A stretch of DNA of 64,000 nt. Origin: Accumulibacter sp. GTDB taxonomy: Bacteria; Pseudomonadota; Gammaproteobacteria; Burkholderiales; Rhodocyclaceae. Under the pieces are notes generated by a model. That model worked only from the letters and a program-made list of their open reading frames with translations. It did not search any database and was not told the origin of the DNA. Shown one piece after another: positions 1 through 64,000 of this stretch. The position numbers and the translations under genes were made by a program. The DNA is taken from the NCBI RefSeq assembly GCF_029255285.1, contig NZ_JAPUVI010000088.1, positions 20,429-84,428 on the forward strand. The letters are read 5' to 3'. The stretch's first letter is position 1. Every line of letters begins with the position of its first letter.

Positions 1-2
1 AG

Positions 3-1808
3 GCCGGCCAACCCGCGCGCGACGGTTTTCGGCACACCTTGCACGCCCTTGCCTGGACGCTTCTGAAGGCGGCGCCCTTTCCCCTGCTGCTGGGCGCCAC
101 CGGTTGGCTGCTGCGCGCACCGGAAAGCGGCAGTGCGCTCGCGCACGCTTTCGGTGGCGGATTGATACGCGTCTCGCTCAACGCCTACGTTCTCCTCGCA
201 CTGCGCGAGATTTGCCTTCCCGGAGGGCTGGCCACGGCGCATCTGCAATGGCCGGAGCCCGTCGCGCACCGGCTGCGCGTCGAACTGGGGCGCCTGTTCT
301 GGCTCTTCATCCCGGCGAATCTCGTCGGACGACTGGCGCTCGACCTCAACCCGGCGAGCAGCGGCGGGGTCGTTGCCCGGCTGGCCCTGTTGCTGGCAAG
401 CGTGGGGATTGCCCTCTTCGTCTACCGGATCTTCCACCCGGCGCGTGGCGTGTTGACGGAGCAGCGGCGCAAATCCAACGCGGCCTTGTTCTTCCGTTTG
501 CAGCCGATATGGTTCGCCGCCCTGGTCGCGGCGCCCTTCGTTGTCCTCGTCTCGACGTTCAACGGTTACGTTTACCCGGCGGTGATCATGATGAACTCGC
601 TGCTCATGACCTTCTGGCTGGCCTGCGGCATGGTCCTGTTGCATGGCCTGGCCTGGCGCTGGCTGACCTTGCTGCGCCAACGCGCCGGCCTGAGGAGCGC
701 TGGCCAGGAAGGCACGGGCGGCGCTGTCCCGGACAGCGAAACGGCGACGCCCGGCGATTCCGGCGATGCGCCGGCGGCGGCTTACGCTGAGCTCGACCTG
801 GCGGCGATCACCGAGGACAGCCGCGAGCTGCTCGGCATCTTCACCACCTTGCTCGCTCTGGCCGGCCTGCTCGCCATCTGGTCCGCCGTCTTTCCGGCCT
901 TGCGCATCCTCGACGACGTTACGCTGTGGTATGGCTCGGCGACGATCGATGGCGAAGACCGGCGCCTGCCGATCACGCTCGCCGATCTGGGCCTCGCCCT
1001 GATCTATCTGCTCAGCATGCTGACCTTCGCCAGGCGACTGCCGGCGGTGCTCGACGTGATCCTGCTGGAACGCTTTCGCCTGCCCTCCGGCAGCCGCTAC
1101 ACCGTCACCACCCTGACCACCTACGGCATCGTCGCCGGTGGCACGCTGCTCACGCTCAACACGCTGGGTGCCCAATGGTCGCAAGTGCAGTGGCTGGTGG
1201 CGGCGCTTAGCGTCGGTATCGGCTTCGGCTTGCAGGAAATCGTCGCCAATTTCATCAGCGGCCTGATTATCCTGTTCGAGCGGCCGGTACGGGTGGGCGA
1301 CCTCATCACGGTCGGCAACACCGACGGCGTGGTGACCAAGATTCGCATCCGTGCGACGACGATTCGTAACGCCGACCGCAAGGAGCTGGTGGTGCCCAAC
1401 AAGGAATTCATCACCGGCCGCCTGCTCAACTGGTCGCTGTCGGACCAGATTACCCGGGTCGTCGTCAGCGTCGGCGTCGCCTACGGTACCGACGTCGACC
1501 GGGCGCACGCCTTGATGCGCGAAGCGGCGGACGAGCATCCGCACATCCTTGCCGACCCGCCGCCGAGTCTGAGCTTCGACGCCTTTGGCGACAATTCGCT
1601 GATGCTGACCCTGCGTGCCTTCGTCGACGACCTCGATCATCGAAGTGTGACGATGACCGACCTGCACAAGGCGATCAATCGCAAGTTCGAGCAGGCCGGA
1701 GTCGTCATGGCTTTCCCGCAGCGCGATCTGCACTTCGATCCACGGTCGCCGCTGCGTGTCAGGCTCGAAGACGCCAGACCGGCCAAGCCCGACACCGATA
1801 CGCGCTAG
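3..1808 (+). CDS. MscK/MscS-type mechanosensitive channel, 5' end outside window
   Basis: The frame is open from base 3 and the first possible start (TTG at 39) has no ribosome-binding site, so the gene almost certainly begins upstream; about 589 residues are visible. It encodes an inner-membrane channel that opens under membrane tension and releases osmolytes on hypo-osmotic shock. The visible part has many hydrophobic segments (roughly residues 1-215 and 265-345), then the pore-lining MscS helix around residues 385-410 (GIGFGLQEIVANF, followed by ERPVRVGD), the beta domain (about 410-470) and the C-terminal alpha/beta domain up to FPQRDLHF (about 565). The extra transmembrane segments before the MscS core match the large MscK/KefA class, whose members are about 1,100 residues, rather than the 280-residue MscS class. 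No partner gene is evident downstream. Confidence 0.9.
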   Translation, partial: AGQPARDGFRHTLHALAWTLLKAAPFPLLLGATGWLLRAPESGSALAHAFGGGLIRVSLNAYVLLALREICLPGGLATAHLQWPEPVAHRLRVELGRLFWLFIPANLVGRLALDLNPASSGGVVARLALLLASVGIALFVYRIFHPARGVLTEQRRKSNAALFFRLQPIWFAALVAAPFVVLVSTFNGYVYPAVIMMNSLLMTFWLACGMVLLHGLAWRWLTLLRQRAGLRSAGQEGTGGAVPDSETATPGDSGDAPAAAYAELDLAAITEDSRELLGIFTTLLALAGLLAIWSAVFPALRILDDVTLWYGSATIDGEDRRLPITLADLGLALIYLLSMLTFARRLPAVLDVILLERFRLPSGSRYTVTTLTTYGIVAGGTLLTLNTLGAQWSQVQWLVAALSVGIGFGLQEIVANFISGLIILFERPVRVGDLITVGNTDGVVTKIRIRATTIRNADRKELVVPNKEFITGRLLNWSLSDQITRVVVSVGVAYGTDVDRAHALMREAADEHPHILADPPPSLSFDAFGDNSLMLTLRAFVDDLDHRSVTMTDLHKAINRKFEQAGVVMAFPQRDLHFDPRSPLRVRLEDARPAKPDTDTR

Positions 1809-1935
1809 TTGCCGAGCGGCGGAGAACGGCCGCTACCGACTTGCCGGTCGGCCGGGCATCGGTCGGGTTTTGGCGGCCGGCATTGTCCGGGCACGTCGTT
1901 GACCGGCCCGGCGTGGCAGTCTCATACTCCTGCGC

Positions 1936-3366
1936 ATGGATTTCAGCTTTTTTTCCTTGCTGCATGTGCTCGTCCTGCTGGCGGTTTCGCTCCGCGTTTT
2001 TTCGCGGCGTAGTTCGCATGGCACGGCACTCGCTTGGCTGCTGCTGATCGTCCTGCTGCCGGCAGTCGGCGTCCTGATCTATCTGCTGATCGGCGAACGC
2101 CGCCTCGGCAAGACCTGGATGCGAAGGGCGATTGCCTTGCAGCCGCAGATCCTGAGCTGGGCGCGGCGCATTCCCGCCGAGCATGTCGTTGCACCGAGCA
2201 CCCTGACGACCGGTGCCGAAAGTATCAGCCGACTGGCCACGGGTTCGGTCGGTCTGCCGCTGATGGGTGGTCATCGCCTGCAACTGCTGATCGACAGCGA
2301 GTCGAGCATGCGCACGCTGATTGCCGATATCGACGCTGCCCGCCGTTCGGTTCATCTGGAGTTCTACATCTGGAGCGCCGGCGGCTTTGTCGACGACCTC
2401 ATCACGGCGCTGGTCGGTGCCGCCCGGCGTGGAGTCTCTTGCTGTGCTCTGATGGATTCCCTCGGCAGCCGGCCGTTTTTCAAGAGCGAGGCCTTCGTAC
2501 GTCTGCAGGAAGCTGGCGTCAGCATCGTCGAAGTGCTGCCCGTCAATCCGCTGCGCGCGCTATTCGTACGCCTGGACCTGCGCGATCACCGCAAGATCGC
2601 CGTCATCGACCGCCGTATTGCTTACACCGGAAGCATGAACATCGCCGATCCGGAGTTCTTCAAGCGGGATGCCGGGGTTGGTGAGTGGGTCGACGCGATG
2701 GTCCGCGTCGAGGGGCCGGCGGCCTGGGTACTCGAAGCGGTCTCACTGTCGCTGACGGCTTTGCAGACCGGAGCCAACTTTGCCCCGCCGCCGCCGCCCA
2801 AACTGCCCAGCACCGGAAGCAGCCACGTCCAGATCTTTCCGTCGGGACCGCAGGCCGCCACACGGCACATCGAACAGCTTCTGCTGGCCGCCATTTACGC
2901 CGCGCGGCGCGAGATCGTCCTCACGACACCCTATTTCGTCCCTGGCGAGACACTGCTCACGGCATTGCGCTCGGCCGCCTTGCGCGGCGTTCGCGTCATC
3001 CTGATCGTGCCCGAGAAAGTGGATTCACTGTTTGTCCGCTACGCCAGCGATGCTTATAACGACGACCTATTGGCGGTTGGCATCACGATCCTGCATTTTC
3101 ACGGCGGCCTGTTGCACACCAAAAGCATGGTGGTGGATGAGGAAATCACCATATTCGGAACGGTCAACCTCGATCTGCGCAGTTTCGAGCTAAATTTCGA
3201 GGTGTCGCTGATCGCCTACGACCGGACGTTTGCGGCCACCACGCGGAAACTGCAGCGCGCGTACGAAGCGCGGTCGCGGCCGCTGCATCTGGCACAGTGG
3301 CGCGCTCGGCCGAAGTGGCGGCGATTGCTCGAAAACGCGGTGCAGGTCATGGGGCCGCTGCTCTGA
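1936..3366 (+). CDS. cls: cardiolipin synthase (phospholipase D family)
   Basis: Makes cardiolipin by transphosphatidylation of phosphatidylglycerol at the inner membrane. The 476-residue protein has the usual layout: two N-terminal membrane helices (about residues 2-18 and 32-52, ending LIGERRLG) and two phospholipase D domains, each with an HxK(x)4D catalytic motif: DHRKIAVID near residue 217 and HTKSMVVDE near residue 394, each followed by the expected GS.N/GT.N element (TGSMNIAD, FGTVNLDLR). Length fits bacterial ClsA-type enzymes. It stands alone on the plus strand, 127 bp after the mechanosensitive channel; a functional link through membrane stress is plausible but only inferred. Confidence 0.95.
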   Translation: MDFSFFSLLHVLVLLAVSLRVFSRRSSHGTALAWLLLIVLLPAVGVLIYLLIGERRLGKTWMRRAIALQPQILSWARRIPAEHVVAPSTLTTGAESISRLATGSVGLPLMGGHRLQLLIDSESSMRTLIADIDAARRSVHLEFYIWSAGGFVDDLITALVGAARRGVSCCALMDSLGSRPFFKSEAFVRLQEAGVSIVEVLPVNPLRALFVRLDLRDHRKIAVIDRRIAYTGSMNIADPEFFKRDAGVGEWVDAMVRVEGPAAWVLEAVSLSLTALQTGANFAPPPPPKLPSTGSSHVQIFPSGPQAATRHIEQLLLAAIYAARREIVLTTPYFVPGETLLTALRSAALRGVRVILIVPEKVDSLFVRYASDAYNDDLLAVGITILHFHGGLLHTKSMVVDEEITIFGTVNLDLRSFELNFEVSLIAYDRTFAATTRKLQRAYEARSRPLHLAQWRARPKWRRLLENAVQVMGPLL

Positions 3367-3585
3367 ACTCTCCGGCCAGGCGAACCCGGCTCGCCAGGGC
3401 GAAGGGCCGACCGGTAGGCGGCGGGTTTCCAGCGCAACGCTCGGTCGTCACCGCTTCTTGCGACGCGGCTCGCTACCCTCGTGCCGGCTATCGATTGACG
3501 CGGAAAAAGCGTTGGAGTACAAACGTCTTCGGTCTCGACTCGGGCCGATACCGGCGAGCGGGCGAATACAACAAGGAGAAGCAAG

Positions 3586-3840
3586 ATGAAAACCCTCGTC
3601 ATGTCCTTCGGAAGCGCTTTACTGGCCATGGCCGCCGCGACGGATGTCGAAGCGGTCACGTGCGCCAACGGCGTCTATCGTGCCGGCTGCGCCGGCCCGA
3701 ACGGCGCTGTCGTGGCGCGCAAACCGGTGGCGGTCGTTGCGCCACCGCCCCCCAAGGCCGTGGTCGTCGCTCCGGCGCCGCGGCCCGTGGTCGTCGCCCC
3801 CGCTTGTCGTTACGTCAATGGGGTGCGCGTCTGTCGTTGA
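3586..3840 (+). CDS. small secreted Pro/Val-rich protein, function unknown
   Basis: An 84-residue protein with a strong ribosome-binding site (AAGGAG, 7 bases before ATG). Residues 1-22 form a signal peptide (MKTLVMSFGSALLAMAAA, then DVEA). The mature part has two cysteine pairs: C-x8-C near the start (CANGVYRAGC) and C-x8-C at the end (CRYVNGVRVC), separated by a low-complexity stretch in which AP/VV/PPP units repeat (about residues 45-70). The paired spacing suggests two small disulfide loops joined by an extended linker, in the periplasm or outside the cell. I do not recognise a named family. The preceding 219 bases (3367-3585) show no gene. Confidence 0.75.
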   Translation: MKTLVMSFGSALLAMAAATDVEAVTCANGVYRAGCAGPNGAVVARKPVAVVAPPPPKAVVVAPAPRPVVVAPACRYVNGVRVCR

Positions 3841-3925
3841 CTTTGACGGCAGGGCCGCGCTAGACGCCGACCGGCAAACACTGTCGAGCAGGAAAATGGG
3901 CCAATCTTTTCAGGGAGAATTCGTC

Positions 3926-4393
3926 ATGTCTTTGCAGGGAAAACTCGTCATGTTCCGGCAGACCGCAGCCTACCTGTCGGCCGGCGTACTGGCCGCCAGT
4001 CTTGGCGCTTGCGCCGTGCCCGGGCCGCAACCCGGTGAAATCGAGATACGCACCGGGGTCATCGAACAGATCACCCGGGTTCAGCTACCGAGCAATCATC
4101 ACGCCGGCGTCGGTGCCGTCGTCGGTGGTCTCGCCGGTCTCGGCATCGGCAGCTTGATCGGTGGCGGTACCGGGCGCGATGTCGCGATGGTGGCGGGCGC
4201 TATCGGCGGCGCCGTCGCCGGCAACGAAATCGAGAAGAGGTACGATCAACCGGTGCCAGGGCAGCAGGTCATCGTCCGTACCGGCAACGGCGTTCTGGTG
4301 TCGATCACGCAGCCGCTCAATCCGAATCTGTTCCAGGGCCAGCGGGTGTATATCGAAGGCTACGGCGAAGGCGCACGCGTCGTGTCGCGCTAG
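3926..4393 (+). CDS. glycine-zipper outer-membrane lipoprotein (SlyB/Pcp-like)
   Basis: A 155-residue lipoprotein. A signal peptide ends at the lipobox LGAC (about residue 28). The core holds a glycine-zipper 2TM motif: GVGAVVGGLAGLGIGSLIGGG, then DVAMVAGAIGGAVAGNEIEK (about residues 60-105). This is typical of the SlyB/Pcp/17-kDa antigen group, which act as envelope-integrity lipoproteins. The C-terminal part (VPGQQVIVRTGNGVLVSITQ) matches the conserved domain that follows the zipper in this family. Two starts are possible, 3926 and 3950, each with its own near-identical ribosome-binding segment (see findings); the first gives residues MSLQGKLV before the second Met. Three small envelope proteins follow one another here on the same strand. 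Confidence 0.88.
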   Translation: MSLQGKLVMFRQTAAYLSAGVLAASLGACAVPGPQPGEIEIRTGVIEQITRVQLPSNHHAGVGAVVGGLAGLGIGSLIGGGTGRDVAMVAGAIGGAVAGNEIEKRYDQPVPGQQVIVRTGNGVLVSITQPLNPNLFQGQRVYIEGYGEGARVVSR

Positions 4394-4398
4394 CCGCC

Positions 4399-4779
4399 AT
4401 GACCCTTGCGACGATCGGCGAGGACGCGGCCGCCGCTTCACCAGGCGCCACCCTGTGGTGTCTGATAGGTTTGGCTGTCGCCGCGTGCGCACCCGATGCC
4501 TGGCGCGCCGACACACCCTATGAAGCGGCGCTCGACCGGGTGCAGCGGCAGTGCGGCAGTGAACGCCTGGGCGGCCGAGGCGTCGGCGCGGACCTGATTC
4601 AGGATCCTTATTTTCTGGATTTGAGCTCGCGTTTCTACCATGGCGAAATCAGCCGCGGCGACTACAGCGCAGCCCTTTCCGGATCCTATGGCGCGCCTGC
4701 CGACTCGCCGGGAGTCCTTTGTCTGGTGCGGGCCATGACGCAGCGCGACTTGCCTTCGCCATCGCATGGGGTGGATTGA
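4399..4779 (+). CDS. putative small lipoprotein, unknown function
   Basis: A 126-residue protein starting 6 bases after the glycine-zipper gene. A hydrophobic stretch ending in AVAAC (about residue 30) resembles a lipobox, although the residues before it carry no positive charge, so either the annotated start or export through the lipoprotein route is uncertain. The mature part is polar and has two further cysteines (QCGSER and GVLCLV), which could pair. It overlaps the next gene by 14 bases, suggesting translation from one transcript. No family recognised. Confidence 0.6.
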   Translation: MTLATIGEDAAAASPGATLWCLIGLAVAACAPDAWRADTPYEAALDRVQRQCGSERLGGRGVGADLIQDPYFLDLSSRFYHGEISRGDYSAALSGSYGAPADSPGVLCLVRAMTQRDLPSPSHGVD

Positions 4780-5401
4780 CCGCTTGGCGAGCGGCCGGGA
4801 ACGCTCTGGCCGCGCAGCGCTTTCGACCGGACAGGTGGGGGGACGCTCAGCCGTCTCGGCGCTTTGCCGCCGTCTGGCCGCCTGGCCGTTGCTGGCGCTG
4901 CCACTGGTCGCCGCGGCTTGCGCGCCACAGATCGACGAACAGCCAGGGGCCGATACGGCGTCCTTCCGTCCGCACAGCGACGCCTTCCTGCGCTGCGAAG
5001 TCAGCGAATCGACCTATCGGGAAGTGATCGGCCGCTGGTTGCGCGCGCGACCGGCCGACGCCCCGCCGTTGCGCGGCCTGTCGCTCGGGCGAGCCTTCCA
5101 CTTCCCCTGGATCTCGCGCCACCTCGCCGAGTCGGCACTGAGGGATGGCCAATGGGATGCGCGTCGAGGCCGGCCGCGCCACGCTGGGGAAAACCGATGG
5201 GTGGCGTCGACGCTGTCGGAGCCCGACTTCCTGGTGCGCCTGGCGATTCCTTTCGCCGGCAGTCCCTACGCGCCGGTCGGCGTGTCGGTCGAGAAAGTCC
5301 TGGTCGGCAAAGCGCAGGAGGTCGCACCCGACCTTGCGGCGGGACAGCGGCGGCTGCCGTTCGACGCCCAGATCTGGCTCACTATCGACAGCCGACGATG
5401 A
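4766..5401 (+). CDS. putative lipoprotein, unknown function
   Basis: A 211-residue protein whose hydrophobic segment LAAWPLLALPLVAAAC (about residues 37-52) ends in a lipobox. From the ATG at 4766 the signal peptide would carry an unusually long N-terminal region; an in-frame GTG at 4835 gives a normal one (two Arg, then the hydrophobic core), so the true start may be there. The mature region has a single later cysteine (FLRCEVSE) and the hydrophobic pattern of a folded globular domain up to QIWLTIDSR. It overlaps the preceding lipoprotein by 14 bases and probably shares its transcript. No family recognised. Confidence 0.6.
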   Translation: MGWIDRLASGRERSGRAALSTGQVGGRSAVSALCRRLAAWPLLALPLVAAACAPQIDEQPGADTASFRPHSDAFLRCEVSESTYREVIGRWLRARPADAPPLRGLSLGRAFHFPWISRHLAESALRDGQWDARRGRPRHAGENRWVASTLSEPDFLVRLAIPFAGSPYAPVGVSVEKVLVGKAQEVAPDLAAGQRRLPFDAQIWLTIDSRR

Positions 5402-5537
5402 CCGTCGGGAACGATCCCGGGCGGGCGGTGGCCAAGCGCTTGACGCCGGCCGCTGGCGCCCGATCCACGTTCGGCCGTCAAGCGGCAGGAAGGCTTGCGC
5501 TCGGCCGCAGTTGGCGGCAGCGGAAGGACGGAGCGCG

Positions 5538-6887
5538 GTGAAGTGGACTCCGGCGTACCTGCTGGATCGCCTCGATATCGTCGTGTGGGGCGGTTCGCCG
5601 GAGGCGCTGCCGGCCGGCCGGCGGCACGGCTTGCGGCTGCTGCGCCTGGCCATGGTCCTGTTCCGGGATTTGGCCTATGGACAGCTCACGCTGTGGGCGA
5701 TGAGCCTGGTCTATACCACGCTGCTTTCCTTCGTTCCTCTGCTCGCCTTGAGTTTTTCGGTGCTCAAGGCCTTTGGCGTCCATAACCAGATCGAACCGAC
5801 ACTGGCCCGGCTGCTCGCGCCGCTCGGCGCGAACGCCGACGAGATCAGTCCGCGCGTCATCCAGTTCGTCGACAACACCAACGTCGGCGTGCTCGGCTCG
5901 GCCGGTCTGGCGTTATTGCTCTACACGGTGGTTTCGCTGGTGCAGAAGATCGAGGAGTCGTTCAACGCCATCTGGCACATCGCTACCCCACGCAGCATCG
6001 CCGAACGCTTCAGCCTCTACCTGAGCGCGCTGCTGGTCGGACCGATACTGATCTTCGCCGCGGTCGGCATCACGGCCGCTACCCTGGACATGGCCGGCGT
6101 GCGCGAGTTTCTGGCGCTCGAACCCATCGGCTGGATGGCCGCGCTGATCGGGCGGCTGGTGCCTTATCTGATCGCCATCGGCACCTTCACGGCGATCTAC
6201 ATGGCCGTTCCCAAGACCCGTGTGGACATCGGCCCGGCGCTCGCCGGCGGCTTGGTCGGCGGGCTCCTGTGGCAGATTTCGGGTTGGGCCTTCGCCGCCT
6301 TCGTCGCTTCGTCGAGCCAGTACTCGGCGATCTACTCGGGCTTCGCGGTGGTCATCCTGTTCATGTTCTGGCTTTACCTGAGCTGGTTGATCCTGCTCAT
6401 CGGAGCCAGCGTCGCCTTCTACCGGCAACACCCGGAGTCGGTCGTGGCCACCGGCGGCGAGCCGCGGCTCAGTAACCGCATGCGCGAGCGCCTGGCCCTG
6501 GCGATCATGAGTGCGGTCGGCGCGCACTACCTGGCGGGGCGTCCGCCATGGACGCTGGCGCAACTCTGCCAGCTTCTGCGGGTGCCCAAACACGCCGTCG
6601 AAACGATGCTCGCCGCCTTGCAGAGTGGCGGCCTGCTGGTGCAGAGCAAGGACGATGCGGGGGGCTATCTGCCGGCCCGCGACCTCGGTGCGATTTCGCT
6701 CAAACAGTTGCTGGACCTCGTCCGCTCGGCCGGCGAAAGCCGCTTTCTCGCCCCGGCCGGTCTGCCGGTCCCGGAGCGTGTCGAGCAGATCCTGCAAGGA
6801 ATCGACGACTCGCTTGGCGCGGCTTTCGAAGGGATCAGCGTACTCGATCTGGCCGCCGAGGCGTCCGCTGCCCGACCCGCGGCGTGA
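5538..6887 (+). CDS. YihY/BrkB-family inner-membrane protein with C-terminal winged-helix region
   Basis: Starts at GTG 5538 (preceded by GGAAGGA) and gives 449 residues beginning MKWTPAYLLDRL. The first about 300 residues are the YihY/BrkB fold (formerly misnamed ribonuclease BN): a helix starting LTLWAMSLVYTTLLSFVPLL, the conserved IEESFNAIWHI segment, and five or six membrane helices ending in the WLYLSWLILLIGASVAFY signature. The C-terminal 130 residues (after RMRERLALAIM) look like a cytoplasmic winged-helix domain (LAQLCQLLRVPKHAVETML... LQSGGLLVQ), a common extension in betaproteobacteria. Transport function is unproven for the family. It ends 4 bases from the convergent peptidase gene. 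Confidence 0.9.
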   Translation: MKWTPAYLLDRLDIVVWGGSPEALPAGRRHGLRLLRLAMVLFRDLAYGQLTLWAMSLVYTTLLSFVPLLALSFSVLKAFGVHNQIEPTLARLLAPLGANADEISPRVIQFVDNTNVGVLGSAGLALLLYTVVSLVQKIEESFNAIWHIATPRSIAERFSLYLSALLVGPILIFAAVGITAATLDMAGVREFLALEPIGWMAALIGRLVPYLIAIGTFTAIYMAVPKTRVDIGPALAGGLVGGLLWQISGWAFAAFVASSSQYSAIYSGFAVVILFMFWLYLSWLILLIGASVAFYRQHPESVVATGGEPRLSNRMRERLALAIMSAVGAHYLAGRPPWTLAQLCQLLRVPKHAVETMLAALQSGGLLVQSKDDAGGYLPARDLGAISLKQLLDLVRSAGESRFLAPAGLPVPERVEQILQGIDDSLGAAFEGISVLDLAAEASAARPAA

Positions 6888-6891
6888 AGTC

Positions 6892-9414
6892 TCAGGGAGG
6901 CGCCTGGCCAGCCATGGCGGGAACCTCGCGCTTTTCCGTTTCCCGCCGATACCGCTCGAGGATGCGCGCCTGCTCGGCCTGCAGGCGATGCCAGGCCTGC
7001 GCCAGCAGAGGCGTTCGCGTCTGGCCGATGCGCTGCGGTGCCTCACGCGCCACTTCGTTCTGTGCCGCCACCCAGCGCCGTCCTGCCGGCGTCCGGAACA
7101 GTTTCAAGGCGGCGTCCATGTCGCGCTCGGCCAGTTTTTCCCGCCACAGGTCGCGGTACACCTCACGTAAGGACGCTTCGCTGTGCACGCTGGCGCACAG
7201 CCCTTCGGCGTAGCGCTCGTAGGCCGCGACCAGCTCGACCCAATGCGGCGAGTCCGGGCCGAGTCCGCCGAAGTAGTCGGGTTGCGACTTGATCAGTTGC
7301 CCTGGCGAAACCAGACTCATCTCGTGCAGGCATTGGCGGCCCAACTGCCGGGCCTGATCGGGAACGGCCAGCAGGCTGAGCAACTCGTCGTACTTGCCGC
7401 CGGCCATGGCCGGCGGCTTGGCCTGCGCCGCCGCCGGCTGGGCTGATGCGCTCTGCCGTGCCAGGGCAAAGGCCGCGAGCGGGTGCCGGATGGCTTCGCC
7501 AACGAAGAGGCGTGGATTCGATTCCGGGAAATCTTCTCGGATCTCGCGCGCGGCGATGGCCGGCCTCGCTCTTTCGAAGGCTTCGACGAACGAATAGGTC
7601 TGGCGCAACGCCTGGTCGAAATAGGCTTTGCCGAAATAGGTGAAATCGGCCTCGTTGCTGCAGCCGAAGGAGTTCCTGTCGGCTGCGGCCGCGGTGATCA
7701 CCAGCGTGTTGTCGTCCTGCAGGGCGTCGACGAAGCCGCCCGCATAGCAGGCCGAGATAACCACGACGCGGCGCTTGATCCCCGATTCGTCGAGCAGTTC
7801 GCGCAGGCGTCGGGGATCGAGGGTGTTGAAACGCATGGGCCAGAAATCGAGCACGAACTTGTGATCCGGCGAGCCGTGCGAGGTGAGGAAAAGGAACAGG
7901 ATGTCCTCGTCGGGATTCATGATCGCGCCGATCCGCCGCAGCGTCAGACCCAGGCTGGTGACACTGGCGATCGGCGATTCGGCGACGCTCTGCGGATTGT
8001 TGATCAGCAGCACCGAACGTCCCTCGGTGGCGAAGCGTTCGCGGAACAGCTCGGCCACCGAGCGAACTTCCTTCATGAAGACGTCCTGCCGGGAATAACC
8101 CGCCGCGCCGACGAAATACAGATCGGTGACCCCCGGCCGCCCTGGCTGGAGGGCGGCAAGTTTGCGTTCGAGCAGTCGTGGTTGCAGATAGAAAGTGTCT
8201 TCGGCGACCAGCGACAGATATTTCCGCTCGAAGTCGCCGCTCGCCTCCTCGTCGTGCGCCTCGATCCACAGCGAACGCTCGTGGTATACGACGCTTGGCG
8301 GCACACCGAGGAGCAATCCGGCCGCGGCGGCGATCGCCAGGCGGCGGCTGGCGTGCGGCCTGAGAAAACGGATCGCCGCACCGGCAAAGGCCAGAGCCAC
8401 CCACCATGGCGGCAGGTAATGAATGGCCGGGCGCCATTCCCTGGGCAGAAAATCGATCGCTTCACCGGTCGCGTGGAAAAGGAGCAGATAGAGCGCCTCG
8501 ACTGCCACCTGCACGGCGGCGAGCATGGTCAGCAGCGCCAGCGTCCGCCGCTGACGTCCGGCCAGGCAGGCGACACCCCAGGCGGCGACGAGCATCATCG
8601 GCACGTGGAACAAGGCGCCGGGCAATCCTTCCTCGGAAAACACTCCGCGCGAGCCGACACGCAGCAGCGCCTCGACGACCGGCAGGGCGACGCCGAGCGC
8701 CGTCAGGGCGATGAACTGCGACCACGACGCCGACGGACGGCGCGACGGCAAGGGAAGGAACACGGCCAGACGCAGCCCCAAGCGCAGATGCCGGAGGAAA
8801 GCGTGCCACGCGCCAGGCCTGCCGCTTGACCCGCCGCCGGCCACGGCCGGGTCGCGCGGCGCGTTGCTGGGCTTCTCGGTTGGCACCGGCGCGCTGGCGA
8901 TTCGTTCCCGCAGCCGCGCCAGGAAATCGGCCAACTCGGCAGGCGACGCGAAGGCGCTTTCCGGGACCGGGATGAAGCTGACCTCGTCGAGGTAGATCAG
9001 GACATGCCCACAGGCGGTTTCGAGCGAGCGGATCGCCGGCCAGGCAACGAAGCTCGTGCCGTCGGCGCTTGCCCAGTGCAGGCCGTCGTCCTTGGTTTCC
9101 AGGACACGTGGCCCGCGGACGAGACAGCTTCCTTCGGCGAGGCGGCGCAAGATGCCATTCTGAAAGCCTAGCTGCTGAACGCCAAGCAGAACGATCCCGC
9201 CAAGCAGCGCCGGAGCCAGCCACTTCCCATCGCCGCCGCTCAGCCAGGCTTCGCTGAGCAGCCAACCGATGGCCGCACAGACCAGTATCACGGTCACCTG
9301 ATGTGCTGCCCGCTGTGTCCATGACGATCGCTGGCGCATCAGGCGCTGCTGGTTGAATTTCAAGAGCGCCGCATACTGATCGGCGCCGAGTTGGTAGGCT
9401 AGGGTGGTCGGCAT
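6892..9414 (-). CDS. multi-domain membrane protein: YcxB-like region, C13 (legumain-type) peptidase, DUF2059-like tail
   Basis: I place the start at ATG 9414 (GAGGA ahead of it; first residues MPTTLAYQLGAD), giving 840 residues. Order of parts: (1) residues 1-170, two close membrane helices and a segment like YcxB proteins (LETKDDGLHWAS, then SLETACGHVLIYLD and ESAF); (2) about 240-420, a group of five hydrophobic helices; (3) about 440-650, a caspase-fold peptidase of family C13 with the catalytic His in LTSHGSPDHK (about 513) and Cys in ISACYAGG (about 555), the 42-residue spacing seen in legumain; (4) about 680-815, a helical region resembling DUF2059. The peptidase part probably faces the periplasm. 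It stands alone, convergent with the YihY gene. Domain calls are by eye; the DUF2059 assignment is the least certain. Confidence 0.85.
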   Translation of the reverse strand: MPTTLAYQLGADQYAALLKFNQQRLMRQRSSWTQRAAHQVTVILVCAAIGWLLSEAWLSGGDGKWLAPALLGGIVLLGVQQLGFQNGILRRLAEGSCLVRGPRVLETKDDGLHWASADGTSFVAWPAIRSLETACGHVLIYLDEVSFIPVPESAFASPAELADFLARLRERIASAPVPTEKPSNAPRDPAVAGGGSSGRPGAWHAFLRHLRLGLRLAVFLPLPSRRPSASWSQFIALTALGVALPVVEALLRVGSRGVFSEEGLPGALFHVPMMLVAAWGVACLAGRQRRTLALLTMLAAVQVAVEALYLLLFHATGEAIDFLPREWRPAIHYLPPWWVALAFAGAAIRFLRPHASRRLAIAAAAGLLLGVPPSVVYHERSLWIEAHDEEASGDFERKYLSLVAEDTFYLQPRLLERKLAALQPGRPGVTDLYFVGAAGYSRQDVFMKEVRSVAELFRERFATEGRSVLLINNPQSVAESPIASVTSLGLTLRRIGAIMNPDEDILFLFLTSHGSPDHKFVLDFWPMRFNTLDPRRLRELLDESGIKRRVVVISACYAGGFVDALQDDNTLVITAAAADRNSFGCSNEADFTYFGKAYFDQALRQTYSFVEAFERARPAIAAREIREDFPESNPRLFVGEAIRHPLAAFALARQSASAQPAAAQAKPPAMAGGKYDELLSLLAVPDQARQLGRQCLHEMSLVSPGQLIKSQPDYFGGLGPDSPHWVELVAAYERYAEGLCASVHSEASLREVYRDLWREKLAERDMDAALKLFRTPAGRRWVAAQNEVAREAPQRIGQTRTPLLAQAWHRLQAEQARILERYRRETEKREVPAMAGQAPP

Positions 9415-9634
9415 CCTCGTCCTCGCCGGCTTCTTGACAAATTTTCGCAGTGGCCGCCTCCGGAGCAAGCCGGTATCGCGGCGCCTGGCGCATGGTAGCA
9501 CGCCGGCAATTTCGTTCTTGGCCGCCGGCAGGGCGACGGCGATACGCCGGTCCAGCCGACGCAGGCAGGCGAGATCGGCAATGGGTCGATGAAACCCGGG
9601 CTGGCGGTGATGTCTACGGGAATCCCCGCCGTCC

Positions 9635-9868
9635 TCATCGAAAGATCACGGCGCCGTGACGGTCGCCCGCAGGCAGAGCCGAAGCAGTGAGCTCGACAAG
9701 CACGGCGCGGCCGGGCGAGATAACCGAGCAATTCCTGGCAAACGACCCGCTGAAGCAGGAAGCGCTCGATACCGGACGCGTCTGCTCGCGCCGCTCCAGG
9801 TTGGCGTCGATCTGCCCGGCCAATGCCGCAAGGTCCTCGCGCAGTTGGCGTAGGGAAGACTTTGCCAT
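9635..9868 (-). CDS. short ORF of doubtful reality
   Basis: A 77-codon frame that begins with MAKSSLRQLREDLAALAGQID, a credible amphipathic helix, after a good ribosome-binding site (AGAGGTGA, 5 bases before ATG). From about residue 30 the composition becomes unlike a protein (many Ser and Cys), whereas the +1 frame there reads a convincing leucine-rich helix (IERFLLQRVVCQELLGYLAR) before the original frame resumes with AVLVELTASALPAGD. This could be a frame-damaged gene. It lies 6 bases after the STAS-like tail and may have shared its transcript. The 220 bases between it and the peptidase start (9415-9634) show nothing I can name. Confidence 0.25.
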   Translation of the reverse strand: MAKSSLRQLREDLAALAGQIDANLERREQTRPVSSASCFSGSFARNCSVISPGRAVLVELTASALPAGDRHGAVIFR

Positions 9869-9874
9869 TCGCTA

Positions 9875-9991
9875 TCACCTCTTGCGATCCGGGACCTGAT
9901 CGATCACCGTGAACACGCTGAGCGTCTCCAGCAGTTGCGCCAACGGTCCCCGCGGTGGGACGCGAGGTATGCGCCCGTTGATGACGAACAA
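9875..9991 (-). pseudogene. possible C-terminal remnant of a STAS-domain (anti-sigma-antagonist-like) protein
   Basis: Downstream of the NO reductase gene, a frame with no good start reads LFVINGRIPRVPPRGPLAQ, then LLETLSVFTVIDQVPDRKR and a stop. The pattern strand-helix-(S/D)xFTxxD resembles the end of STAS domains, whose usual form is strand, helix, then a short VFxIxD strand. The rest of such a domain is absent: upstream the frame runs into the hairpin and the norB gene. If correct, it is a leftover of a gene deleted when norB or its terminator arrived. The match is a visual one and short, so the identity is weak. Confidence 0.28.
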
Positions 9992-9992
9992 C

Positions 9993-10015
9993 TCACCCGG
10001 CCGGCGGCCGGGTGA
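9993..10015 (-). terminator. perfect 10-bp-arm hairpin after the NO reductase gene
   Basis: TCACCCGGCC and its exact complement flank a 3-base loop, starting 39 bases after the norB stop codon. The position fits a transcription end for the minus-strand gene, but no uridine run follows the stem in either direction, so it may act with Rho, or only stabilise the 3' end of the message. Confidence 0.5.
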
Positions 10016-10053
10016 CGAGGCTTGGGCGGTTTCCGAGTGGCTGCGCGGACCGT

Positions 10054-12324
10054 TCAGGCAGGCTGGCGCTGCGATCGGCCAAACGCCGGTTTTGTCTTGT
10101 CTGCGCCAAGCAGCCGAAAGACGAACACGGCGAGAAACAGCGTACCGACGGCGAACAAGATGTCTCCCGGCACGCGCAACCAGACGAAGCTTTCCATCAT
10201 CGTGCTGTGTACGAATTCCGGCGAACGCGCGTACCAGACGCCGTGCGTGAGGCTTGCCCAGGCCTGGGCGATCCCTGCCGGAACCAGCGACAGGAAGACC
10301 ATCATCGCCAGGCCGATGTTCAGCGACCAGAAGGTCCAGGCGAGCAGCGTGTCGGACCACGCGGCGTGCGGGAACAGGCCGCGCAGGCAGAAGAGCATCA
10401 GTCCGATGCCGAGCATGCCGTAGACTCCGAACAGTGCGGCGTGGCCGTGGGCGGCGGTCATGTTCATGCCCTGCATGTAGTAGAGCGCGATCGGCGTGTT
10501 GATCGAGAAACCGAGCAGGCCGGCGCCCACCACGTTCCAGAAGCCGACGGCGATGAAGCAGAAGATGGGCCACTTGTAGGCAGCGACCCACTCTGCGGCC
10601 TTCGAGCGCTGGTAGTTCCGGTAGGCGTCGACGCCGAGCATGGCCAGCGGCACCACTTCGAGCGCCGAGAACATCGCGCCGATGGCGATCACCGAAGTCG
10701 GCGTGCCGGTGAAGTAGAGGTGGTGCAGCGTGCCGAGGATGCCGCCGAAGAGGAAGATGATCGTTTCGGCGATGATCGCGGTGTTCGCCGTTGCGGCGCG
10801 GACGAGGCCGAGGCGGGTGAACAGGAGGGCGATGACGGCCGTGGCGAACACCTCGAAAAAGCCTTCGACCCACAGGTGCACCAGCCACCAGCGCCAGTAC
10901 TCGATCATCGAATAGTGCGTATGCCGGCCCCAGGCCAGCGAGGTGGCGTAGAAGCCGCCGATGCACATCGCGGACAGAAAAACCATGGCGATCAGGCCGC
11001 GCGACTCGGACGGCTTCTTCAGTGCCGGCCACAGACTGCGCCCCAGCAGCGTGACCCAGACGAGCAGGCCGGCGAACAGCAGCAGTTGCCAGACGCGTCC
11101 CATGCTGGTGAATTCCAGCCCCTGGTTGCCGATCCAGAAGGCGTACTCGTTGCCCGGGTTGCGCAGGGTGCCGATCCAGCCGGTAACGGTGGAGCCGGCG
11201 ACGATGAAGAGCAGCGCGTAGAACAGCAGGTTGACGCCCAGCTTCTGATACCTCGGCTCATGGCCGGAAATGGCCGGCGCGATGTAGAGGCCGGTCGCCA
11301 GCCAAGCCGTGGCGATCCAGAGAACGGCGAACTGGGTGTGGATGGTGCGGCTGACGATGAAGGGCAGGATCTGGCCGACGGGAATGCCGAACAATGCCGT
11401 ACCTTCGACCGCGTAGTGCGCGGTGAGCACGCCCATGCCTACCTGCGCCAATATCAGCGCGACGACCACGAAGAAGTACTTGCCGGTGGCCCGCATCGAA
11501 GAGGTCGGCGTCAGGCTGAAGAGCGGATCGACCGGCGGCGGCACCGGGTCGCCGGCCTCATGGCGCGCCTGGTGGAAGGCCATGGCGGCGATGGCGCCGA
11601 TCATCAGGATGATGCTGGCGATCGACCAGATGCCGGTGCCTGCCGTCGGTGTGTTGCCGACCAGTGGCTCGTGCGGCCAGTTGCTGGTGTAGGAAAGGCC
11701 CGTCTCGCCCGGGCGGTCGGTCGCCGCCGACCACGCGCTCCAGAAGAAGAAAGCGGCCAGCGCCTCGCGGTCGGCCACTTCCTGCAGCGTCGCTGGCAGC
11801 ATGGCGTATTGCTCGCGTCGTCCTTGCAGCGACACCTCGTCGCCGAACAGGCCGACGTAGTGCCGGGCGACCTGTCTCACCGCTTCGGCGCGTTCGGCGG
11901 AAAGGGTGATGACGTTCGTCGCGGCGTCGTGCGTGTTGCGCCGCATTTCCGCTTTCAGCTGCGCGTCCAGCGCCGCCTGCTGGCCGGCCTGCAGATTGGC
12001 GTAGGCGGTGCCGTGAAGTTGCTGTGCCCGCAGTTCGCGCAGGGCGATGGCTTCACGGTGCAGCCAGTCGGCCGACCAGTCCGGTGCCAGGTAGGAACCG
12101 TGCCCCCAGACCGAGCCGAGCTGCTGGCCGCCGGCAGCGAGCCAGGCTTCTTGTCCACGCTGGATGCTGCCTTCGGAGAAGACGATATCGCCCGTGGCGC
12201 TGGCGACCTGCCTGGGGATCGGTGGTGCGCTGACGTAGATCTCGCTACCCACCCAGCCGAGTGCGGCGAAGGAGAGCACAAAGATCGCCGCCAACCAGGT
12301 CCATAGCTTGCGGGTGGCGTGCAT
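10054..12324 (-). CDS. norB: quinol-dependent nitric oxide reductase (qNOR)
   Basis: Reduces two NO to N2O with electrons taken straight from the quinol pool; inner membrane. The 756-residue single-chain form fuses a NorC-like N-terminal extension (first membrane helix about residues 8-27, then a long periplasmic part to about 215) to the 12-helix NorB core. Heme and non-heme iron ligands are visible: HTQFAVLW (about 331), the WWLVHLWVEGFFEV segment with His and Glu (about 481), the double His of GTLHHLYFTG (about 533) and HGHAALFGVYGM (about 628). There is no separate norC and no norQ/norD nearby, as expected for qNOR. Start at ATG 12324 with AAAGGA ahead. Regulation: an NsrR-type gene lies just upstream on the same strand, and two NsrR-like boxes cover the promoter. 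Confidence 0.95.
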   Translation of the reverse strand: MHATRKLWTWLAAIFVLSFAALGWVGSEIYVSAPPIPRQVASATGDIVFSEGSIQRGQEAWLAAGGQQLGSVWGHGSYLAPDWSADWLHREAIALRELRAQQLHGTAYANLQAGQQAALDAQLKAEMRRNTHDAATNVITLSAERAEAVRQVARHYVGLFGDEVSLQGRREQYAMLPATLQEVADREALAAFFFWSAWSAATDRPGETGLSYTSNWPHEPLVGNTPTAGTGIWSIASIILMIGAIAAMAFHQARHEAGDPVPPPVDPLFSLTPTSSMRATGKYFFVVVALILAQVGMGVLTAHYAVEGTALFGIPVGQILPFIVSRTIHTQFAVLWIATAWLATGLYIAPAISGHEPRYQKLGVNLLFYALLFIVAGSTVTGWIGTLRNPGNEYAFWIGNQGLEFTSMGRVWQLLLFAGLLVWVTLLGRSLWPALKKPSESRGLIAMVFLSAMCIGGFYATSLAWGRHTHYSMIEYWRWWLVHLWVEGFFEVFATAVIALLFTRLGLVRAATANTAIIAETIIFLFGGILGTLHHLYFTGTPTSVIAIGAMFSALEVVPLAMLGVDAYRNYQRSKAAEWVAAYKWPIFCFIAVGFWNVVGAGLLGFSINTPIALYYMQGMNMTAAHGHAALFGVYGMLGIGLMLFCLRGLFPHAAWSDTLLAWTFWSLNIGLAMMVFLSLVPAGIAQAWASLTHGVWYARSPEFVHSTMMESFVWLRVPGDILFAVGTLFLAVFVFRLLGADKTKPAFGRSQRQPA

Positions 12325-12396
12325 GTTGAATGTCCTTTCTCAGTAACAAGTGATTGACGGAGGCCGGGAGGGCCGGGTGAGCGCGATGGTTTGAAT

Positions 12397-12446
12397 AAGA
12401 TGCATATTATTTGACTCTTTTAAAAGATGCAACAAATATGAATCTT
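12397..12446 (-). promoter_or_regulatory. norB promoter with two NsrR-like operator boxes
   Basis: On the minus strand, TTGCAT (12427-12432) and TAATAT (12404-12409) are 17 bases apart and form a good sigma-70 promoter 72 bases or more ahead of the norB start. Two 23-base inverted repeats cover it: 12424-12446, with arms AAGATGCA and TGAATCTT, over the -35; and 12397-12419, with arms AAGATGCA and TGACTCTT, over the -10. Both have the spacing of the E. coli NsrR site (AAGATGC, 9 bases, GCATCTT). Arms match at 7 of 8 and 6 of 8 positions. NO-responsive repression by the adjacent nsrR product is the natural reading. Confidence 0.8.
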
Positions 12447-12489
12447 TTTTGGCGCTCGCTTGCCGCCCGGGCGCTCGGGTCGCAGTGAA

Positions 12490-12930
12490 TCAGGTGGCGA
12501 CGAGAGGAAAGAACTTGAGGACGCGGCGCTCGTGCTGGCCGACGAGATCGGCCAGCGTCATCTCGTCGAGGACCTCGAGGAAGGCGGCCAGCGCCCTGGT
12601 GAGCGCGACCTTGAGCTTGCAGTCGGGATCGAGGAGGCACTGGCAGCCCGAACCGAAGCATTCGACGAGATGCATGCTCGGCTCCATCTGTCGCACCACG
12701 GCGCCAACGACGATCTCGCCTGGCGACCTCGCCAGCCGCAGGCCGCCGCCCTTGCCGCGCAGCCCCTCGACGAAGCCCGCGCGAATCAGCGCATTGACGA
12801 CTTTCATCAGGTGATTGCGCGAGACGCCAAAACGCTCGGCAATCTCCTGAATGGTCACCAGGCGGTCCCGGCTGGTGCCGAGATAGATCAGCGCGCGGAG
12901 CGCGTAGTCGGTGTGCTGGGTGATGTACAT
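12490..12930 (-). CDS. nsrR: Rrf2-family NO-sensing repressor NsrR
   Basis: A 146-residue Rrf2 transcription factor. The start is ATG 12930 (MYITQHTDYALRALIYLG, the family's canonical opening); the frame continues upstream only because the repeat array there contains no stop. The winged helix covers residues 1-65 (IQEIAERFGVSRNHLMKVV, then GKGGGLRLA). Three cysteines for a [Fe-S] cluster are in place, C91, C96 and C104, with an extra one at C98; E. coli NsrR uses C91, C96 and C102. NO binding to the cluster releases the repressor from DNA. The target here is most likely norB, which follows on the same strand after 165 bases with its own promoter. Confidence 0.92.
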   Translation of the reverse strand: MYITQHTDYALRALIYLGTSRDRLVTIQEIAERFGVSRNHLMKVVNALIRAGFVEGLRGKGGGLRLARSPGEIVVGAVVRQMEPSMHLVECFGSGCQCLLDPDCKLKVALTRALAAFLEVLDEMTLADLVGQHERRVLKFFPLVAT

Positions 12931-13038
12931 GGCGACGAAGGACGGTGGCAGGCCGACATATCGTACACAGGCGTCGCCACCCTGGCCAGCGGCCAGGCCG
13001 CCAGGCCGCAAACTGCTCGACGAAGAAGCGACAGCGGG

Positions 13039-13269
13039 CTTTCCTGAACGCTCAGGAAGCTTCCCTGACGCGTCAGGGAACTTCACATAGGCGTCAGGGA
13101 CCTTCCCTGACGCGTCAGGATGCTTCCCTGAGGCATCAGGATGCTTCCCTGAAGCGTCAGGATGCCTCCCTGACGCCTCAGGCAGCTTCCCTGACGCCTC
13201 AGGCAGCTTCCCTGAAGCCTCAGGATACTTCCCCGAGGCATCGGGAAGCTTCCGCAGAGCGTCGCGAGC
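13039..13269. repeat. array of eleven 21-bp palindromic units upstream of nsrR
   Basis: Units begin at 13039, 13060, 13081 and so on every 21 bases to 13249. The typical unit is CTTCCCTGAnGCnTCAGGnn, an inverted repeat with arms CCTGA and TCAGG; the second (13060-13080) holds a perfect 20-base palindrome. The third and last units are degraded. The unit at 13228 has changed both arms together (CCCGA and TCGGG), so pairing is kept. Because 21 is a multiple of 3, all frames stay open across it and give meaningless heptapeptide repeats (PDASGKH on the minus strand). The array lies between the end of copD (13350) and nsrR (12930). The flanks 12931-13038 and 13270-13349 show no gene. Confidence 0.92.
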
Positions 13270-13349
13270 CTCGCCGCGCGCCATCCGAAGAGCGCTGATG
13301 CGGCCGCCGTCTCGCCTCGGAGGCGGCTAATCGAGGACCGGCCGGCCGT

Positions 13350-14276
13350 TCAGGGAAGCTTGGGAGCAAGGGTGCCAAGCCAGGCGACGCTGGCCAGCAC
13401 GAGGACGGCCAGCGTCGCCTCCGCGTACAAGCTGCGCCGCAGATTTGCCGCGGCCAGAGCACGATGCCCCGTGGCCAGAGAAGCCTCCAGGCTCGGGCCC
13501 AGCCGGAATCGGTTCGCCGCCGCCAAGCCGAGCATGCCTCCGAACAAAGCCAGTTTCCCGAGCAGCAGACGGCCATGGAGCGTCGTGAACAGCGGCTCGA
13601 GCGATGGCCCGGCGATCAGCCAATAGTTGATGAGGCCACTGGCGGCCAGCGTGACCACGATCAGCGTACCGGCTCGGGCGAAGCCGTTCGCTGTTCGGCT
13701 GAGCATCTCGAGCGAACCGTCGGCCTCGTCCGGCTTGCCGAGCGCCAGCATCAGGAAGGCGAGCAAGGCGCCGACCCAGGCGCCGGCGGCCCACAAGTGA
13801 GCGACGTGCGAAGCGAGTTGGAGGTATCCGCGCACGCCGTCACTCATTGCCCCGTGCCCGGCCCAGGCGAGCGTCGCCAGCGCCACGCCGCTCGATATCG
13901 CCAGCCAGACGAAGCGGGAGGTCGGATTCAGCTTCGACGCCGAAAGCAGCACGCAAATCATCAGCGCCAGGAGGCGAATAGACCAGGCAAGTCCCATGGG
14001 CGTGCCCGTGATGATCATCTCGAAGACGTGGATCGACAGCTCGCCATAGCTTTGCGCGCCGGACATCGTCTTGGCCAGGACCGCCATTCCCGCCAGCGAC
14101 AGCCCGCTGCCGATGGCGGCGGACGCGCCGACGAATAGCCGGTAGCGTCGCGCGATCATCGAGCCTCGCTCATCGCGGCCCAAGGCATGGACGGCGAAGA
14201 TGGCGACACCAAACGACGCCGCCAGGTCCAGATAGAGCGCCAGGCGCAGTGCGATCGTCAGCCCGTCGTCGGCCAT
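13350..14276 (-). CDS. copD: copper resistance protein CopD
   Basis: A 308-residue inner-membrane protein with about eight transmembrane helices, thought to take up copper delivered by periplasmic CopC. Family hallmarks are present: LALYLDLAASFGVAIF in the first helix, the HVAHLWAAGAWVGALLAF segment (about residues 155-175) and LFTTLHGRLLLGKLALF (about 230-246) with its conserved His. It starts 4 bases after copC ends, so the pair is translated together. It is the last gene of the copper cluster. Confidence 0.9.
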   Translation of the reverse strand: MADDGLTIALRLALYLDLAASFGVAIFAVHALGRDERGSMIARRYRLFVGASAAIGSGLSLAGMAVLAKTMSGAQSYGELSIHVFEMIITGTPMGLAWSIRLLALMICVLLSASKLNPTSRFVWLAISSGVALATLAWAGHGAMSDGVRGYLQLASHVAHLWAAGAWVGALLAFLMLALGKPDEADGSLEMLSRTANGFARAGTLIVVTLAASGLINYWLIAGPSLEPLFTTLHGRLLLGKLALFGGMLGLAAANRFRLGPSLEASLATGHRALAAANLRRSLYAEATLAVLVLASVAWLGTLAPKLP

Positions 14277-14280
14277 CGGC

Positions 14281-14667
14281 TCATTTCACCTGGAAAGTCA
14301 TGCTGCCGCTGACCGGATGCGTATCCGACGAGACGACACGGTATTCCACGCGGTAGAAGCCGGGCGCCAGCGCCTGCGCCGGCGTAACGACCAGGCTCTT
14401 GCCGTCGCTGGCGCCCGCCACGCTGGCACTGACCTTCATCGCGCCATGATTCGGCATCCCCGGCATGCCCGTCATGATTAGACTCGCGGCAGAGAACGGC
14501 AGCATGAGCTTTTCGGAAAACTTCAGCTCGATGACCGCCGGCGCGGCGACTTGCGATTTGTCGGCGGGTATCGACGAGACCAGCGAGGGATGCGCGAAAG
14601 CCAGGCTGGCGAACAGGCTGGCGGCGAGCGGCGCGATGAGTTTGCCGACGAGGTGTGAACGGGACAT
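14281..14667 (-). CDS. copC: periplasmic copper-binding protein CopC
   Basis: A 128-residue protein with a signal peptide ending LAFA, so the mature chain begins with His26 (HPSLVSSIPA), the usual first Cu(II) ligand of CopC. The beta-sandwich core (VIELKFSEKLMLPFS... YRVVSSDTHPVSGSMTFQV) has the second conserved His in SSDTHPVSG and a Met-rich loop (MTGMPGMPNHGAM, about residues 65-77) suited to Cu(I). It binds copper in the periplasm and hands it to CopD. Ribosome-binding site GAGGA lies before ATG 14667. The gap to the ATPase gene is 116 bases. Confidence 0.92.
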   Translation of the reverse strand: MSRSHLVGKLIAPLAASLFASLAFAHPSLVSSIPADKSQVAAPAVIELKFSEKLMLPFSAASLIMTGMPGMPNHGAMKVSASVAGASDGKSLVVTPAQALAPGFYRVEYRVVSSDTHPVSGSMTFQVK

Positions 14668-14783
14668 GAGGATTCCTCGCGAAGTGTGTGATCATGATAT
14701 GAAGAACAGTGCCCGCGCCAGCCTTCTGTTTCGTCGAGGATACAGAGCGGAACGGACGCCATGCCTTGCGACAGCAAACTCTT

Positions 14784-17278
<2,495 letters not shown>

Positions 17279-17282
<4 letters not shown>

Positions 17283-17545
17283 GGTGACTTCCGATCTTTG
17301 TCGTGGATCAGTGACGACGCTCCGAGGGAACGGGCTTGGCGCAGGCGGGGGAGGAGGCGCGGTGTCACACGCGCGTAGCGTTCGAATGCTTCGCCGAACC
17401 GCGCATGCATGGCGGCTTCCTCCGCCGACGCCAGCCGGCCATGCCTTACCCGCAGGAGCGGGAACATCGCCCGCGTCAGCCGGGCGTGGCGCGAACGCCA
17501 GAAGGGCGGTCGGGAGTCGGCGGTCGGCCCGTGTACGTGGCGCAT
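17279..17545 (-). pseudogene. 5'-truncated isoprenylcysteine-methyltransferase-like (ICMT/PEMT) gene remnant
   Basis: From about 17467 down to 17330 the frame reads [20 protein letters not shown] followed by [20 protein letters not shown], the C-terminal signature of ICMT/PEMT-type membrane methyltransferases (hydrophobic helix, RLA.xEE, FGE.Y..Y, P..PRL). The four membrane helices and SAM-binding part that should precede it are missing; the frame instead runs into unrelated sequence just after the DUF411 gene. Genes of this family are often found in heavy-metal clusters. The remnant is still open, and its stop overlaps the ATPase start, so it could survive as a translated leader for the pump. 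Confidence 0.5.
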
Positions 17546-17581
17546 GGCGTGGCTGCGGAATGGGGTGGGCGTCGTCGCCGG

Positions 17582-18067
17582 TCAGCGGTGCGACTGATAG
17601 ACCGTGCGGCTGCCGTCGGTACCGATCAGCAGAACGTCGTAAGCATCCCGACGCCCGCCGTACGCCGGGCCATCCATGCCCGGCGACCCGACCGGCATGC
17701 CCGGCGCCGCCAGGCCGACGGCACGCGGGGCTTCGCTGAGCAGGCGCCGGATGTCCGCGGCGGGAACGTGGCCTTCGATGGCGTAGCCGCCGATCTGCGC
17801 CGTATGACAAGAACCAACCTGGCGCGGCATGCCCAGACGATCCCGGGCGGCGGTATTGCCGGTGTCGAAGACCTGCACGGCAAAACCGGCGCTCTTCAAA
17901 TGAGCGATCCAGTCGGCGCAGCATCCGCAGTTGGGGTCCTTCCACACTTTCGCGGCCGGACTGGTTTGCGCCATGCCGGGTCCGCCGAGCGACATCATCA
18001 GCAGACCGGCGATCAACGTGGAGAACCTGGACGATTTGGCTGGCGGCCAGTGTTGATAGTGTTTCAT
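17582..18067 (-). CDS. DUF411 metal-binding protein
   Basis: A 161-residue exported protein: signal peptide in residues 1-33 ([17 protein letters not shown]), then the DUF411 domain with its thioredoxin-like opening [17 protein letters not shown] (C47, C49, C50), [19 protein letters not shown] with conserved Cys and His (about residues 85-103), and [16 protein letters not shown] near the end. DUF411 proteins are regularly encoded in copper-resistance clusters and are believed to bind metal in the periplasm; exact role unknown. Good ribosome-binding site (AAAGG). It sits between copB and the P-type ATPase, 40 bases after copB. Confidence 0.92.
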
Positions 18068-18107
18068 TGGATACCTTTATGATCAGAATCGATGCTTGCA
18101 GGAATGA

Positions 18108-19082
18108 CTAGAACCAGAATCGCAGGCCGGCCAGCCAGCGCGTCTGCTGTGTGCGGTCGCCTTCGGCGCGTAGCTGGCGCGCGGTTTCTCCGAAGCTGCC
18201 CGCCCGTTCTACGCCGATGTAAGGGGCGAACTGGCGACTGAACTCGTAGCGCAGGCGCAGACCGACGGACGCTTCGGCGAGGCCGCGGCCGATGCCCCGC
18301 TCCGGGTCGTCCTTGCCGAAGAACTGCAGTTCGGTACGGGGCTCCAGAATCAGGCGCTGGGTGAGCAACAGTTCGTAGCTTGCCTTCAGGAGCAGGGCGC
18401 TCCGGCCGGCGCTGCCGACATAGGCCGTGGCCTCCACTTCGAACCAGTAGGGCGCCAGGCCCTGCACGCCGAAGGCCAGCCACTGGCGGCCCGGGCCTTC
18501 GCCGCTGTCCAGGCGAACTCCCAACTGCGTGTCCCAATACGGCGCGATGGCGTGCCCCCAGAGCAACTCCGTGCGCGCGTCTTCGAGTTTCCCTCGCCCG
18601 ATGTCGCCCTCGGCCTTGACGACGGCACGGTCAAACGTGGTGCCGACCCAGCCCTGCAGGTCGTACGCCGTGGAGTCGTCGCCGTTACGCGTAAAGCGGC
18701 GTTCGAAGGTTTCCGCGCGCAGCGAGGCGAAAAAATGTTCGTCGGCCAAAGTCAGGCGAGGAACGCCGGGCACGGCGTAATCGCCAGCGCCCAGTTGCTG
18801 GCCGTTGGCGTAGGCATGGGGGTCGCGCGCATCGGCCGGTGGCGGCCCGCCCGGCATCCGCATGTCGCCGTGATCCATCGCCGGTGGTGCCGCCGCGTCG
18901 CTTGCCGAGGCGGCCGGCGCCGCCTGGGCATCGGCGGCATCGGTCTTCGGCGCGGCGGCCGGGGCCGCCGGCCGGGGGTCGGTCTGAGCATGCGCCGCAT
19001 GGTCGTTCTGCGCCTGCGCGGCAAGGCTCGCCAGCGCCAGGAGGGCGGTGCTCAGTGCTCGGGCGGTGAGTGCTGCGAACAT
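18108..19082 (-). CDS. copB: outer-membrane copper resistance protein CopB
   Basis: A 324-residue protein with a signal peptide (residues 1-24, ending AAQAQ), a His/Met/Ala/Pro-rich linker (about 25-85, with NDHAAHAQ and MDHGDMRMPGG as probable copper ligands) and a C-terminal beta-barrel (about 105-324) with the CopB landmarks FERRFTRNGDDS, EDARTELLWGHAIAPYWD and the terminal aromatic RFWF typical of barrel insertion. It acts with CopA to sequester or pass copper across the outer membrane. It follows copA by 25 bases. Confidence 0.93.
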   Translation of the reverse strand: MFAALTARALSTALLALASLAAQAQNDHAAHAQTDPRPAAPAAAPKTDAADAQAAPAASASDAAAPPAMDHGDMRMPGGPPPADARDPHAYANGQQLGAGDYAVPGVPRLTLADEHFFASLRAETFERRFTRNGDDSTAYDLQGWVGTTFDRAVVKAEGDIGRGKLEDARTELLWGHAIAPYWDTQLGVRLDSGEGPGRQWLAFGVQGLAPYWFEVEATAYVGSAGRSALLLKASYELLLTQRLILEPRTELQFFGKDDPERGIGRGLAEASVGLRLRYEFSRQFAPYIGVERAGSFGETARQLRAEGDRTQQTRWLAGLRFWF

Positions 19083-19107
19083 TTTCGATCTTCCATTTGC
19101 GCTGAAT

Positions 19108-20940
19108 TCACGACACCACGACTTCGCGGAACATGCCGGCGTCCATGTGGAACAGTAGATGACAGTGCCAGGCCCAGCGTCCGAGCGCGTCGGCCGTCAC
19201 GAGAAAGCTGATGCGTTGCGCGGGCTGCACCGGCAAGGTATGGCGGCGGGCGAGGAAACGCCCGTCCGGGCTTTCCATCTCGCTCCACAGGCCATGCAGG
19301 TGCATGGGATGAGTCATCATGGTGTCGTTGTGCAGGATGACCCGCAGACGCTCGCCATGACGAAAATGCACCGGTGTGGATTGGCCGAATTCCAGTCCGT
19401 CCAGCGACCAGGAGTAACGTTCCATGTTGCCCGTCAGGTGCAGTTCGACTTCCCGGCCGGGGCCGCGCGAGTCGATCGGACCCGATGGCGTGTGCAGGTC
19501 GGCCAGCGTCAGCACGCGCCGTCTGTTGTTGCGCAGGCCGACGCCAGGGTCGTCGAGGTTGGTGCGTGCCATGTCGACCCGCATGTCCGTACTCGCCCCG
19601 TACTCCGTGCGCGCATGGCGCGCGATGGTGCTGGGGACGGCCAGTCCGCCTGCCGCCGCGGCGTGCTGGCGGTGATCCAGCGCCATGCCGCCGTGTTTCG
19701 GACGGCCCATCGACCCATGGTCCATCCCGCCCATGCCGCTCATGCCCGCCATCGCGCTGCCCTGGTTCGCCGCGCCATGGCTCATGCTGCCCATCATGTC
19801 GCTCATGTCCAGCCACTCGACCGGGTCGAGTGCCGGCACGGCCGGCGACAGACCTTCGCGCACCGCCAGCGTGGCGCGTGCGTATCCCGTCCGCTCCATC
19901 GACTGCGCGAAGATCGCATAGGCATCGTCGCGCGGCTCGACGATGACATCGACGGTTTCGCCGGGGCCGAAGCGAAACTCATCGACGGTCACGGGCTCCG
20001 TATCCACGCCGTCGACATGCACCACGGCAAGCTTCAGGCCGGGAATGCGCACGTCGTAGAAAGTGTTGCCCGCGCCGTTGATCATGCGCAGCCGTACCCG
20101 CTCCCCGGGGCGGAACAATGCCGTCCAGTTGCCAGCCGGAGTGACGCCGTTGGCGAGATAGGTCAGCGTTGCCGACGACAGATCGGCCAGATCCGTCGGA
20201 TTCATCCGCATCTCGTTCCACATCTGGCGCTTGTCGATCGCGGCGACCAGGCCGTCTCGCGCGGCATCGCGAAAGAAATCGATCACCGTGGGCTGGTGGT
20301 AGTTGTAGTAATCGCTCTGCGCCTTGAGTTTGGCGAAAACACGCATCGGATCTTCGTCAGTCCAGTCCGAGAACAGCAGCACGTGCTCGCGATCGGCCCG
20401 AATGGTCTCGGGCCCGGCGGGATCGACGACGATCGCGCCGTACATGCCCTTGAGTTCATGGAAGCCGGAGTGGGAGTGGTACCAGTAGGTGCCACTTTGC
20501 TGCAACTTGAAGCGGTAGACGAACGTTTCGCCGGGCGCGATGCCGTTGAAGCTGATGCCCGGAACGCCGTCCATCTGAAACGGCAAGAGGATGCCGTGCC
20601 AGTGGATGGAGGCGGTCTCGCGCAAGTGGTTGGTGACGCGGAGGGTGACGGTCTCTCCCTCGCGCCAGCGCAAGGTCGGCGCCGGCAGCGAACCGTTGAT
20701 CGTGATCGCCATTCCGGGTTGACCCGTGAAGTTCACCGGTGACTCGGCGATCAGCAGATCGAATTCATTGCCTCGCAGAACCGGAGGGCTTTCATTGGCC
20801 GTCGGGGCCTGCTGGGCGAACGCCCTCGAGGCCGGCGTCGATAGGCCGGCCAGGACGCCGCCGGCGGCCAGGCCTTGAACAAAACGCCGGCGAGACAAGT
20901 CGAGCGATGGGGCAACAAGAATGGGCGAACGGCTCGGCAT
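19108..20940 (-). CDS. copA: copper resistance multicopper oxidase CopA (PcoA-type)
   Basis: A 610-residue periplasmic multicopper oxidase exported by the Tat system (SRRRFVQGLAAGGVLAGL, residues 16-33). All copper ligand motifs are present: HWHGILLPFQMDGVPG (about residue 118), WYHSHSGFHELKGMYG (about 158), HPMHLHGLWSE (about 550) and WHCHLLFHMDAGMFREV near the C-terminus. A Met/His-rich block (MSDMMGSMSHG... MAGMSGMGGMDHG, about 378-425) is typical of CopA/PcoA and binds Cu(I). It oxidises or sequesters copper in the periplasm and heads the copA-copB-DUF411-ATPase-copC-copD cluster. No copRS two-component genes lie in the window. Confidence 0.95.
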   Translation of the reverse strand: MPSRSPILVAPSLDLSRRRFVQGLAAGGVLAGLSTPASRAFAQQAPTANESPPVLRGNEFDLLIAESPVNFTGQPGMAITINGSLPAPTLRWREGETVTLRVTNHLRETASIHWHGILLPFQMDGVPGISFNGIAPGETFVYRFKLQQSGTYWYHSHSGFHELKGMYGAIVVDPAGPETIRADREHVLLFSDWTDEDPMRVFAKLKAQSDYYNYHQPTVIDFFRDAARDGLVAAIDKRQMWNEMRMNPTDLADLSSATLTYLANGVTPAGNWTALFRPGERVRLRMINGAGNTFYDVRIPGLKLAVVHVDGVDTEPVTVDEFRFGPGETVDVIVEPRDDAYAIFAQSMERTGYARATLAVREGLSPAVPALDPVEWLDMSDMMGSMSHGAANQGSAMAGMSGMGGMDHGSMGRPKHGGMALDHRQHAAAAGGLAVPSTIARHARTEYGASTDMRVDMARTNLDDPGVGLRNNRRRVLTLADLHTPSGPIDSRGPGREVELHLTGNMERYSWSLDGLEFGQSTPVHFRHGERLRVILHNDTMMTHPMHLHGLWSEMESPDGRFLARRHTLPVQPAQRISFLVTADALGRWAWHCHLLFHMDAGMFREVVVS

Positions 20941-21046
20941 GGCCTCAAGTCTTTCCTGAATAAGCTGAAGGTCGCCGCCCGCCTGGTTCCGCGAGGCACG
21001 GTTCGACGTAATGACTTCATGCTAGCGGGCGACCACTTTCGGACGC

Positions 21047-21084
21047 ATGACTCGACGATTACATTCACGTAACCGCCGAGTCAT
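21047..21084. promoter_or_regulatory. nested dyad in the copA/TIR divergent region, candidate copper-response operator
   Basis: ATGACTCG (21047-21054) and its exact complement (21077-21084) share one centre with an inner TTAC (21059-21062) and GTAA (21069-21072). The core TTACA-5 bases-GTAA resembles the binding site of CopR/CusR-type response regulators (ACA-5 bases-GTAA). It is 107 bases before copA and 123 before the TIR gene, between divergent starts, so it could control either or both. The whole gap 20941-21206 has no gene; a GATAAT at 21152-21157 might be the -10 of the TIR gene. Confidence 0.5.
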
Positions 21085-21206
21085 CTTGGTGACCAGCGGC
21101 GACCAGGGAATCGCCTCCAGGCCGCCTGCCTCTGCGGCGCCGAAATCGGTGGATAATTGCTTGCCGGCGAGACTGACGCGGCCGGCGCATCGTCGGGGGC
21201 AGTCAA

Positions 21207-22481
21207 ATGGCAGCTAATGTGGCAGCAGAGTACGACGTCTTCCTCTCCCATCGTTCGCCGGACAAGCCGATGGTCGAACGCCTCGCCGAGAAGCTCGTCG
21301 AGGAGGCGCGGCTCAGCCCGTTCCTCGACCGCTGGCACCTGATCCCGGGGGAGCCCTGGCAGGAGAGCCTCGAGCAGGCACTCAACCGGAGCCGCTGCGT
21401 GGCCGTCTTCGTCGGACCGAGTGGCGTCAGCTCCTGGGAAAACGAGGAAATGCGGGCGGCGCTGAGCCGGCGGGTGCAGGAGCACGCCTTTCGCGTCATT
21501 CCGGTCCTCCTGCCGGGCGCCGACCAGGAGGCGAAGGACAAGCTGCCGACTTTCCTGCTGCGCTTCACCTGGGTCGATTTCAGTTCCGGCATCGACGATC
21601 CGGTCGCCTTTTCGCGGCTCGTCGCCGGCATTCGCGGACAGGCGCCGGGACGCTCCGGCGTGCAGAAGCTGTCCGCCGCCTCGCCGTACGTTCGCCAGAG
21701 CGTGCGCGACATCATGGCCGACGTGCTGCGCCAGACGGGCATCGATCTGGCGTCACTGCCGCTCGGCGTCGGCGCGACGATCAGGACGATCATCCGCCGC
21801 TGCCAGCTTCAGTACCCGGATTTGCCGCCCGAAGAGGTGGCGCGTCAGGTGAGCGCCGGCCGCGCCGCGGCCTACGAGAAAAAGTACGCGCAGCGCAGCC
21901 AGAAGGAAGACGAGCGCTATCGCGCCTTCGAGGAGTGGGAGTCCGAACTGAACGCGCTCTTGCGGCATCTCGGCCTGCGCGACCTTGCCCGTTGCCGGGC
22001 GATCAACGTGGGCCTCGGCAACGGCCTCGAGAAGCCGTACTTTTACAAGGACTTCAAACAGTTGGTCGGGGTCGACCTGTCGGCCAAGGCACTCGCCAGC
22101 GCAGCGCAGGAAATCGTCAGGCTCGAGACGCACCAGGCCGAGGCCGAAGAGCTGCAAGGCGTGGCCAGCCATGCCTTCGACCTCTATCTGTCGCTGCGTA
22201 CCTATCAGTCGAGCTTCTTCGATATCGGCGAAGCGCTTTTCGCGGCCTGCCGCGTCCTCGATGACGGTGGCCGCGCGGTGATCTCGATACCTTACGTCTA
22301 TGTCGACCAGGGGCGACTGCTCAACGGCCTGCTGCGGCCGGGCGGGCACGACCTCGATCCCGATCTGCCCTACGAAATCGCCGACGCGGTCCGTCGCGGG
22401 CTGCAGACGCTTGGTTTCGAACAACTCGGGATGCACACCGGACTGTTCGAGATCTACGTCTACGGAACGAAGACGAGCTAG
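21207..22481 (+). CDS. TIR domain fused to a class I SAM-dependent methyltransferase domain
   Basis: A 424-residue cytoplasmic protein. Residues about 8-145 are a TIR domain: opening strand YDVFLSHRSPDK, LIPGEPWQESLEQALNRSR, VAVFVGPSGVSSWENEEM. The WxxE in the last segment supplies the glutamate used by NAD-cleaving TIR enzymes. A helical, charged linker follows (about 150-255, with IRTIIRRCQLQYPDLPPEEV). The C-terminal part (about 260-424) has the class I methyltransferase pattern: glycine loop INVGLGNGLEK, acidic strand end LVGVDLSAKAL, FDLYLSLRTYQS as the post-II strand, and LDDGGRAVISIP. TIR proteins serve in bacterial anti-phage defence or as secreted effectors; with no signal peptide, an intracellular role is likelier. 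Good GGGGG ribosome-binding site. The next gene starts 49 bases on. Confidence 0.85.
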   Translation: MAANVAAEYDVFLSHRSPDKPMVERLAEKLVEEARLSPFLDRWHLIPGEPWQESLEQALNRSRCVAVFVGPSGVSSWENEEMRAALSRRVQEHAFRVIPVLLPGADQEAKDKLPTFLLRFTWVDFSSGIDDPVAFSRLVAGIRGQAPGRSGVQKLSAASPYVRQSVRDIMADVLRQTGIDLASLPLGVGATIRTIIRRCQLQYPDLPPEEVARQVSAGRAAAYEKKYAQRSQKEDERYRAFEEWESELNALLRHLGLRDLARCRAINVGLGNGLEKPYFYKDFKQLVGVDLSAKALASAAQEIVRLETHQAEAEELQGVASHAFDLYLSLRTYQSSFFDIGEALFAACRVLDDGGRAVISIPYVYVDQGRLLNGLLRPGGHDLDPDLPYEIADAVRRGLQTLGFEQLGMHTGLFEIYVYGTKTS

Positions 22482-22530
22482 CGCGCCGTCGGCGCCCGCG
22501 CGATCCATTATCCCTTGACCGGAGGCACAC

Positions 22531-23121
22531 ATGGCCGATCCCCTTGGTGTCAAAGCCATCGCCAGACTTCCCGTGCTCGACTACCAGCAGGTGCGCGAGC
22601 AGCTGCGGACCGGCGACCTCGTCTTCTGCTCGGGCACCTATTTCTTCTCGCGCACCATCCAGTGGTTCACGAAGTCCGTCTGGAGCCACATCGGCATCAT
22701 CTATCGCGACGACAGTCTGCAGCGAATCTTCGTTCTCGAGAGCGAGACCGGGATCGGCGTTCGCCTCGCGCCCCTGTCCAAGTATCTCTCCAACTACCAC
22801 GGCCGCAACAAGCCCTACAAGGGGCGCATCGTCATCGGCCGGCTGACGCCGCAGCCGGCCGAGGAGCAGCTCAAGCAGGCGATCAGTTTCGGCATGGACG
22901 AACTGACCCGGCCCTACGACAACCGGGAGATCCTGCGTATCGCGATGCGCATTCTCTTCCGGCGTGGCGGCAAGAACCGCAATCGCAAGTACATCTGCTC
23001 GGAACTGGTCTACGAGGCGTTTCGCAAGGCCCAGATCGGCTTCAAGTTCCACCGCGACTCGATCAGCCCGGACGACATCTGGAAAGACGAGCGCGTGCTG
23101 ATGCAGTTCCGGATCATGTGA
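22531..23121 (+). CDS. permuted NlpC/P60-like (YiiX/DUF830-type) cysteine hydrolase
   Basis: A 196-residue protein without signal peptide. The catalytic set has the circularly permuted order of YiiX/YebB proteins: His53 in WSHIGIIYRD near the N-terminus, an acidic partner in LESETG (about 70-72) and Cys156 in YICSELVYEAF near the C-terminus; RTGDLVFCSG (about 26-35) is the family's opening strand. Such enzymes cleave amide or acyl bonds in peptidoglycan, lipids or proteins; the substrate here is unknown. A strong GGAGG ribosome-binding site and the short gap after the TIR-methyltransferase gene suggest one transcript. The 215 bases after it (23122-23336) hold only GC-rich inverted repeats near 23123-23155. 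Confidence 0.85.
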   Translation: MADPLGVKAIARLPVLDYQQVREQLRTGDLVFCSGTYFFSRTIQWFTKSVWSHIGIIYRDDSLQRIFVLESETGIGVRLAPLSKYLSNYHGRNKPYKGRIVIGRLTPQPAEEQLKQAISFGMDELTRPYDNREILRIAMRILFRRGGKNRNRKYICSELVYEAFRKAQIGFKFHRDSISPDDIWKDERVLMQFRIM

Positions 23122-23336
23122 CGGCGCGCCGCGCGTCGAAGCGCCGGCGCGTGTTTGACTATGGCCGGCGAATCTTGGCAAAGTACGCGAACCCGCGGCC
23201 GGCGCTAGGAAGTGGCGGCGCCTGAAGCGCGAGGACTTCCCGTGCAGCAGGTGACGCGAGCCGGGTGGAGTGGTTGATCGATCGGCGCCGCGCGGGATCG
23301 CGTCGCTCTCTTTGGACCAAGGAGCTTGCACAATCT

Positions 23337-24143
23337 ATGAAAACGACCTTTCACCTGCTGACCGGCGTGTGCGGCATCGTCCTCGCCTGTTCCGGCTGCG
23401 CGACCAATCCCATCACCGGCCGTTCGCAGGCCAGCGTCGTGAGCGACGCGGAAGCCGCGAGAGAATCGACCCGGGCCTACAGTCAGTTGGTCAGCCAGGC
23501 GCAAGTGCAGGGCGCTTTGGAAACCAATCCGCAGACCATTGCGCGGGTTCGCCGCATCACCGAACGACTCGTTCCGCAAGCGGTTCAGCTTCGGCCCGAG
23601 ACGAGGAGCTGGCGCTGGGAGGTCCACGTGATCCGCTCCAAGGAAGTCAACGCGTGGTGCATGGCGGGCGGGAAAATGGCCGTCTACACCGGTTTGTTGA
23701 GCACGATCCAGCCGACGGACGACGAACTGGCCCAGGTCATGGCGCACGAGATCTCGCACGCCCTGCTGTCGCATCAGGCGGAAAAGATGTCTCGCGTGCA
23801 GATGCAGAAAACCGGGCTGCAACTCGGCGTGCTCGCGGGAGCGATGGCCGGCTACAACCTGCAGGGCGTCGCCGGCTTGGCCGATACCGCGGCCACCGTC
23901 GCACTGCAGTTGCCCAATAGCCGCGAGGCGGAAAGCGAAGCCGACAGCGTGGGCATCCGCCTCGCGGCTCAGGCCGGCTATGACCCCCGCGCGGCGGTCA
24001 CTTTGTGGGAGAAGATGCGGAGAGTCAGCGGTGCGGGCTCTATGGAATTGCTGAGTACCCATCCCAGTCCGCAGAGTCGTATCGAGGCCATGCGTGTCCT
24101 GGCGGAGAAATACCTGCCCGTCTATCAGCAGCGCAAGTTTTGA
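23337..24143 (+). CDS. M48-family zinc metallopeptidase lipoprotein (LoiP/YggG-like)
   Basis: A 268-residue lipoprotein protease. I take ATG 23337 (AAGGAG ahead) because the signal peptide MKTTFHLLTGVCGIVLACSG, then C21 starts there; the lipobox is imperfect, with two candidate cysteines (18 and 21). The zinc site is HEISH (H137, E138, H141) with the third ligand in EAESEAD (about 197-203). VIRSKEVNAWCMAGGKMAVYTGLL is the family's substrate-cleft segment and STHPSPQSRIEAM its C-terminal signature. LoiP and relatives degrade damaged outer-membrane proteins in the periplasm. Neighbouring genes are a cysteine hydrolase and a lipoprotein, but spacing suggests a separate transcript. Confidence 0.93.
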   Translation: MKTTFHLLTGVCGIVLACSGCATNPITGRSQASVVSDAEAARESTRAYSQLVSQAQVQGALETNPQTIARVRRITERLVPQAVQLRPETRSWRWEVHVIRSKEVNAWCMAGGKMAVYTGLLSTIQPTDDELAQVMAHEISHALLSHQAEKMSRVQMQKTGLQLGVLAGAMAGYNLQGVAGLADTAATVALQLPNSREAESEADSVGIRLAAQAGYDPRAAVTLWEKMRRVSGAGSMELLSTHPSPQSRIEAMRVLAEKYLPVYQQRKF

Positions 24144-24264
24144 GCTCGCGCCGGACGTAGGGCATGGCCGATCTTCCGACATGACTGGACTGGCGGACGC
24201 TTGCCCTACAATGGGAACGTCAGCCGCCGATGCGGTCTGAACCTTGCGAACAGAGGAGACAAGC

Positions 24265-24747
24265 ATGTTGAAGAAGACTTTCCTGCCGGATTGGCGACGC
24301 ATCGTCATCCTGACGCTGGCGGCAACCGCCGTATCCGCTTGCTACGTGGTGCCCGAAAGGACAGCCGACGGTACCGTTCAATACAGTTACCATCCCTTGC
24401 CGCCCCCAGGCACGCCGATTCCGCCAGCGGCCGGTGGCTCACCATCGGCAACGCTGAGCGTTCGACTGTATCCAGCGAACGAGCAAGCGACGCAAACCGG
24501 CGTAGTGAGCGGCACGGTGACCAATCTGATGACCGGCAAGGGGCGTTTCGTGCTCAATTACCTGGGCGAGGTGCTTAGCGGCGAAGCGACTCGCGTTTCC
24601 AATGAAGACAAGCGCGGAGTGGCCAGCGCCTTCGGCTCCGGCGGCATGTACATGTCTTGCGAGTACCTGATGAACACCCCCTTCCAGGGAGCCGGGACAT
24701 GTTCTTTTGCCAACGGCGCCAACTATCGGATGCATATCGGCAATTGA
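24265..24747 (+). CDS. putative lipoprotein, function unknown
   Basis: A 160-residue protein starting at ATG 24265 behind GAGGAG. Signal peptide with a lipobox TAVSAC (C26), then a Pro-rich linker (PLPPPGTPIPP, about residues 48-58) and a small beta-rich domain (about 65-160) containing TQTGVVSGTVTNLMTGKGRF, NYLGEVLSGEATRV and two cysteines (SCEYLMN, GTCSFANGANYRMHI). The pattern of a lipid anchor, flexible linker and beta domain suggests a surface- or periplasm-facing protein. No named family recognised. Confidence 0.78.
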   Translation: MLKKTFLPDWRRIVILTLAATAVSACYVVPERTADGTVQYSYHPLPPPGTPIPPAAGGSPSATLSVRLYPANEQATQTGVVSGTVTNLMTGKGRFVLNYLGEVLSGEATRVSNEDKRGVASAFGSGGMYMSCEYLMNTPFQGAGTCSFANGANYRMHIGN

Positions 24748-24810
24748 TCCGACGCGGCGCCGCTTGCCTGTGGGCGGTGCCGAGGATGGAGTACGGCGCC
24801 GGAGTTGGCG

Positions 24811-25509
24811 TCATGCCCCGCTCAGCGCGAGGTCCACGGCACTGTCGGCATGGATGAGCGTGGTGTCGAAGAGGGGGATGGGCGTGTCGGCGGGCGAGAT
24901 CAGCAGGGCGATTTCGGTGCAGCCGAGAATGATCCCCTGCGCGCCGCGCTGCGCCAGCCGGCCGATGACCGCCCGATAGGCACGGCGCGAATCTTCCGCC
25001 ACGACGCCGAGACAAAGTTCCTCGTAAATCACGCGGTGCACCTGCTCGCGGTCGTCGAATTCGGGAATGACGACCCGCAGGCCGTGCACGCTTTCCAGGC
25101 GCGCACGATAGAAATCCTGCTCCATCGTGAAGCGTGTTCCCAACAGGCCGACGGTGCGCAGCCCAAGCTGACGGATGCGCGCCGCGGTCGGATCGGCGAT
25201 GTGCAGCAGCGGAATCGACACCGCGGCTTCGATGGCCGGAGCCACCTTGTGCATGGTGTTCGTGCAAAGCAGCAGCAGGTCGGCCCCCGCCGCTTCGAGC
25301 GAACGTGCGGCGACGGCGAGCAGCGTTCCGGCCTCGCACCAGCGAGCCTCGCGCTGCAAGCGTTCGATTTCGGCGAAGTCGACGCTGTACAGGAGGAGGC
25401 GGGCCGAGTGCAGGCCGCCGAGGCGTTGCCGTACCCGTTCGTTGATCCGGCGATAGTAGGGAACGGTCGATTCCCAGCTCATGCCGCCGAGCAGTCCGAT
25501 GGTTTTCAT
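24811..25509 (-). CDS. aspartate/glutamate racemase family protein (RacD/YgeA-like)
   Basis: A 232-residue cytoplasmic amino-acid racemase. The opening KTIGLLGGMSWEST is the family signature. The two catalytic cysteines of the cofactor-independent two-base mechanism are both present: C82 in LLCTNTMHK and C197 in GIILGCTEI. Substrate (Asp, Glu or broad) cannot be told from sequence. It follows the alpha/beta hydrolase gene by 13 bases on the same strand, so the two are probably co-transcribed, and it converges with the lipoprotein gene 63 bases away. Confidence 0.92.
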   Translation of the reverse strand: MKTIGLLGGMSWESTVPYYRRINERVRQRLGGLHSARLLLYSVDFAEIERLQREARWCEAGTLLAVAARSLEAAGADLLLLCTNTMHKVAPAIEAAVSIPLLHIADPTAARIRQLGLRTVGLLGTRFTMEQDFYRARLESVHGLRVVIPEFDDREQVHRVIYEELCLGVVAEDSRRAYRAVIGRLAQRGAQGIILGCTEIALLISPADTPIPLFDTTLIHADSAVDLALSGA

Positions 25510-25522
25510 GCGCCGTACTCGT

Positions 25523-26485
25523 TCAGGCGTCTTTGCTTCGGCCCGCGTCGTGAGACGAACGGCCGGGCACCGCGCTGTTCCCGCTCGTGGGCTTGACGGA
25601 GCCTGACGGCGGGTAGTCGAAAAACGACTCGATCAACTCGGCCAGCTTCTCGGGCCGGTCGTGTTGCACATTGTGCCCGCAGTCTTCGATGTGAATGAGG
25701 CTGCCCTTGGCAAAGCAGGCCATCCGGCGTTGCAGTTCGTCGGGCTTGTCGGCGAAGCGTTGCGTCACGTAGCCATGGTCGGCCGTCACCAGCCGGACGG
25801 GTGCCGTCAGCGCGCGCCAACAGGCCATGACTTCCTCGATCCGGTAGAGATGCGGCGAAGGAACCCGGTGCCAGGGGTCGCAGGCGATGACCCAGCGACC
25901 GTCCGGCGTTTCGACCGCGCAGTGCTGTGCCAGAAAGGCGGCACGCTCGGCGGGCAGTCGGGAATTGGCTTGCTGCAGCCGCTCGGCAAGCTGTTCGCGG
26001 CTGCCGTAGGTCCGCAGCTTCGGCGTCTTGCGCGTGTTGTCCAGCCACTCGCGGATGCGGCCGGGAGCTTCGTGCGCTTCGTTGGGCAGCAGGCCGATGA
26101 AGTCGACCATCAGCAGGCCGGCCAGGCGTTCGGGCCGGGCGCCGCCATACAGGCTGGCCACCGCGCCGCCCATGCTGTGGCCGACGATGCGCGCCGCGGC
26201 GTGAGGACTATAGCGCTCGAGCAACGCGTCGAGGTCGGCGTAATAGTCGGCGAACCAGTAGCGGCGGTTCAGCCACTCGCTCTGCCCGTAGCCGCGCCAG
26301 TCCGGCGCCACCACGTGCCACGCGTGCTGCAGCGCATCGACGGTGAACTGGAAGCTGGCCGACGAATCCATCCAGCCGTGGAGCATCACGAGCAGCGGTG
26401 CGTCGGCCGCTCCCCAGTGGCGGACGTTGTAGGCCAGGCCGTTGATCGCAACGCGCTCGCAGCGCGAGGGTGAGAGTGTTTGCAT
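25523..26485 (-). CDS. alpha/beta-fold hydrolase
   Basis: A 320-residue cytoplasmic enzyme. Oxyanion segment LLVMLHGWMDSSAS (about 31-44), nucleophile elbow VGHSMGGAVA with Ser104, probable acid Asp in LVTADHGYV (about 233) and base His in EDCGHNVQHD (about 269). The conserved APDWRGYGQSEW places it with epoxide-hydrolase/haloperoxidase-like esterases; substrate unknown. I chose ATG 26485 (MQTLSPSRCERV); an in-frame pair of ATG codons about 35 bases upstream is also possible, and neither has a clear ribosome-binding site. It is divergent from the TetR regulator and may fall under its control. Confidence 0.88.
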   Translation of the reverse strand: MQTLSPSRCERVAINGLAYNVRHWGAADAPLLVMLHGWMDSSASFQFTVDALQHAWHVVAPDWRGYGQSEWLNRRYWFADYYADLDALLERYSPHAAARIVGHSMGGAVASLYGGARPERLAGLLMVDFIGLLPNEAHEAPGRIREWLDNTRKTPKLRTYGSREQLAERLQQANSRLPAERAAFLAQHCAVETPDGRWVIACDPWHRVPSPHLYRIEEVMACWRALTAPVRLVTADHGYVTQRFADKPDELQRRMACFAKGSLIHIEDCGHNVQHDRPEKLAELIESFFDYPPSGSVKPTSGNSAVPGRSSHDAGRSKDA

Positions 26486-26568
26486 GATATGGCCTGTTCG
26501 GTGGAGAGTGATGGTCATCATTATTGGGCCAGCGGCAGGAAAACGGTGAGCCTTTGCAGATCGCCGAA

Positions 26569-26611
26569 TTGACTCCTGAAATCGCCCCGCGTATATTACT
26601 GACCGATCAGT
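26569..26611 (+). promoter_or_regulatory. tetR-RND promoter and TetR-type operator
   Basis: TTGACT (26569-26574), exactly 17 bases, TATATT (26592-26597): a strong sigma-70 promoter about 30 bases before the tetR start. Directly after it, ACTGACCGATCAGT (26598-26611) is a near-perfect palindrome (arms ACTGA and TCAGT) of the kind bound by AcrR/TetR-family pump repressors. Placed at the transcription start, it should let the regulator repress its own operon. Confidence 0.85.
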
Positions 26612-26626
26612 CATTATCTTTCGCCG

Positions 26627-27331
26627 ATGAATTTGCCCCTCTCCCAGGCGCCGCCCGAAGCTCCCTGCGAGGTACTGGCCACGCGTCGTCGTCGCAAGGA
26701 CGCCCGACCATCCGAACTGACGGCGGCGGCGCTCGCGCTGTTTGTCGACAAGGGCTTCGCCGCCACTCGACTGGATGACGTGGCGGCTCGCGCCGGCGTT
26801 TCCAAAGGCACGCTCTACCTCTACTTCAGCAGCAAGGAAGCGCTTTTCAAGGCGGTCATCGAAGAGGGCATGGTCGCCGTACTGGCCGCCGCCGAGGAGC
26901 ACCTGGCCAATCATCAGGGCTCGGCGGCCGATCTGCTGCGCGAACTGCTGCTCGGCTGGTGGCAGCAGATCGGCAGCACGGCGATGGCCGGCTTGACCAA
27001 ACTGATCGTTTCCGAATCGAGAAACTTCCCCGAGATGGCGCAGTATTACCACGACGGGGTGATCACGCGTGGCCGGGCACTGCTGCGCCGCGCGCTCGAA
27101 CGCGGGGTCGGCAGCGGCGAGTTCCGCCCCCTGAACGTCGAGGCGGCGGTCGACGTGATCATGGCGCCCCTGCTGATGCTGGCGATTTCGCGCTTCTCGC
27201 TGTGCCTGTGTGGACAACAGGTGGCACCGGAAGCCTATCTCGAAACCCATCTCGATCTATTGATCCGCGGTTTGCAGCGTACCGGCGCGATCAGCGAACG
27301 GCCGTCGAACGAAGGCATGCCATGCAACTGA
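26627..27331 (+). CDS. TetR/AcrR-family transcriptional repressor
   Basis: A 234-residue regulator. The helix-turn-helix lies in residues about 28-75 (AALALFVDKGFAATRLDDVA, then AGVSKGTLYLYFSSKEALF), followed by a ligand-binding helical domain with the TetR_C shape (IVSESRNFPEMAQYYHDGVI). Its last codons overlap the adaptor gene by 10 bases, so regulator, adaptor and pump form one operon. Expected role: repress the pump genes until a toxic ligand is bound. The palindrome at the promoter is its likely site. Confidence 0.93.
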   Translation: MNLPLSQAPPEAPCEVLATRRRRKDARPSELTAAALALFVDKGFAATRLDDVAARAGVSKGTLYLYFSSKEALFKAVIEEGMVAVLAAAEEHLANHQGSAADLLRELLLGWWQQIGSTAMAGLTKLIVSESRNFPEMAQYYHDGVITRGRALLRRALERGVGSGEFRPLNVEAAVDVIMAPLLMLAISRFSLCLCGQQVAPEAYLETHLDLLIRGLQRTGAISERPSNEGMPCN

Positions 27332-28422
27332 ACTCGCATCGATCGGGCCGCCTGCGGCCGTCGCTCCGGCTGCTGCCGATCATCGCGCTGCTCGTCTCCT
27401 GCACCAAGGAAGCCCCGCCGCCCGTGCCGCCGCGGCCGGTGCTGACGCGAGTCGTCGGCGAGATCGCCGACGAAGAAGCGCTGACTTACTCGGGAGAGCT
27501 TCGCTCGCGCTACGAAACGCCTTTGGCGTTTCGCCTTTCCGGCAAGATCAGCGCCCGGCTGGTCGATGCCGGCGCGGTCGTCAAGGCCGGTCAGGTTCTG
27601 GCGAGGATCGATCCGGCCGACAGCGCGCTGTCGGCCGCCGCCGCCACCGCGCAGCTCGATCTGGCCGACGCCGACCTGCAGCGTTTTCGAAACCTGCGCG
27701 AGAAGAACTTCGTCAGCCAGGCGGCACTCGAGGCGCGCGAAGCGAGCTTCAAGGCGGCACAGGCACAGGCCGGGCTGGCGCGCAATCAGTCGTCCTACAC
27801 CGTCCTCAAAGCCGAGCAAGCGGGAGTCATCGGTTTGATCTCGGCGGAAGTCGGACAGGTGGTGGCGGCCGGGCAGACCGTGATGCGACTGGCGCGCGCC
27901 GATACTCTCGAAGTCGCCATAGCCATTCCCGAGGGGCGCATGTCCCAGGTGCGCGCGCTCGGTGCCGCCGAGGTGACGCTATGGGCGGACAGCGAGGCGC
28001 GCTATGCCGGCACGCTGCGCGAAGTGTCGCCGGTCGCCGATCCGGTAACGCGAACCTACGCGGCACGGGTGTCGATCGACCAGCCGGATGCGCGGCTTCT
28101 GCTCGGGATGACCGCCAAGGTCCGCTTTCTTCGCAGCGCTGGCGGCCAGCGCCTGAGCGTGCCGCTGACGGCGATTTTCCAGGACGCGGGTCGACCGGCG
28201 CTGTGGGTGGTCGGCGCCGACCAGACGGTCAGTTTGCGGCCGGTCGCCGTCGCCGCCTATCGGGAAGACACGGCGCTTCTCGACAGCGGCGTCGCGGCCG
28301 GTGAACGCGTCGTCGTGGCCGGTGTACACAAGCTGAGCGCCGGCGAGAAGGTGCAGCTCATCGCGCTGCCGGACGCTTCGCCCCGGTCGGCGGCCGATCG
28401 CTCCGACCAAGCGACACCATGA
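27322..28422 (+). CDS. RND efflux periplasmic adaptor (membrane fusion protein)
   Basis: A 366-residue lipoprotein (lipobox LVSC, C27) that links the inner-membrane pump to an outer-membrane channel. It has the AcrA/HlyD layout: first half of the lipoyl domain (RLSGKISARLVDAGAVVKAG, about 73-92), a short coiled-coil hairpin (about 110-160, LDLADADLQRFRNLREKNFV), second lipoyl half (IGLISAEVGQVVAAGQTV), then beta-barrel and membrane-proximal domains (VADPVTRTYAARVSI). Start at ATG 27322 inside the tetR end; its stop overlaps the pump start (ATGA). No TolC-like channel is encoded nearby, so it must use one from elsewhere. Confidence 0.93.
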   Translation: MQLNSHRSGRLRPSLRLLPIIALLVSCTKEAPPPVPPRPVLTRVVGEIADEEALTYSGELRSRYETPLAFRLSGKISARLVDAGAVVKAGQVLARIDPADSALSAAAATAQLDLADADLQRFRNLREKNFVSQAALEAREASFKAAQAQAGLARNQSSYTVLKAEQAGVIGLISAEVGQVVAAGQTVMRLARADTLEVAIAIPEGRMSQVRALGAAEVTLWADSEARYAGTLREVSPVADPVTRTYAARVSIDQPDARLLLGMTAKVRFLRSAGGQRLSVPLTAIFQDAGRPALWVVGADQTVSLRPVAVAAYREDTALLDSGVAAGERVVVAGVHKLSAGEKVQLIALPDASPRSAADRSDQATP

Positions 28423-31400
28423 CGCCGCCCAATCTCTCCGAATGGGCGCTGCGCCACCGCTCGCTGATCGGCTACCTGATCGTCGTGCTGATGGTGGCCG
28501 GCGTTCTGGCCTATTTCAAGCTCGGGCGGGCCGAGGATCCCGATTTCACCTTCAAGGCGATGGTGGTACGCAGCCTGTGGCCAGGCGCGACGGCACAGGA
28601 GGTGCAACTGCAGGTCACCGAGCGCATCGAAAGACGCCTGCAGGATGTGCCCTGGGTCGACGTCCTGCGCTCGCAGACGCGGCCTGGCGAATCGCTGATC
28701 ACTGTCCTGCTCAAGGACTATACGCCGAAGAAGCAGGTTCCCGAAGCCTGGTACCAGGTGCGCAAGAAGATCGGCGACATGCGCCATACGCTGCCGCAGG
28801 GGGTGCTCGGCCCTTTCATCAACGATGAGTTCGGCGACACCTTCATCACCATCTACGCGCTGACCGGCGACGGTTTCGACCTCGCCAGGCTGCGTCACGA
28901 AGCCGATCGCATCGGCCGCGAACTGCGTCAATTGCCGGATGTCAAGAAGATCGAGCTCTTCGGCGTGCAAGACGAGAAGATCTACATCGAGGTATCGCAC
29001 GCCAAGCTGGCGACGCTGGGGCTCAGCCCACTGGCGATCATCGACGCCCTGCAGAAGCAGAACGCGATGACTCCGTCGGGTTTCTACGAGACGCCGTCCG
29101 ACCGGGTGCGGATTCGCGTTTCGGGCGACTTCGAATCGCCGGCAAGTATTCGCGAAATCGGTATTCAGGCCGGTGGCCGTCTGTTCCGTCTGGGAGACAT
29201 TGCCACCGTCGAGCGCGGTTTCGCCGATCCACCGACGCCGCGCATGCGGGTTCAGGGTCAGGACGCGATCGGCATCGGCATCGCCATGAACAAGGGGGGC
29301 GACGTCATTCGCCTGGGCGACCGACTGCATGCCGAAGTCAAGCGCCTGCAGCAGCATCTGCCGTTGGGAATCGACCTGCACGTCGTCGCTGACCAGCCGC
29401 AGATCGTACGCCAGTCGATGAATCTGTTCATGTCGTCGCTCGCCGAAGCGGTGGTGATCGTTCTTGCCGTGTCGTTCATCAGTCTCGGACTGCGCACCGG
29501 CGCCGTCGTCGCGCTGTCGATTCCGCTCGTCCTGGCGATCACTTTTCTTCTGATGTATGCCTTCAACATCGATCTGCAGCGTATTTCGCTGGGTGCGCTG
29601 GTGATTTCGCTCGGCCTGCTGGTCGACGACGCGATCATCGCCGTCGAGATGATGGTGGTGAAGATGGAACAGGGCTGGGACCGCTTTCGCGCAGCGACCT
29701 TCGCCTACACCTCGACGGCTTTTCCGATGCTCACCGGCACGCTGATCACGGCCGTTGGGTTCATGCCGGTGGGCCTCGCCAAGTCGGGTGCCGGCGAGTA
29801 CACGTTTTCGATTTTCGCCGTCGTCAGCATCGCGCTAATCGTCTCCTGGGTGGTTGCTGTGGTGTTCACTCCCTACCTCGGCTATCTCGTTCTCGACTCC
29901 GGCAAGCTGCAGCGCAAGGCGCAGCAGCACGGCGACGACCTTTATCAGACGCCCTTCTACCGCCAAGTGCGGGGCAGCGTCGAATGGTGCCTGCGACATC
30001 GCTGGCTGGTCATCGTCGCGACGCTGATCGCATTTGCCATCGCGCTGGCCGGACTGGTGCTGGGCGTGCAGAAACAGTTTTTTCCGGCGGCGAGCCGGCC
30101 CGAACTTCTGGTCGACCTGTGGCTGGCCAACGGCTCGTCGCTGAAAGCGACCGAGGCGCAGGCGAGGAAGGTCGAGGCGCTGCTCAGCCAACCCGAGATG
30201 CAGCGCTCGATCCGCTATTACGCGAGCTATCTCGGTAACGGCAGTCCGCGTTTCTATCTGCCGCTCGACCAGCAGTTGTTCAACGACGGCTTTGCGCAGT
30301 TCGTCATCACGACGCAGGACATCGACGCGCGCGAGGATCTCAAGCGCCGCCTCGAACAGCGTTTCGCTGATGCCGATGGTGAGTGGAGCGGCTTGCGGAC
30401 GCGAGTCCTGCGTCTGGAAAACGGGCCGCCGGTCGGTTTTCCGGTCCTCTTTCGCGTTTCCGGCGACGATCTCGGCGAGTTGCGGCGGGTTGCCGCAGAA
30501 GTGGCGGCGGTAATGCGCACGCACCCGTACCTCAGGGAGGTCAACTTCGACTGGAACGAACTGGGCAAGACGATCCGCATCGACATCGACCAGGATCGCG
30601 CGCGTGCACTCGGCATCAGCTCGCAGGAACTCTCGGCTTTCCTCAATTCGATGCTCAACGGCGTCACCGTCACGCAAATGCGTGAAGGCGACCAACTGAT
30701 CGACGTCGTGGCGCGCGCCCCCGGAGACGAGCGGGCGCGCATCTCCGCCCTGGCCGACATCAACATCCACACTGCCAGCGGACGTTACGTGCCGCTCGAG
30801 CAGTTGGCGAAGATCCGCTACGAACTCGAGGAGCCGGTGATCGCCAGCCGCAACCGTTTGCCGACCGTCACTGTGCGGGCCGACATTCGCGACGGCATTC
30901 AGGCGCCGGCGGCGACGGCGCAGATCGAGCCCTTGCTCGAAGCGCTGCGCGCACGACTGCCAGCCGGCTTCCGCATCGAAGCCGGCGGTGCCACCGAGGA
31001 ATCGGCGAAAGGCGAGAATTCGATCAAGGCGGTGATGCCGCTGATGCTGGTCAGCGTCGTCACCCTGCTCATGATCCAGTTGCAGAACGTCGGCCGTACG
31101 CTGCTCGTGTTGCTCACGGCACCGCTCGGTCTGATCGGCGTTTCGCTGGCGCTGCTGATTTTCAAGGTGCCATTCGGTTTCGTCGCCAATCTGGGCGTCA
31201 TCGCCTTGTCGGGAATGATCATGCGCAACTCGGTGATTCTTGTCGACCAGATAGAACAGGACGAGAAAGCCGGCAAGCCGGCCTGGGAAGCGGTCGTCGG
31301 CTCGACCGTGCGGCGCTTCCGGCCAATCATGCTGACCGCCGCGGCGGCGATTCTGGCGATGATTCCACTCACCCGCAGTGTCTTCTGGGGACCGATGGCG

Positions 31401-31532
31401 GTGGCCATCATGGGCGGGCTGGTGGTCGCCACGCTGCTGACACTCGTTTTCCTGCCGGCGCTCTATGCCGCCTGCTACCGCGTGAAGCCGGCAGCGAACG
31501 GGCATCCGACGCGAAGTGGCGATCCAACTTGA
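28419..31532 (+). CDS. RND-family efflux pump, inner-membrane permease
   Basis: A 1,037-residue proton-driven exporter of the AcrB/TriC hydrophobe class. Twelve membrane helices in two halves with large periplasmic loops; the proton-relay Asp pair is in GLLVDDAIIAVEMM (about residues 404-405). In the second half, the place of AcrB Lys940 is held by Arg (SGMIMRNSVILVDQI, about 934), a change seen in related subfamilies. It starts inside the adaptor stop codon (4-base overlap). The pump and adaptor probably remove toxic organic compounds that the TetR protein senses; substrates cannot be predicted. Confidence 0.93.
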   Translation: MTPPNLSEWALRHRSLIGYLIVVLMVAGVLAYFKLGRAEDPDFTFKAMVVRSLWPGATAQEVQLQVTERIERRLQDVPWVDVLRSQTRPGESLITVLLKDYTPKKQVPEAWYQVRKKIGDMRHTLPQGVLGPFINDEFGDTFITIYALTGDGFDLARLRHEADRIGRELRQLPDVKKIELFGVQDEKIYIEVSHAKLATLGLSPLAIIDALQKQNAMTPSGFYETPSDRVRIRVSGDFESPASIREIGIQAGGRLFRLGDIATVERGFADPPTPRMRVQGQDAIGIGIAMNKGGDVIRLGDRLHAEVKRLQQHLPLGIDLHVVADQPQIVRQSMNLFMSSLAEAVVIVLAVSFISLGLRTGAVVALSIPLVLAITFLLMYAFNIDLQRISLGALVISLGLLVDDAIIAVEMMVVKMEQGWDRFRAATFAYTSTAFPMLTGTLITAVGFMPVGLAKSGAGEYTFSIFAVVSIALIVSWVVAVVFTPYLGYLVLDSGKLQRKAQQHGDDLYQTPFYRQVRGSVEWCLRHRWLVIVATLIAFAIALAGLVLGVQKQFFPAASRPELLVDLWLANGSSLKATEAQARKVEALLSQPEMQRSIRYYASYLGNGSPRFYLPLDQQLFNDGFAQFVITTQDIDAREDLKRRLEQRFADADGEWSGLRTRVLRLENGPPVGFPVLFRVSGDDLGELRRVAAEVAAVMRTHPYLREVNFDWNELGKTIRIDIDQDRARALGISSQELSAFLNSMLNGVTVTQMREGDQLIDVVARAPGDERARISALADINIHTASGRYVPLEQLAKIRYELEEPVIASRNRLPTVTVRADIRDGIQAPAATAQIEPLLEALRARLPAGFRIEAGGATEESAKGENSIKAVMPLMLVSVVTLLMIQLQNVGRTLLVLLTAPLGLIGVSLALLIFKVPFGFVANLGVIALSGMIMRNSVILVDQIEQDEKAGKPAWEAVVGSTVRRFRPIMLTAAAAILAMIPLTRSVFWGPMAVAIMGGLVVATLLTLVFLPALYAACYRVKPAANGHPTRSGDPT

Positions 31533-31593
31533 AACCACAGTGCGTCTAGGGTAGTTTGACCGCTTCGTCAGGCAGCGGCGTGAGGGGAAGAGG

Positions 31594-33282
31594 ATGCCAA
31601 CGCAGTCAGTTCAGCGTGCGGAATGGCCCGCGTCGGATCAACTCGAGTTGATCCAGCGCATCGGCCGCATCGGTTACTGGGAGTTCCTGCCGGACTCCGG
31701 CGAACTTAGGCTGCCGCCCTTGTCGCGCGAATTGCTGGGCTGCATCGTCGACTCGCCGAGTCTGGCTGGCCTGCCTTTCTGCGATCTGATGCCGGAAGGC
31801 GAGTGGCGGCGCTTTGCGGCAACGCTGAAAATCGCCGTCGAGCAGCGGCTGCCCTTGGAACTGGAACTGCGCCTGGCGCACGGTCTCGACGGTGGCGCCA
31901 GCCTCCTGATGCGCGGCACGCCAGTCGCTACCGGCGACGGCGCGGCACGCTATGCGGGGACCTTCCAGGATGTCAGTAGCGAGCGGCGTGCCGAAACTAC
32001 CCGTCAGGAAGTGATCAACCAGCTTCACGCCCTGCTCGCCAGCCTGCGTGTCGGAGTGACGGTGTTCGATCAGGATCTGCGCCTGCTGTTCTGGAACCAG
32101 CAAATCTGCGAAATCATCGGCCTGCCACGCGAAGCCGTCTACAAGTATGTGCGCTTCGAGGATCTGATTCGCTATCCGGCCGAACGCGGTGAATACGGCC
32201 CGGGGGATCCGGCACAACTGGTACGCGAGCGCGTCGATCTGGCTCGGCGCTTCGAGCCGCATCGCTTCGAGCGTCTGGCGCGCGACGGCCGTGTCCTGCT
32301 GGTGGAGGGCTATCCGTTCGGCCTCGGCGGCGAAGTCTCCGGTTTCATCACGACTTATTCCGACATCACAGACCAGAAGCGTGTCGAGGAAAAACTGCTG
32401 CGCCAGAACAACGTGCTGTCCACCATCATCGAGCACTTCCCCGGTGCGATCTCGCTGTTCGACGCCGACCTTCGTCTGGCGGCGCACAACGATCAATTCA
32501 AACAGCTTCTCGAACTTCCCGAAACGCTTTTCGAGAAAGCCGATCTGCATTTCGAAGACTTCATTCGCTACAACGCCCAGCGTGGTGAGTACGGGCAAGG
32601 CGATATCGAACAGCAGGTGGCGACGATCGTCGACCGGGCGCGTAACTTCAAACCGCACAAGATCGAACGTGTGCGCCCCAATGGCACCGCTTTGGAGATT
32701 CGCGGCATGCCGCTACCGGGCGGCGGATTCGTCACCATCTACATCGACGTCACCGAGCGCCGGCGTGCCGAGGAGCGGATTCGGGTGATGGCTTTGCAGG
32801 ACGCGCTGACCGGGCTGCCCAACCGCCTCAAGCTCAACGAGATGGTCGAGCAGGCGCTGGAACGTGCGGCGGCCGGCCGGCAGGCCATGGCCCTGCTATT
32901 TCTCGACCTCGACGGGTTCAAGAAGGTCAATGACAGTCTCGGCCACGATGCCGGCGACGAGCTTTTGAAGCAGGTGGCGGCAACGCTGAACGCCACGGTG
33001 CGGCAAACCGACATCGTGGCGCGGCTGGGCGGTGACGAGTTCGTGATCCTGCTGCACGATGTCGTCAGCGATAAGATTCCCGGTACGATCGCCGAAGGGA
33101 TCGTGCGTACCCTGGCGCAGCCATTCGCTCTGCGCCAGGGCGAAGCGCGGATCGGCGTCTCGGTTGGCATCGCCCTGTATCCTCAGCACGGCAACACGCG
33201 TGAGGTGCTGCTCAAGGCCGCCGACGAGGCGATGTACGCCGCCAAACAGGCGGGCCGCGGCGCCTGGCGGCGGGCGAGCTGA
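31594..33282 (+). CDS. PAS-PAS-GGDEF diguanylate cyclase
   Basis: Makes cyclic di-GMP from two GTP. The 562-residue protein has no membrane helix. An N-terminal PAS-like region (about 15-135) is followed by two PAS_7-type domains that are clear duplicates: FEDLIRYPAERGEYG (about 189) and FEDFIRYNAQRGEYG (about 322). The GGDEF domain (about 400-560) is complete: DALTGLPNRLKL, LDLDGFKKVNDSLGHDAGD and the active site RLGGDEF (about 479-483). The product-inhibition site RQTD is 5 residues before it, as in feedback-regulated cyclases. No EAL domain. It converges with msbA, 8 bases away. Confidence 0.95.
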   Translation: MPTQSVQRAEWPASDQLELIQRIGRIGYWEFLPDSGELRLPPLSRELLGCIVDSPSLAGLPFCDLMPEGEWRRFAATLKIAVEQRLPLELELRLAHGLDGGASLLMRGTPVATGDGAARYAGTFQDVSSERRAETTRQEVINQLHALLASLRVGVTVFDQDLRLLFWNQQICEIIGLPREAVYKYVRFEDLIRYPAERGEYGPGDPAQLVRERVDLARRFEPHRFERLARDGRVLLVEGYPFGLGGEVSGFITTYSDITDQKRVEEKLLRQNNVLSTIIEHFPGAISLFDADLRLAAHNDQFKQLLELPETLFEKADLHFEDFIRYNAQRGEYGQGDIEQQVATIVDRARNFKPHKIERVRPNGTALEIRGMPLPGGGFVTIYIDVTERRRAEERIRVMALQDALTGLPNRLKLNEMVEQALERAAAGRQAMALLFLDLDGFKKVNDSLGHDAGDELLKQVAATLNATVRQTDIVARLGGDEFVILLHDVVSDKIPGTIAEGIVRTLAQPFALRQGEARIGVSVGIALYPQHGNTREVLLKAADEAMYAAKQAGRGAWRRAS

Positions 33283-33290
33283 GACAGGTC

Positions 33291-35105
33291 TCAGACCACC
33301 GCGATCGGCGCTGTGTCGGCAGATGGCTCGCGGAATTGCATCGCGTACAAGCGCGCATAGTGACCGTTGCGGGCCAGCAGTTCGGCGTGACTGCCTCGTT
33401 CGACGATGCTTCCCTGTTCCATGACCAGGATCAGGTCCGCCTTTTCGACGGTCGACAGGCGATGGGCGATGACCAGTGTTGTCCGGCCAGCGATTACCCG
33501 ATCCAGCGCGCTGTGGATGTGACGCTCCGATTCGCTGTCGAGCGCTGAAGTCGCCTCGTCGAGAATCAGGATTGGCGCGTCCTTGAGCAAGGCCCGCGCG
33601 ATGGCCAGGCGCTGACGTTGCCCACCCGAGAGCAGTACGCCGTTTTCGCCGACCAGTGTTTCGAAGCCGTCCGGGAGCTGGTCGATGAATTCACGCGCGC
33701 ATGCCGCCTCGGCCGCCTGCTCGACGGCCGCGCGTGGCGCCGCAGCCAAATCTCCATAGGCGATGTTGGCGGCCACGGTGTCGTTGAAGAGGACCACCTG
33801 CTGCGTCACGAGGGCGATTTGGCGACGCAGATTGCGCAAGGTGTAGTCGCTGACGTCGACGCCATCGATCAAGATTCGACCACAGTCGTGCTGGTAGAAG
33901 CGGGGAACCAGGCTGGCCAAGGTGGACTTGCCGCTTCCCGAGCGGCCGACCAGCGCGACCATCTGTCCGGGCTCGGCCGTAAAACTGACGTTGTCGAGCA
34001 CGCGCTGGGTATGGTCAGGATAGGTGAAAGACAGGTTCTGGACCGCCAGATGGCCGGCGACACGGTCCTTTTCGACGCGGCCATGATCCGGTTCCGGCGC
34101 TTCGTCCAACTGGGAAAAAATGCTCTCGGCACCCGCCAGGCCCTTCTGAATCGTCGCGCTGACCTCTGAGAGCTGGCGAATGGGCTTGGGAAGCATGCCG
34201 GCGGCGGTAAGGTAGGCGACCAGATCGCCGGCCGATGCTTCGCCACGTAGCAGGAGAACCAGTACCAGTACCACCGCCATGGCTGAGAAAGTGACGAGTT
34301 GCAGCGCCGGCGTGTAGCTCGCCGCGGTTTTGACCATGCGCAACTGTTTGGCCTTGTTCTCCGCACTTGCCGTGCGGAAACGCGCCGCCTCATAGTCCTC
34401 GCCGCCGAAACTGCGCACCACCCGGTAGCCCTGAATGGTTTCCGACGCGACGTGCGTCAGGTCGCCCATCGTCTCCTGGATTTTCCGGCTCTGCCGACGA
34501 AACTTTCGGCTGGCGTGGCTCACCATGACGCCGATGACGGGCAGGATGGCCACCATCACCAGGGTCAGTTGCCAGTTCATCCAGAGCAGATAGCCGAACA
34601 GGAAAAGAACCGACATCCCCTCTCGGATGACGACCTTTATCGCTTCGGTGGCGGCGCCGGTAACCATCGTCACGTCGTAGGTGATGCGCGAGATCAGATG
34701 CCCCGAACTGTGCTGGTCGAAGTAGACGTTGGGCAGGCGCAGCAAACTGTCGAAAAGCGCGCGCCGCAAATCGTCGATCAGGCCCAGCGAGACCTTCGCC
34801 AGATAGTAGTTGCCAAGAAAGGAACCCGTTCCTTGCCAGGTGACGACAACGATCAGAAGCAAGGGCACAGCGTAGATCAGGTCAAGTCCGCCGACCAGAG
34901 GAACGGTACGCGGCGTCAGGCCGTTGGCCGCATTCAGTCCATCGACGAAGTACTTCAGAATTCCCGCCATCATGGGCTGCGACGAGGCGAAGATAACGTA
35001 GCCCAGCAGGCTGACGGCAAAGGCGCCGGCCAGTGGCCGTAGATAGCCGAGCAGCCGCAGATAGATGCGCAATGAAGAAACGCGAGGAGAGCTGGCGGGT
35101 GGCAT
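33291..35105 (-). CDS. msbA: lipid A flippase MsbA (ABC transporter)
   Basis: A 604-residue half-transporter (start ATG 35105, MPPASSPRVSSLRIYLRLL) that acts as a homodimer to flip core-lipid A across the inner membrane. Six membrane helices fill residues about 15-315; the nucleotide-binding domain has Walker A GRSGSGKSTL (about 390), Q-loop ALVTQQVVLF, signature LSGGQRQRLAIARALL (about 491), Walker B ILILDEATSALDSE (about 512) and switch His VIAHRLST. IQGYRVVRSFGGEDYE in the fourth-fifth helix linker is typical of MsbA. The 256 bases upstream (35106-35361) show no gene. Confidence 0.93.
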   Translation of the reverse strand: MPPASSPRVSSLRIYLRLLGYLRPLAGAFAVSLLGYVIFASSQPMMAGILKYFVDGLNAANGLTPRTVPLVGGLDLIYAVPLLLIVVVTWQGTGSFLGNYYLAKVSLGLIDDLRRALFDSLLRLPNVYFDQHSSGHLISRITYDVTMVTGAATEAIKVVIREGMSVLFLFGYLLWMNWQLTLVMVAILPVIGVMVSHASRKFRRQSRKIQETMGDLTHVASETIQGYRVVRSFGGEDYEAARFRTASAENKAKQLRMVKTAASYTPALQLVTFSAMAVVLVLVLLLRGEASAGDLVAYLTAAGMLPKPIRQLSEVSATIQKGLAGAESIFSQLDEAPEPDHGRVEKDRVAGHLAVQNLSFTYPDHTQRVLDNVSFTAEPGQMVALVGRSGSGKSTLASLVPRFYQHDCGRILIDGVDVSDYTLRNLRRQIALVTQQVVLFNDTVAANIAYGDLAAAPRAAVEQAAEAACAREFIDQLPDGFETLVGENGVLLSGGQRQRLAIARALLKDAPILILDEATSALDSESERHIHSALDRVIAGRTTLVIAHRLSTVEKADLILVMEQGSIVERGSHAELLARNGHYARLYAMQFREPSADTAPIAVV

Positions 35106-35361
35106 TCTCGAGCGGGTTGGGCCGAACGTTTGGGGCCCGAGTTTATCACGCTGGCGCCGCCGGCCAGGCGACGCAGGTGGCTGGCTTAGCCGGAGCGGAT
35201 GCTTGGCCGGCTGGTGCGCGAGCGGCGAGGCGCCATTCGGATCTCCTTCGCGCGACCGCAATGGCCGCGGGCAGCCGCACCGGAGGCATCCTTTTCGCCG
35301 CTTGGCGACATGTGGGTCATTTCCAGGGTCAGCCAGCTTGACCCGGTGTGCGACGGACGTT

Positions 35362-35553
35362 TCAGTCGAGTTCTACCGGCGCTCCTTCGTAATATTCAGC
35401 TTCCGTGCTCCGGGCGACGGCAGGCGCCGAAGCGAGCTTCGTCTGGAAACTCCCGATCACTCCGAAGGCCGCCAGCAGCGCCCTGCCTTCCTCATCTTGG
35501 GGCTCGATGCGCAGTGCGCAAGCGTCGCCTTCCACCACCATCATCACTTTCAT
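35362..35553 (-). CDS. small conserved-looking protein, unknown function
   Basis: A 63-residue soluble protein with an excellent ribosome-binding site (GGAGG, 5 bases before ATG 35553). It reads MKVMMVVEGDACALRIEPQD, then EEGRALLAAFGVIGSFQTKL and an acidic tail ending YYEGAPVELD. The alternating hydrophobic strand-helix pattern looks like a real small domain. I know no family for it. It lies between msbA and the PBP1A gene on the same strand. Confidence 0.6.
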   Translation of the reverse strand: MKVMMVVEGDACALRIEPQDEEGRALLAAFGVIGSFQTKLASAPAVARSTEAEYYEGAPVELD

Positions 35554-35565
35554 TTCAGCCTCCAT

Positions 35566-35876
35566 GTGCGCCCGACTAGCGCGTCGAGCAGACGGAAAAG
35601 ATCAACAGCGCCTTGTCATTCGGCCCGGCGTCCGCTGTTTACGTCAGGGTCGAGGGCCAGCAGTCGCAAACGAACCGATGACCTCTGAGGCAAAGTATCG
35701 GCATCATTCTCGGGCGCCGAAAGGAATTAGTGCACAGTCCGCCGCTCTCCCGGCGGGTGCTTGGGAAGGTACCGCGCTTGGCCTGTCCTCGTGCGAAGAA
35801 ATCCGGCCAAGCGGTTGAGCGCGAGTCGCGCTACCCGGGCAGTGCGGCGGCTTAGTTGATAGGAGCTAAGCCGTCC
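35566..35876. other. intergenic stretch without a gene; hairpin at its right end
   Basis: About 310 bases between the small minus-strand gene and mrcA. The only structure found is an inverted repeat 4 bases after the mrcA stop (CGGCTTAG 35848-35855, CTAAGCCG 35866-35873, 10-base loop). It fits the 3' end of the mrcA message, but no uridine run follows. The rest shows nothing. Confidence 0.5.
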
Positions 35877-38240
35877 TCAGTCCTCGGGCTTGAGGCTGTC
35901 GTCGAGTGGCGGCGGCGCTTCCAGTTCGGCTGGCGCGTTCTCCTGGTAGAACACTTCCTCGGCCGGGCCCTTGCCCGGGCTCGGCGAGGTGACCGTCACG
36001 AGGCCCTCGGGGGCTGGGAGAAACGACTCTGGAACGTCCTTCAGTACCTTGGCCATGTAGGCGATCCAGGTCGGCAGAGCGGCCGTGCCGCCAGTTTCGC
36101 CGGCGCCCAGGTTCTTCGGTTGGTCGTAGCCGATCCACGAGCAGCCGACGACCGTCTGCTGGTAGCCACAAAACCAGGCGTCTACATGTTCGTTGGTGGT
36201 TCCCGTCTTGCCAGCGAGGTCCTTTCGCTTGAGTGTCGCCGAGGCACGCGCGGCCGTACCGTAGAGGGTGACGTCGCGCAGCATGCTGTCCATCAGGTAG
36301 GCGTTCCGCGGGTCGATCGCGCGCAGCGTTTCGTCGCCGGCGGTGATGGGTTCGGCCCGCGCCAGCACCTGCCTTTTGTCGTCCTGGATCTCGCTGACGA
36401 TGTACGGCCGAACGCGGTAACCGCCATTGGCGAAAACGGCGTAGGCCGTGACCATTTGCCATGGCGTGACCGATCCCGCACCGAGCGCCATCGTCAAGTA
36501 AGGCGGGTGCCTCTGGGCGTCAAACCCGAAGCGCGTGACGTAGTCCTGCACGAAGCGCACGCCACTCGCTTGGAGAAGGCGAATCGAGACCATGTTCTTT
36601 GACTTCGCCAGCGCGGTGCGCATGCGCATCGGACCTTCGTACTTGCCGTCGTAGTTCTTGGGCTCCCAGGCCTGGCTGCCGGTGATCGCCGAGGGAAAGC
36701 TGATCGGCTCGTCGTTGATGACCGAGGCTGGCGTAAAGCCTTTTTCGAGCGCGCCGGAATAGATGAAAGGCTTGAAACTCGACCCCGGCTGCCGCCATGC
36801 CTGGGTGGCATGGTTGAACTGACTGTGATTGAAATCGAAACCGCCGACCAGCGCACGAATCGCACCGTCACGTGGGTCGGCGGCAATGAAGGCGGCCTCC
36901 GCTTCTGGCATCTGGACGATCCGCCAGCCGTTCTTTTCGTCACTCTGCAGGCGAATGATCGCTCCTCGGCGCAGCCTCTTGTTTGGTGGCGCCTTGTCGT
37001 CGATCATGCGGGCGGCAAACTTCAGACCGTCGCCGCTGATGGTGATGACTTCGCCACCACGCCGGTAGGCTCGAATCTTCTTGTTGTCGGCTTGCAGCAC
37101 GATCGCCGGGTGCAGGTCTTCGGCATCCTGAAAGTCTTGCAGCAACTCGTCGAGGGCGTCGTCCTGCTCGGACTTGATCCCGCTGATATCGACATAGGCC
37201 TCGGCGCCCCGGTAGCCATGCCTGCGGTCGTAGTCCATGACACCACGGCGCAAGGCGGCGTAGGCGGCCTGCTGGTCGTCCTTGAGGATCGTTGTGTAGA
37301 CCCGCAAGCCACGCGTATACACGTCGTCGGGAAAGCGCTCGGCGGCGATCTGGCGCGCCATTTCAGTAACGAACTCGGCGTGTACGGGGAACTCGCTGAC
37401 CTCGCGCTTGATCACCAGCTGTTGCTGCAAGGCGGCTTCGTAGTGTTCGTCGCTGATGTAACCGAGCTCGTTCATGCGGCGCAGCACGTATTGCTGGCGG
37501 AGACGCGCGCGCTTGGGGTTGACCACCGGATTGTAGGCCGAGGGGGCTTTCGGCAGTCCGGCCAGCATGGCGGCCTCGGCGAGTGTCAACTCGGCGAGCG
37601 GCTTGCCGAAATAGGTCTGTGCGGCGGCGGCAAAGCCGTAAGCCCGCTGGCCGAGGAATATCTGGTTGATGTACAGCTCGAGGATCTGGTCCTTGCTGAG
37701 ACTGCTTTCGATCTTGAACGACAGAAGCGCTTCGTAGAGCTTGCGACTGTAGGTTTTTTCCGACGAAAGAAAGAAATTCTTGGCCACCTGCTGCGTAATC
37801 GTCGACGCCCCCTGGCGCTTGCCGCCACCCAGCAGGTTGGCGTGCAGGGCGCGCGCGACACCGAGGGCATCGACCCCGCCATGTTGATAGAAACGTTCGT
37901 CTTCGGCCGCCAGAATCGCCTGTTTCATGATCGGCGGCACGTCTTGGATGTTGACTACGGCGCGCCGCTCTTCCCCGAACTCACCGATCAGATAGCCATC
38001 GGCGGTATAGACGCGCAAGGGCACTTTCGGACGATAGTCGGTCAGAATCTCCAGAGACGGCAGGTTCGGGTAAGTCAGGCTGAGTACCACCGCCGCCAGG
38101 GCAATGGCGATCGCCAGAAGGCCGACGGCAATAACGATCGGATAGAGGAACCAGCGAAGAGCGGTAGGCAACAGGTCGTCCGGCAGAAGAATCAGAATGC
38201 CGGGTATTATATTAGTGCCGCGGCGGAAAGGCGCGAACAT
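35877..38240 (-). CDS. mrcA: penicillin-binding protein 1A, bifunctional peptidoglycan synthase
   Basis: A 787-residue class A PBP: glycan polymerisation plus transpeptidation in the periplasm. One membrane anchor (about residues 29-53); glycosyltransferase domain with AAEDERFYQHGGVD (catalytic Glu about 111), QGASTITQQVAKNFFLS and KIESSLSKDQILELYINQIF; an OB-like insert; transpeptidase domain with SxxK in PGSSFKPFIY (about 488), SKN (about 547) and KTG in GKTGTTNEH (about 675). The start at ATG 38240 gives about 28 residues before the anchor and has no clear ribosome-binding site, so a start a little downstream is possible. It is divergent from pilM, the usual neighbour in proteobacteria. 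Confidence 0.95.
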   Translation of the reverse strand: MFAPFRRGTNIIPGILILLPDDLLPTALRWFLYPIVIAVGLLAIAIALAAVVLSLTYPNLPSLEILTDYRPKVPLRVYTADGYLIGEFGEERRAVVNIQDVPPIMKQAILAAEDERFYQHGGVDALGVARALHANLLGGGKRQGASTITQQVAKNFFLSSEKTYSRKLYEALLSFKIESSLSKDQILELYINQIFLGQRAYGFAAAAQTYFGKPLAELTLAEAAMLAGLPKAPSAYNPVVNPKRARLRQQYVLRRMNELGYISDEHYEAALQQQLVIKREVSEFPVHAEFVTEMARQIAAERFPDDVYTRGLRVYTTILKDDQQAAYAALRRGVMDYDRRHGYRGAEAYVDISGIKSEQDDALDELLQDFQDAEDLHPAIVLQADNKKIRAYRRGGEVITISGDGLKFAARMIDDKAPPNKRLRRGAIIRLQSDEKNGWRIVQMPEAEAAFIAADPRDGAIRALVGGFDFNHSQFNHATQAWRQPGSSFKPFIYSGALEKGFTPASVINDEPISFPSAITGSQAWEPKNYDGKYEGPMRMRTALAKSKNMVSIRLLQASGVRFVQDYVTRFGFDAQRHPPYLTMALGAGSVTPWQMVTAYAVFANGGYRVRPYIVSEIQDDKRQVLARAEPITAGDETLRAIDPRNAYLMDSMLRDVTLYGTAARASATLKRKDLAGKTGTTNEHVDAWFCGYQQTVVGCSWIGYDQPKNLGAGETGGTAALPTWIAYMAKVLKDVPESFLPAPEGLVTVTSPSPGKGPAEEVFYQENAPAELEAPPPLDDSLKPED

Positions 38241-38298
38241 CCCGTGCCGCAGCGCCGTGTAGGCCCACTGTCGACGCCGCGCCTCACTGCCCTGTCAG

Positions 38299-38373
38299 CT
38301 CCGGTTAAGACCGGAGAAATAGCTTTACACGCCGGAAGCTTGTTGCTAGCATCTAAAGTAGAATATCTATAAG
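38299..38373. promoter_or_regulatory. mrcA-pilM divergent promoter region
   Basis: This A/T-rich stretch contains a small perfect hairpin (CTCCGG 38299-38304, CCGGAG 38311-38316, 6-base loop) and, before pilM, TTGCTA (38343-38348) and TATAAG (38368-38373). The 19-base spacing is long, so the exact promoter is uncertain. Confidence 0.35.
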
Positions 38374-38421
38374 CACGCTAACTACAAATTATTGAAGGGT
38401 TTTTTGGCGAGAGGTGGCGAT

Positions 38422-39501
38422 TTGCAGCTGGATTTTTCGATTTTTAATCCAAAGGCGCGCTCGCTGATCGGTCTCGACATCAGCTCGTCATCGGTCAAAA
38501 TGGTCGAGCTGGGTGGTGATGGTAAAGGCGCCTATCGCGTCGAACGTTATGCGATCGAGGTTTTGCCGCGGGACGTCGTCTCGGACGGCAACATCGTCAA
38601 TCTGGAGGCAGCCGCGGAGTCGGTGAAGCGCGCTTGGAAAAAGCTGGCGACATCGACCAGGCATGTCGCCATCGCGCTGCCCGCGTCGCACGTCATCACG
38701 AAGAAGATCATTGTCGCTGCCGGACAGCGCGAGGAGGATCTGGAAGTGCTGGTCGAGTCCGAAGCCAACCAGTACATCCCCTTTGCGCTCGAGGAAGTCA
38801 ATCTCGACTTTCAGGTCGTTGGTCCGGCGCCATCGTCTCCGGACGAGATCGAAGTGCTGATCGCCGCGTCCCGCAAGGAAAAGGTCGAAGATCGGGTCGC
38901 CGTGGCGGAGTCGGCCGGACTCAAGCCGGTCGTGCTTGATGTCGAGTCCTACGCCGTGCTGTCCGCTTTCGAGCTCGTTCAGAAGCAGTTGCCCGATGCC
39001 GGCAAGGGGCAGATCATTGCGCTCGTCGATGTCGGCGCCAACGTCATGAACCTGACCGTACTGCGTAACGAGCAGCAGCTCTACGTGCGCGAGCAGGCGT
39101 TCGGCGGCAATCAACTGACGCAGGATGCCGCCCGTCTGTTCTCGATGACTTTCGAGGAAGCGGAAGGGGAGAAGCGTCGCAACACCTTGCCTGAGAAATA
39201 CGAAACCGAGCTTCTGCGGCCTTTCCTCGAGGCGCTGGCCCTGGAGCTGTCGCGGGCGCTGCAGTTTTTCTTCACGTCCACCCAGTTCAGCCAGATCAAC
39301 CACATCGTCCTGGCCGGCGGCTGCGCGGTGATTCCCGGTGTCGACGAAGTCGTCGCCGGTCGCACGCAGATCAACACGATTATCGCCAACCCGTTTACCG
39401 GTATGGTGCTTTCCGATCGGGTACGTGAAAGAAACCTTCTGGCCGACGCGTCGTCGTTGATGGTGGCCTGCGGCCTGGCGCTGCGGAGGTTCGACGAATG
39501 A
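38422..39501 (+). CDS. pilM: type IV pilus assembly ATPase-like protein PilM
   Basis: A 359-residue cytoplasmic actin-like protein that anchors the PilN-PilO inner-membrane complex to the pilus motor. I choose the TTG at 38422, behind GAGAGGTGG, giving MQLDFSIFNPKARSLIGLDI; an upstream TTG (38392) lacks a ribosome-binding site. The FtsA/actin-type nucleotide fold shows in GLDISSSSVKMVEL, VESEANQYIPFALEEVNLDF, LVDVGANVMNLTVL and HIVLAGGCAVIPGVDEVV. It overlaps pilN by 4 bases and opens the pilMNOPQ operon, needed for pilus extension, twitching and DNA uptake. Confidence 0.95.
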   Translation: MQLDFSIFNPKARSLIGLDISSSSVKMVELGGDGKGAYRVERYAIEVLPRDVVSDGNIVNLEAAAESVKRAWKKLATSTRHVAIALPASHVITKKIIVAAGQREEDLEVLVESEANQYIPFALEEVNLDFQVVGPAPSSPDEIEVLIAASRKEKVEDRVAVAESAGLKPVVLDVESYAVLSAFELVQKQLPDAGKGQIIALVDVGANVMNLTVLRNEQQLYVREQAFGGNQLTQDAARLFSMTFEEAEGEKRRNTLPEKYETELLRPFLEALALELSRALQFFFTSTQFSQINHIVLAGGCAVIPGVDEVVAGRTQINTIIANPFTGMVLSDRVRERNLLADASSLMVACGLALRRFDE

Positions 39502-40067
39502 TACGCATCAATCTCCTGCCGCACCGGGAAGAGAAGCGTCGGGCACGGCGACAGCAGTTCTACGCTTTGCTGGGTCTGATCACGATTCTGGCCGGTCTGC
39601 TGGTTTTTCTCGTTTATTCGATTATTGGCGGCTATATCTCGGCGCAGGACGCCAAGAACGACTTTCTTCAGAAAGAGATCGCCGTTCTCGACAAACAGAT
39701 CGACCAGATCAGGAGGCTCAAGGAGCAGAGCCAGGCCTTGATGGAGCGTAAGCGGGTCATCGAATCCTTGCAGCGTGATCGGGCGGAAGCGGTGCGCCTG
39801 TTGAGCGAACTGGTGAAACAGATGCCGGAAGGCGTGTACGTCCGCTCGCTCAAGCAGGAAGGGCAAAAGATCAGCCTCAACGGCTATGCTCAGTCCAGCG
39901 CTCGCGTTTCGACGCTGATGCGCAACATCGAAGCCTCTCCTTGGCTGGAAAAGCCGCAATTGATCGAAATCAAGGCGGTGACCGTGGATAAGCGCCGCCT
40001 TAACGAATACAGCATGAATGCCTCGATCAAGCGGGCCGCCAATCCGGCGCAGGGAGGAAAAAAATGA
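39498..40067 (+). CDS. pilN: type IV pilus inner-membrane protein PilN
   Basis: A 189-residue protein: conserved cytoplasmic tail MIRINLLPHREEKR, which binds PilM, one membrane helix (about residues 24-48), a coiled-coil (about 55-95, KEIAVLDKQIDQIRRLKEQ) and a ferredoxin-like periplasmic domain (VYVRSLKQEGQKISLNGYAQ). It pairs with PilO to connect the motor to the secretin. It overlaps both neighbours by 4 bases. Confidence 0.96.
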   Translation: MIRINLLPHREEKRRARRQQFYALLGLITILAGLLVFLVYSIIGGYISAQDAKNDFLQKEIAVLDKQIDQIRRLKEQSQALMERKRVIESLQRDRAEAVRLLSELVKQMPEGVYVRSLKQEGQKISLNGYAQSSARVSTLMRNIEASPWLEKPQLIEIKAVTVDKRRLNEYSMNASIKRAANPAQGGKK

Positions 40068-40738
40068 AGGCCGTCGCGCTTCCGTCGATCGATTTCCGGG
40101 CCGTTCTGCGCGATTTCCAGAATCTCAACCCGCGCGATGTCGGCGCCTGGCCCGTGGCGCCCCGGCTGGCTGTCCTGCTTGGTCTGTTTGTGGCGATACT
40201 GCTCGCCGGCTGGTGGTTTGTCTGGCTTGACCAGTGGGACGCGCTGACCAAGAAACAGCAGGCTGAGGAGAGGCTGAGACAGGAGTTCGTGACCAAGAAG
40301 AAGGAAGCGGTCAACCTCGATCTGTATATTCAGCAACTGAACGAGATCGATCGATCGTTCGGCGCGCTCTTGAAACAGCTGCCGAACAAGTCCGAGGTGG
40401 AATCGCTGCTGGTCGAGATCAATCAGGCGGGAATGGGCCGGGGCTTGCAGTTCGAGCTTTTCAAGCCGGGTGCGGAACAGGTGAAGGATTTTTATGCGGA
40501 ACTGCCGATCAACGTGCGGCTGACCGGCAACTACCATGATTTCGGTGCCTTCGCCGGCGACGTCGGCAAGCTGTCGAGGATAGTCACCTTGAACAACATC
40601 TCCATCGCTGCCAATTCGCAGGCCAAGGATGGTAGCCTGGTGATGGATGCCGTCACCAAAACCTTCCGCTATCTGGATGAGGAAGAACTGGCAGCGAAGA
40701 AGAAAGCCGCCCAGGCTGCAAAGGGTGCGAAGAAATGA
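40064..40738 (+). CDS. pilO: type IV pilus inner-membrane protein PilO
   Basis: A 224-residue partner of PilN. A cytoplasmic stretch with RDFQNLNPRDVGAWPVAPRL, one membrane helix (about residues 42-62), a coiled-coil, and the periplasmic domain with LLKQLPNKSEVESLLVEINQ and PINVRLTGNYHDFGAFAGDV, both typical of PilO. A Lys/Ala-rich tail ends the protein. Overlaps pilN and pilP by 4 bases each. Confidence 0.95.
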   Translation: MKAVALPSIDFRAVLRDFQNLNPRDVGAWPVAPRLAVLLGLFVAILLAGWWFVWLDQWDALTKKQQAEERLRQEFVTKKKEAVNLDLYIQQLNEIDRSFGALLKQLPNKSEVESLLVEINQAGMGRGLQFELFKPGAEQVKDFYAELPINVRLTGNYHDFGAFAGDVGKLSRIVTLNNISIAANSQAKDGSLVMDAVTKTFRYLDEEELAAKKKAAQAAKGAKK

Positions 40739-41250
40739 ACAAATTCGCTGTTCTTCTGTGCAGTCTCGTTCTCGTCGCTTGTGGCACGGGCGGCGAGGAT
40801 GAACTGCGGCAATGGATGGCCACCGTTGGGCAAGATACCAAAGGAAAGATCCCGCCGCTACCGGTGGTCGAACCCTACGAGCCCGTTCCCTACGATGTCG
40901 GCGCTTCGATGGATCCTTTCAAGGCGGGCAAGATGGGACCGGACGAGAGTAAGACTGGTGGCGGCTTCCGGCCCGACCTAGACCGACCGAGGGAGCCGCT
41001 CGAGGCCTACCCGCTGGAATCTTTGAAGTACGTGGGCGTGATGACCCGAAAGAAGGCATCGTATGCCATCATTCAGGTCGACGGATCCTTGTACCAAGTC
41101 AAAATCGGGAACTACATGGGACAGAACTTCGGCGTGGTGGTGAGCGTGTCCGATTCCGAGGTGACTCTGCGAGAACTCATCCAGGATTCGGCAGGTGACT
41201 GGGTGGAGCGGACGAGCACCTTGCAGTTGCAGGAGAAGGGAGCGAAGTAG
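40735..41250 (+). CDS. pilP: type IV pilus lipoprotein PilP
   Basis: A 171-residue inner-membrane lipoprotein (lipobox LVAC, C16) with a flexible Pro-rich region (about 35-85) and a C-terminal beta domain (YVGVMTRKKASYAIIQVDGS, then YQVKIGNYMGQNFGVVVSVS) that contacts the periplasmic part of PilQ. Its stop codon is directly followed by the pilQ start. Confidence 0.95.
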   Translation: MNKFAVLLCSLVLVACGTGGEDELRQWMATVGQDTKGKIPPLPVVEPYEPVPYDVGASMDPFKAGKMGPDESKTGGGFRPDLDRPREPLEAYPLESLKYVGVMTRKKASYAIIQVDGSLYQVKIGNYMGQNFGVVVSVSDSEVTLRELIQDSAGDWVERTSTLQLQEKGAK

Positions 41251-43365
41251 ATGAAACAGATCACACAATACCTGCTCGGCCTGATCGGCGGCGTGCTGCT
41301 GGCGTTCGGAACGGCCAGTGCCCAGGATGCCAGATCCAATTCGATCGAATCGATGGCTGTCGTGCAACAGGGCCATGTCCTCAACGTCAAGCTGACGTTC
41401 AAGGAGCCGTTGAAAGCGCTGCCCCCAGCCTTCAGCGTCGCTAAGCCGCCGCGCATTGCGCTCGATTTCGCCAATACGACGAATGGCCTGGGCCGCTCGA
41501 GCCAGGCGTACAACGAGGGCGACCTGAAGAGCGCCAACATCGTGCAGGCCGAAGATCGGACGCGTGTGGTGCTGAACCTGCACAAGGCGATGACCTACGA
41601 AGCGTCGATCGACGGCAACACCCTCGTATTGGCCCTGCTGCCGAGTCGGGCTGTCGAAGGTGTCGTGCCGGTGGAACACTTTGCGAAAGCGCTTCCCTCG
41701 GCGCAGGGTGTGAACAGCATCCGTGACATCGGCTTCCGGCGCGGCAAGGACGGTGAAGCGCGGATCACGGTAGACCTCAGCGATTCCAATGCCGGCATCG
41801 ATATCCGCCAGCAGGGATCGACGCTGGTGGTGGACTTCGCCAAGGTGGTTCTGCCGGACAGTTTGCGCAAGCGGCTCGACGTCGCCGACTTCGCCACCCC
41901 CGTGCAGACCGTGACGACGACGGTGAAGGGTGACAACGTGCGCATGACGATCGTTCCGCGCGGTCTGTGGGAGCACAACGCTTATCAGAGCGACACCCAG
42001 TTCGTCGTCGAAGTCAAGCCGGTCGTCGAGAACCCGAACAAGCTCATTCAGGGGACGCGCGGCGGTTATCAGGGCGAGAAATTGTCGCTCAACTTCCAGA
42101 ATGTCGACGTGCGTCGCTTGTTGCAGGTGATCGGCGAGTTCACCGGCATGAACATGGTCATCAGCGATTCGGTGAGTGGCGCGATCACGCTGATTCTCAA
42201 GGACGTGCCGTGGGACCAGGCGCTCGACATCATCATGCAGCAGAAGGGCCTGGACATGCGCAAGAATGGCAACGTCATCCTGATTGCGCCGCGTGACGAG
42301 ATTGCCACCAAGGAAAAGCTCGAGTTCGAGTCGAAGCTGCAGATCAGTGACCTCGAGCCCTTGCAGACCGAGAGCTTCCAGTTGAGTTATATCCGGGCCG
42401 AGGACATGCACAAGCTGTTCGACAACCCCACTCAGCGAATGCTTTCGAAGCGCGGCAGCGCCGTCCTGGAGCCGCGCTCGAACATGGTCATCGTGAAGGA
42501 TACGCCGAGTCGTCTCGACGAGCTTCGTCACATTATTACCAAAGTCGATGTGGCGGCACGACAGGTCATGATCGAGGCCCGGATCGTCGAGGCTGGCGAC
42601 AGTTTTGCCAAGAACCTGGGTATCCGCCTGGGCTGGAACCAGCGCCAGGGTTACGCTTTCGGCGGCCAAGGTTTCGGCGGGAACGCCATGGCTGGAGCGA
42701 GAGTCAATACGCCGGGCTTCTATACCGGGCAGATCCGGGACATCCCGAACTTCAATACCGATGCCTTGAACGTCAATTTGCCGGCGACGCCGCGCACCGG
42801 TAACGCCGGATTGTTCTCGCTGGTGCTCTACAACAGCGCACTGACCCAGTTTCTGAACACCGAGATCTCCGCGCTGGAAGCCGATGGCCGTGGCAAGGTG
42901 ATTTCCAGTCCGCGCGTGATGACGGCCAACAACATCGAGGCGCTCATCGAGCAGGGGGTCGAAATCCCGTATCAGCAGGCGACGAGTTCAGGGGCGACCA
43001 GCATCTCGTTCAAGAAGGCCGTCCTGTCGTTGAAGGTCACGCCGCAGATCACACCCGACGGCAACGTGACGATGAAGGTCGAGGTCAACAAGGACACGCC
43101 CAACACCCGCTTGAATACGGGCGCCGGCGTGGCGATCGACAACAAGCACGTGAAGACCGAGGTGCTGGTCGAGAACGGCGGAACGGTGGTCATCGGCGGG
43201 ATATACACCCAGGAAGTGCGCAACAACACGCAGCGTATTCCCTTCTTTGGCGATCTCCCCTACATTGGCTGGCTCTTCAAGAGCCGGGAATGGATCGACG
43301 ACAAGCAGGAACTGTTGATCTTCATCACCCCGCGCATCGTCGCCGAAGGTCTCGCCGTACGCTGA
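41251..43365 (+). CDS. pilQ: type IV pilus secretin PilQ
   Basis: The outer-membrane ring through which the pilus emerges; 704 residues. Signal peptide (residues 1-24), two AMIN domains (about 30-120 and 150-245) that bind peptidoglycan, an STN/N0 domain (LSLNFQNVDVRRLLQVIGEF, about 275), an N1 domain (QTESFQLSYIRAEDMHKLF) and the secretin core (about 465-700) with VISSPRVMTANNIEALIEQG, VEIPYQ and the signature VVIGGIYTQE... DLPYIGWLFKSR. After the stop, an inverted repeat (GCGCCGG 43372-43378, CCGGCGC 43390-43396) lies before aroK but has no uridine run. Confidence 0.96.
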   Translation: MKQITQYLLGLIGGVLLAFGTASAQDARSNSIESMAVVQQGHVLNVKLTFKEPLKALPPAFSVAKPPRIALDFANTTNGLGRSSQAYNEGDLKSANIVQAEDRTRVVLNLHKAMTYEASIDGNTLVLALLPSRAVEGVVPVEHFAKALPSAQGVNSIRDIGFRRGKDGEARITVDLSDSNAGIDIRQQGSTLVVDFAKVVLPDSLRKRLDVADFATPVQTVTTTVKGDNVRMTIVPRGLWEHNAYQSDTQFVVEVKPVVENPNKLIQGTRGGYQGEKLSLNFQNVDVRRLLQVIGEFTGMNMVISDSVSGAITLILKDVPWDQALDIIMQQKGLDMRKNGNVILIAPRDEIATKEKLEFESKLQISDLEPLQTESFQLSYIRAEDMHKLFDNPTQRMLSKRGSAVLEPRSNMVIVKDTPSRLDELRHIITKVDVAARQVMIEARIVEAGDSFAKNLGIRLGWNQRQGYAFGGQGFGGNAMAGARVNTPGFYTGQIRDIPNFNTDALNVNLPATPRTGNAGLFSLVLYNSALTQFLNTEISALEADGRGKVISSPRVMTANNIEALIEQGVEIPYQQATSSGATSISFKKAVLSLKVTPQITPDGNVTMKVEVNKDTPNTRLNTGAGVAIDNKHVKTEVLVENGGTVVIGGIYTQEVRNNTQRIPFFGDLPYIGWLFKSREWIDDKQELLIFITPRIVAEGLAVR

Positions 43366-43451
43366 TCGTCCGCGCCGGTGTGGCAAAAGCCGGCGCTGCT
43401 CGGCTTTGTCGTGCCGGCGGGATGCCCTTGCCGCTGCGTTAGAATGGGGCC

Positions 43452-43988
43452 GTGAGAATCGAGCACGACAAACGCAACGTCTATCTGGTCGGCCTGATGG
43501 GCGCCGGGAAGACTACACTGGGTAAGGCGCTGGCCAGGCGGCTGTCTTACGGTTTCCTCGACGCCGATCGCGAAATCGAAATCCGCACCGGCGTCAGCCT
43601 GCCGACGATCTTCGAAATCGAAGGCGAAGAAGGTTTTCGTCGACGCGAGGCGCAACTCATTGCCGAACTGGTCAAGCTCAAAGGCCAGGTTGTGGCCACC
43701 GGGGGAGGCGCCGTCCTGCGCCCAGAAAACCGGGAGAACCTCAAAAACAGTGGTCTGGTCATCTATCTCGACGTTCCGCTGCAGACACTTTGCGAACGTA
43801 CACGGCACGACAAGAATCGGCCGCTTCTGCAGGTCAGCGACCCCCTGCAGAAGTTGAGCGAGCTGCACACGCAAAGAGACCGGCTCTATCGCGAAGTGGC
43901 GGACCTGGTAATCAGCGGCAGCCGAATCACCGCGCAGTCTGTCCTCAACCAAATGATCAGGGGAACGGGGGAAGCATGGAAACGCTGA
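43452..43988 (+). CDS. aroK: shikimate kinase
   Basis: Phosphorylates shikimate in aromatic amino-acid synthesis; cytoplasmic. 178 residues from GTG 43452. Walker [16 protein letters not shown] (about 15-29), shikimate-binding [33 protein letters not shown] and the lid [11 protein letters not shown] are all present. A TAGAAT at 43440-43445 sits only 7 bases before the GTG, hinting at a very short leader, although no -35 matches. It overlaps aroB by 13 bases. Confidence 0.96.
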
Positions 43989-45064
43989 TGGTCGCGCTGG
44001 GGAATCGTTCGTATCCGATCCAGGTCGGTCGCTCCGTGCTGGGGCGCTACGAATTGCTCGAACCGTTTCTGCGTCAGCCGAAAGCGGTGATTGTCACCAA
44101 CGCCACGGTGGCGCCGCTCTATCTGCAGCGTTTGGCCAAGCCCTTGCGCGACGCCGGGACGGACGTCGCCGAGGTCGTTCTGCCCGACGGCGAGCAGTAC
44201 AAGGACTGGCCTACGTTGAACTCGATATTCGATGTTCTTCTCGAGCGACGCTGCGAGCGCTCGACTACGCTGATTGCTCTCGGTGGCGGCGTCGTTGGCG
44301 ACATCACTGGTTTTGCCGCCGCCTGTTTTCAGCGCGGCATGCCATTCATCCAGGTGCCGACCACCTTGCTTGCGCAGGTTGATTCATCGGTTGGCGGCAA
44401 GACGGCGATCAACCACCCGCTTGGTAAAAACATGATCGGCGCTTTCCACCAGCCGCAACTCGTCCTGGCCGACACCGACACGCTGACCACGCTGCCTGAT
44501 CGCGAATTGCGGGCGGGACTGGCCGAGGTGATCAAGTACGGCCTGATCCGGGACCTGCCTTTTCTCGAATGGCTCGAGCTCAAGCTCGACGACCTGCTGT
44601 CTCGGGATCCGACGGCTCTGGCCGAAGCGATCTGCCGTTCTTGCCGAAACAAGGCCGAAGTGGTCGCCGCCGACGAACGCGAGAGTGGCGAACGGGCTTT
44701 GCTGAATCTCGGCCACACCTTCGGGCATGCGATCGAAACCGGCATGGGCTATGGCCAATGGTTGCATGGCGAAGCGGTCGCTTCCGGCACGATGATGGCG
44801 GCGCAGATCTCGTGGCAGCTTGGCTGGCTCAGCGAAAAGGACATCGAGCGAATCGAGCGCCTGTTTCGACGTGCCCGCTTGCCGGTCTGCGGACCGGCAC
44901 TTGATGTCGGCCGCTATCTGGAGTTGATGCAGAACGACAAGAAGGTGCGGGATGGCAAGCTCCGCTTGGTCCTCCTGAAACGGCTTGGGGAGGCCGTCGT
45001 TTCCGACGAGGTCGAGCTGGTGGACATCCGGCGCGCCATTCTGGCGCGTAGCGCGCATGCCTGA
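43976..45064 (+). CDS. aroB: 3-dehydroquinate synthase
   Basis: Second step of the shikimate pathway, NAD- and Zn-dependent; 362 residues from ATG 43976, behind GGGGGAAG. Visible motifs: [59 protein letters not shown], the metal-binding Glu and His residues in [23 protein letters not shown] and LHGEAVASG. Translationally coupled to aroK (13-base overlap) and to dgt (8-base overlap). Confidence 0.97.
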
Positions 45065-46214
45065 GGCGGCTTGCGCAACTTACGCCGTCTCGGAGGCCAA
45101 TTCACGCGGGCGCCGCTATCCCGATACCGCGCCCGCGTACCGCGACGAGTTCCAGCGCGACCGCGATCGCATCGTACATTCGACGGCTTTCAGGCGCCTC
45201 GAGTACAAGACCCAGGTATTCGTCAATCATGAAGGCGACCTGTTTCGCACGCGCTTGACGCACAGCCTCGAGGTGGCCCAGATCGCGCGTGCCCTGCGAG
45301 TCAACGAAGACCTGGTCGAAGCCATAGCGCTCGCGCACGATCTTGGCCACACGCCCTTCGGCCATGCCGGGCAGGACGCGCTGAACGAATGTCTGCGTGA
45401 ACACGGCGGTTTCGAACACAATTTGTAGAGTCTGCGCACGGTTGACCTGCTCGAAGAGCGCTACGCCGCGTTTCCCGGCCTGAACCTCTGTTTCGAAACC
45501 AGAGAAGGAATCGTCAAGCATTGTTCCCTGGACAACGCCCGCCAGCTCGGCGACTTGGGTGAAGGTTTTCTCAGCCGGAAGCAGCCCTCCCTCGAGGCGC
45601 AGATCTGCAATCCGGCCGATGAAATCGCCTACAACAATCACGATGTCGACGATGGCTTGCGGGCCGGCCTGATCACGCTCGAACAACTCGCGGAGCTTGA
45701 CCTGTTTGCCCGTCACATGGCCGAGGTGCGCCGCGCCTATCCCGAGTTGGGCGGGCGCCACCTGGTTCACGAGACGGTGCGACGGCTGATCAATACGCTG
45801 GTCTGCGACCTCATCGAGACGACAGCGGGCAGGCTTTCTCGTCAGTCACCGGCGAGCCTCGACGAAGTGCACGCGGCGCCGCCTCTGGTTGCGTTTTCGG
45901 ACGACTTGCGGGCGGCGCAGCGCCACGTGAAGCGCTTCCTGCGCACCCATCTTTATGAGCACTATCAGGCCATGCGAATGGCCAGCAAGGCCCGGCGCAT
46001 CGTCGGCGACCTGTTTGCCGCTTTCGCCTCCGATCCGCGCCTGTTGCCACCGCAGTATCAGGCCGCCAGCGCGGGCGATCAGGTGCGCAAAGTGGCCGAC
46101 TACATTGCTGGCATGACCGACCGCTACGCGATCAAGGAACATCGGCGCCTGTTTGCGATCGACGGAGTTAAATTACCGCCGGCTTTGGCGCCGGCTGGCG
46201 GTCAAAACAAATAA
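45057..46214 (+). pseudogene. dgt: dGTP triphosphohydrolase-like (HD domain) gene interrupted by an amber codon
   Basis: The frame from ATG 45057 to 46214 (385 residues) is a full-length dGTPase-like protein except for TAG at 45426-45428, where homologues have Gln (GGFEHNLQSLR; here GGFEHNL-stop-SLR). A single CAG-to-TAG change explains it. Everything else is intact: [48 protein letters not shown] (HD metal site) before the stop, and EIAYNNHDVDDGL, HLYEHYQAMRM and MTDRYAIKEHRRLF after it. Without suppression the product is 123 residues and lacks part of the metal site. The undamaged remainder suggests a recent mutation or a sequencing error. It overlaps aroB by 8 bases. Confidence 0.9.
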
Positions 46215-46235
46215 AACAAATCGACCGCGCCCTGC

Positions 46236-46697
46236 TTACGGTGCGGGCCAATCCTTGATGTACGCCTTGAGCAGCTTGTTTTCCATGTTCCGCTCTTCGA
46301 GCACCGCCTTGGCGACATCGTGAAAGGAGACGATACCGACGATCGTATCGCCTTCCATCACCGGGACGTAGCGCGTATGGGTGTCGACCATCATGCGGCG
46401 CAACTCGTCGACGTCCATGTCCGGATCGCTGGTGGGTGGATTGGGGTCCATCGCCTCGACGACGAGGATCTCGGCGATCGGCGGAGTCGGCCCGACACGG
46501 CGTTCGGTCTGCCGTTTGGCGAGTATGGCGAGGACTTCACGGAAGGTCAGCATCCCGGCCAGTTTGCCGCCGTCCATGACGATCACGGAGCCGATGTCGT
46601 TTTCGGACATCATGATGACCGCTTCGGAGAGAGGTGAGTCGGGATGCACGGCGAACAGCGCGGAATCCTTGACCTGCAAAACTTCTTTGACCTCCAT
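46236..46697 (-). CDS. CBS-domain pair protein
   Basis: A 153-residue cytoplasmic protein made of two CBS domains (about 5-60 and 78-140): SEAVIMMSENDIGSVIVMDG, KLAGMLTFREVLAIL, MDVDELRRMMVDTHTRYVPV, DTIVGIVSFHDVAKAVLEER. Such stand-alone pairs bind adenosine nucleotides and report energy or redox state to partner proteins; its partner is unknown. Start at ATG 46697 behind AGGGGG. It converges with dgt (21 bases). Confidence 0.9.
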   Translation of the reverse strand: MEVKEVLQVKDSALFAVHPDSPLSEAVIMMSENDIGSVIVMDGGKLAGMLTFREVLAILAKRQTERRVGPTPPIAEILVVEAMDPNPPTSDPDMDVDELRRMMVDTHTRYVPVMEGDTIVGIVSFHDVAKAVLEERNMENKLLKAYIKDWPAP

Positions 46698-47085
46698 GTT
46701 ACCCCCTAGAGATAGAATGGCTGGCACGGCGTTCCGCCAAACCGCTTACCTGAAACAGCACCTTTTCGCACCATGCCGGGTGGCAATTTCTCGCCATCGC
46801 GACGGTTGCGGTTTGCGCCTTGCCTGACGCGAGAAGGCATTGATTCATGGGTAAGCTCATTGACCGAACGCCACGCTGGCCGATGTGCTCATTGATCTGT
46901 CGGCCGGATTCTATCAGATGTCGATCGACTTCCGAAAACACGGCGGCGCTCGACTGCGGCGCCTGCCGCGCAACCCGGAGGCTGCCCTGCCGCCAGCCCG
47001 GGCAGCGGTGTTGTCCCAGCGCGGCAAGCACAACGCCCGCCAGGGCAGGCGTTGTCAGGCGGTCGGGCGTCGAAGGAGCCAGCGC
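46698..47085. other. intergenic stretch without a gene; hairpin near pntB end
   Basis: About 390 bases between the CBS gene and pntB, both on the minus strand. No reading frame with coding character was seen. An inverted repeat (CAACGCC 47031-47037, GGCGTTG 47048-47054, 10-base loop) lies 32 bases after the pntB stop and may mark the end of the pnt transcript. Confidence 0.5.
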
Positions 47086-48510
47086 TCAGACCTTCAGCGA
47101 GACCAGAACCTCATCCAGCATCTTCTTCGCATCGCCGAACAGCATACGGTTGTTGTCCTTGTAGAACAGCGGGTTGTCTACCCCGGCATAACCGGAAGCC
47201 ATGCTGCGCTTCATGACGATCGAAGTCTTGGCCTTCCACACCTCGAGTACCGGCATGCCGGCGATCGGGCTGCTGGGATCATCCTGTGCGGCCGGATTGA
47301 CGATGTCGTTGGCGCCGATGATCATGGCCACATCGGTGGCCGGGAAATCCTCGTTGAGTTCATCCATTTCAAAGACGATGTCGTAGGGAACCTTGGCTTC
47401 GGCAAGGAGAACGTTCATGTGGCCGGGCATGCGACCGGCCACCGGGTGAATGCCGAAGCGCACGTTGACGCCTTTCTCGCGCAGCAGACGAGTGATCTCG
47501 TAGACCGTGTGCTGGGCCTGCGCGACCGCCATCCCGTAACCCGGGACAATGATCACGTTCTTGGCTTCACGCAACAACTCGGCCGTTTCCGGCGCGCTGA
47601 TCGGCACCACTTCACCGGCTGGTTGCACTCCGCCGGCGGCCGGTGCGGGAGTTCCGCCGGTCGTTCCAAAGCCGCCGGCGATGACGCTGATGAAGTGGCG
47701 ATTCATCGCCGCACACATGATGTAAGACAGGATTGCACCGCTCGAGCCGACCAGCGCGCCGGTGACGATCAGCAGGTCGTTCGACAGCATGAAGCCGGTT
47801 GCCGCCGCTGCCCAGCCGGAGTAGCTGTTCAGCATGGAAACCACGACCGGCATGTCGGCACCGCCGATCGCCATCACCATATGGATGCCGAAGAGCAGGG
47901 CAACGACCGTCATCACGACCAGCGGCGTCATGCCTTCGCTGATCGAGCCGGCGTGCAGGAACTCCCGTCCGAAGTAAATCACCACCAGCAGCCCGGCCAG
48001 GTTGATCCAGTGGCGCGCGGGGAGCAGCATCGGATTGCCCGAGATCTTGCCGGACAGTTTGCCGAAGGCGATCACCGATCCGGAGAAGGTGACCGCGCCG
48101 ATCAAGATGCCGATGTAGATCTCGACCTCGTGAATCGCTTTTTCGGCGCTTGTCAGGCCCGCCGACGCCACCGGGTCGATGTAGTTGGCAAATCCGACCA
48201 GCATCGCCGCCAGACCGACCATGCTGTGCATCAGGGCCACCAGTTCGGGCATCTGGGTCATCTGGACGGTGCGCGCGGCGTAGATACCCAGCGTCGCACC
48301 GACCGCCATGGCGCCGATCAGCCAGGCATAACCGGCGCTGCCGACACGCGGACCGAAGATGGTCGCCAGGACGGCAATGGTCATGCCGATGATGCCGTAG
48401 AGATTGCCGCGGCGAGAGGTTTCCTGGTTGCTCAGGCCGCCGAGGCAAAGTATGAAAAGAATTGTCGCTCCGAGGTAGGAGACGGTTGCCAAGCTTTCAG
48501 ACATGTTCAT
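47086..48510 (-). CDS. pntB: NAD(P) transhydrogenase subunit beta
   Basis: With PntA, couples hydride transfer from NADH to NADP+ to inward proton flow, supplying NADPH; inner membrane. 474 residues: about nine membrane helices (residues 1-270) and the NADP-binding domain III (about 300-474) with [55 protein letters not shown] and [15 protein letters not shown]. It follows pntA by 6 bases. Confidence 0.97.
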
Positions 48511-48516
48511 CGACTC

Positions 48517-50109
48517 CTATTTACGGAACATGGCCAGCATGCGCTGGGTGACGGCGAAACCACCGAACATGTTGATCGTCGCCAGTACGATGGCGCCGAT
48601 CGCCAGCCAGCGAATCCAGTCTTCCGGTCGATCGAGCCCTGCTTCGATCGGTGGCGCAATCTGTACCAGCGCGCCGATGGCAATGATGCTGCTGATCGCG
48701 TTGGTGACGCTCATCAGTGGCGTATGCAAGGCCGGCTTGACGTTCCACACGACCATGTAGCCGACGAAGCAGGCCAGTACGAAGACCGTGAAGTGGCCGA
48801 GGAAGGCGGGTGGCGCACTGGCACCGATGAACCAGAAGAAAAGCGCCGCCGCCGCGAACAGGATGATCATGCCGCTGCCCGACGCTGGCTCGCTGGCCTT
48901 GCCATGGCCGTGCGACTTTTTCGCCGCAGCCACTGGCTGGGCCGCCGCCGGTGCCGCAACTGGCGCTGCCGACGGCTTGGGTGCCGGGGGCGGCCAGGTC
49001 ACGTTGCCTTCCTTGATAACCGTCAGGCCGCGGATGGCTTCGTCATCCATGTTGACGTCGATGATGCCGTCCTTGGTCTTGCACAGTTCCTCGGCAAGGC
49101 GCAACAAGTTGGTGCTGTACAGCGTCGACGACTGGCGCGCCAAGCGGCTGACCAGGTCGGTGTAACCGATGATGGTGACGTCGTGCTTCACAACCGCCTG
49201 GCCCGGCTCGGTCAACTCGCAGTTGCCACCCTGTTCGGCGGCCATGTCGACGATCACGCTGCCCGGCTTCATCGAGCGCACCATCTCGGCAGTGATCAGT
49301 CTGGGCGCCGGCTTGCCGGGGATCAGCGCGGTCGTGATGATGATGTCGACCTCGCGGGCCTGCTTGGCGTACATATCGCGCTGGGCCTTCTGAAAGCCCT
49401 CGCTCATCACCTTCGCGTAACCACCGCCGCCGGAACCTTCTTCGTCGTAATCGACCTTGACGAATTCACCGCCCAGCGACGCGACCTGATCGGCCACTTC
49501 GGCACGCGTGTCGTTGGCACGAACGATGGCGCCGAGGTTGGCAGCCGTGCCAATCGCCGCCAGGCCGGCCACGCCAGCACCGGCAACGAAAACCTTGGCT
49601 GGCGGAACCTTGCCCGCCGCCGTGATCTGGCCATTGAAAAAACGACCAAAGGCGTTGGCGGCCTCGATGACGGCGCGGTAGCCCGCGACGCCAGCCTGGG
49701 AAGTCAACGCGTCCATCTTCTGGGCGCGCGAGAGCGTGCGCGGCAGCGAGTCGATGGCCAGCACGGTCACCTTGCGGGCCGCGAGCTGCTGCAGGAGTTC
49801 CGGGTTCTGCGCCGGCCAGATGAAGCTCACCAGCGTACTTCCCTGGCGGATCAGACCGACTTCTTCGGCCGACGGGCCACGCACCTTGAAGATGATGTCC
49901 GACGAAGACCAGAGCTTGGCCGCTTCTTCAAGTACTTCGGCGCCAGCCGAACGATACGCATCGTCCGAAATACTCGCCGCGTTCCCGGCACCGGATTCGA
50001 TCTGTACGGCGAAGCCCAGCTTGATCAGTTTTTCAACGACCTCCGGTACGGCCGCCACCCGCTTTTCCCCGGTGGCCGTTTCTCTTGGAACTCCGATTGT
50101 TAGCGGCAT
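48517..50109 (-). CDS. pntA: NAD(P) transhydrogenase subunit alpha
   Basis: 530 residues from ATG 50109 (GGAGG ahead, [20 protein letters not shown]). The NAD-binding domain I (about 1-370) resembles alanine dehydrogenase ([38 protein letters not shown]), then a Pro/Ala-rich linker (about 375-415) and four membrane helices that complete domain II. This is the fused alpha form as in E. coli, not split into pntAA/pntAB. A terminator-like hairpin lies 37 bases before the start codon. Confidence 0.97.
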
Positions 50110-50145
50110 GCAATCCTCCATCACTCGTTTTCAGTTCTCGTGTTC

Positions 50146-50179
50146 AAAAAAGCCGGCTCCCGAAGTGCGGAACCGGCTT
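50146..50179 (-). terminator. terminator-like hairpin just upstream of pntA
   Basis: On the minus strand AAGCCGG (50173-50179) pairs with CCGGCTT (50150-50156), with an inner CCG/CGG pairing, and is followed at once by a run of six T. This is the form of an intrinsic terminator reading toward pntA. No minus-strand gene precedes it, so it may end a small RNA or act as an attenuator in the pnt leader. Confidence 0.65.
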
Positions 50180-50766
50180 CCCCCATTTTGCGAAATCGCC
50201 GTGGCTGATCTTGAGGACGTTCCCCGGACGCCGATCCTGGCCGCCACGTGTGCTGGCCACCGCCCTCGTCTGGCCGCGATCGGACAACGCTCAACGATCC
50301 CGTCACCAGCTTACCACAAGCCCGACATGCACTTCACCATGCAACTCCATGAAACGGCGTCTTTGTTGGGCGGGAAATGGCCGGCGCCGAAGCGCCAAGG
50401 CCGCCGGCCGACGTTTCGTGAGATCGCGCCAACCGCGCTGCCGGTTGCCCTTCGCCGGGCGGCGAGGCTTCGACATTTCGCCAGCGGAACACGCTTGGCA
50501 TCTTGGCGCGAGTCTTGCTTGCTTTCGGTGGCTGGGCTGAATACCAAAAAAAGCGAGAGATTGCGCGCCGCGCGGCTTCGGGTTGGTGCGGCCGCACACC
50601 GCTGACGCACGCCTTTGGTGCGGCGCAGCATCTTGAATGGCCGGGGTATTCGGCGTATAGTCGCGAGTCCCGCGGAGTCGGCTGGCGCTTTTCTGCGCGA
50701 GGTTTTCCAACTTCTGGACCTGCGGTCACCCGGGGAACGTCTTTGATTTGTGAGGATTCAAGCGTG
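50180..50766. other. 587-base intergenic region between pntA and gltB
   Basis: No reading frame on either strand looks like a protein. It contains the gltB promoter near 50633-50661, the minus-strand terminator-like hairpin at its left edge, and a run of seven A (50545-50552 area) next to a GC-rich segment. A small RNA on the minus strand is possible but unproven. Confidence 0.45.
50633..50661 (+). promoter_or_regulatory. probable gltB promoter
   Basis: TTGAAT (50633-50638), 17 bases, TATAGT (50656-50661), in an otherwise GC-rich region and 105 bases before the gltB start. The -10 matches 5 of 6 positions of the sigma-70 consensus, the -35 4 of 6. Confidence 0.6.
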
Positions 50767-53700
50767 ATGGATTCGGCCATACCTGAAGGGCAGGGGCTTT
50801 ACGACCCGGCCAACGAGCACGATGCCTGCGGCGTCGGTTTTGTAGCGCACATTCGGGGCAAGAAGAGTCACTCGATCATCGAGCAGGGGTTGCTGATCCT
50901 GAAGAACCTGGATCACCGCGGCGCTGTCGGTGCCGATCCCCTGATGGGCGACGGTGCCGGCATCCTGATCCAGATTCCCGACGCTTTCTTTCGTGACGAG
51001 ATGGCTCAGCAGGGCGTCCAGTTGCCGCCGGCCGGCGACTACGGTGTCGGCATGGTCTTCCTGCCGAAAGAGTCGGCTTCGCGCCTCGCCTGCCAGGAGG
51101 AAATCGAACGGGCGGTGCGCTCCGAGGGTCAGGTGGTCCTCGGTTGGCGCGACGTGCCGGTCGACCACAGTCTGCCGATGTCGCCTACGGTGCGTGCTCG
51201 TGAACCCGTGATTCGTCAGATTTTCATCGGCCGCGGTGCCGACATCATGGTTACCGACGCCCTCGAACGCAAGCTGTACGTCATCCGCCGCCGGGCGGCA
51301 AACGCCATTCAGGCGCTGGGCCTCAAGCACAGCAAGGAGTTCTATCAGCCGTCGATGTCCGCCCGGACCGTGGTCTATAAGGGCTTGCTGCTCGCCTTTC
51401 AGGTGGGAGAGTACTATGCCGACCTGAAGGATCCACGGTGCATTTCGGCCATGGCGCTGGTGCACCAGCGTTTTTCGACCAATACCTTCCCGACGTGGCA
51501 GCTTGCCCACCCGTTCCGGATGATTGCCCACAATGGTGAGATCAACACGCTGCGCGGCAACTACAACTGGATGCGCGCACGCGAGAAGGGCACCTCGTCG
51601 CCCTTGCTTAGCCACGATCTGGAAAAGATCTGGCCGCTGATCTACCCGGGCCAGTCGGATTCGGCCTCGTTCGACAACGCGCTCGAACTGCTCGTCATGG
51701 CTGGCTATTCGCTCGCCCACGCCATGATGATGCTGATTCCGGAGGCCTGGGAATCGCACACGCTGATGGACGACAAGCGCAGCGCTTTCTACAAATATCA
51801 CGCCGCAATGATCGAGCCGTGGGACGGTCCGGCGGCGGTGGCCTTCACCGATGGGCGCCAGATCGGCGCGACGCTCGACCGCAACGGCTTGCGTCCGGCA
51901 CGCTATCTGGTGACTGACGACGACCTGGTGGTGATGGCTTCGGAAGCCGGAGTCCTGCCCATCGCCGAGGAGCGTATCGTCAACAAGTGGCGTTTGCAGC
52001 CAGGCAAGATGTTCCTGATCGATCTCGATCAGGGCCGCATCATCGACGACGCCGAACTCAAGGACACCCTGGCGCGCGCCAAGCCCTACAAGGACTGGCT
52101 GAGTCGGATCAACATCAAGCTCGACGACCTGCCGTCGCCCAAGGGAATCACCGAGCCGATGCCGCGGGCGTCCCTGCTCGATCGGCAGCAGGCTTTCGGT
52201 TATAGCCAGGAGGACATCAAGTTCATCCTCGAGCCGATGGCTACTTCCGGCGAGGAGGCGACCGGGTCGATGGGTAACGACTCGCCGCTGGCCGTCCTCT
52301 CGAACCGAAGCAAGCCGCTGTTCAATTATTTCCGGCAACTCTTCGCGCAGGTCACCAACCCGCCGATCGATCCGATTCGCGAACAACTGGTGATGTCGCT
52401 GGTTTCCTTCATCGGTCCCAAACCGAACTTGCTCGGCATCAACGAAATCAATCCGCCGTACCGTTTGGAGGTTGCCCAGCCGGTGCTCGATTTCGCGAAC
52501 ATGGCCAAGCTGCGCGAGATATCGACCTACACCGGTAAGAAGTTCCATTCCGCAGAGCTGGACATCTGTTACCCCTTGTGCTGGGGCAACGAAGGCGTCG
52601 AAGCGCGGCTCGCCTCGCTGTGTGCCGAGGCCGAAGATCACGTCCATAAGGGATCGAGCATCCTGATCGTCTCCGACCGCCGGGTCGACGCCGAGCATGT
52701 GGCGATACCCGCCCTGCTGGCCACCTCGGCCGTGCATCACCATCTGGTGACCAAGGGGTTGCGGACGCGCGTCGGACTCGTCGTGGAAACCGGAGCGGCA
52801 CGCGAGACGCATCATTTCGCCGCCCTCGCCGGTTACGGCGCCGAAGCGGTACACCCCTACCTGGCTCTGGAAACGCTTCGCCAGATGGCGGGCAACGACC
52901 CCGAAAAGAGCGACAAAGCGATCAAGCACTTCATCAAGGGCGTCGGCAAAGGACTGCTCAAGGTGATGTCCAAGATGGGCATCTCGACCTACATGTCCTA
53001 CACCGGGGCGCAGATCTTCGAAGTGGTCGGCTTGCAGAAGCGGATGGTGGACAAGTATTTCACCGGGACCTCGACCCAGGTCGAGGGTATTGGCGTCTTC
53101 GAGGTCATGGAAGAAGCGATTCGCCTGCACAAACAGGCCTTTGGCAACGATCCGGTGTTGGCGACCATGCTCGACGCCGGGGGAGAGTACGCCTACCGTG
53201 TGCGCGGTGAAGAACACCTGTGGACGCCCGATGCGATCGCCAAGCTGCAGCACTCGACGCGTACCGGCAAGTACGAGACCTACAAGGAGTACGCCAAACT
53301 GATCAACGACCAGTCGCGGCGGCACATGACCTTGCGCGGGCTGTTTGAAATCAAGTCAGCGGGGCCGGCCATCGCGCTCGAGGAAGTCGAACCGGCAAAA
53401 GAAATCGTCAAGCGTTTCGCGACGGGGGCGATGTCGCTCGGGTCGATTTCGACCGAAGCGCACAGCACCTTGGCCGTTGCCATGAACCGTATCGGTGGCA
53501 AATCGAATACCGGCGAGGGCGGTGAGGACCCGGCGCGCTTCAAGAGCTTGAAGGGCGGCGAGATGGTTTCGGACGTGGTCGGCAAGTCGCGCATCGAGCG
53601 CGACTACCAACTGCAGGATGGCGACAGCCTGCGGTCGTCCATCAAGCAGGTCGCCTCGGGGCGTTTTGGCGTCACGGCCGAGTACCTGGTCAATGCCGAT

Positions 53701-55443
53701 CAGATCCAGATCAAGATGGCGCAAGGCGCCAAGCCCGGCGAAGGCGGCCAGCTACCGGGTCACAAGGTGTCCGAGTACATCGGCTTCTTGCGTCACTCGG
53801 TGCCCGGCGTTGGTCTGATCTCGCCTCCGCCGCATCATGACATCTACTCGATCGAAGACCTGGCGCAACTGATTCACGACCTCAAGAACGCCAATCCACA
53901 AGCGTCGATCAGTGTCAAACTCGTTTCCGAAGTGGGCGTCGGGACGGTGGCGGCGGGAGTGACCAAGGCCAAGGCCGATCATCTCGTGATCGCCGGTCAT
54001 GATGGCGGTACGGGTGCCAGCCCGCAGTCGTCGATCAAGCATGCCGGATCGCCGTGGGAACTGGGTCTTGCCGAAACGCAGCAAACGCTGGTACTCAACG
54101 GCTTGCGCGGCCGTGTGCGAGTCCAGGTCGACGGGCAGAACAAGACTGGCCGCGACGTGCTGATCGGTGCCTTGCTGGGTGCCGACGAGTTTGGTTTTGC
54201 CACGGCTCCACTGGTGGTCGAAGGCTGCATCATGATGCGCAAGTGTCATCTCAATACCTGTCCTGTCGGCGTGGCAACACAGGATCCGGTGCTCCGCCGG
54301 CGGTTTTCGGGCCAACCGGAGCATGTCGTCAATTACTTCTTCTTCGTCGCCGAAGAAGTGCGCGAATTGATGGCGCAGATGGGAGTGCGTCGCTTTGATG
54401 ATCTGATCGGCCGTTGCGACCTGCTCGAAATGCAGAAGGGAATATCCCACTGGAAGGCCAGAGGGCTGGACTACAGCCGGGTCTTCCAGCGTCCCGAGAA
54501 CAAGAGCGGGACGCCGGTTTTCCACTGCGAAGTGCAGGACCATGGCCTCGGCAGGGCAATGGACATCAAGCTCATCGAGCTCAGCCAAGCGGCTCTCGAG
54601 AGACGTGAAAAGGTCAGTATCGAGCTGCCCGTACGCAACATCAACCGCACCGTCGGTGCCATGCTTTCCGGGCGGCTGGCCGAGCGTTACGGACATGCCG
54701 GGTTGCCTGACGGGACGATCGAAATTCATCTCACGGGCACGGCGGGACAAAGCTTCGGCGCATTCCTGGCACGTGGCGTGACGCTGGATCTGGTGGGCGA
54801 AGCCAACGACTACGTCGGCAAGGGCCTGTCGGGTGGCCGGATCGTCGTTCGCCCGAATCTCGGTTTTCGTGGCGAGACACCGAAAAACATCATCATTGGC
54901 AATACCGTGCTCTACGGTGCCACCGAAGGCGAAGCCTTTTTCGCCGGTGTCGCCGGCGAGCGCTTCGCGGTGCGCAACTCGGGCGCCACGGCGGTCGTCG
55001 AGGGAGTGGGCGACCACGGTTGCGAGTACATGACCGGTGGTACCGTCGTCGTGCTTGGCATGACGGGCCGCAATTTTGCCGCCGGCATGTCCGGTGGCGT
55101 GGCCTATGTCCTCGACGAGGACGGCAGCTTCGCGACACGCTGCAACATGGCGCAGGTCTCTCTCGAACCGGTCGAGGAGGAGTTCGCCGCGCGCCGCGGC
55201 AGCGACGCCGGTGACGACCTCGAAGCTCACGGCAAGGTTGACGTCCGCCATCTCGGCGTGATCGACGAAGTGCTGCTCAAGGGATTGGTCGAGAAGCACT
55301 ATCGCCTGACCGCCAGCCGCCAGGCGCAGCGTCTGCTCAACGACTGGGAGAAGTATCGCGGCCGCTTCGTGAAGATCATGCCACACGAGTACCGGCGGGT
55401 ACTCACGGCGTTGGCGGCGCAAAAGCAACTGGAGGCAGCATAG
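50767..55443 (+). CDS. gltB: glutamate synthase (NADPH) large subunit
   Basis: Makes glutamate from glutamine and 2-oxoglutarate; 1,558 residues from ATG 50767 (a GTG directly before it is an alternative; TGAGGA ahead). A 20-residue propeptide precedes the amidotransferase nucleophile Cys21 ([14 protein letters not shown]). Then the class II amidotransferase domain ([34 protein letters not shown]), a central domain, the FMN-binding synthase domain ([13 protein letters not shown], the 3Fe-4S cysteines in [15 protein letters not shown]) and the C-terminal GXGXG beta-helix ([21 protein letters not shown]). It is followed by gltD after 2 bases. Confidence 0.97.
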
Positions 55444-55445
55444 GC

Positions 55446-56888
55446 ATGGGTAAGCCGACTGGATTCATCGAGTATCAGCGCTTGACGGAGGCCTACGAGC
55501 CTGCCGGGTCGCGCCTGAAGCATTACCGCGAGTTCGTCCGCGCGCTGACCGACGAGCAGGCCAGCGTGCAGGGTGCGCGTTGCATGGATTGCGGCATCCC
55601 GTTCTGCAATACCGGCTGCCCGGTCAACAACATCATTCCGGACTGGAACGACCTGGTTTACCGCGGAAACTGGGAGCAGGCCCTGGAAGTCCTGCACTCG
55701 ACCAACAACTTTCCGGATTTCACCGGACGCATCTGTCCCGCGCCGTGCGAGGAGGCGTGTACGCTCAACATCAACAGCGACCCGGTTGGCATCAAGTCGA
55801 TCGAGCATGCGATTGTCGACAAAGGGTGGGCAGAAGGCTGGATCGTTCCGCAGCCCCCGCAGGCCCGTACCGGCAAAAAGGTTGCCGTCGTCGGCTCCGG
55901 TCCGGCCGGCTTGGCGGCCGCCCAGCAGTTGGCGCGGGTTGGTCATCACGTCGTCGTTTTCGAAAAGAACGATCGCCCAGGCGGTCTCTTGCGTTACGGC
56001 ATCCCGGATTTCAAGCTCGAGAAGTCGCATGTCGATCGTCGCATCGCGCAGATGGAAGCCGAAGGCGTCGAGTTTCGCGTCAATCAGGAAGTCGGTGGCA
56101 GTGGTCCCGGCGCTGTCCCCGTCGACCGGCTGCTGGCCGAGTTCGACGCCCTGATTCTTGCCGGTGGGGCGGAGTCGCCGCGCGATCTGAACGTGCCGGG
56201 CAGGGATCTCGATGGCGTCCACTTCGCCATGGAGTTTCTGCCACAGCAGAACAAGGTCAACGCCGGCGACCGCTTGCCGGCGCAGATCCTGGCTACCGGC
56301 AAGCGGGTGGTGGTGATTGGCGGTGGCGATACCGGTTCCGACTGCGTTGGCACGAGCAACCGGCACGGCGCTCTATCGGTAACCCAATTCGAGTTGATGC
56401 CGCAGCCGCCGGAGCGAGAGAACAAGAGTCTGACTTGGCCGTACTGGCCACTGAAATTGCGTACGTCGTCGTCGCACGAGGAGGGCTGCGAGCGCGATTT
56501 CGCGGTTTCGACCAAGGAGTTCATCGGCGAAAACGGACGGGTCAAGGCGCTCAAGGTGGCCCGCCTCGACTGGCGAAATGGCAGGATGACCGAGCTTGCG
56601 GGAAGCGAGTTCGAGATCGCCGCCGACCTCGTGTTACTGGCCATGGGCTTCGTTTCGCCCGTTCGTCAGGGACTCCTCGACCAATTGGCGGTACAGCTTG
56701 ACTCGCGCGGCAACGTCCAGGCGACGACGGACGAGGTGGGTTGTTACGCCACCAGCGTCGCCAAAGTGTTCGCCGCTGGCGACATGCGGCGCGGTCAGTC
56801 GCTCGTCGTCTGGGCGATTCGTGAGGGCCGGCAGTGCGCCCGCGAAGTCGACGCTTTCCTGATGGGCAGTTCCAGCCTGCCTCGCTGA
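55446..56888 (+). CDS. gltD: glutamate synthase (NADPH) small subunit
   Basis: Passes electrons from NADPH through FAD and 4Fe-4S clusters to GltB; 480 residues. N-terminal iron-sulfur cysteines in [17 protein letters not shown] and [16 protein letters not shown] site [16 protein letters not shown] with [21 protein letters not shown] site [16 protein letters not shown], and the terminal FAD segment [18 protein letters not shown]. Start ATG 55446 lies 2 bases after gltB, with the ribosome-binding site inside gltB. Confidence 0.97.
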
Positions 56889-57242
56889 GTGTTGCCAGCG
56901 CCGGGCCAAGCCGGCGCGGAACGACGAACGAGTCGGGCCTCGCGTACCGAGTCGGTCGGCCACTCCCCACGTCCCGTCGGAGCGGCCCTTCGATGACCCG
57001 TCAAGACTCTGCCGGGTGGTGACGTCGGCTGGCCAAACTGCCCACGATGTCGCCAACGGCGCCGGAAGCGGAGCCCAAGCGTGACATTCTTGTGAGTTTC
57101 CGCCGTGCAACCTGTAATAATACGGCGCGTGAAGATCATTGCTTGCCCCGCCCTGCCAAGCCCCTTCCGGCCCTCTGAGGCGCTACGGCTACCGGCTTCC
57201 GCCAGCCGGGACCAAGCTTACCGTTTGACTGAGTGTTAGCCC
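56889..57242. other. gltD-glmU intergenic region with hairpin and promoter
   Basis: No gene seen in 354 bases. A perfect inverted repeat (GCGCCGG 56898-56904, CCGGCGC 56911-56917) stands 9 bases after the gltD stop, a likely 3' end without uridine run. Before glmU, TTGTGA (57090-57095), 17 bases, TGTAAT (57113-57118, running into AATAC) is the best promoter candidate; the leader of about 120 bases before glmU shows no further structure I can name. Confidence 0.5.
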
Positions 57243-58601
57243 ATGAATATCGTCATTCTCGCCGCCGGACAAGGCAAGCGCATGCATTCGAACTTGCCCA
57301 AGGTGCTCCATCCGCTGGCCGGCAAGGCTCTGGTTTCGCACGTCATCGATACGGCGCGCGGTCTTGCTCCGCAAACCATCTGTCTCGTTTACGGACACGC
57401 CGGCGAAGCTCTGCGAGCCAGCATCGACGCACCGGACCTGGTATGGGTTCTGCAGGAGCCCCAATTGGGGACCGGACACGCCGTGATGCAGGCCTTGCCC
57501 CATCTCGCGGCGGGGGGAAGCACGCTGGTACTCTACGGCGATGTGCCGCTGGTTCAGGCGGAGACGCTGCAGCGTTTGTTGCATGCGGCGCGCGACGCAT
57601 TGGCGATTCTTACCGTAAACCTGCCCGAACCGAGCGGTTACGGGCGCATCGTTCGCGATGCGGCCGGAGACGTTCGGCGCATCGTCGAACAGAAAGACGC
57701 CTCGGTCGAAGAGCGAGCGATCCACGAGGTCAACACCGGGATCGTCGCTCTGCCGACGGAAAACCTGGCCGACTGGCTGGGCCGCTTGTCGAATGACAAC
57801 GCACAACGGGAATACTATCTGACCGACATCGTCGGCATGGCGGTCGCGGCCGGAGTTCCGGTCCGCACCGCGCAGGCGCAGGCGCCATGGGAAGTCCTTG
57901 GCGTCAACAGCAAGGTGCAGCTAGCCGAGCTCGAACGCGTCGCGCAGCGGCGAACCGCCGAGCGTCTGCTCGAACAGGGCGTGCGCCTGGCCGACCCGGC
58001 ACGCATCGACGTGCGTGGTGAACTGGTTTGCGGGCGTGACGTCTTCATCGACATCAACTGTGTTTTCGAGGGCAGGGTCGTTCTCGAGGAAGCCGTCGAA
58101 ATCGGTCCATCCTGCGTCCTGAGGAACGCGCACATTGGCGCCGGATCGCGTCTGGCGGCGTTCAGCCACATCGACAGCGCAGTCGTCGGTCCCGACGGCG
58201 TGATCGGACCGTTCGCCCGTCTCCGTCCGGGAACCGAACTGGCGGCCGGCGTACATGTCGGCAACTTCGTCGAGCTCAAGAACAGCCGCTTTGCTGCACA
58301 ATCGAAAGCCAATCACCTGGCCTATGTCGGCGACGCTGTCGTCGGCAGCCGCGTGAACATCGGTGCCGGGACGATCACCTGCAACTACGACGGTGCCAAC
58401 AAGTTTCAGACCGTCATCGAAGACGACGCTTTCATCGGATCGGACACCCAACTGGTTGCTCCGGTCACGGTCGGTCGCGGCGCCACGCTCGGCGCCGGTA
58501 CGACGTTGACCAGGGACGCTCCGCCGGACACGCTGACCATCTCGCGGGCCAGGCAGGTGTCGATTTCCGGCTGGAAGAAACCGCAGAAAGTCAAAAAATA
58601 A
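57243..58601 (+). CDS. glmU: bifunctional N-acetylglucosamine-1-phosphate uridyltransferase / glucosamine-1-phosphate acetyltransferase
   Basis: Last two steps to UDP-GlcNAc for peptidoglycan and lipid A; 452 residues. The N-terminal uridyltransferase has [28 protein letters not shown] and GYGRIVRD; the C-terminal left-handed beta-helix acetyltransferase has [48 protein letters not shown] and CNYDG with the catalytic His in that stretch. GlmS, the enzyme feeding the pathway, is encoded next. Confidence 0.97.
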
Positions 58602-58671
58602 AGTCGTCGAGAGGACTTCGACGGTATGCCCATCCCGGCCGCCAACGGCCTTAGAGAAAAGTGACCTGACC

Positions 58672-60504
58672 ATGTGTGGCATTGTTGCTGCGGTCGCCGA
58701 CCGCGATGTCGTCCCGATTCTTCTCGAAGGGCTGCGCAAGCTCGAGTACCGCGGTTACGATTCGGCTGGCCTTGCGCTGATCAATGCTTCCGGCCTGCAC
58801 CGCCTGCGTTCCGTTGGCCGTGTCGCCGAACTCACCGCGCAGGTGGAAGGATCGTCACGGGCCTCCGGCCAGACCGGCATTGCGCATACTCGTTGGGCGA
58901 CGCATGGTGTGCCCTGCGAGCGCAACGCCCACCCACATATCTCGCGTGGCCTGGCCGTCGTCCATAACGGCATCATCGAAAACCACGAATCTCTGCGCGG
59001 GCGCCTCAAAGCCCTGGGCTACGAGTTCACTTCGGACACCGATACCGAAGTCGTTGCCCACCTGATCGCCCACGAATTGAAGAGCGCCACCGATTTTCTC
59101 ACCGCCGTACGCCAGGCAGTCGCCCAGTTGCAAGGCGCCTACGCGATCGCTGTCCTGCGCGAGGCCGATCCGACGCGCCTGGTGGTGGCGCGTGAAGGCG
59201 CCCCCTTGCTGCTCGGAGTGACCGACGATGGATGCTACGCCGCTTCCGATGCCGCCGCACTGCTGCAGGTGACGCGCCGCATGATCTACCTCGAGAACGG
59301 CGACTGTGCGGAACTGATGCGCGATGCCTATCGCATCACTCGCGTCGACGGGACGCCAGTCGAACGTGCCGAGACCGAATCCCAACTCACGGCCGACGCG
59401 GTCGAACTGGGCCACTATCGGCATTACATGCAGAAAGAAATTTTCGAGCAACCGGTTGCGCTGGCGAATACGTTGGAAATGCTGGGTGCCGCCCGCAGCA
59501 TTCAGCCCGGTCTGTTCGGTGCCACGAGCGAGGCGACGTTGAGCGAAGTCCGGCAGGTTCTGATCATCGCTTGCGGAACCAGTTATCACGCCGGACTGGT
59601 GGCGCGCTACTGGCTCGAATCGATTGCCGGCATCCCGTGCTCGGTCGAAGTGGCCAGCGAGTATCGCTACCGCGACTCCGTGCCTGATCCCCTGACGCTG
59701 ATCGTGACGATTTCGCAGTCCGGTGAAACGGCCGACACGCTGGCGGCGTTGCAGCATGCGAGGTCGCTCGGCATGGAACGGACTCTGTGTATCTGCAACG
59801 TTCCCGAGTCGTCGCTGGTGCGCGAGAACAGCCTGCGTTTCATTACCCGTGCCGGACCGGAAATCGGCGTTGCGTCGACCAAGGCCTTCACCACCCAGCT
59901 CGCCGCGCTGTATCTGTTGACGCTGGTCCTGGCCAAGCTGCGCGGCCGCCTCGACGAGGCAGCCGAAGCGGCCGAACTGCATGCCGTCCGTCATTTGCCG
60001 CTGGCGGTGGCCAAAATCCTCGAACTGGAGCCTGCGATTCGCCAATGGGCCGAGCAGTTCTCGATGAAACAGCATGCGCTTTTCCTGGGGCGCGGCCGTC
60101 ATTACCCGATCGCCATGGAAGGTGCCCTGAAGCTGAAGGAGATCTCCTATATTCACGCCGAGGCTTATCCGGCCGGCGAACTCAAGCATGGCCCGCTGGC
60201 CCTCGTCGACCGCGACATGCCGGTGATTGCCGTCGCGCCCAACGACGCTCTGCTCGAGAAGCTGAAGTCCAATCTCCAGGAAGTGCGGGCACGCGGTGGC
60301 GAGCTGTACGTCTTTGCCGACGCCGACAGCGAGATGAAGGAGTCGGACGGCATCCACGTGCTGCACCTGCCGGAGCACTACGGCGCGCTCTCCGCGCTGC
60401 TGCATGTCGTGCCCCTGCAACTCCTGGCTTATCATGTGGCGCTGGTACGCGGTACCGACGTCGATAAGCCCCGTAATCTGGCCAAGTCGGTCACGGTCGA
60501 GTAA
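58672..60504 (+). CDS. glmS: glutamine-fructose-6-phosphate aminotransferase
   Basis: Makes glucosamine-6-phosphate, the entry to amino-sugar synthesis; 610 residues. Nucleophile Cys2 ([12 protein letters not shown]), amidotransferase motifs [12 protein letters not shown] and [10 protein letters not shown] with [18 protein letters not shown], then two SIS sugar-isomerase domains ([48 protein letters not shown]) and the family's C-terminal tail [12 protein letters not shown]. It lies 70 bases after glmU; no GlmY/GlmZ-type or ribozyme leader is visible in so short a gap. Confidence 0.97.
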
Positions 60505-60623
60505 GTCGCCGTCACGTCGCGCCCTGGGCACCGCCTCGCCATTCCTGCCATGCGCTGGCTTGGCGGCGAGGAGGCGCTTGCCGTCTTTCGCGTTCGGTGA
60601 TGGCCATGCTTCCGGAGTAAACC

Positions 60624-61151
60624 ATGGACATTGCGATTTCCGCCCTGCGCCCGGAGGATGTCGGGCCGGTCGTCGCGCTCGCGCGCTTGGTCTGGCAGCG
60701 AACTTATCCAGGAATCATCAGTCAGGAACAGATCGATTTCATGCTCGAGCAGCGTTACAACCCGCAGCGTTTACGCGAGGAGTTGGCGACACCAGGGATC
60801 TGGTGGGACCAGATCCGGGTCGATGGCCAACTGGTGGGCTTCGCTTCGGCGCTGACGACCGCGGCTGGAGAAATGAAACTCGACAAGTTGTATGTCGCCC
60901 CGCAACATCAGCGGTCAGGGCTCGGTGCCCGGTTGCTCGAGCGTGTCGTCGAGCACGCTTTGGCAAACGGTTGCCGGACGCTGATTCTGGCGGTGAACAA
61001 GCGAAATGAGCAGGCCATCGCCGCCTACCGAAAACACGGCTTCGGCATCCGCGAATCGGTGTGTGTCGATATCGGCGGCGGATTCGTGATGGACGACTTT
61101 ATAATGGCCAAGCCTCTGGTTGCGCCGCCGCCAGAGGCTCGACAACAATGA
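60624..61151 (+). CDS. GNAT-family N-acetyltransferase
   Basis: A 175-residue acetyl-CoA-dependent acetyltransferase. The fold is complete: strand-helix start [18 protein letters not shown], core strands with [21 protein letters not shown] (the acetyl-CoA loop Q-x-x-G-x-G/A), and [21 protein letters not shown]. The substrate (protein N-terminus, amine or antibiotic) is unknown. Its stop overlaps the dapF start (ATGA), so it belongs to the dapF operon. Confidence 0.92.
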
Positions 61152-61978
61152 AAACGACATTTACAAAGATGCACGGATTGGGCAACGATTTCGTCGTGCT
61201 CGATGGTGTTCGTCAGTCGATCGTACTGACCGGCGAGCAACTGCGTTGGCTGGCAGACCGCCATTTTGGAGTCGGCTGTGACCAGATCCTGCTGGTCGAG
61301 CCCGCCAGCCGGCCCGGCGTCGACTTCCGTTACCGCATCTTCAACGCCGACGGCGGCGAGGTCGAGCAGTGTGGCAACGGCGCGCGCTGCTTCGTACGCT
61401 TCGTTCACGAGCAGGGCCTGACCATGCAGCGCGAGATTCGTGTCGAAACGATGAGCGGCATCATCGCCTTGCGGCTTGAGGATGACGGAAGAGTCACCGT
61501 CGATATGGGAGAGCCGGTGTTCGAGCCGGCGCGGATACCCTTCGTCGCGGTGAACGACGACTTGCTGCAGAGCTTGTCGCTGGGCGGCGAAGAAGTCGTC
61601 ATTAGCGCTGTCGGCATGGGAAACCCGCACGCCTTGCAGATCGTTCCTGATGTCGATGCGGCTCCGGTCGGGCGGCAAGGGCCGCTGATCGAATCGCACC
61701 CGCGTTTTCCGAAGCGCGCCAACGCCGGCTTCGTGCAGGTGCTCGATCGACACGCCATCCGCCTGCGCGTCTTCGAACGTGGCGCGGGCGAGACGCTGGC
61801 CTGCGGCAGCGGTGCTTGTGCCGCGGTCGTGGCCGGTATCGCCCGCGGTATGCTCGATTCACCGGTGCGTGTCGAAATGCGCGGTGGCGAACTGACGATT
61901 GCCTGGCGCGGCCAGGGCACCCCGGTCTTCATGAGTGGTCCTGCCGTCACCGTTTTCAAGGGAGAAATCGAGTTATGA
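61148..61978 (+). CDS. dapF: diaminopimelate epimerase
   Basis: Converts LL- to meso-diaminopimelate for lysine and peptidoglycan synthesis; 276 residues from ATG 61148. [15 protein letters not shown] opens the protein; the two catalytic cysteines are in [13 protein letters not shown] (about residue 76) and [14 protein letters not shown] (about 218). ATGA overlaps tie it to both neighbours. Confidence 0.97.
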
Positions 61979-62628
61979 AATCGGAAGAAGTAGCGCATTA
62001 CTTGCAGAACAACCCGCAGTTTTTCGAGCAACACGCGGACCTGATCGCCACCATGGTCGTTCCGCATCCGCACAGCGGGCGGACGATATCGATCACCGAA
62101 CGACAAATGCTTGCTCTGCGCGACAAGAATCGCCAACTCGAAGGCAAGATGGGCGAACTGCTGCAGTTTGGCGAGGAGAACGACGAGATCAGCCAGAAGA
62201 TGCACCGGCTGGCGGTCGGAATGATCGCCGCGTGTAGTTTCCAGTCCGTATTGCACACCTTGAACTTTCACTTGCGCGACGACTTCGAGATTCCCCACGT
62301 CGCCGTCCGGCTCTGGCATCGCCCGTCGGGAAGCGACGAGCTGCCCCAGTTCGCCGACGTCAGTGAAAAGCTGCAGACTTTCGCCGAAGCTTTGACGCAG
62401 CCGTACTGCGGTTCGACGGCGGGCTTCGAATTCTCATCGTGGTTCGGCGAGGCGTCGCCGCCTATCCGTTCGCAGGCGCTGATCGCCATGCGCGATGGCG
62501 GCGGAACGATCGGCATGATCGCACTGGGTAGCGAGGATGCGGAGCGCTTTTATAGCCAGATGGGGACGATCTACCTCGAACGTCTTGGCGAAATGGCTTC
62601 GGCAGCGCTGGCGCGCGTCCTGCGCTGA
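61975..62628 (+). CDS. DUF484 (YigA-like) GAF-fold protein
   Basis: A 217-residue cytoplasmic protein of the DUF484 family, usually encoded between dapF and xer[21 protein letters not shown], the conserved [17 protein letters not shown] coiled-coil (about 40-65) and a GAF-like C-terminal domain with [20 protein letters not shown] and [16 protein letters not shown] are present. Function unknown; conserved position suggests a link to chromosome dimer resolution or division. Overlaps dapF by 4 bases; xerC follows after 10. Confidence 0.95.
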
Positions 62629-62638
62629 ACCTTGACCC

Positions 62639-63553
62639 ATGAGCGTCAGCGAATTTGGCGCCGACGTCGACGCTTACCTCGAAGAACTCTCGCGGCAGAG
62701 AAGACTGTCACCCCATACGGTCCGCGCTTACCGGCAGGATCTCGCGACGCTCTGCTGCCTGATCGGCGAATTGCCGGGCGAATATCGCCTGCAAAGCATC
62801 GAGGCGCACCATGTCCGGCGTTTCGTCGCGCAATTGCACGCGCGCGGTCTCGGCGGGCGCTCGCTCGGCCGCACCTTGTCGGCTTGGCGCGGCTTCTATC
62901 GCTGGCTCGGCCAGCGCGGCGCAAGCACCCACAATCCGGTCGACAGCGTACGTCCTCCGAGGAGTCCGAAAGCGCTGCCCAAGGTTTTGTCACCCGACGA
63001 GGCGAATCGCCTGCTGGCGGCGAAAGGCGAAAGCCTGCTGGAGATTCGCGACCAGGCGATCTTCGAGCTCTTCTACTCGTCCGGTCTGCGTCTCGCCGAA
63101 CTCGCCGCGCTCGACATCTCGTGCCTTGAAGACGTGCGCCGTGGCGAGGTCCGCGTTCTCGGCAAGCGCAACAAGCCGCGCATCGTTCCGGTCGGCCGCC
63201 AGGCCAGCGAGGCGCTGATGCTCTGGGCTGAGCAGCGTGCTCACCTGGCAGCGCCCGACGAAACCGCCTTGTTCGTCGGAAGACACGGCCATCGCCTGGG
63301 TGTTCGCTTGATTCAATTGCGCCTGCTTCGCCGTGGCTTGCAGCAGGGCTTGCCGGCGAGGACGCATCCGCACGTGCTGCGCCACTCGTTTGCCTCGCAT
63401 GTCCTGCAGTCCTCGGGTGATCTACGCGCCGTGCAGGAGATGCTCGGTCATGCCAGCATCGCCTCGACACAGGTCTATACCCATCTCGATTTTCAGCATC
63501 TGGCTACCGTCTACGACCAGTCACACCCGCGCGCGAAGCGCAAGACGCCCTAA
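62639..63553 (+). CDS. xerC: tyrosine recombinase XerC
   Basis: Acts with XerD at dif to resolve chromosome dimers; 304 residues. The N-terminal SAM-like core-binding domain (AYLEELSRQRRLSPHTVRAY) precedes the catalytic domain with Arg in YSSGLRLAELAAL (about 151), Lys in GKRNKPRIVPVG, HVLRHSFASH (about 246-255), LGHASIASTQVY and the nucleophile Tyr in TQVYTHLD (about 280). An insertion sequence begins about 107 bases after its stop. Confidence 0.96.
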   Translation: MSVSEFGADVDAYLEELSRQRRLSPHTVRAYRQDLATLCCLIGELPGEYRLQSIEAHHVRRFVAQLHARGLGGRSLGRTLSAWRGFYRWLGQRGASTHNPVDSVRPPRSPKALPKVLSPDEANRLLAAKGESLLEIRDQAIFELFYSSGLRLAELAALDISCLEDVRRGEVRVLGKRNKPRIVPVGRQASEALMLWAEQRAHLAAPDETALFVGRHGHRLGVRLIQLRLLRRGLQQGLPARTHPHVLRHSFASHVLQSSGDLRAVQEMLGHASIASTQVYTHLDFQHLATVYDQSHPRAKRKTP

Positions 63554-63700
63554 AGCGGACTGGCATTGCGCCGTCAAACCGGCTGAAAACTCTCCGGGAA
63601 TTTTTCGCCTACCGCGCTCAACCCCGCTGCGCCCGACTTACTCAGACCTCCCAGTACCCTGGACCGGTACCCGTTTAATGGATGCCAAGAGGCGAGGAGC

Positions 63701-63761
63701 GTTATCCACGGCCGGCCGGTTCGGTCGCTTGCGACGAACCGGCCAGTCGGTGGTGGATAAC
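63701..63761. terminator. long hairpin at the IS end
   Basis: GTTATCCAC (63701-63709) and GTGGATAAC (63753-63761) enclose a second, GC-rich inverted repeat (GGCCGGTTCG 63714-63723, CGAACCGGCC 63735-63744, with an inner GTCG/CGAC pairing and 4-base loop). It starts about 10 bases after the transposase stop and should stop or stall transcripts passing the element's end. Confidence 0.6.
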
Positions 63762-63771
63762 GCGGTGCTGC

Positions 63772-63999
63772 TCACGGCAAGGCTTCTCCACCGGTGCTGG
63801 TCGGCGACGCGGCGCCATGCCAGTGCGGCTCGAATGCGGCCGGTGACAGGTTGCCCAAGGACGAGTGGCGACGTTCGGTATTGTAGTAGCCGATGTATTC
63901 GACCAGCGCCTGCTGAGCCTCGGCGCGCGTGCGGAAATGTTTTCCAGGCACGCACTCGACCTTGACCGTGCCGTTGGCCGATTCCATCGGCGCATTGTC
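63772..63999 (-). CDS. IS3-family transposase (OrfB integrase), C-terminal part
   Basis: Only the last 75 codons are in the window; the frame stays open to the right edge. It begins DNAPMESANGTVKVE, where the Glu is the last residue of the DDE catalytic triad, and continues YIGYYNTERRHSSLGNLSPA, the standard C-terminal signature of IS3-group integrases. The Asp pair and OrfA would lie outside. Confidence 0.93.
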   Translation of the reverse strand, partial: DNAPMESANGTVKVECVPGKHFRTRAEAQQALVEYIGYYNTERRHSSLGNLSPAAFEPHWHGAASPTSTGGEALP

Positions 64000-64000
64000 C

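What the first reader, a model, noticed from the sequence alone, without database searches (positions are those of the whole stretch)
21207..23121. TIR-methyltransferase fusion paired with a permuted NlpC/P60-like hydrolase
The sequence shows a TIR domain (YDVFLSHRS, WENEE with the glutamate expected for NAD cleavage) joined to a class I SAM-methyltransferase-like domain, with a YiiX-type cysteine hydrolase 49 bases downstream behind a strong ribosome-binding site. TIR domains in bacteria commonly deplete NAD or make signalling nucleotides in anti-phage systems. I know of no described system built as TIR plus SAM-binding domain plus permuted NlpC/P60. One reading: the SAM-binding half senses or modifies something, the TIR half is the toxin, and the hydrolase is a second effector. 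That reading is inference.
Basis: partly seen in the sequence, partly recalled or inferred. Interest (0 to 1): 0.8.

Follow-up and report, generated by a model that had tools for sequence, protein, structure and literature searches.

The report
TIR–methyltransferase fusion in Accumulibacter
A wastewater bacterium carries a rare protein that joins a TIR domain of the NAD-cleaving type to a SAM-binding methyltransferase, an arrangement not found in the family libraries and papers searched, and the hydrolase gene beside it is mostly an independent neighbour rather than a fixed partner.

Summary
Gene 1 (21207-22481) encodes TIR + helical linker + class I methyltransferase. Gene 2 (22531-23121) encodes a permuted NlpC/P60 (C92) hydrolase with its four catalytic residues kept.

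The three-part 'system' is not supported. In Ca. Accumulibacter the fusion is intact in 6 of 28 genomes; the hydrolase lies beside it in 2 of those 6, both sharing one junction. Of 12 genus genomes in the hydrolase scan, 6 have that gene, and in 5 of them it stands away from the fusion; one carries both genes on different contigs.

What is unusual is the fusion. Its TIR half keeps WxxxE and resembles TIRs otherwise joined to STAND ATPases or SIR2. Its linker-methyltransferase half was found elsewhere only in five Streptomyces plasmids, after a deaminase-like domain and beside uracil-glycosylase, deoxyribosyltransferase-like and ketosynthase genes. Best reading: a single-gene, defence-like NAD-cleaving effector controlled by a SAM-binding module. 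Boldest reading not excluded: the methyltransferase acts on the TIR product. No activity was tested; the structure model was poor.

The parts
21130..21206 (+). leader that goes with the fusion gene in four of the six loci; contains a conserved block around GGATAAT (-10-like)
   Evidence: homology to L011, L012 and L013 begins at 21130-21137 and aligns across these four loci; the simple sigma-70 scan found no promoter-like site; homology to L014 and L037 begins only at 21230-21231
21207..22481 (+). TIR-linker-methyltransferase fusion gene, 424 aa
   Evidence: intact in 6 of 28 genus genomes
21231..21656 (+). TIR domain (residues 9-150), WxxxE motif W77/E81
   Evidence: PF13676 E=4.7e-26; AbTIR alignment; dN/dS 0.065-0.160 against the window copy
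21657..21869 (+). helical linker module (residues 151-221), no known family, fastest evolving part
   Evidence: no Pfam match for the window piece; helices at 166-175, 192-202 and 208-227 in the low-confidence model; dN/dS 0.260-0.487
21870..22478 (+). class I SAM-methyltransferase domain (222-424); motif I NVGLGNG 267-273, D290, DLYLSLRTYQSSFFD 325-339
   Evidence: PF08241 E=2.4e-10; motif positions; YcgJ alignment; motifs shared with Streptomyces relatives
22518..22530 (+). ribosome-binding site region of the hydrolase gene (GGAGG, five bases before ATG)
   Evidence: sequence
22531..23121 (+). C92 permuted NlpC/P60 hydrolase gene, 196 aa; H53, E70, Y129, C156. Adjacent, probably an independent accessory gene
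   Evidence: copies away from any fusion in five genus genomes

Best explanation
Gene 1 is a single-gene, defence-like effector. The TIR half (inferred NAD+ hydrolase or cyclase through E81) is held in check by, and activated through, its C-terminal linker-methyltransferase half, which binds SAM and reads an infection- or stress-related change (SAM/SAH state or a methyl-acceptor ligand). This is analogous to related TIRs whose C-terminal module is a STAND ATPase with repeats, or SIR2. Shown by sequence: the domain make-up, the intact TIR and SAM motifs, purifying selection on both halves, patchy occurrence in the genus, and the modular family background. Inferred: NAD cleavage, autoinhibition, the SAM-linked trigger and the anti-phage role. 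The C92 hydrolase is an independent accessory gene, probably lipid- or acyl-directed (inferred from its family), that became adjacent at one junction now seen in two genomes.
For: TIR_2 and Methyltransf_11 above Pfam cut-offs. WxxxE aligned with AbTIR and kept in all six intact copies (for five, for G607). TIR relatives fused to nSTAND1-WD40, NB-ARC-TPR, a guanylate-kinase-like domain, AAA_16/nSTAND1 and SIR2. Of 21 TIR places in 16 of 28 genus genomes, 6 are the methyltransferase fusion, 7 carry the TIR-SIR2 sequence, 4 an ATPase-type C-terminus, 1 an unassigned C-terminus, and 3 were not classified. Patchy: 6 of 28 intact plus one decayed remnant. Different neighbourhoods within the flanks fetched. 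Two of the six copies lie near defence-type genes: a type I-G CRISPR-Cas locus with array (G230), and in G607 a PDC-S62-matching gene next upstream plus capP/RmrA- and HTH-matching genes about 3 kb off. Purifying selection on TIR and methyltransferase, faster linker.
Against: No activity was measured. None of ten window neighbours matched a defence model, nor did the three genes tested beside the L011 and L012 copies; the single L014 gene matched only mad2 weakly, probably generic. There was no matched control for the frequency of defence neighbours. The methyltransferase motifs kept down to 27-28% identity may mean real catalysis rather than sensing. The relatives of the linker-methyltransferase half lie in biosynthesis-like Streptomyces operons, not recognisable defence loci. 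Short shared blocks are not special in this genus: a neighbour gene of the L011 copy also shares only a 1.4-kb block with another genome, so shuffled flanks do not by themselves show a mobile defence cassette.
Confidence: 0.42

Rival explanations
1. Sequential bifunctional enzyme: the TIR half splits a nucleotide (NAD+ or a relative) and the fused methyltransferase methylates a product (nicotinamide, or an ADP-ribose or base derivative), making either a methyl-capped signal or an unsalvageable product.
For: The only other relatives found of the linker-methyltransferase half follow a deaminase-like domain and lie beside uracil-DNA-glycosylase and nucleoside-deoxyribosyltransferase-like genes, that is, base- and glycosidic-bond chemistry. 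NVGxGxGxE, D290 and LRTYxSxxFD are invariant in all 11 aligned sequences.
Against: No match to the nicotinamide N-methyltransferase family, and no substrate-specific methyltransferase model above its cut-off. The Streptomyces link is 27-28% identity over this half, the deaminase-like match is below the Pfam cut-off, and those operons also hold AMP-binding and ketosynthase genes, so the substrate could be an acyl or natural-product intermediate.
Confidence: 0.17
2. The methyltransferase is the effector or biosynthetic enzyme and the TIR half only assembles or regulates it (scaffold TIR).
For: The methyltransferase is strongly conserved (dN/dS 0.079-0.228), and in Streptomyces the same half is joined to another N-terminal domain instead of TIR.
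Against: TIR is the most constrained part (dN/dS 0.065-0.160) and keeps WxxxE in all six intact Accumulibacter copies.
Confidence: 0.15
3. Ordinary accessory metabolism or natural-product gene in a polyphosphate-accumulating bacterium, not defence.
For: Window neighbours are an M48 peptidase and, by eye, copper-resistance and efflux-type genes, without defence matches. The distant relatives lie in biosynthesis-like operons.
Against: The six copies share no pathway genes beside the fusion within the flanks fetched. TIR family background is conflict-type.
Confidence: 0.13
4. One reading: TIR toxin, SAM sensor and C92 hydrolase as a second effector of one operon.
For: In two genomes (window and G602/L011) the genes are adjacent, co-directional and share one homologous 2-kb block (21130-23130) in otherwise unrelated surroundings. 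The hydrolase keeps its catalytic residues.
Against: Adjacent in 2 of 6 fusion copies. The hydrolase stands away from any fusion in five genomes, one of which has the fusion on another contig, and no hydrolase match at E<=1e-10 was found in a genome that has the fusion (G079).
Confidence: 0.08

Closest known systems
TIR-STAND (NLR-like) proteins, TIR_2 + nSTAND1/NB-ARC + WD40/TPR
   Same: N-terminal TIR about 60% identical over the domain in L015 and L016, with the same PGEPWQE and WENEE stretches
   Different: no NTPase or repeat sensor here; the C-terminal half is a linker plus methyltransferase
TIR-SIR2 proteins of the same genus
   Same: TIR at the N-terminus, patchy in Accumulibacter
   Different: C-terminal SIR2_2 instead of methyltransferase
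Bacterial TIR NADases such as AbTIR (PDB 8g83)
   Same: TIR profile match and WxxxE
   Different: no methyltransferase partner known to me (recalled); activity of the window protein untested
Thoeris and retron-TIR
   Same: weak TIR-domain similarity only
   Different: NCBIfam scores far below cut-offs; no Thoeris or retron match among the ten neighbours tested
Streptomyces deaminase-like-methyltransferase proteins (e.g. WP_331752314.1)
   Same: linker and methyltransferase halves align, 27-28% identical, sharing NVGxGxGxE and LRTYxSxxFD
   Different: N-terminus is deaminase-like (PF00383 E=0.0008-0.005 where found, below cut-off); conserved biosynthesis-like operon
BcPPNE/YiiX permuted NlpC/P60 hydrolases (Peptidase C92, PDB 3kw0)
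   Same: gene 2 aligns over 180 residues with the catalytic residues kept
   Different: substrate unknown; the published proposal for BcPPNE and YiiX is a lipid-amino acid amide bond (PMC3142127, passages)

Membership tests
TIR_2 domain (PF13676) | profile score above curated cut-off | tested here: met
   92.1 bits against 28
TIR NADase | WxxxE glutamate | tested here: met
   W77/E81 aligned with AbTIR; W77 and E81 invariant in nine aligned TIRs; WENEE also in G607
TIR NADase | cleavage of NAD+ | not testable with these tools
   no wet assay
Class I SAM methyltransferase | profile score above cut-off and SAM-binding motif I | tested here: met
   PF08241 41.4 bits against 21.2; NVGLGNG at 267-273; aligns with YcgJ 1xxl
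Class I SAM methyltransferase | Rossmann fold in a confident structure model | tested here: inconclusive
   pLDDT 52.9; order of strands and helices compatible only
Peptidase C92 (permuted NlpC/P60) | profile above cut-off; His before Cys order; Glu and Tyr kept | tested here: met
   50.7 bits against 27; H53, E70, Y129, C156 (reference residues from PMC3142127)
STAND/NLR-type TIR receptor | NTPase domain after TIR | tested here: not met
   no NTPase family in the Pfam scan of gene 1
Thoeris | ThsB-type family score and ThsA partner | tested here: not met
   Thoeris models only weak (23.3 bits against 220; E about 0.005 or worse for ThsB models over short stretches); no ThsA match in ten neighbours
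Fixed TIR-methyltransferase / C92 two-gene system | conserved adjacency | tested here: not met
   2 of 6 fusion copies

The most novel reading that the evidence does not exclude
A two-step TIR enzyme: TIR cleaves NAD+ (or a related nucleotide) and the fused methyltransferase methylates the released base or ribosyl product. That would give a methylated TIR-derived signal, or an irreversible NAD+ and SAM drain that salvage cannot undo. The same methyltransferase module would be used on base chemistry in Streptomyces.
Probability: 0.15. Interest if true: 0.8.

Novelty: new variant of a known kind. Interest (0 to 1): 0.45.

Why it matters
TIR proteins are usually classified by what triggers them and what they make. 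A TIR joined to a SAM-binding enzyme would tie NAD+ chemistry to the methyl-donor pool. Phages are known to attack SAM and to counter NAD+ depletion (recalled, not looked up here), so either a SAM-state trigger or a methylated TIR product would be a new mechanism. It is a single gene of about 1.3 kb from a wastewater bacterium and easy to test in a laboratory strain.

Tried and rejected
Structure: AlphaFold on the five-sequence alignment gave pLDDT 52.9, so no fold search was run on it. Linker identity: no Pfam match for the window piece; in the ten-member set only scattered hits, best HU-CCDC81_bac_2 E=0.027 (3 of 10 members), and a NADAR chain at E=0.82 in one PDB list; both treated as chance. 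The similarity of the methyltransferase to Mad2 (E=7.3e-7) was rejected as generic, since another methyltransferase-like neighbour gene also hits Mad2 (E=0.00048). Wider occurrence: the linker-methyltransferase profile was found only in the window genome among 299 phylum genomes and 399 order genomes; among 398 phylum genomes there was the window genome plus one weak partial hit, G393 E=9.4e-11, not followed. In these scans only the first 6 to 8 candidates per genome were scored. No relative of that half in viral contigs, none of the whole protein in phage records. Of 11 plasmid records matching the whole protein, 5 match the methyltransferase half and 6 the TIR half only; none has both. Insertion signs: no exact shared direct or inverted repeat of 10 or more bases in the stretches compared at the block ends of L011, and none of 9 or more for the window, L012 or L013. 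Empty site: sought with a gene beside the L011 copy and not found. The window's own downstream neighbour, M48, has only 44-49% identical matches elsewhere in the genus, so it gave no empty site either.

Full report
The observation. Gene 1 has TIR_2 (E=4.7e-26, residues 11-139) and Methyltransf_11 (E=2.4e-10, residues 267-359), both above Pfam cut-offs; gene 2 has Peptidase_C92 (E=2.7e-13). The window lies in a 4.19-Mb, 113-contig genome whose close relatives by gene 1 are named Accumulibacter.

Catalytic residues. A TIR profile of nine sequences finds AbTIR and other TIRs in the PDB, and WENEE aligns so that W77 and E81 match the W and E of the AbTIR stretch; that this E is the AbTIR catalytic glutamate is recalled. 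WENEE is kept in all six intact copies (for five, for G607). The methyltransferase half keeps motif I (267-273) and D290 and aligns with YcgJ. Gene 2 aligns with BcPPNE (3kw0) at E=9.4e-26; the residues given as catalytic in PMC3142127 (Cys154, His49, Glu64, Tyr127; passages read) correspond to C156, H53, E70 and Y129, and the seven copies printed keep them. The structure prediction of gene 1 was poor (pLDDT 52.9), so the fold of the methyltransferase and linker is supported by profiles only.

Distribution of the fusion. Intact copies are in 6 of 28 genus genomes: G000 (window), G079, G230, G602, G603, G607. G259 has a decayed remnant lacking most of the TIR part. In the family, 297 genomes gave 7 with matches at E<=1e-20: three full-length fusions, the G259 remnant, and three TIR-only matches. 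A scan of the species-genome collection with strict peptide patterns returned 10 loci: four full-length Accumulibacter fusions and six TIR-only relatives. Profiles of the linker-methyltransferase half found only the window genome in 299 and 399 genomes, and the window genome plus one weak partial hit in 398. These samples overlap. So the module is rare in Pseudomonadota, but distant relatives in other phyla were sampled only through the plasmid, phage and viral collections.

Is it a pair? The C92 gene was found in 8 of 297 family genomes at E<=1e-10, six of them among the 12 genus genomes drawn. In those six it adjoins the fusion only in the window; G602, not drawn there, is the second adjacent case. 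In G230 the two genes are on different contigs; in G079 the fusion is present and no C92 match was found. G603 and G607 were checked for C92 only in their flanks (about 1.6 kb upstream and 7 kb downstream for G603; about 5 kb each side for G607); the G230 fusion has about 1 kb of upstream sequence. DNA homology to the window ends near gene limits: the fusion block runs from 21135-21137 to 22483-22488 in L013 and L012; the C92 block from 22505-22531 to 23124-23151 in five genomes; the joint block 21130-23130 is seen only in L011/G602, in otherwise unrelated surroundings. So the junction is shared by two genomes and may have moved as a unit once. Against reading too much into block limits: a neighbour gene of the L011 copy also shares just a 1.4-kb block with another genome.

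Selection. Pairwise dN/dS of the window copy against five others: TIR 0.065-0.160, linker 0.260-0.487, methyltransferase 0.079-0.228 (simple counting method, synonymous distance near 1 for G607). All parts are constrained; the linker changes fastest.

Family background of the TIR half. Relatives over the TIR domain are fused to nSTAND1-WD40 (L015), NB-ARC-TPR (L016) and a guanylate-kinase-like domain (L018). In the genus, 21 TIR places in 16 of 28 genomes comprise 6 fusions, 7 with the TIR-SIR2 sequence (Pfam-tested in two of them, L072 and the G210 copy as L007), 4 with ATPase-type C-termini (Pfam-tested in three), 1 with an unassigned C-terminus (L071) and 3 that my script did not classify. 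This modular background is why I read the C-terminal half as the likely control module; it is inference. Published comparative work read in passages only (PMC7159879; PMC8195603) treats TIR as a NAD-cleaving effector or signal-making domain in such systems.

Family background of the methyltransferase half. Five of 72,556 plasmid records, all Streptomyces, carry a protein whose last 270 or so residues align with it (27-28% identity). Invariant in all 11 aligned sequences are NVGxGxGxE, D290 and LRTYxSxxFD. Their N-terminus is deaminase-like: PF00383 at E=0.0008-0.005 in 3 of 4 N-terminal pieces tested, in one of two whole proteins, never above the cut-off. By eye it lacks the HAE and PCxxC zinc motifs (motifs recalled). 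In all five the next gene is annotated as uracil-DNA-glycosylase family (PF03167 found in the one tested). The gene after that is annotated as nucleoside 2-deoxyribosyltransferase in 2 of 5 and hypothetical in 3; PF05014 was found in both tested, one just below the cut-off. AMP-binding and ketosynthase genes follow in all five. PMC7159879 (passage) describes DRHyd and SLOG domains as evolutionarily related to TIR; that DRHyd takes in the deoxyribosyltransferases is recalled. This is the ground for the two-step reading: the module keeps company with base- and glycosidic-bond chemistry. The operons also look biosynthetic, so an acyl or natural-product substrate is as possible.

Defence context. 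Ten window neighbours: no PADLOC match at E<=0.001. Ten further genes were chosen from the neighbourhoods of the other five copies. In G230 (three genes) the fusion is about 1.1 kb from a CRISPR array (3469-4593 of L044) beside Cas8g, Cas3g and Cas56g. In G607 (three genes) the nearest upstream gene, 100-220 bases away depending on the start codon of the fusion, matches PDC-S62 (E=2.6e-66, best over its N-terminal part), and two genes about 3 kb off match capP/RmrA (E=1.3e-15 at best) and an HTH model (E=4.5e-08), which may be generic. The two L011 genes and the one L012 gene have no match; the one L014 gene hits only Mad2 weakly. So 2 of 6 copies have defence-type neighbours in a partial survey, without a matched control.

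Literature. Searches for TIR with methyltransferase or SAM in defence settings showed no described TIR-methyltransferase fusion (listings, plus passages of PMC8195603, PMC7159879 and, from the Accumulibacter search, PMC10907252). The library lacks most subscription papers and all bioRxiv preprints. For gene 2, the published proposal for its structural relatives is cleavage of a lipid-amino acid amide (PMC3142127, passages), and a permuted NlpC/P60 effector outside the YiiX clade is a phospholipase (PMC12994826, passages).

Verdict. The domain reading is right, the two-gene system is not supported as a rule, and the fusion itself is a rare variant of modular TIR proteins. Most likely it is an NAD-cleaving effector governed by a SAM-binding module (0.42); a two-step enzyme is the boldest reading left open (0.15).

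Noticed in passing
L061:12001-20041 and the matching regions of L030, L031, L060, L062: Conserved Streptomyces plasmid operon: deaminase-like-methyltransferase fusion, uracil-DNA-glycosylase family protein, deoxyribosyltransferase-like protein, AMP-binding and ketosynthase genes; looks like a biosynthetic cluster built around base chemistry. I did not search the literature for it.
   Followed up: partly
L072:370-1959 and L007:1507-3051: TIR-SIR2_2 fusion proteins, recurrent in Accumulibacter (7 places by sequence).
   Followed up: partly
L018:6986-8098: TIR fused to a guanylate-kinase-like domain in a Rhodospirillales genome.
   Followed up: no
L044:3469-9316: Type I-G CRISPR-Cas genes and array about 1.1 kb from the fusion gene in G230.
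   Followed up: partly
L038:3035-3211 and 7234-7821: G186 has a full C92 gene and, about 4 kb away, a truncated second copy of its start.
   Followed up: no
L043:4968-5821: Decayed remnant of the fusion gene in G259, most of the TIR part missing and the frame broken.
   Followed up: no
L037:6454-8223: Gene with N-terminal matches to PDC-S62 and DpdE next upstream of the G607 fusion, same strand.
   Followed up: no
window 14784-20940: Copper-resistance-type gene cluster (P-type ATPase, multicopper oxidase and neighbours, named by eye) on the minus strand next to the fusion gene.
   Followed up: no
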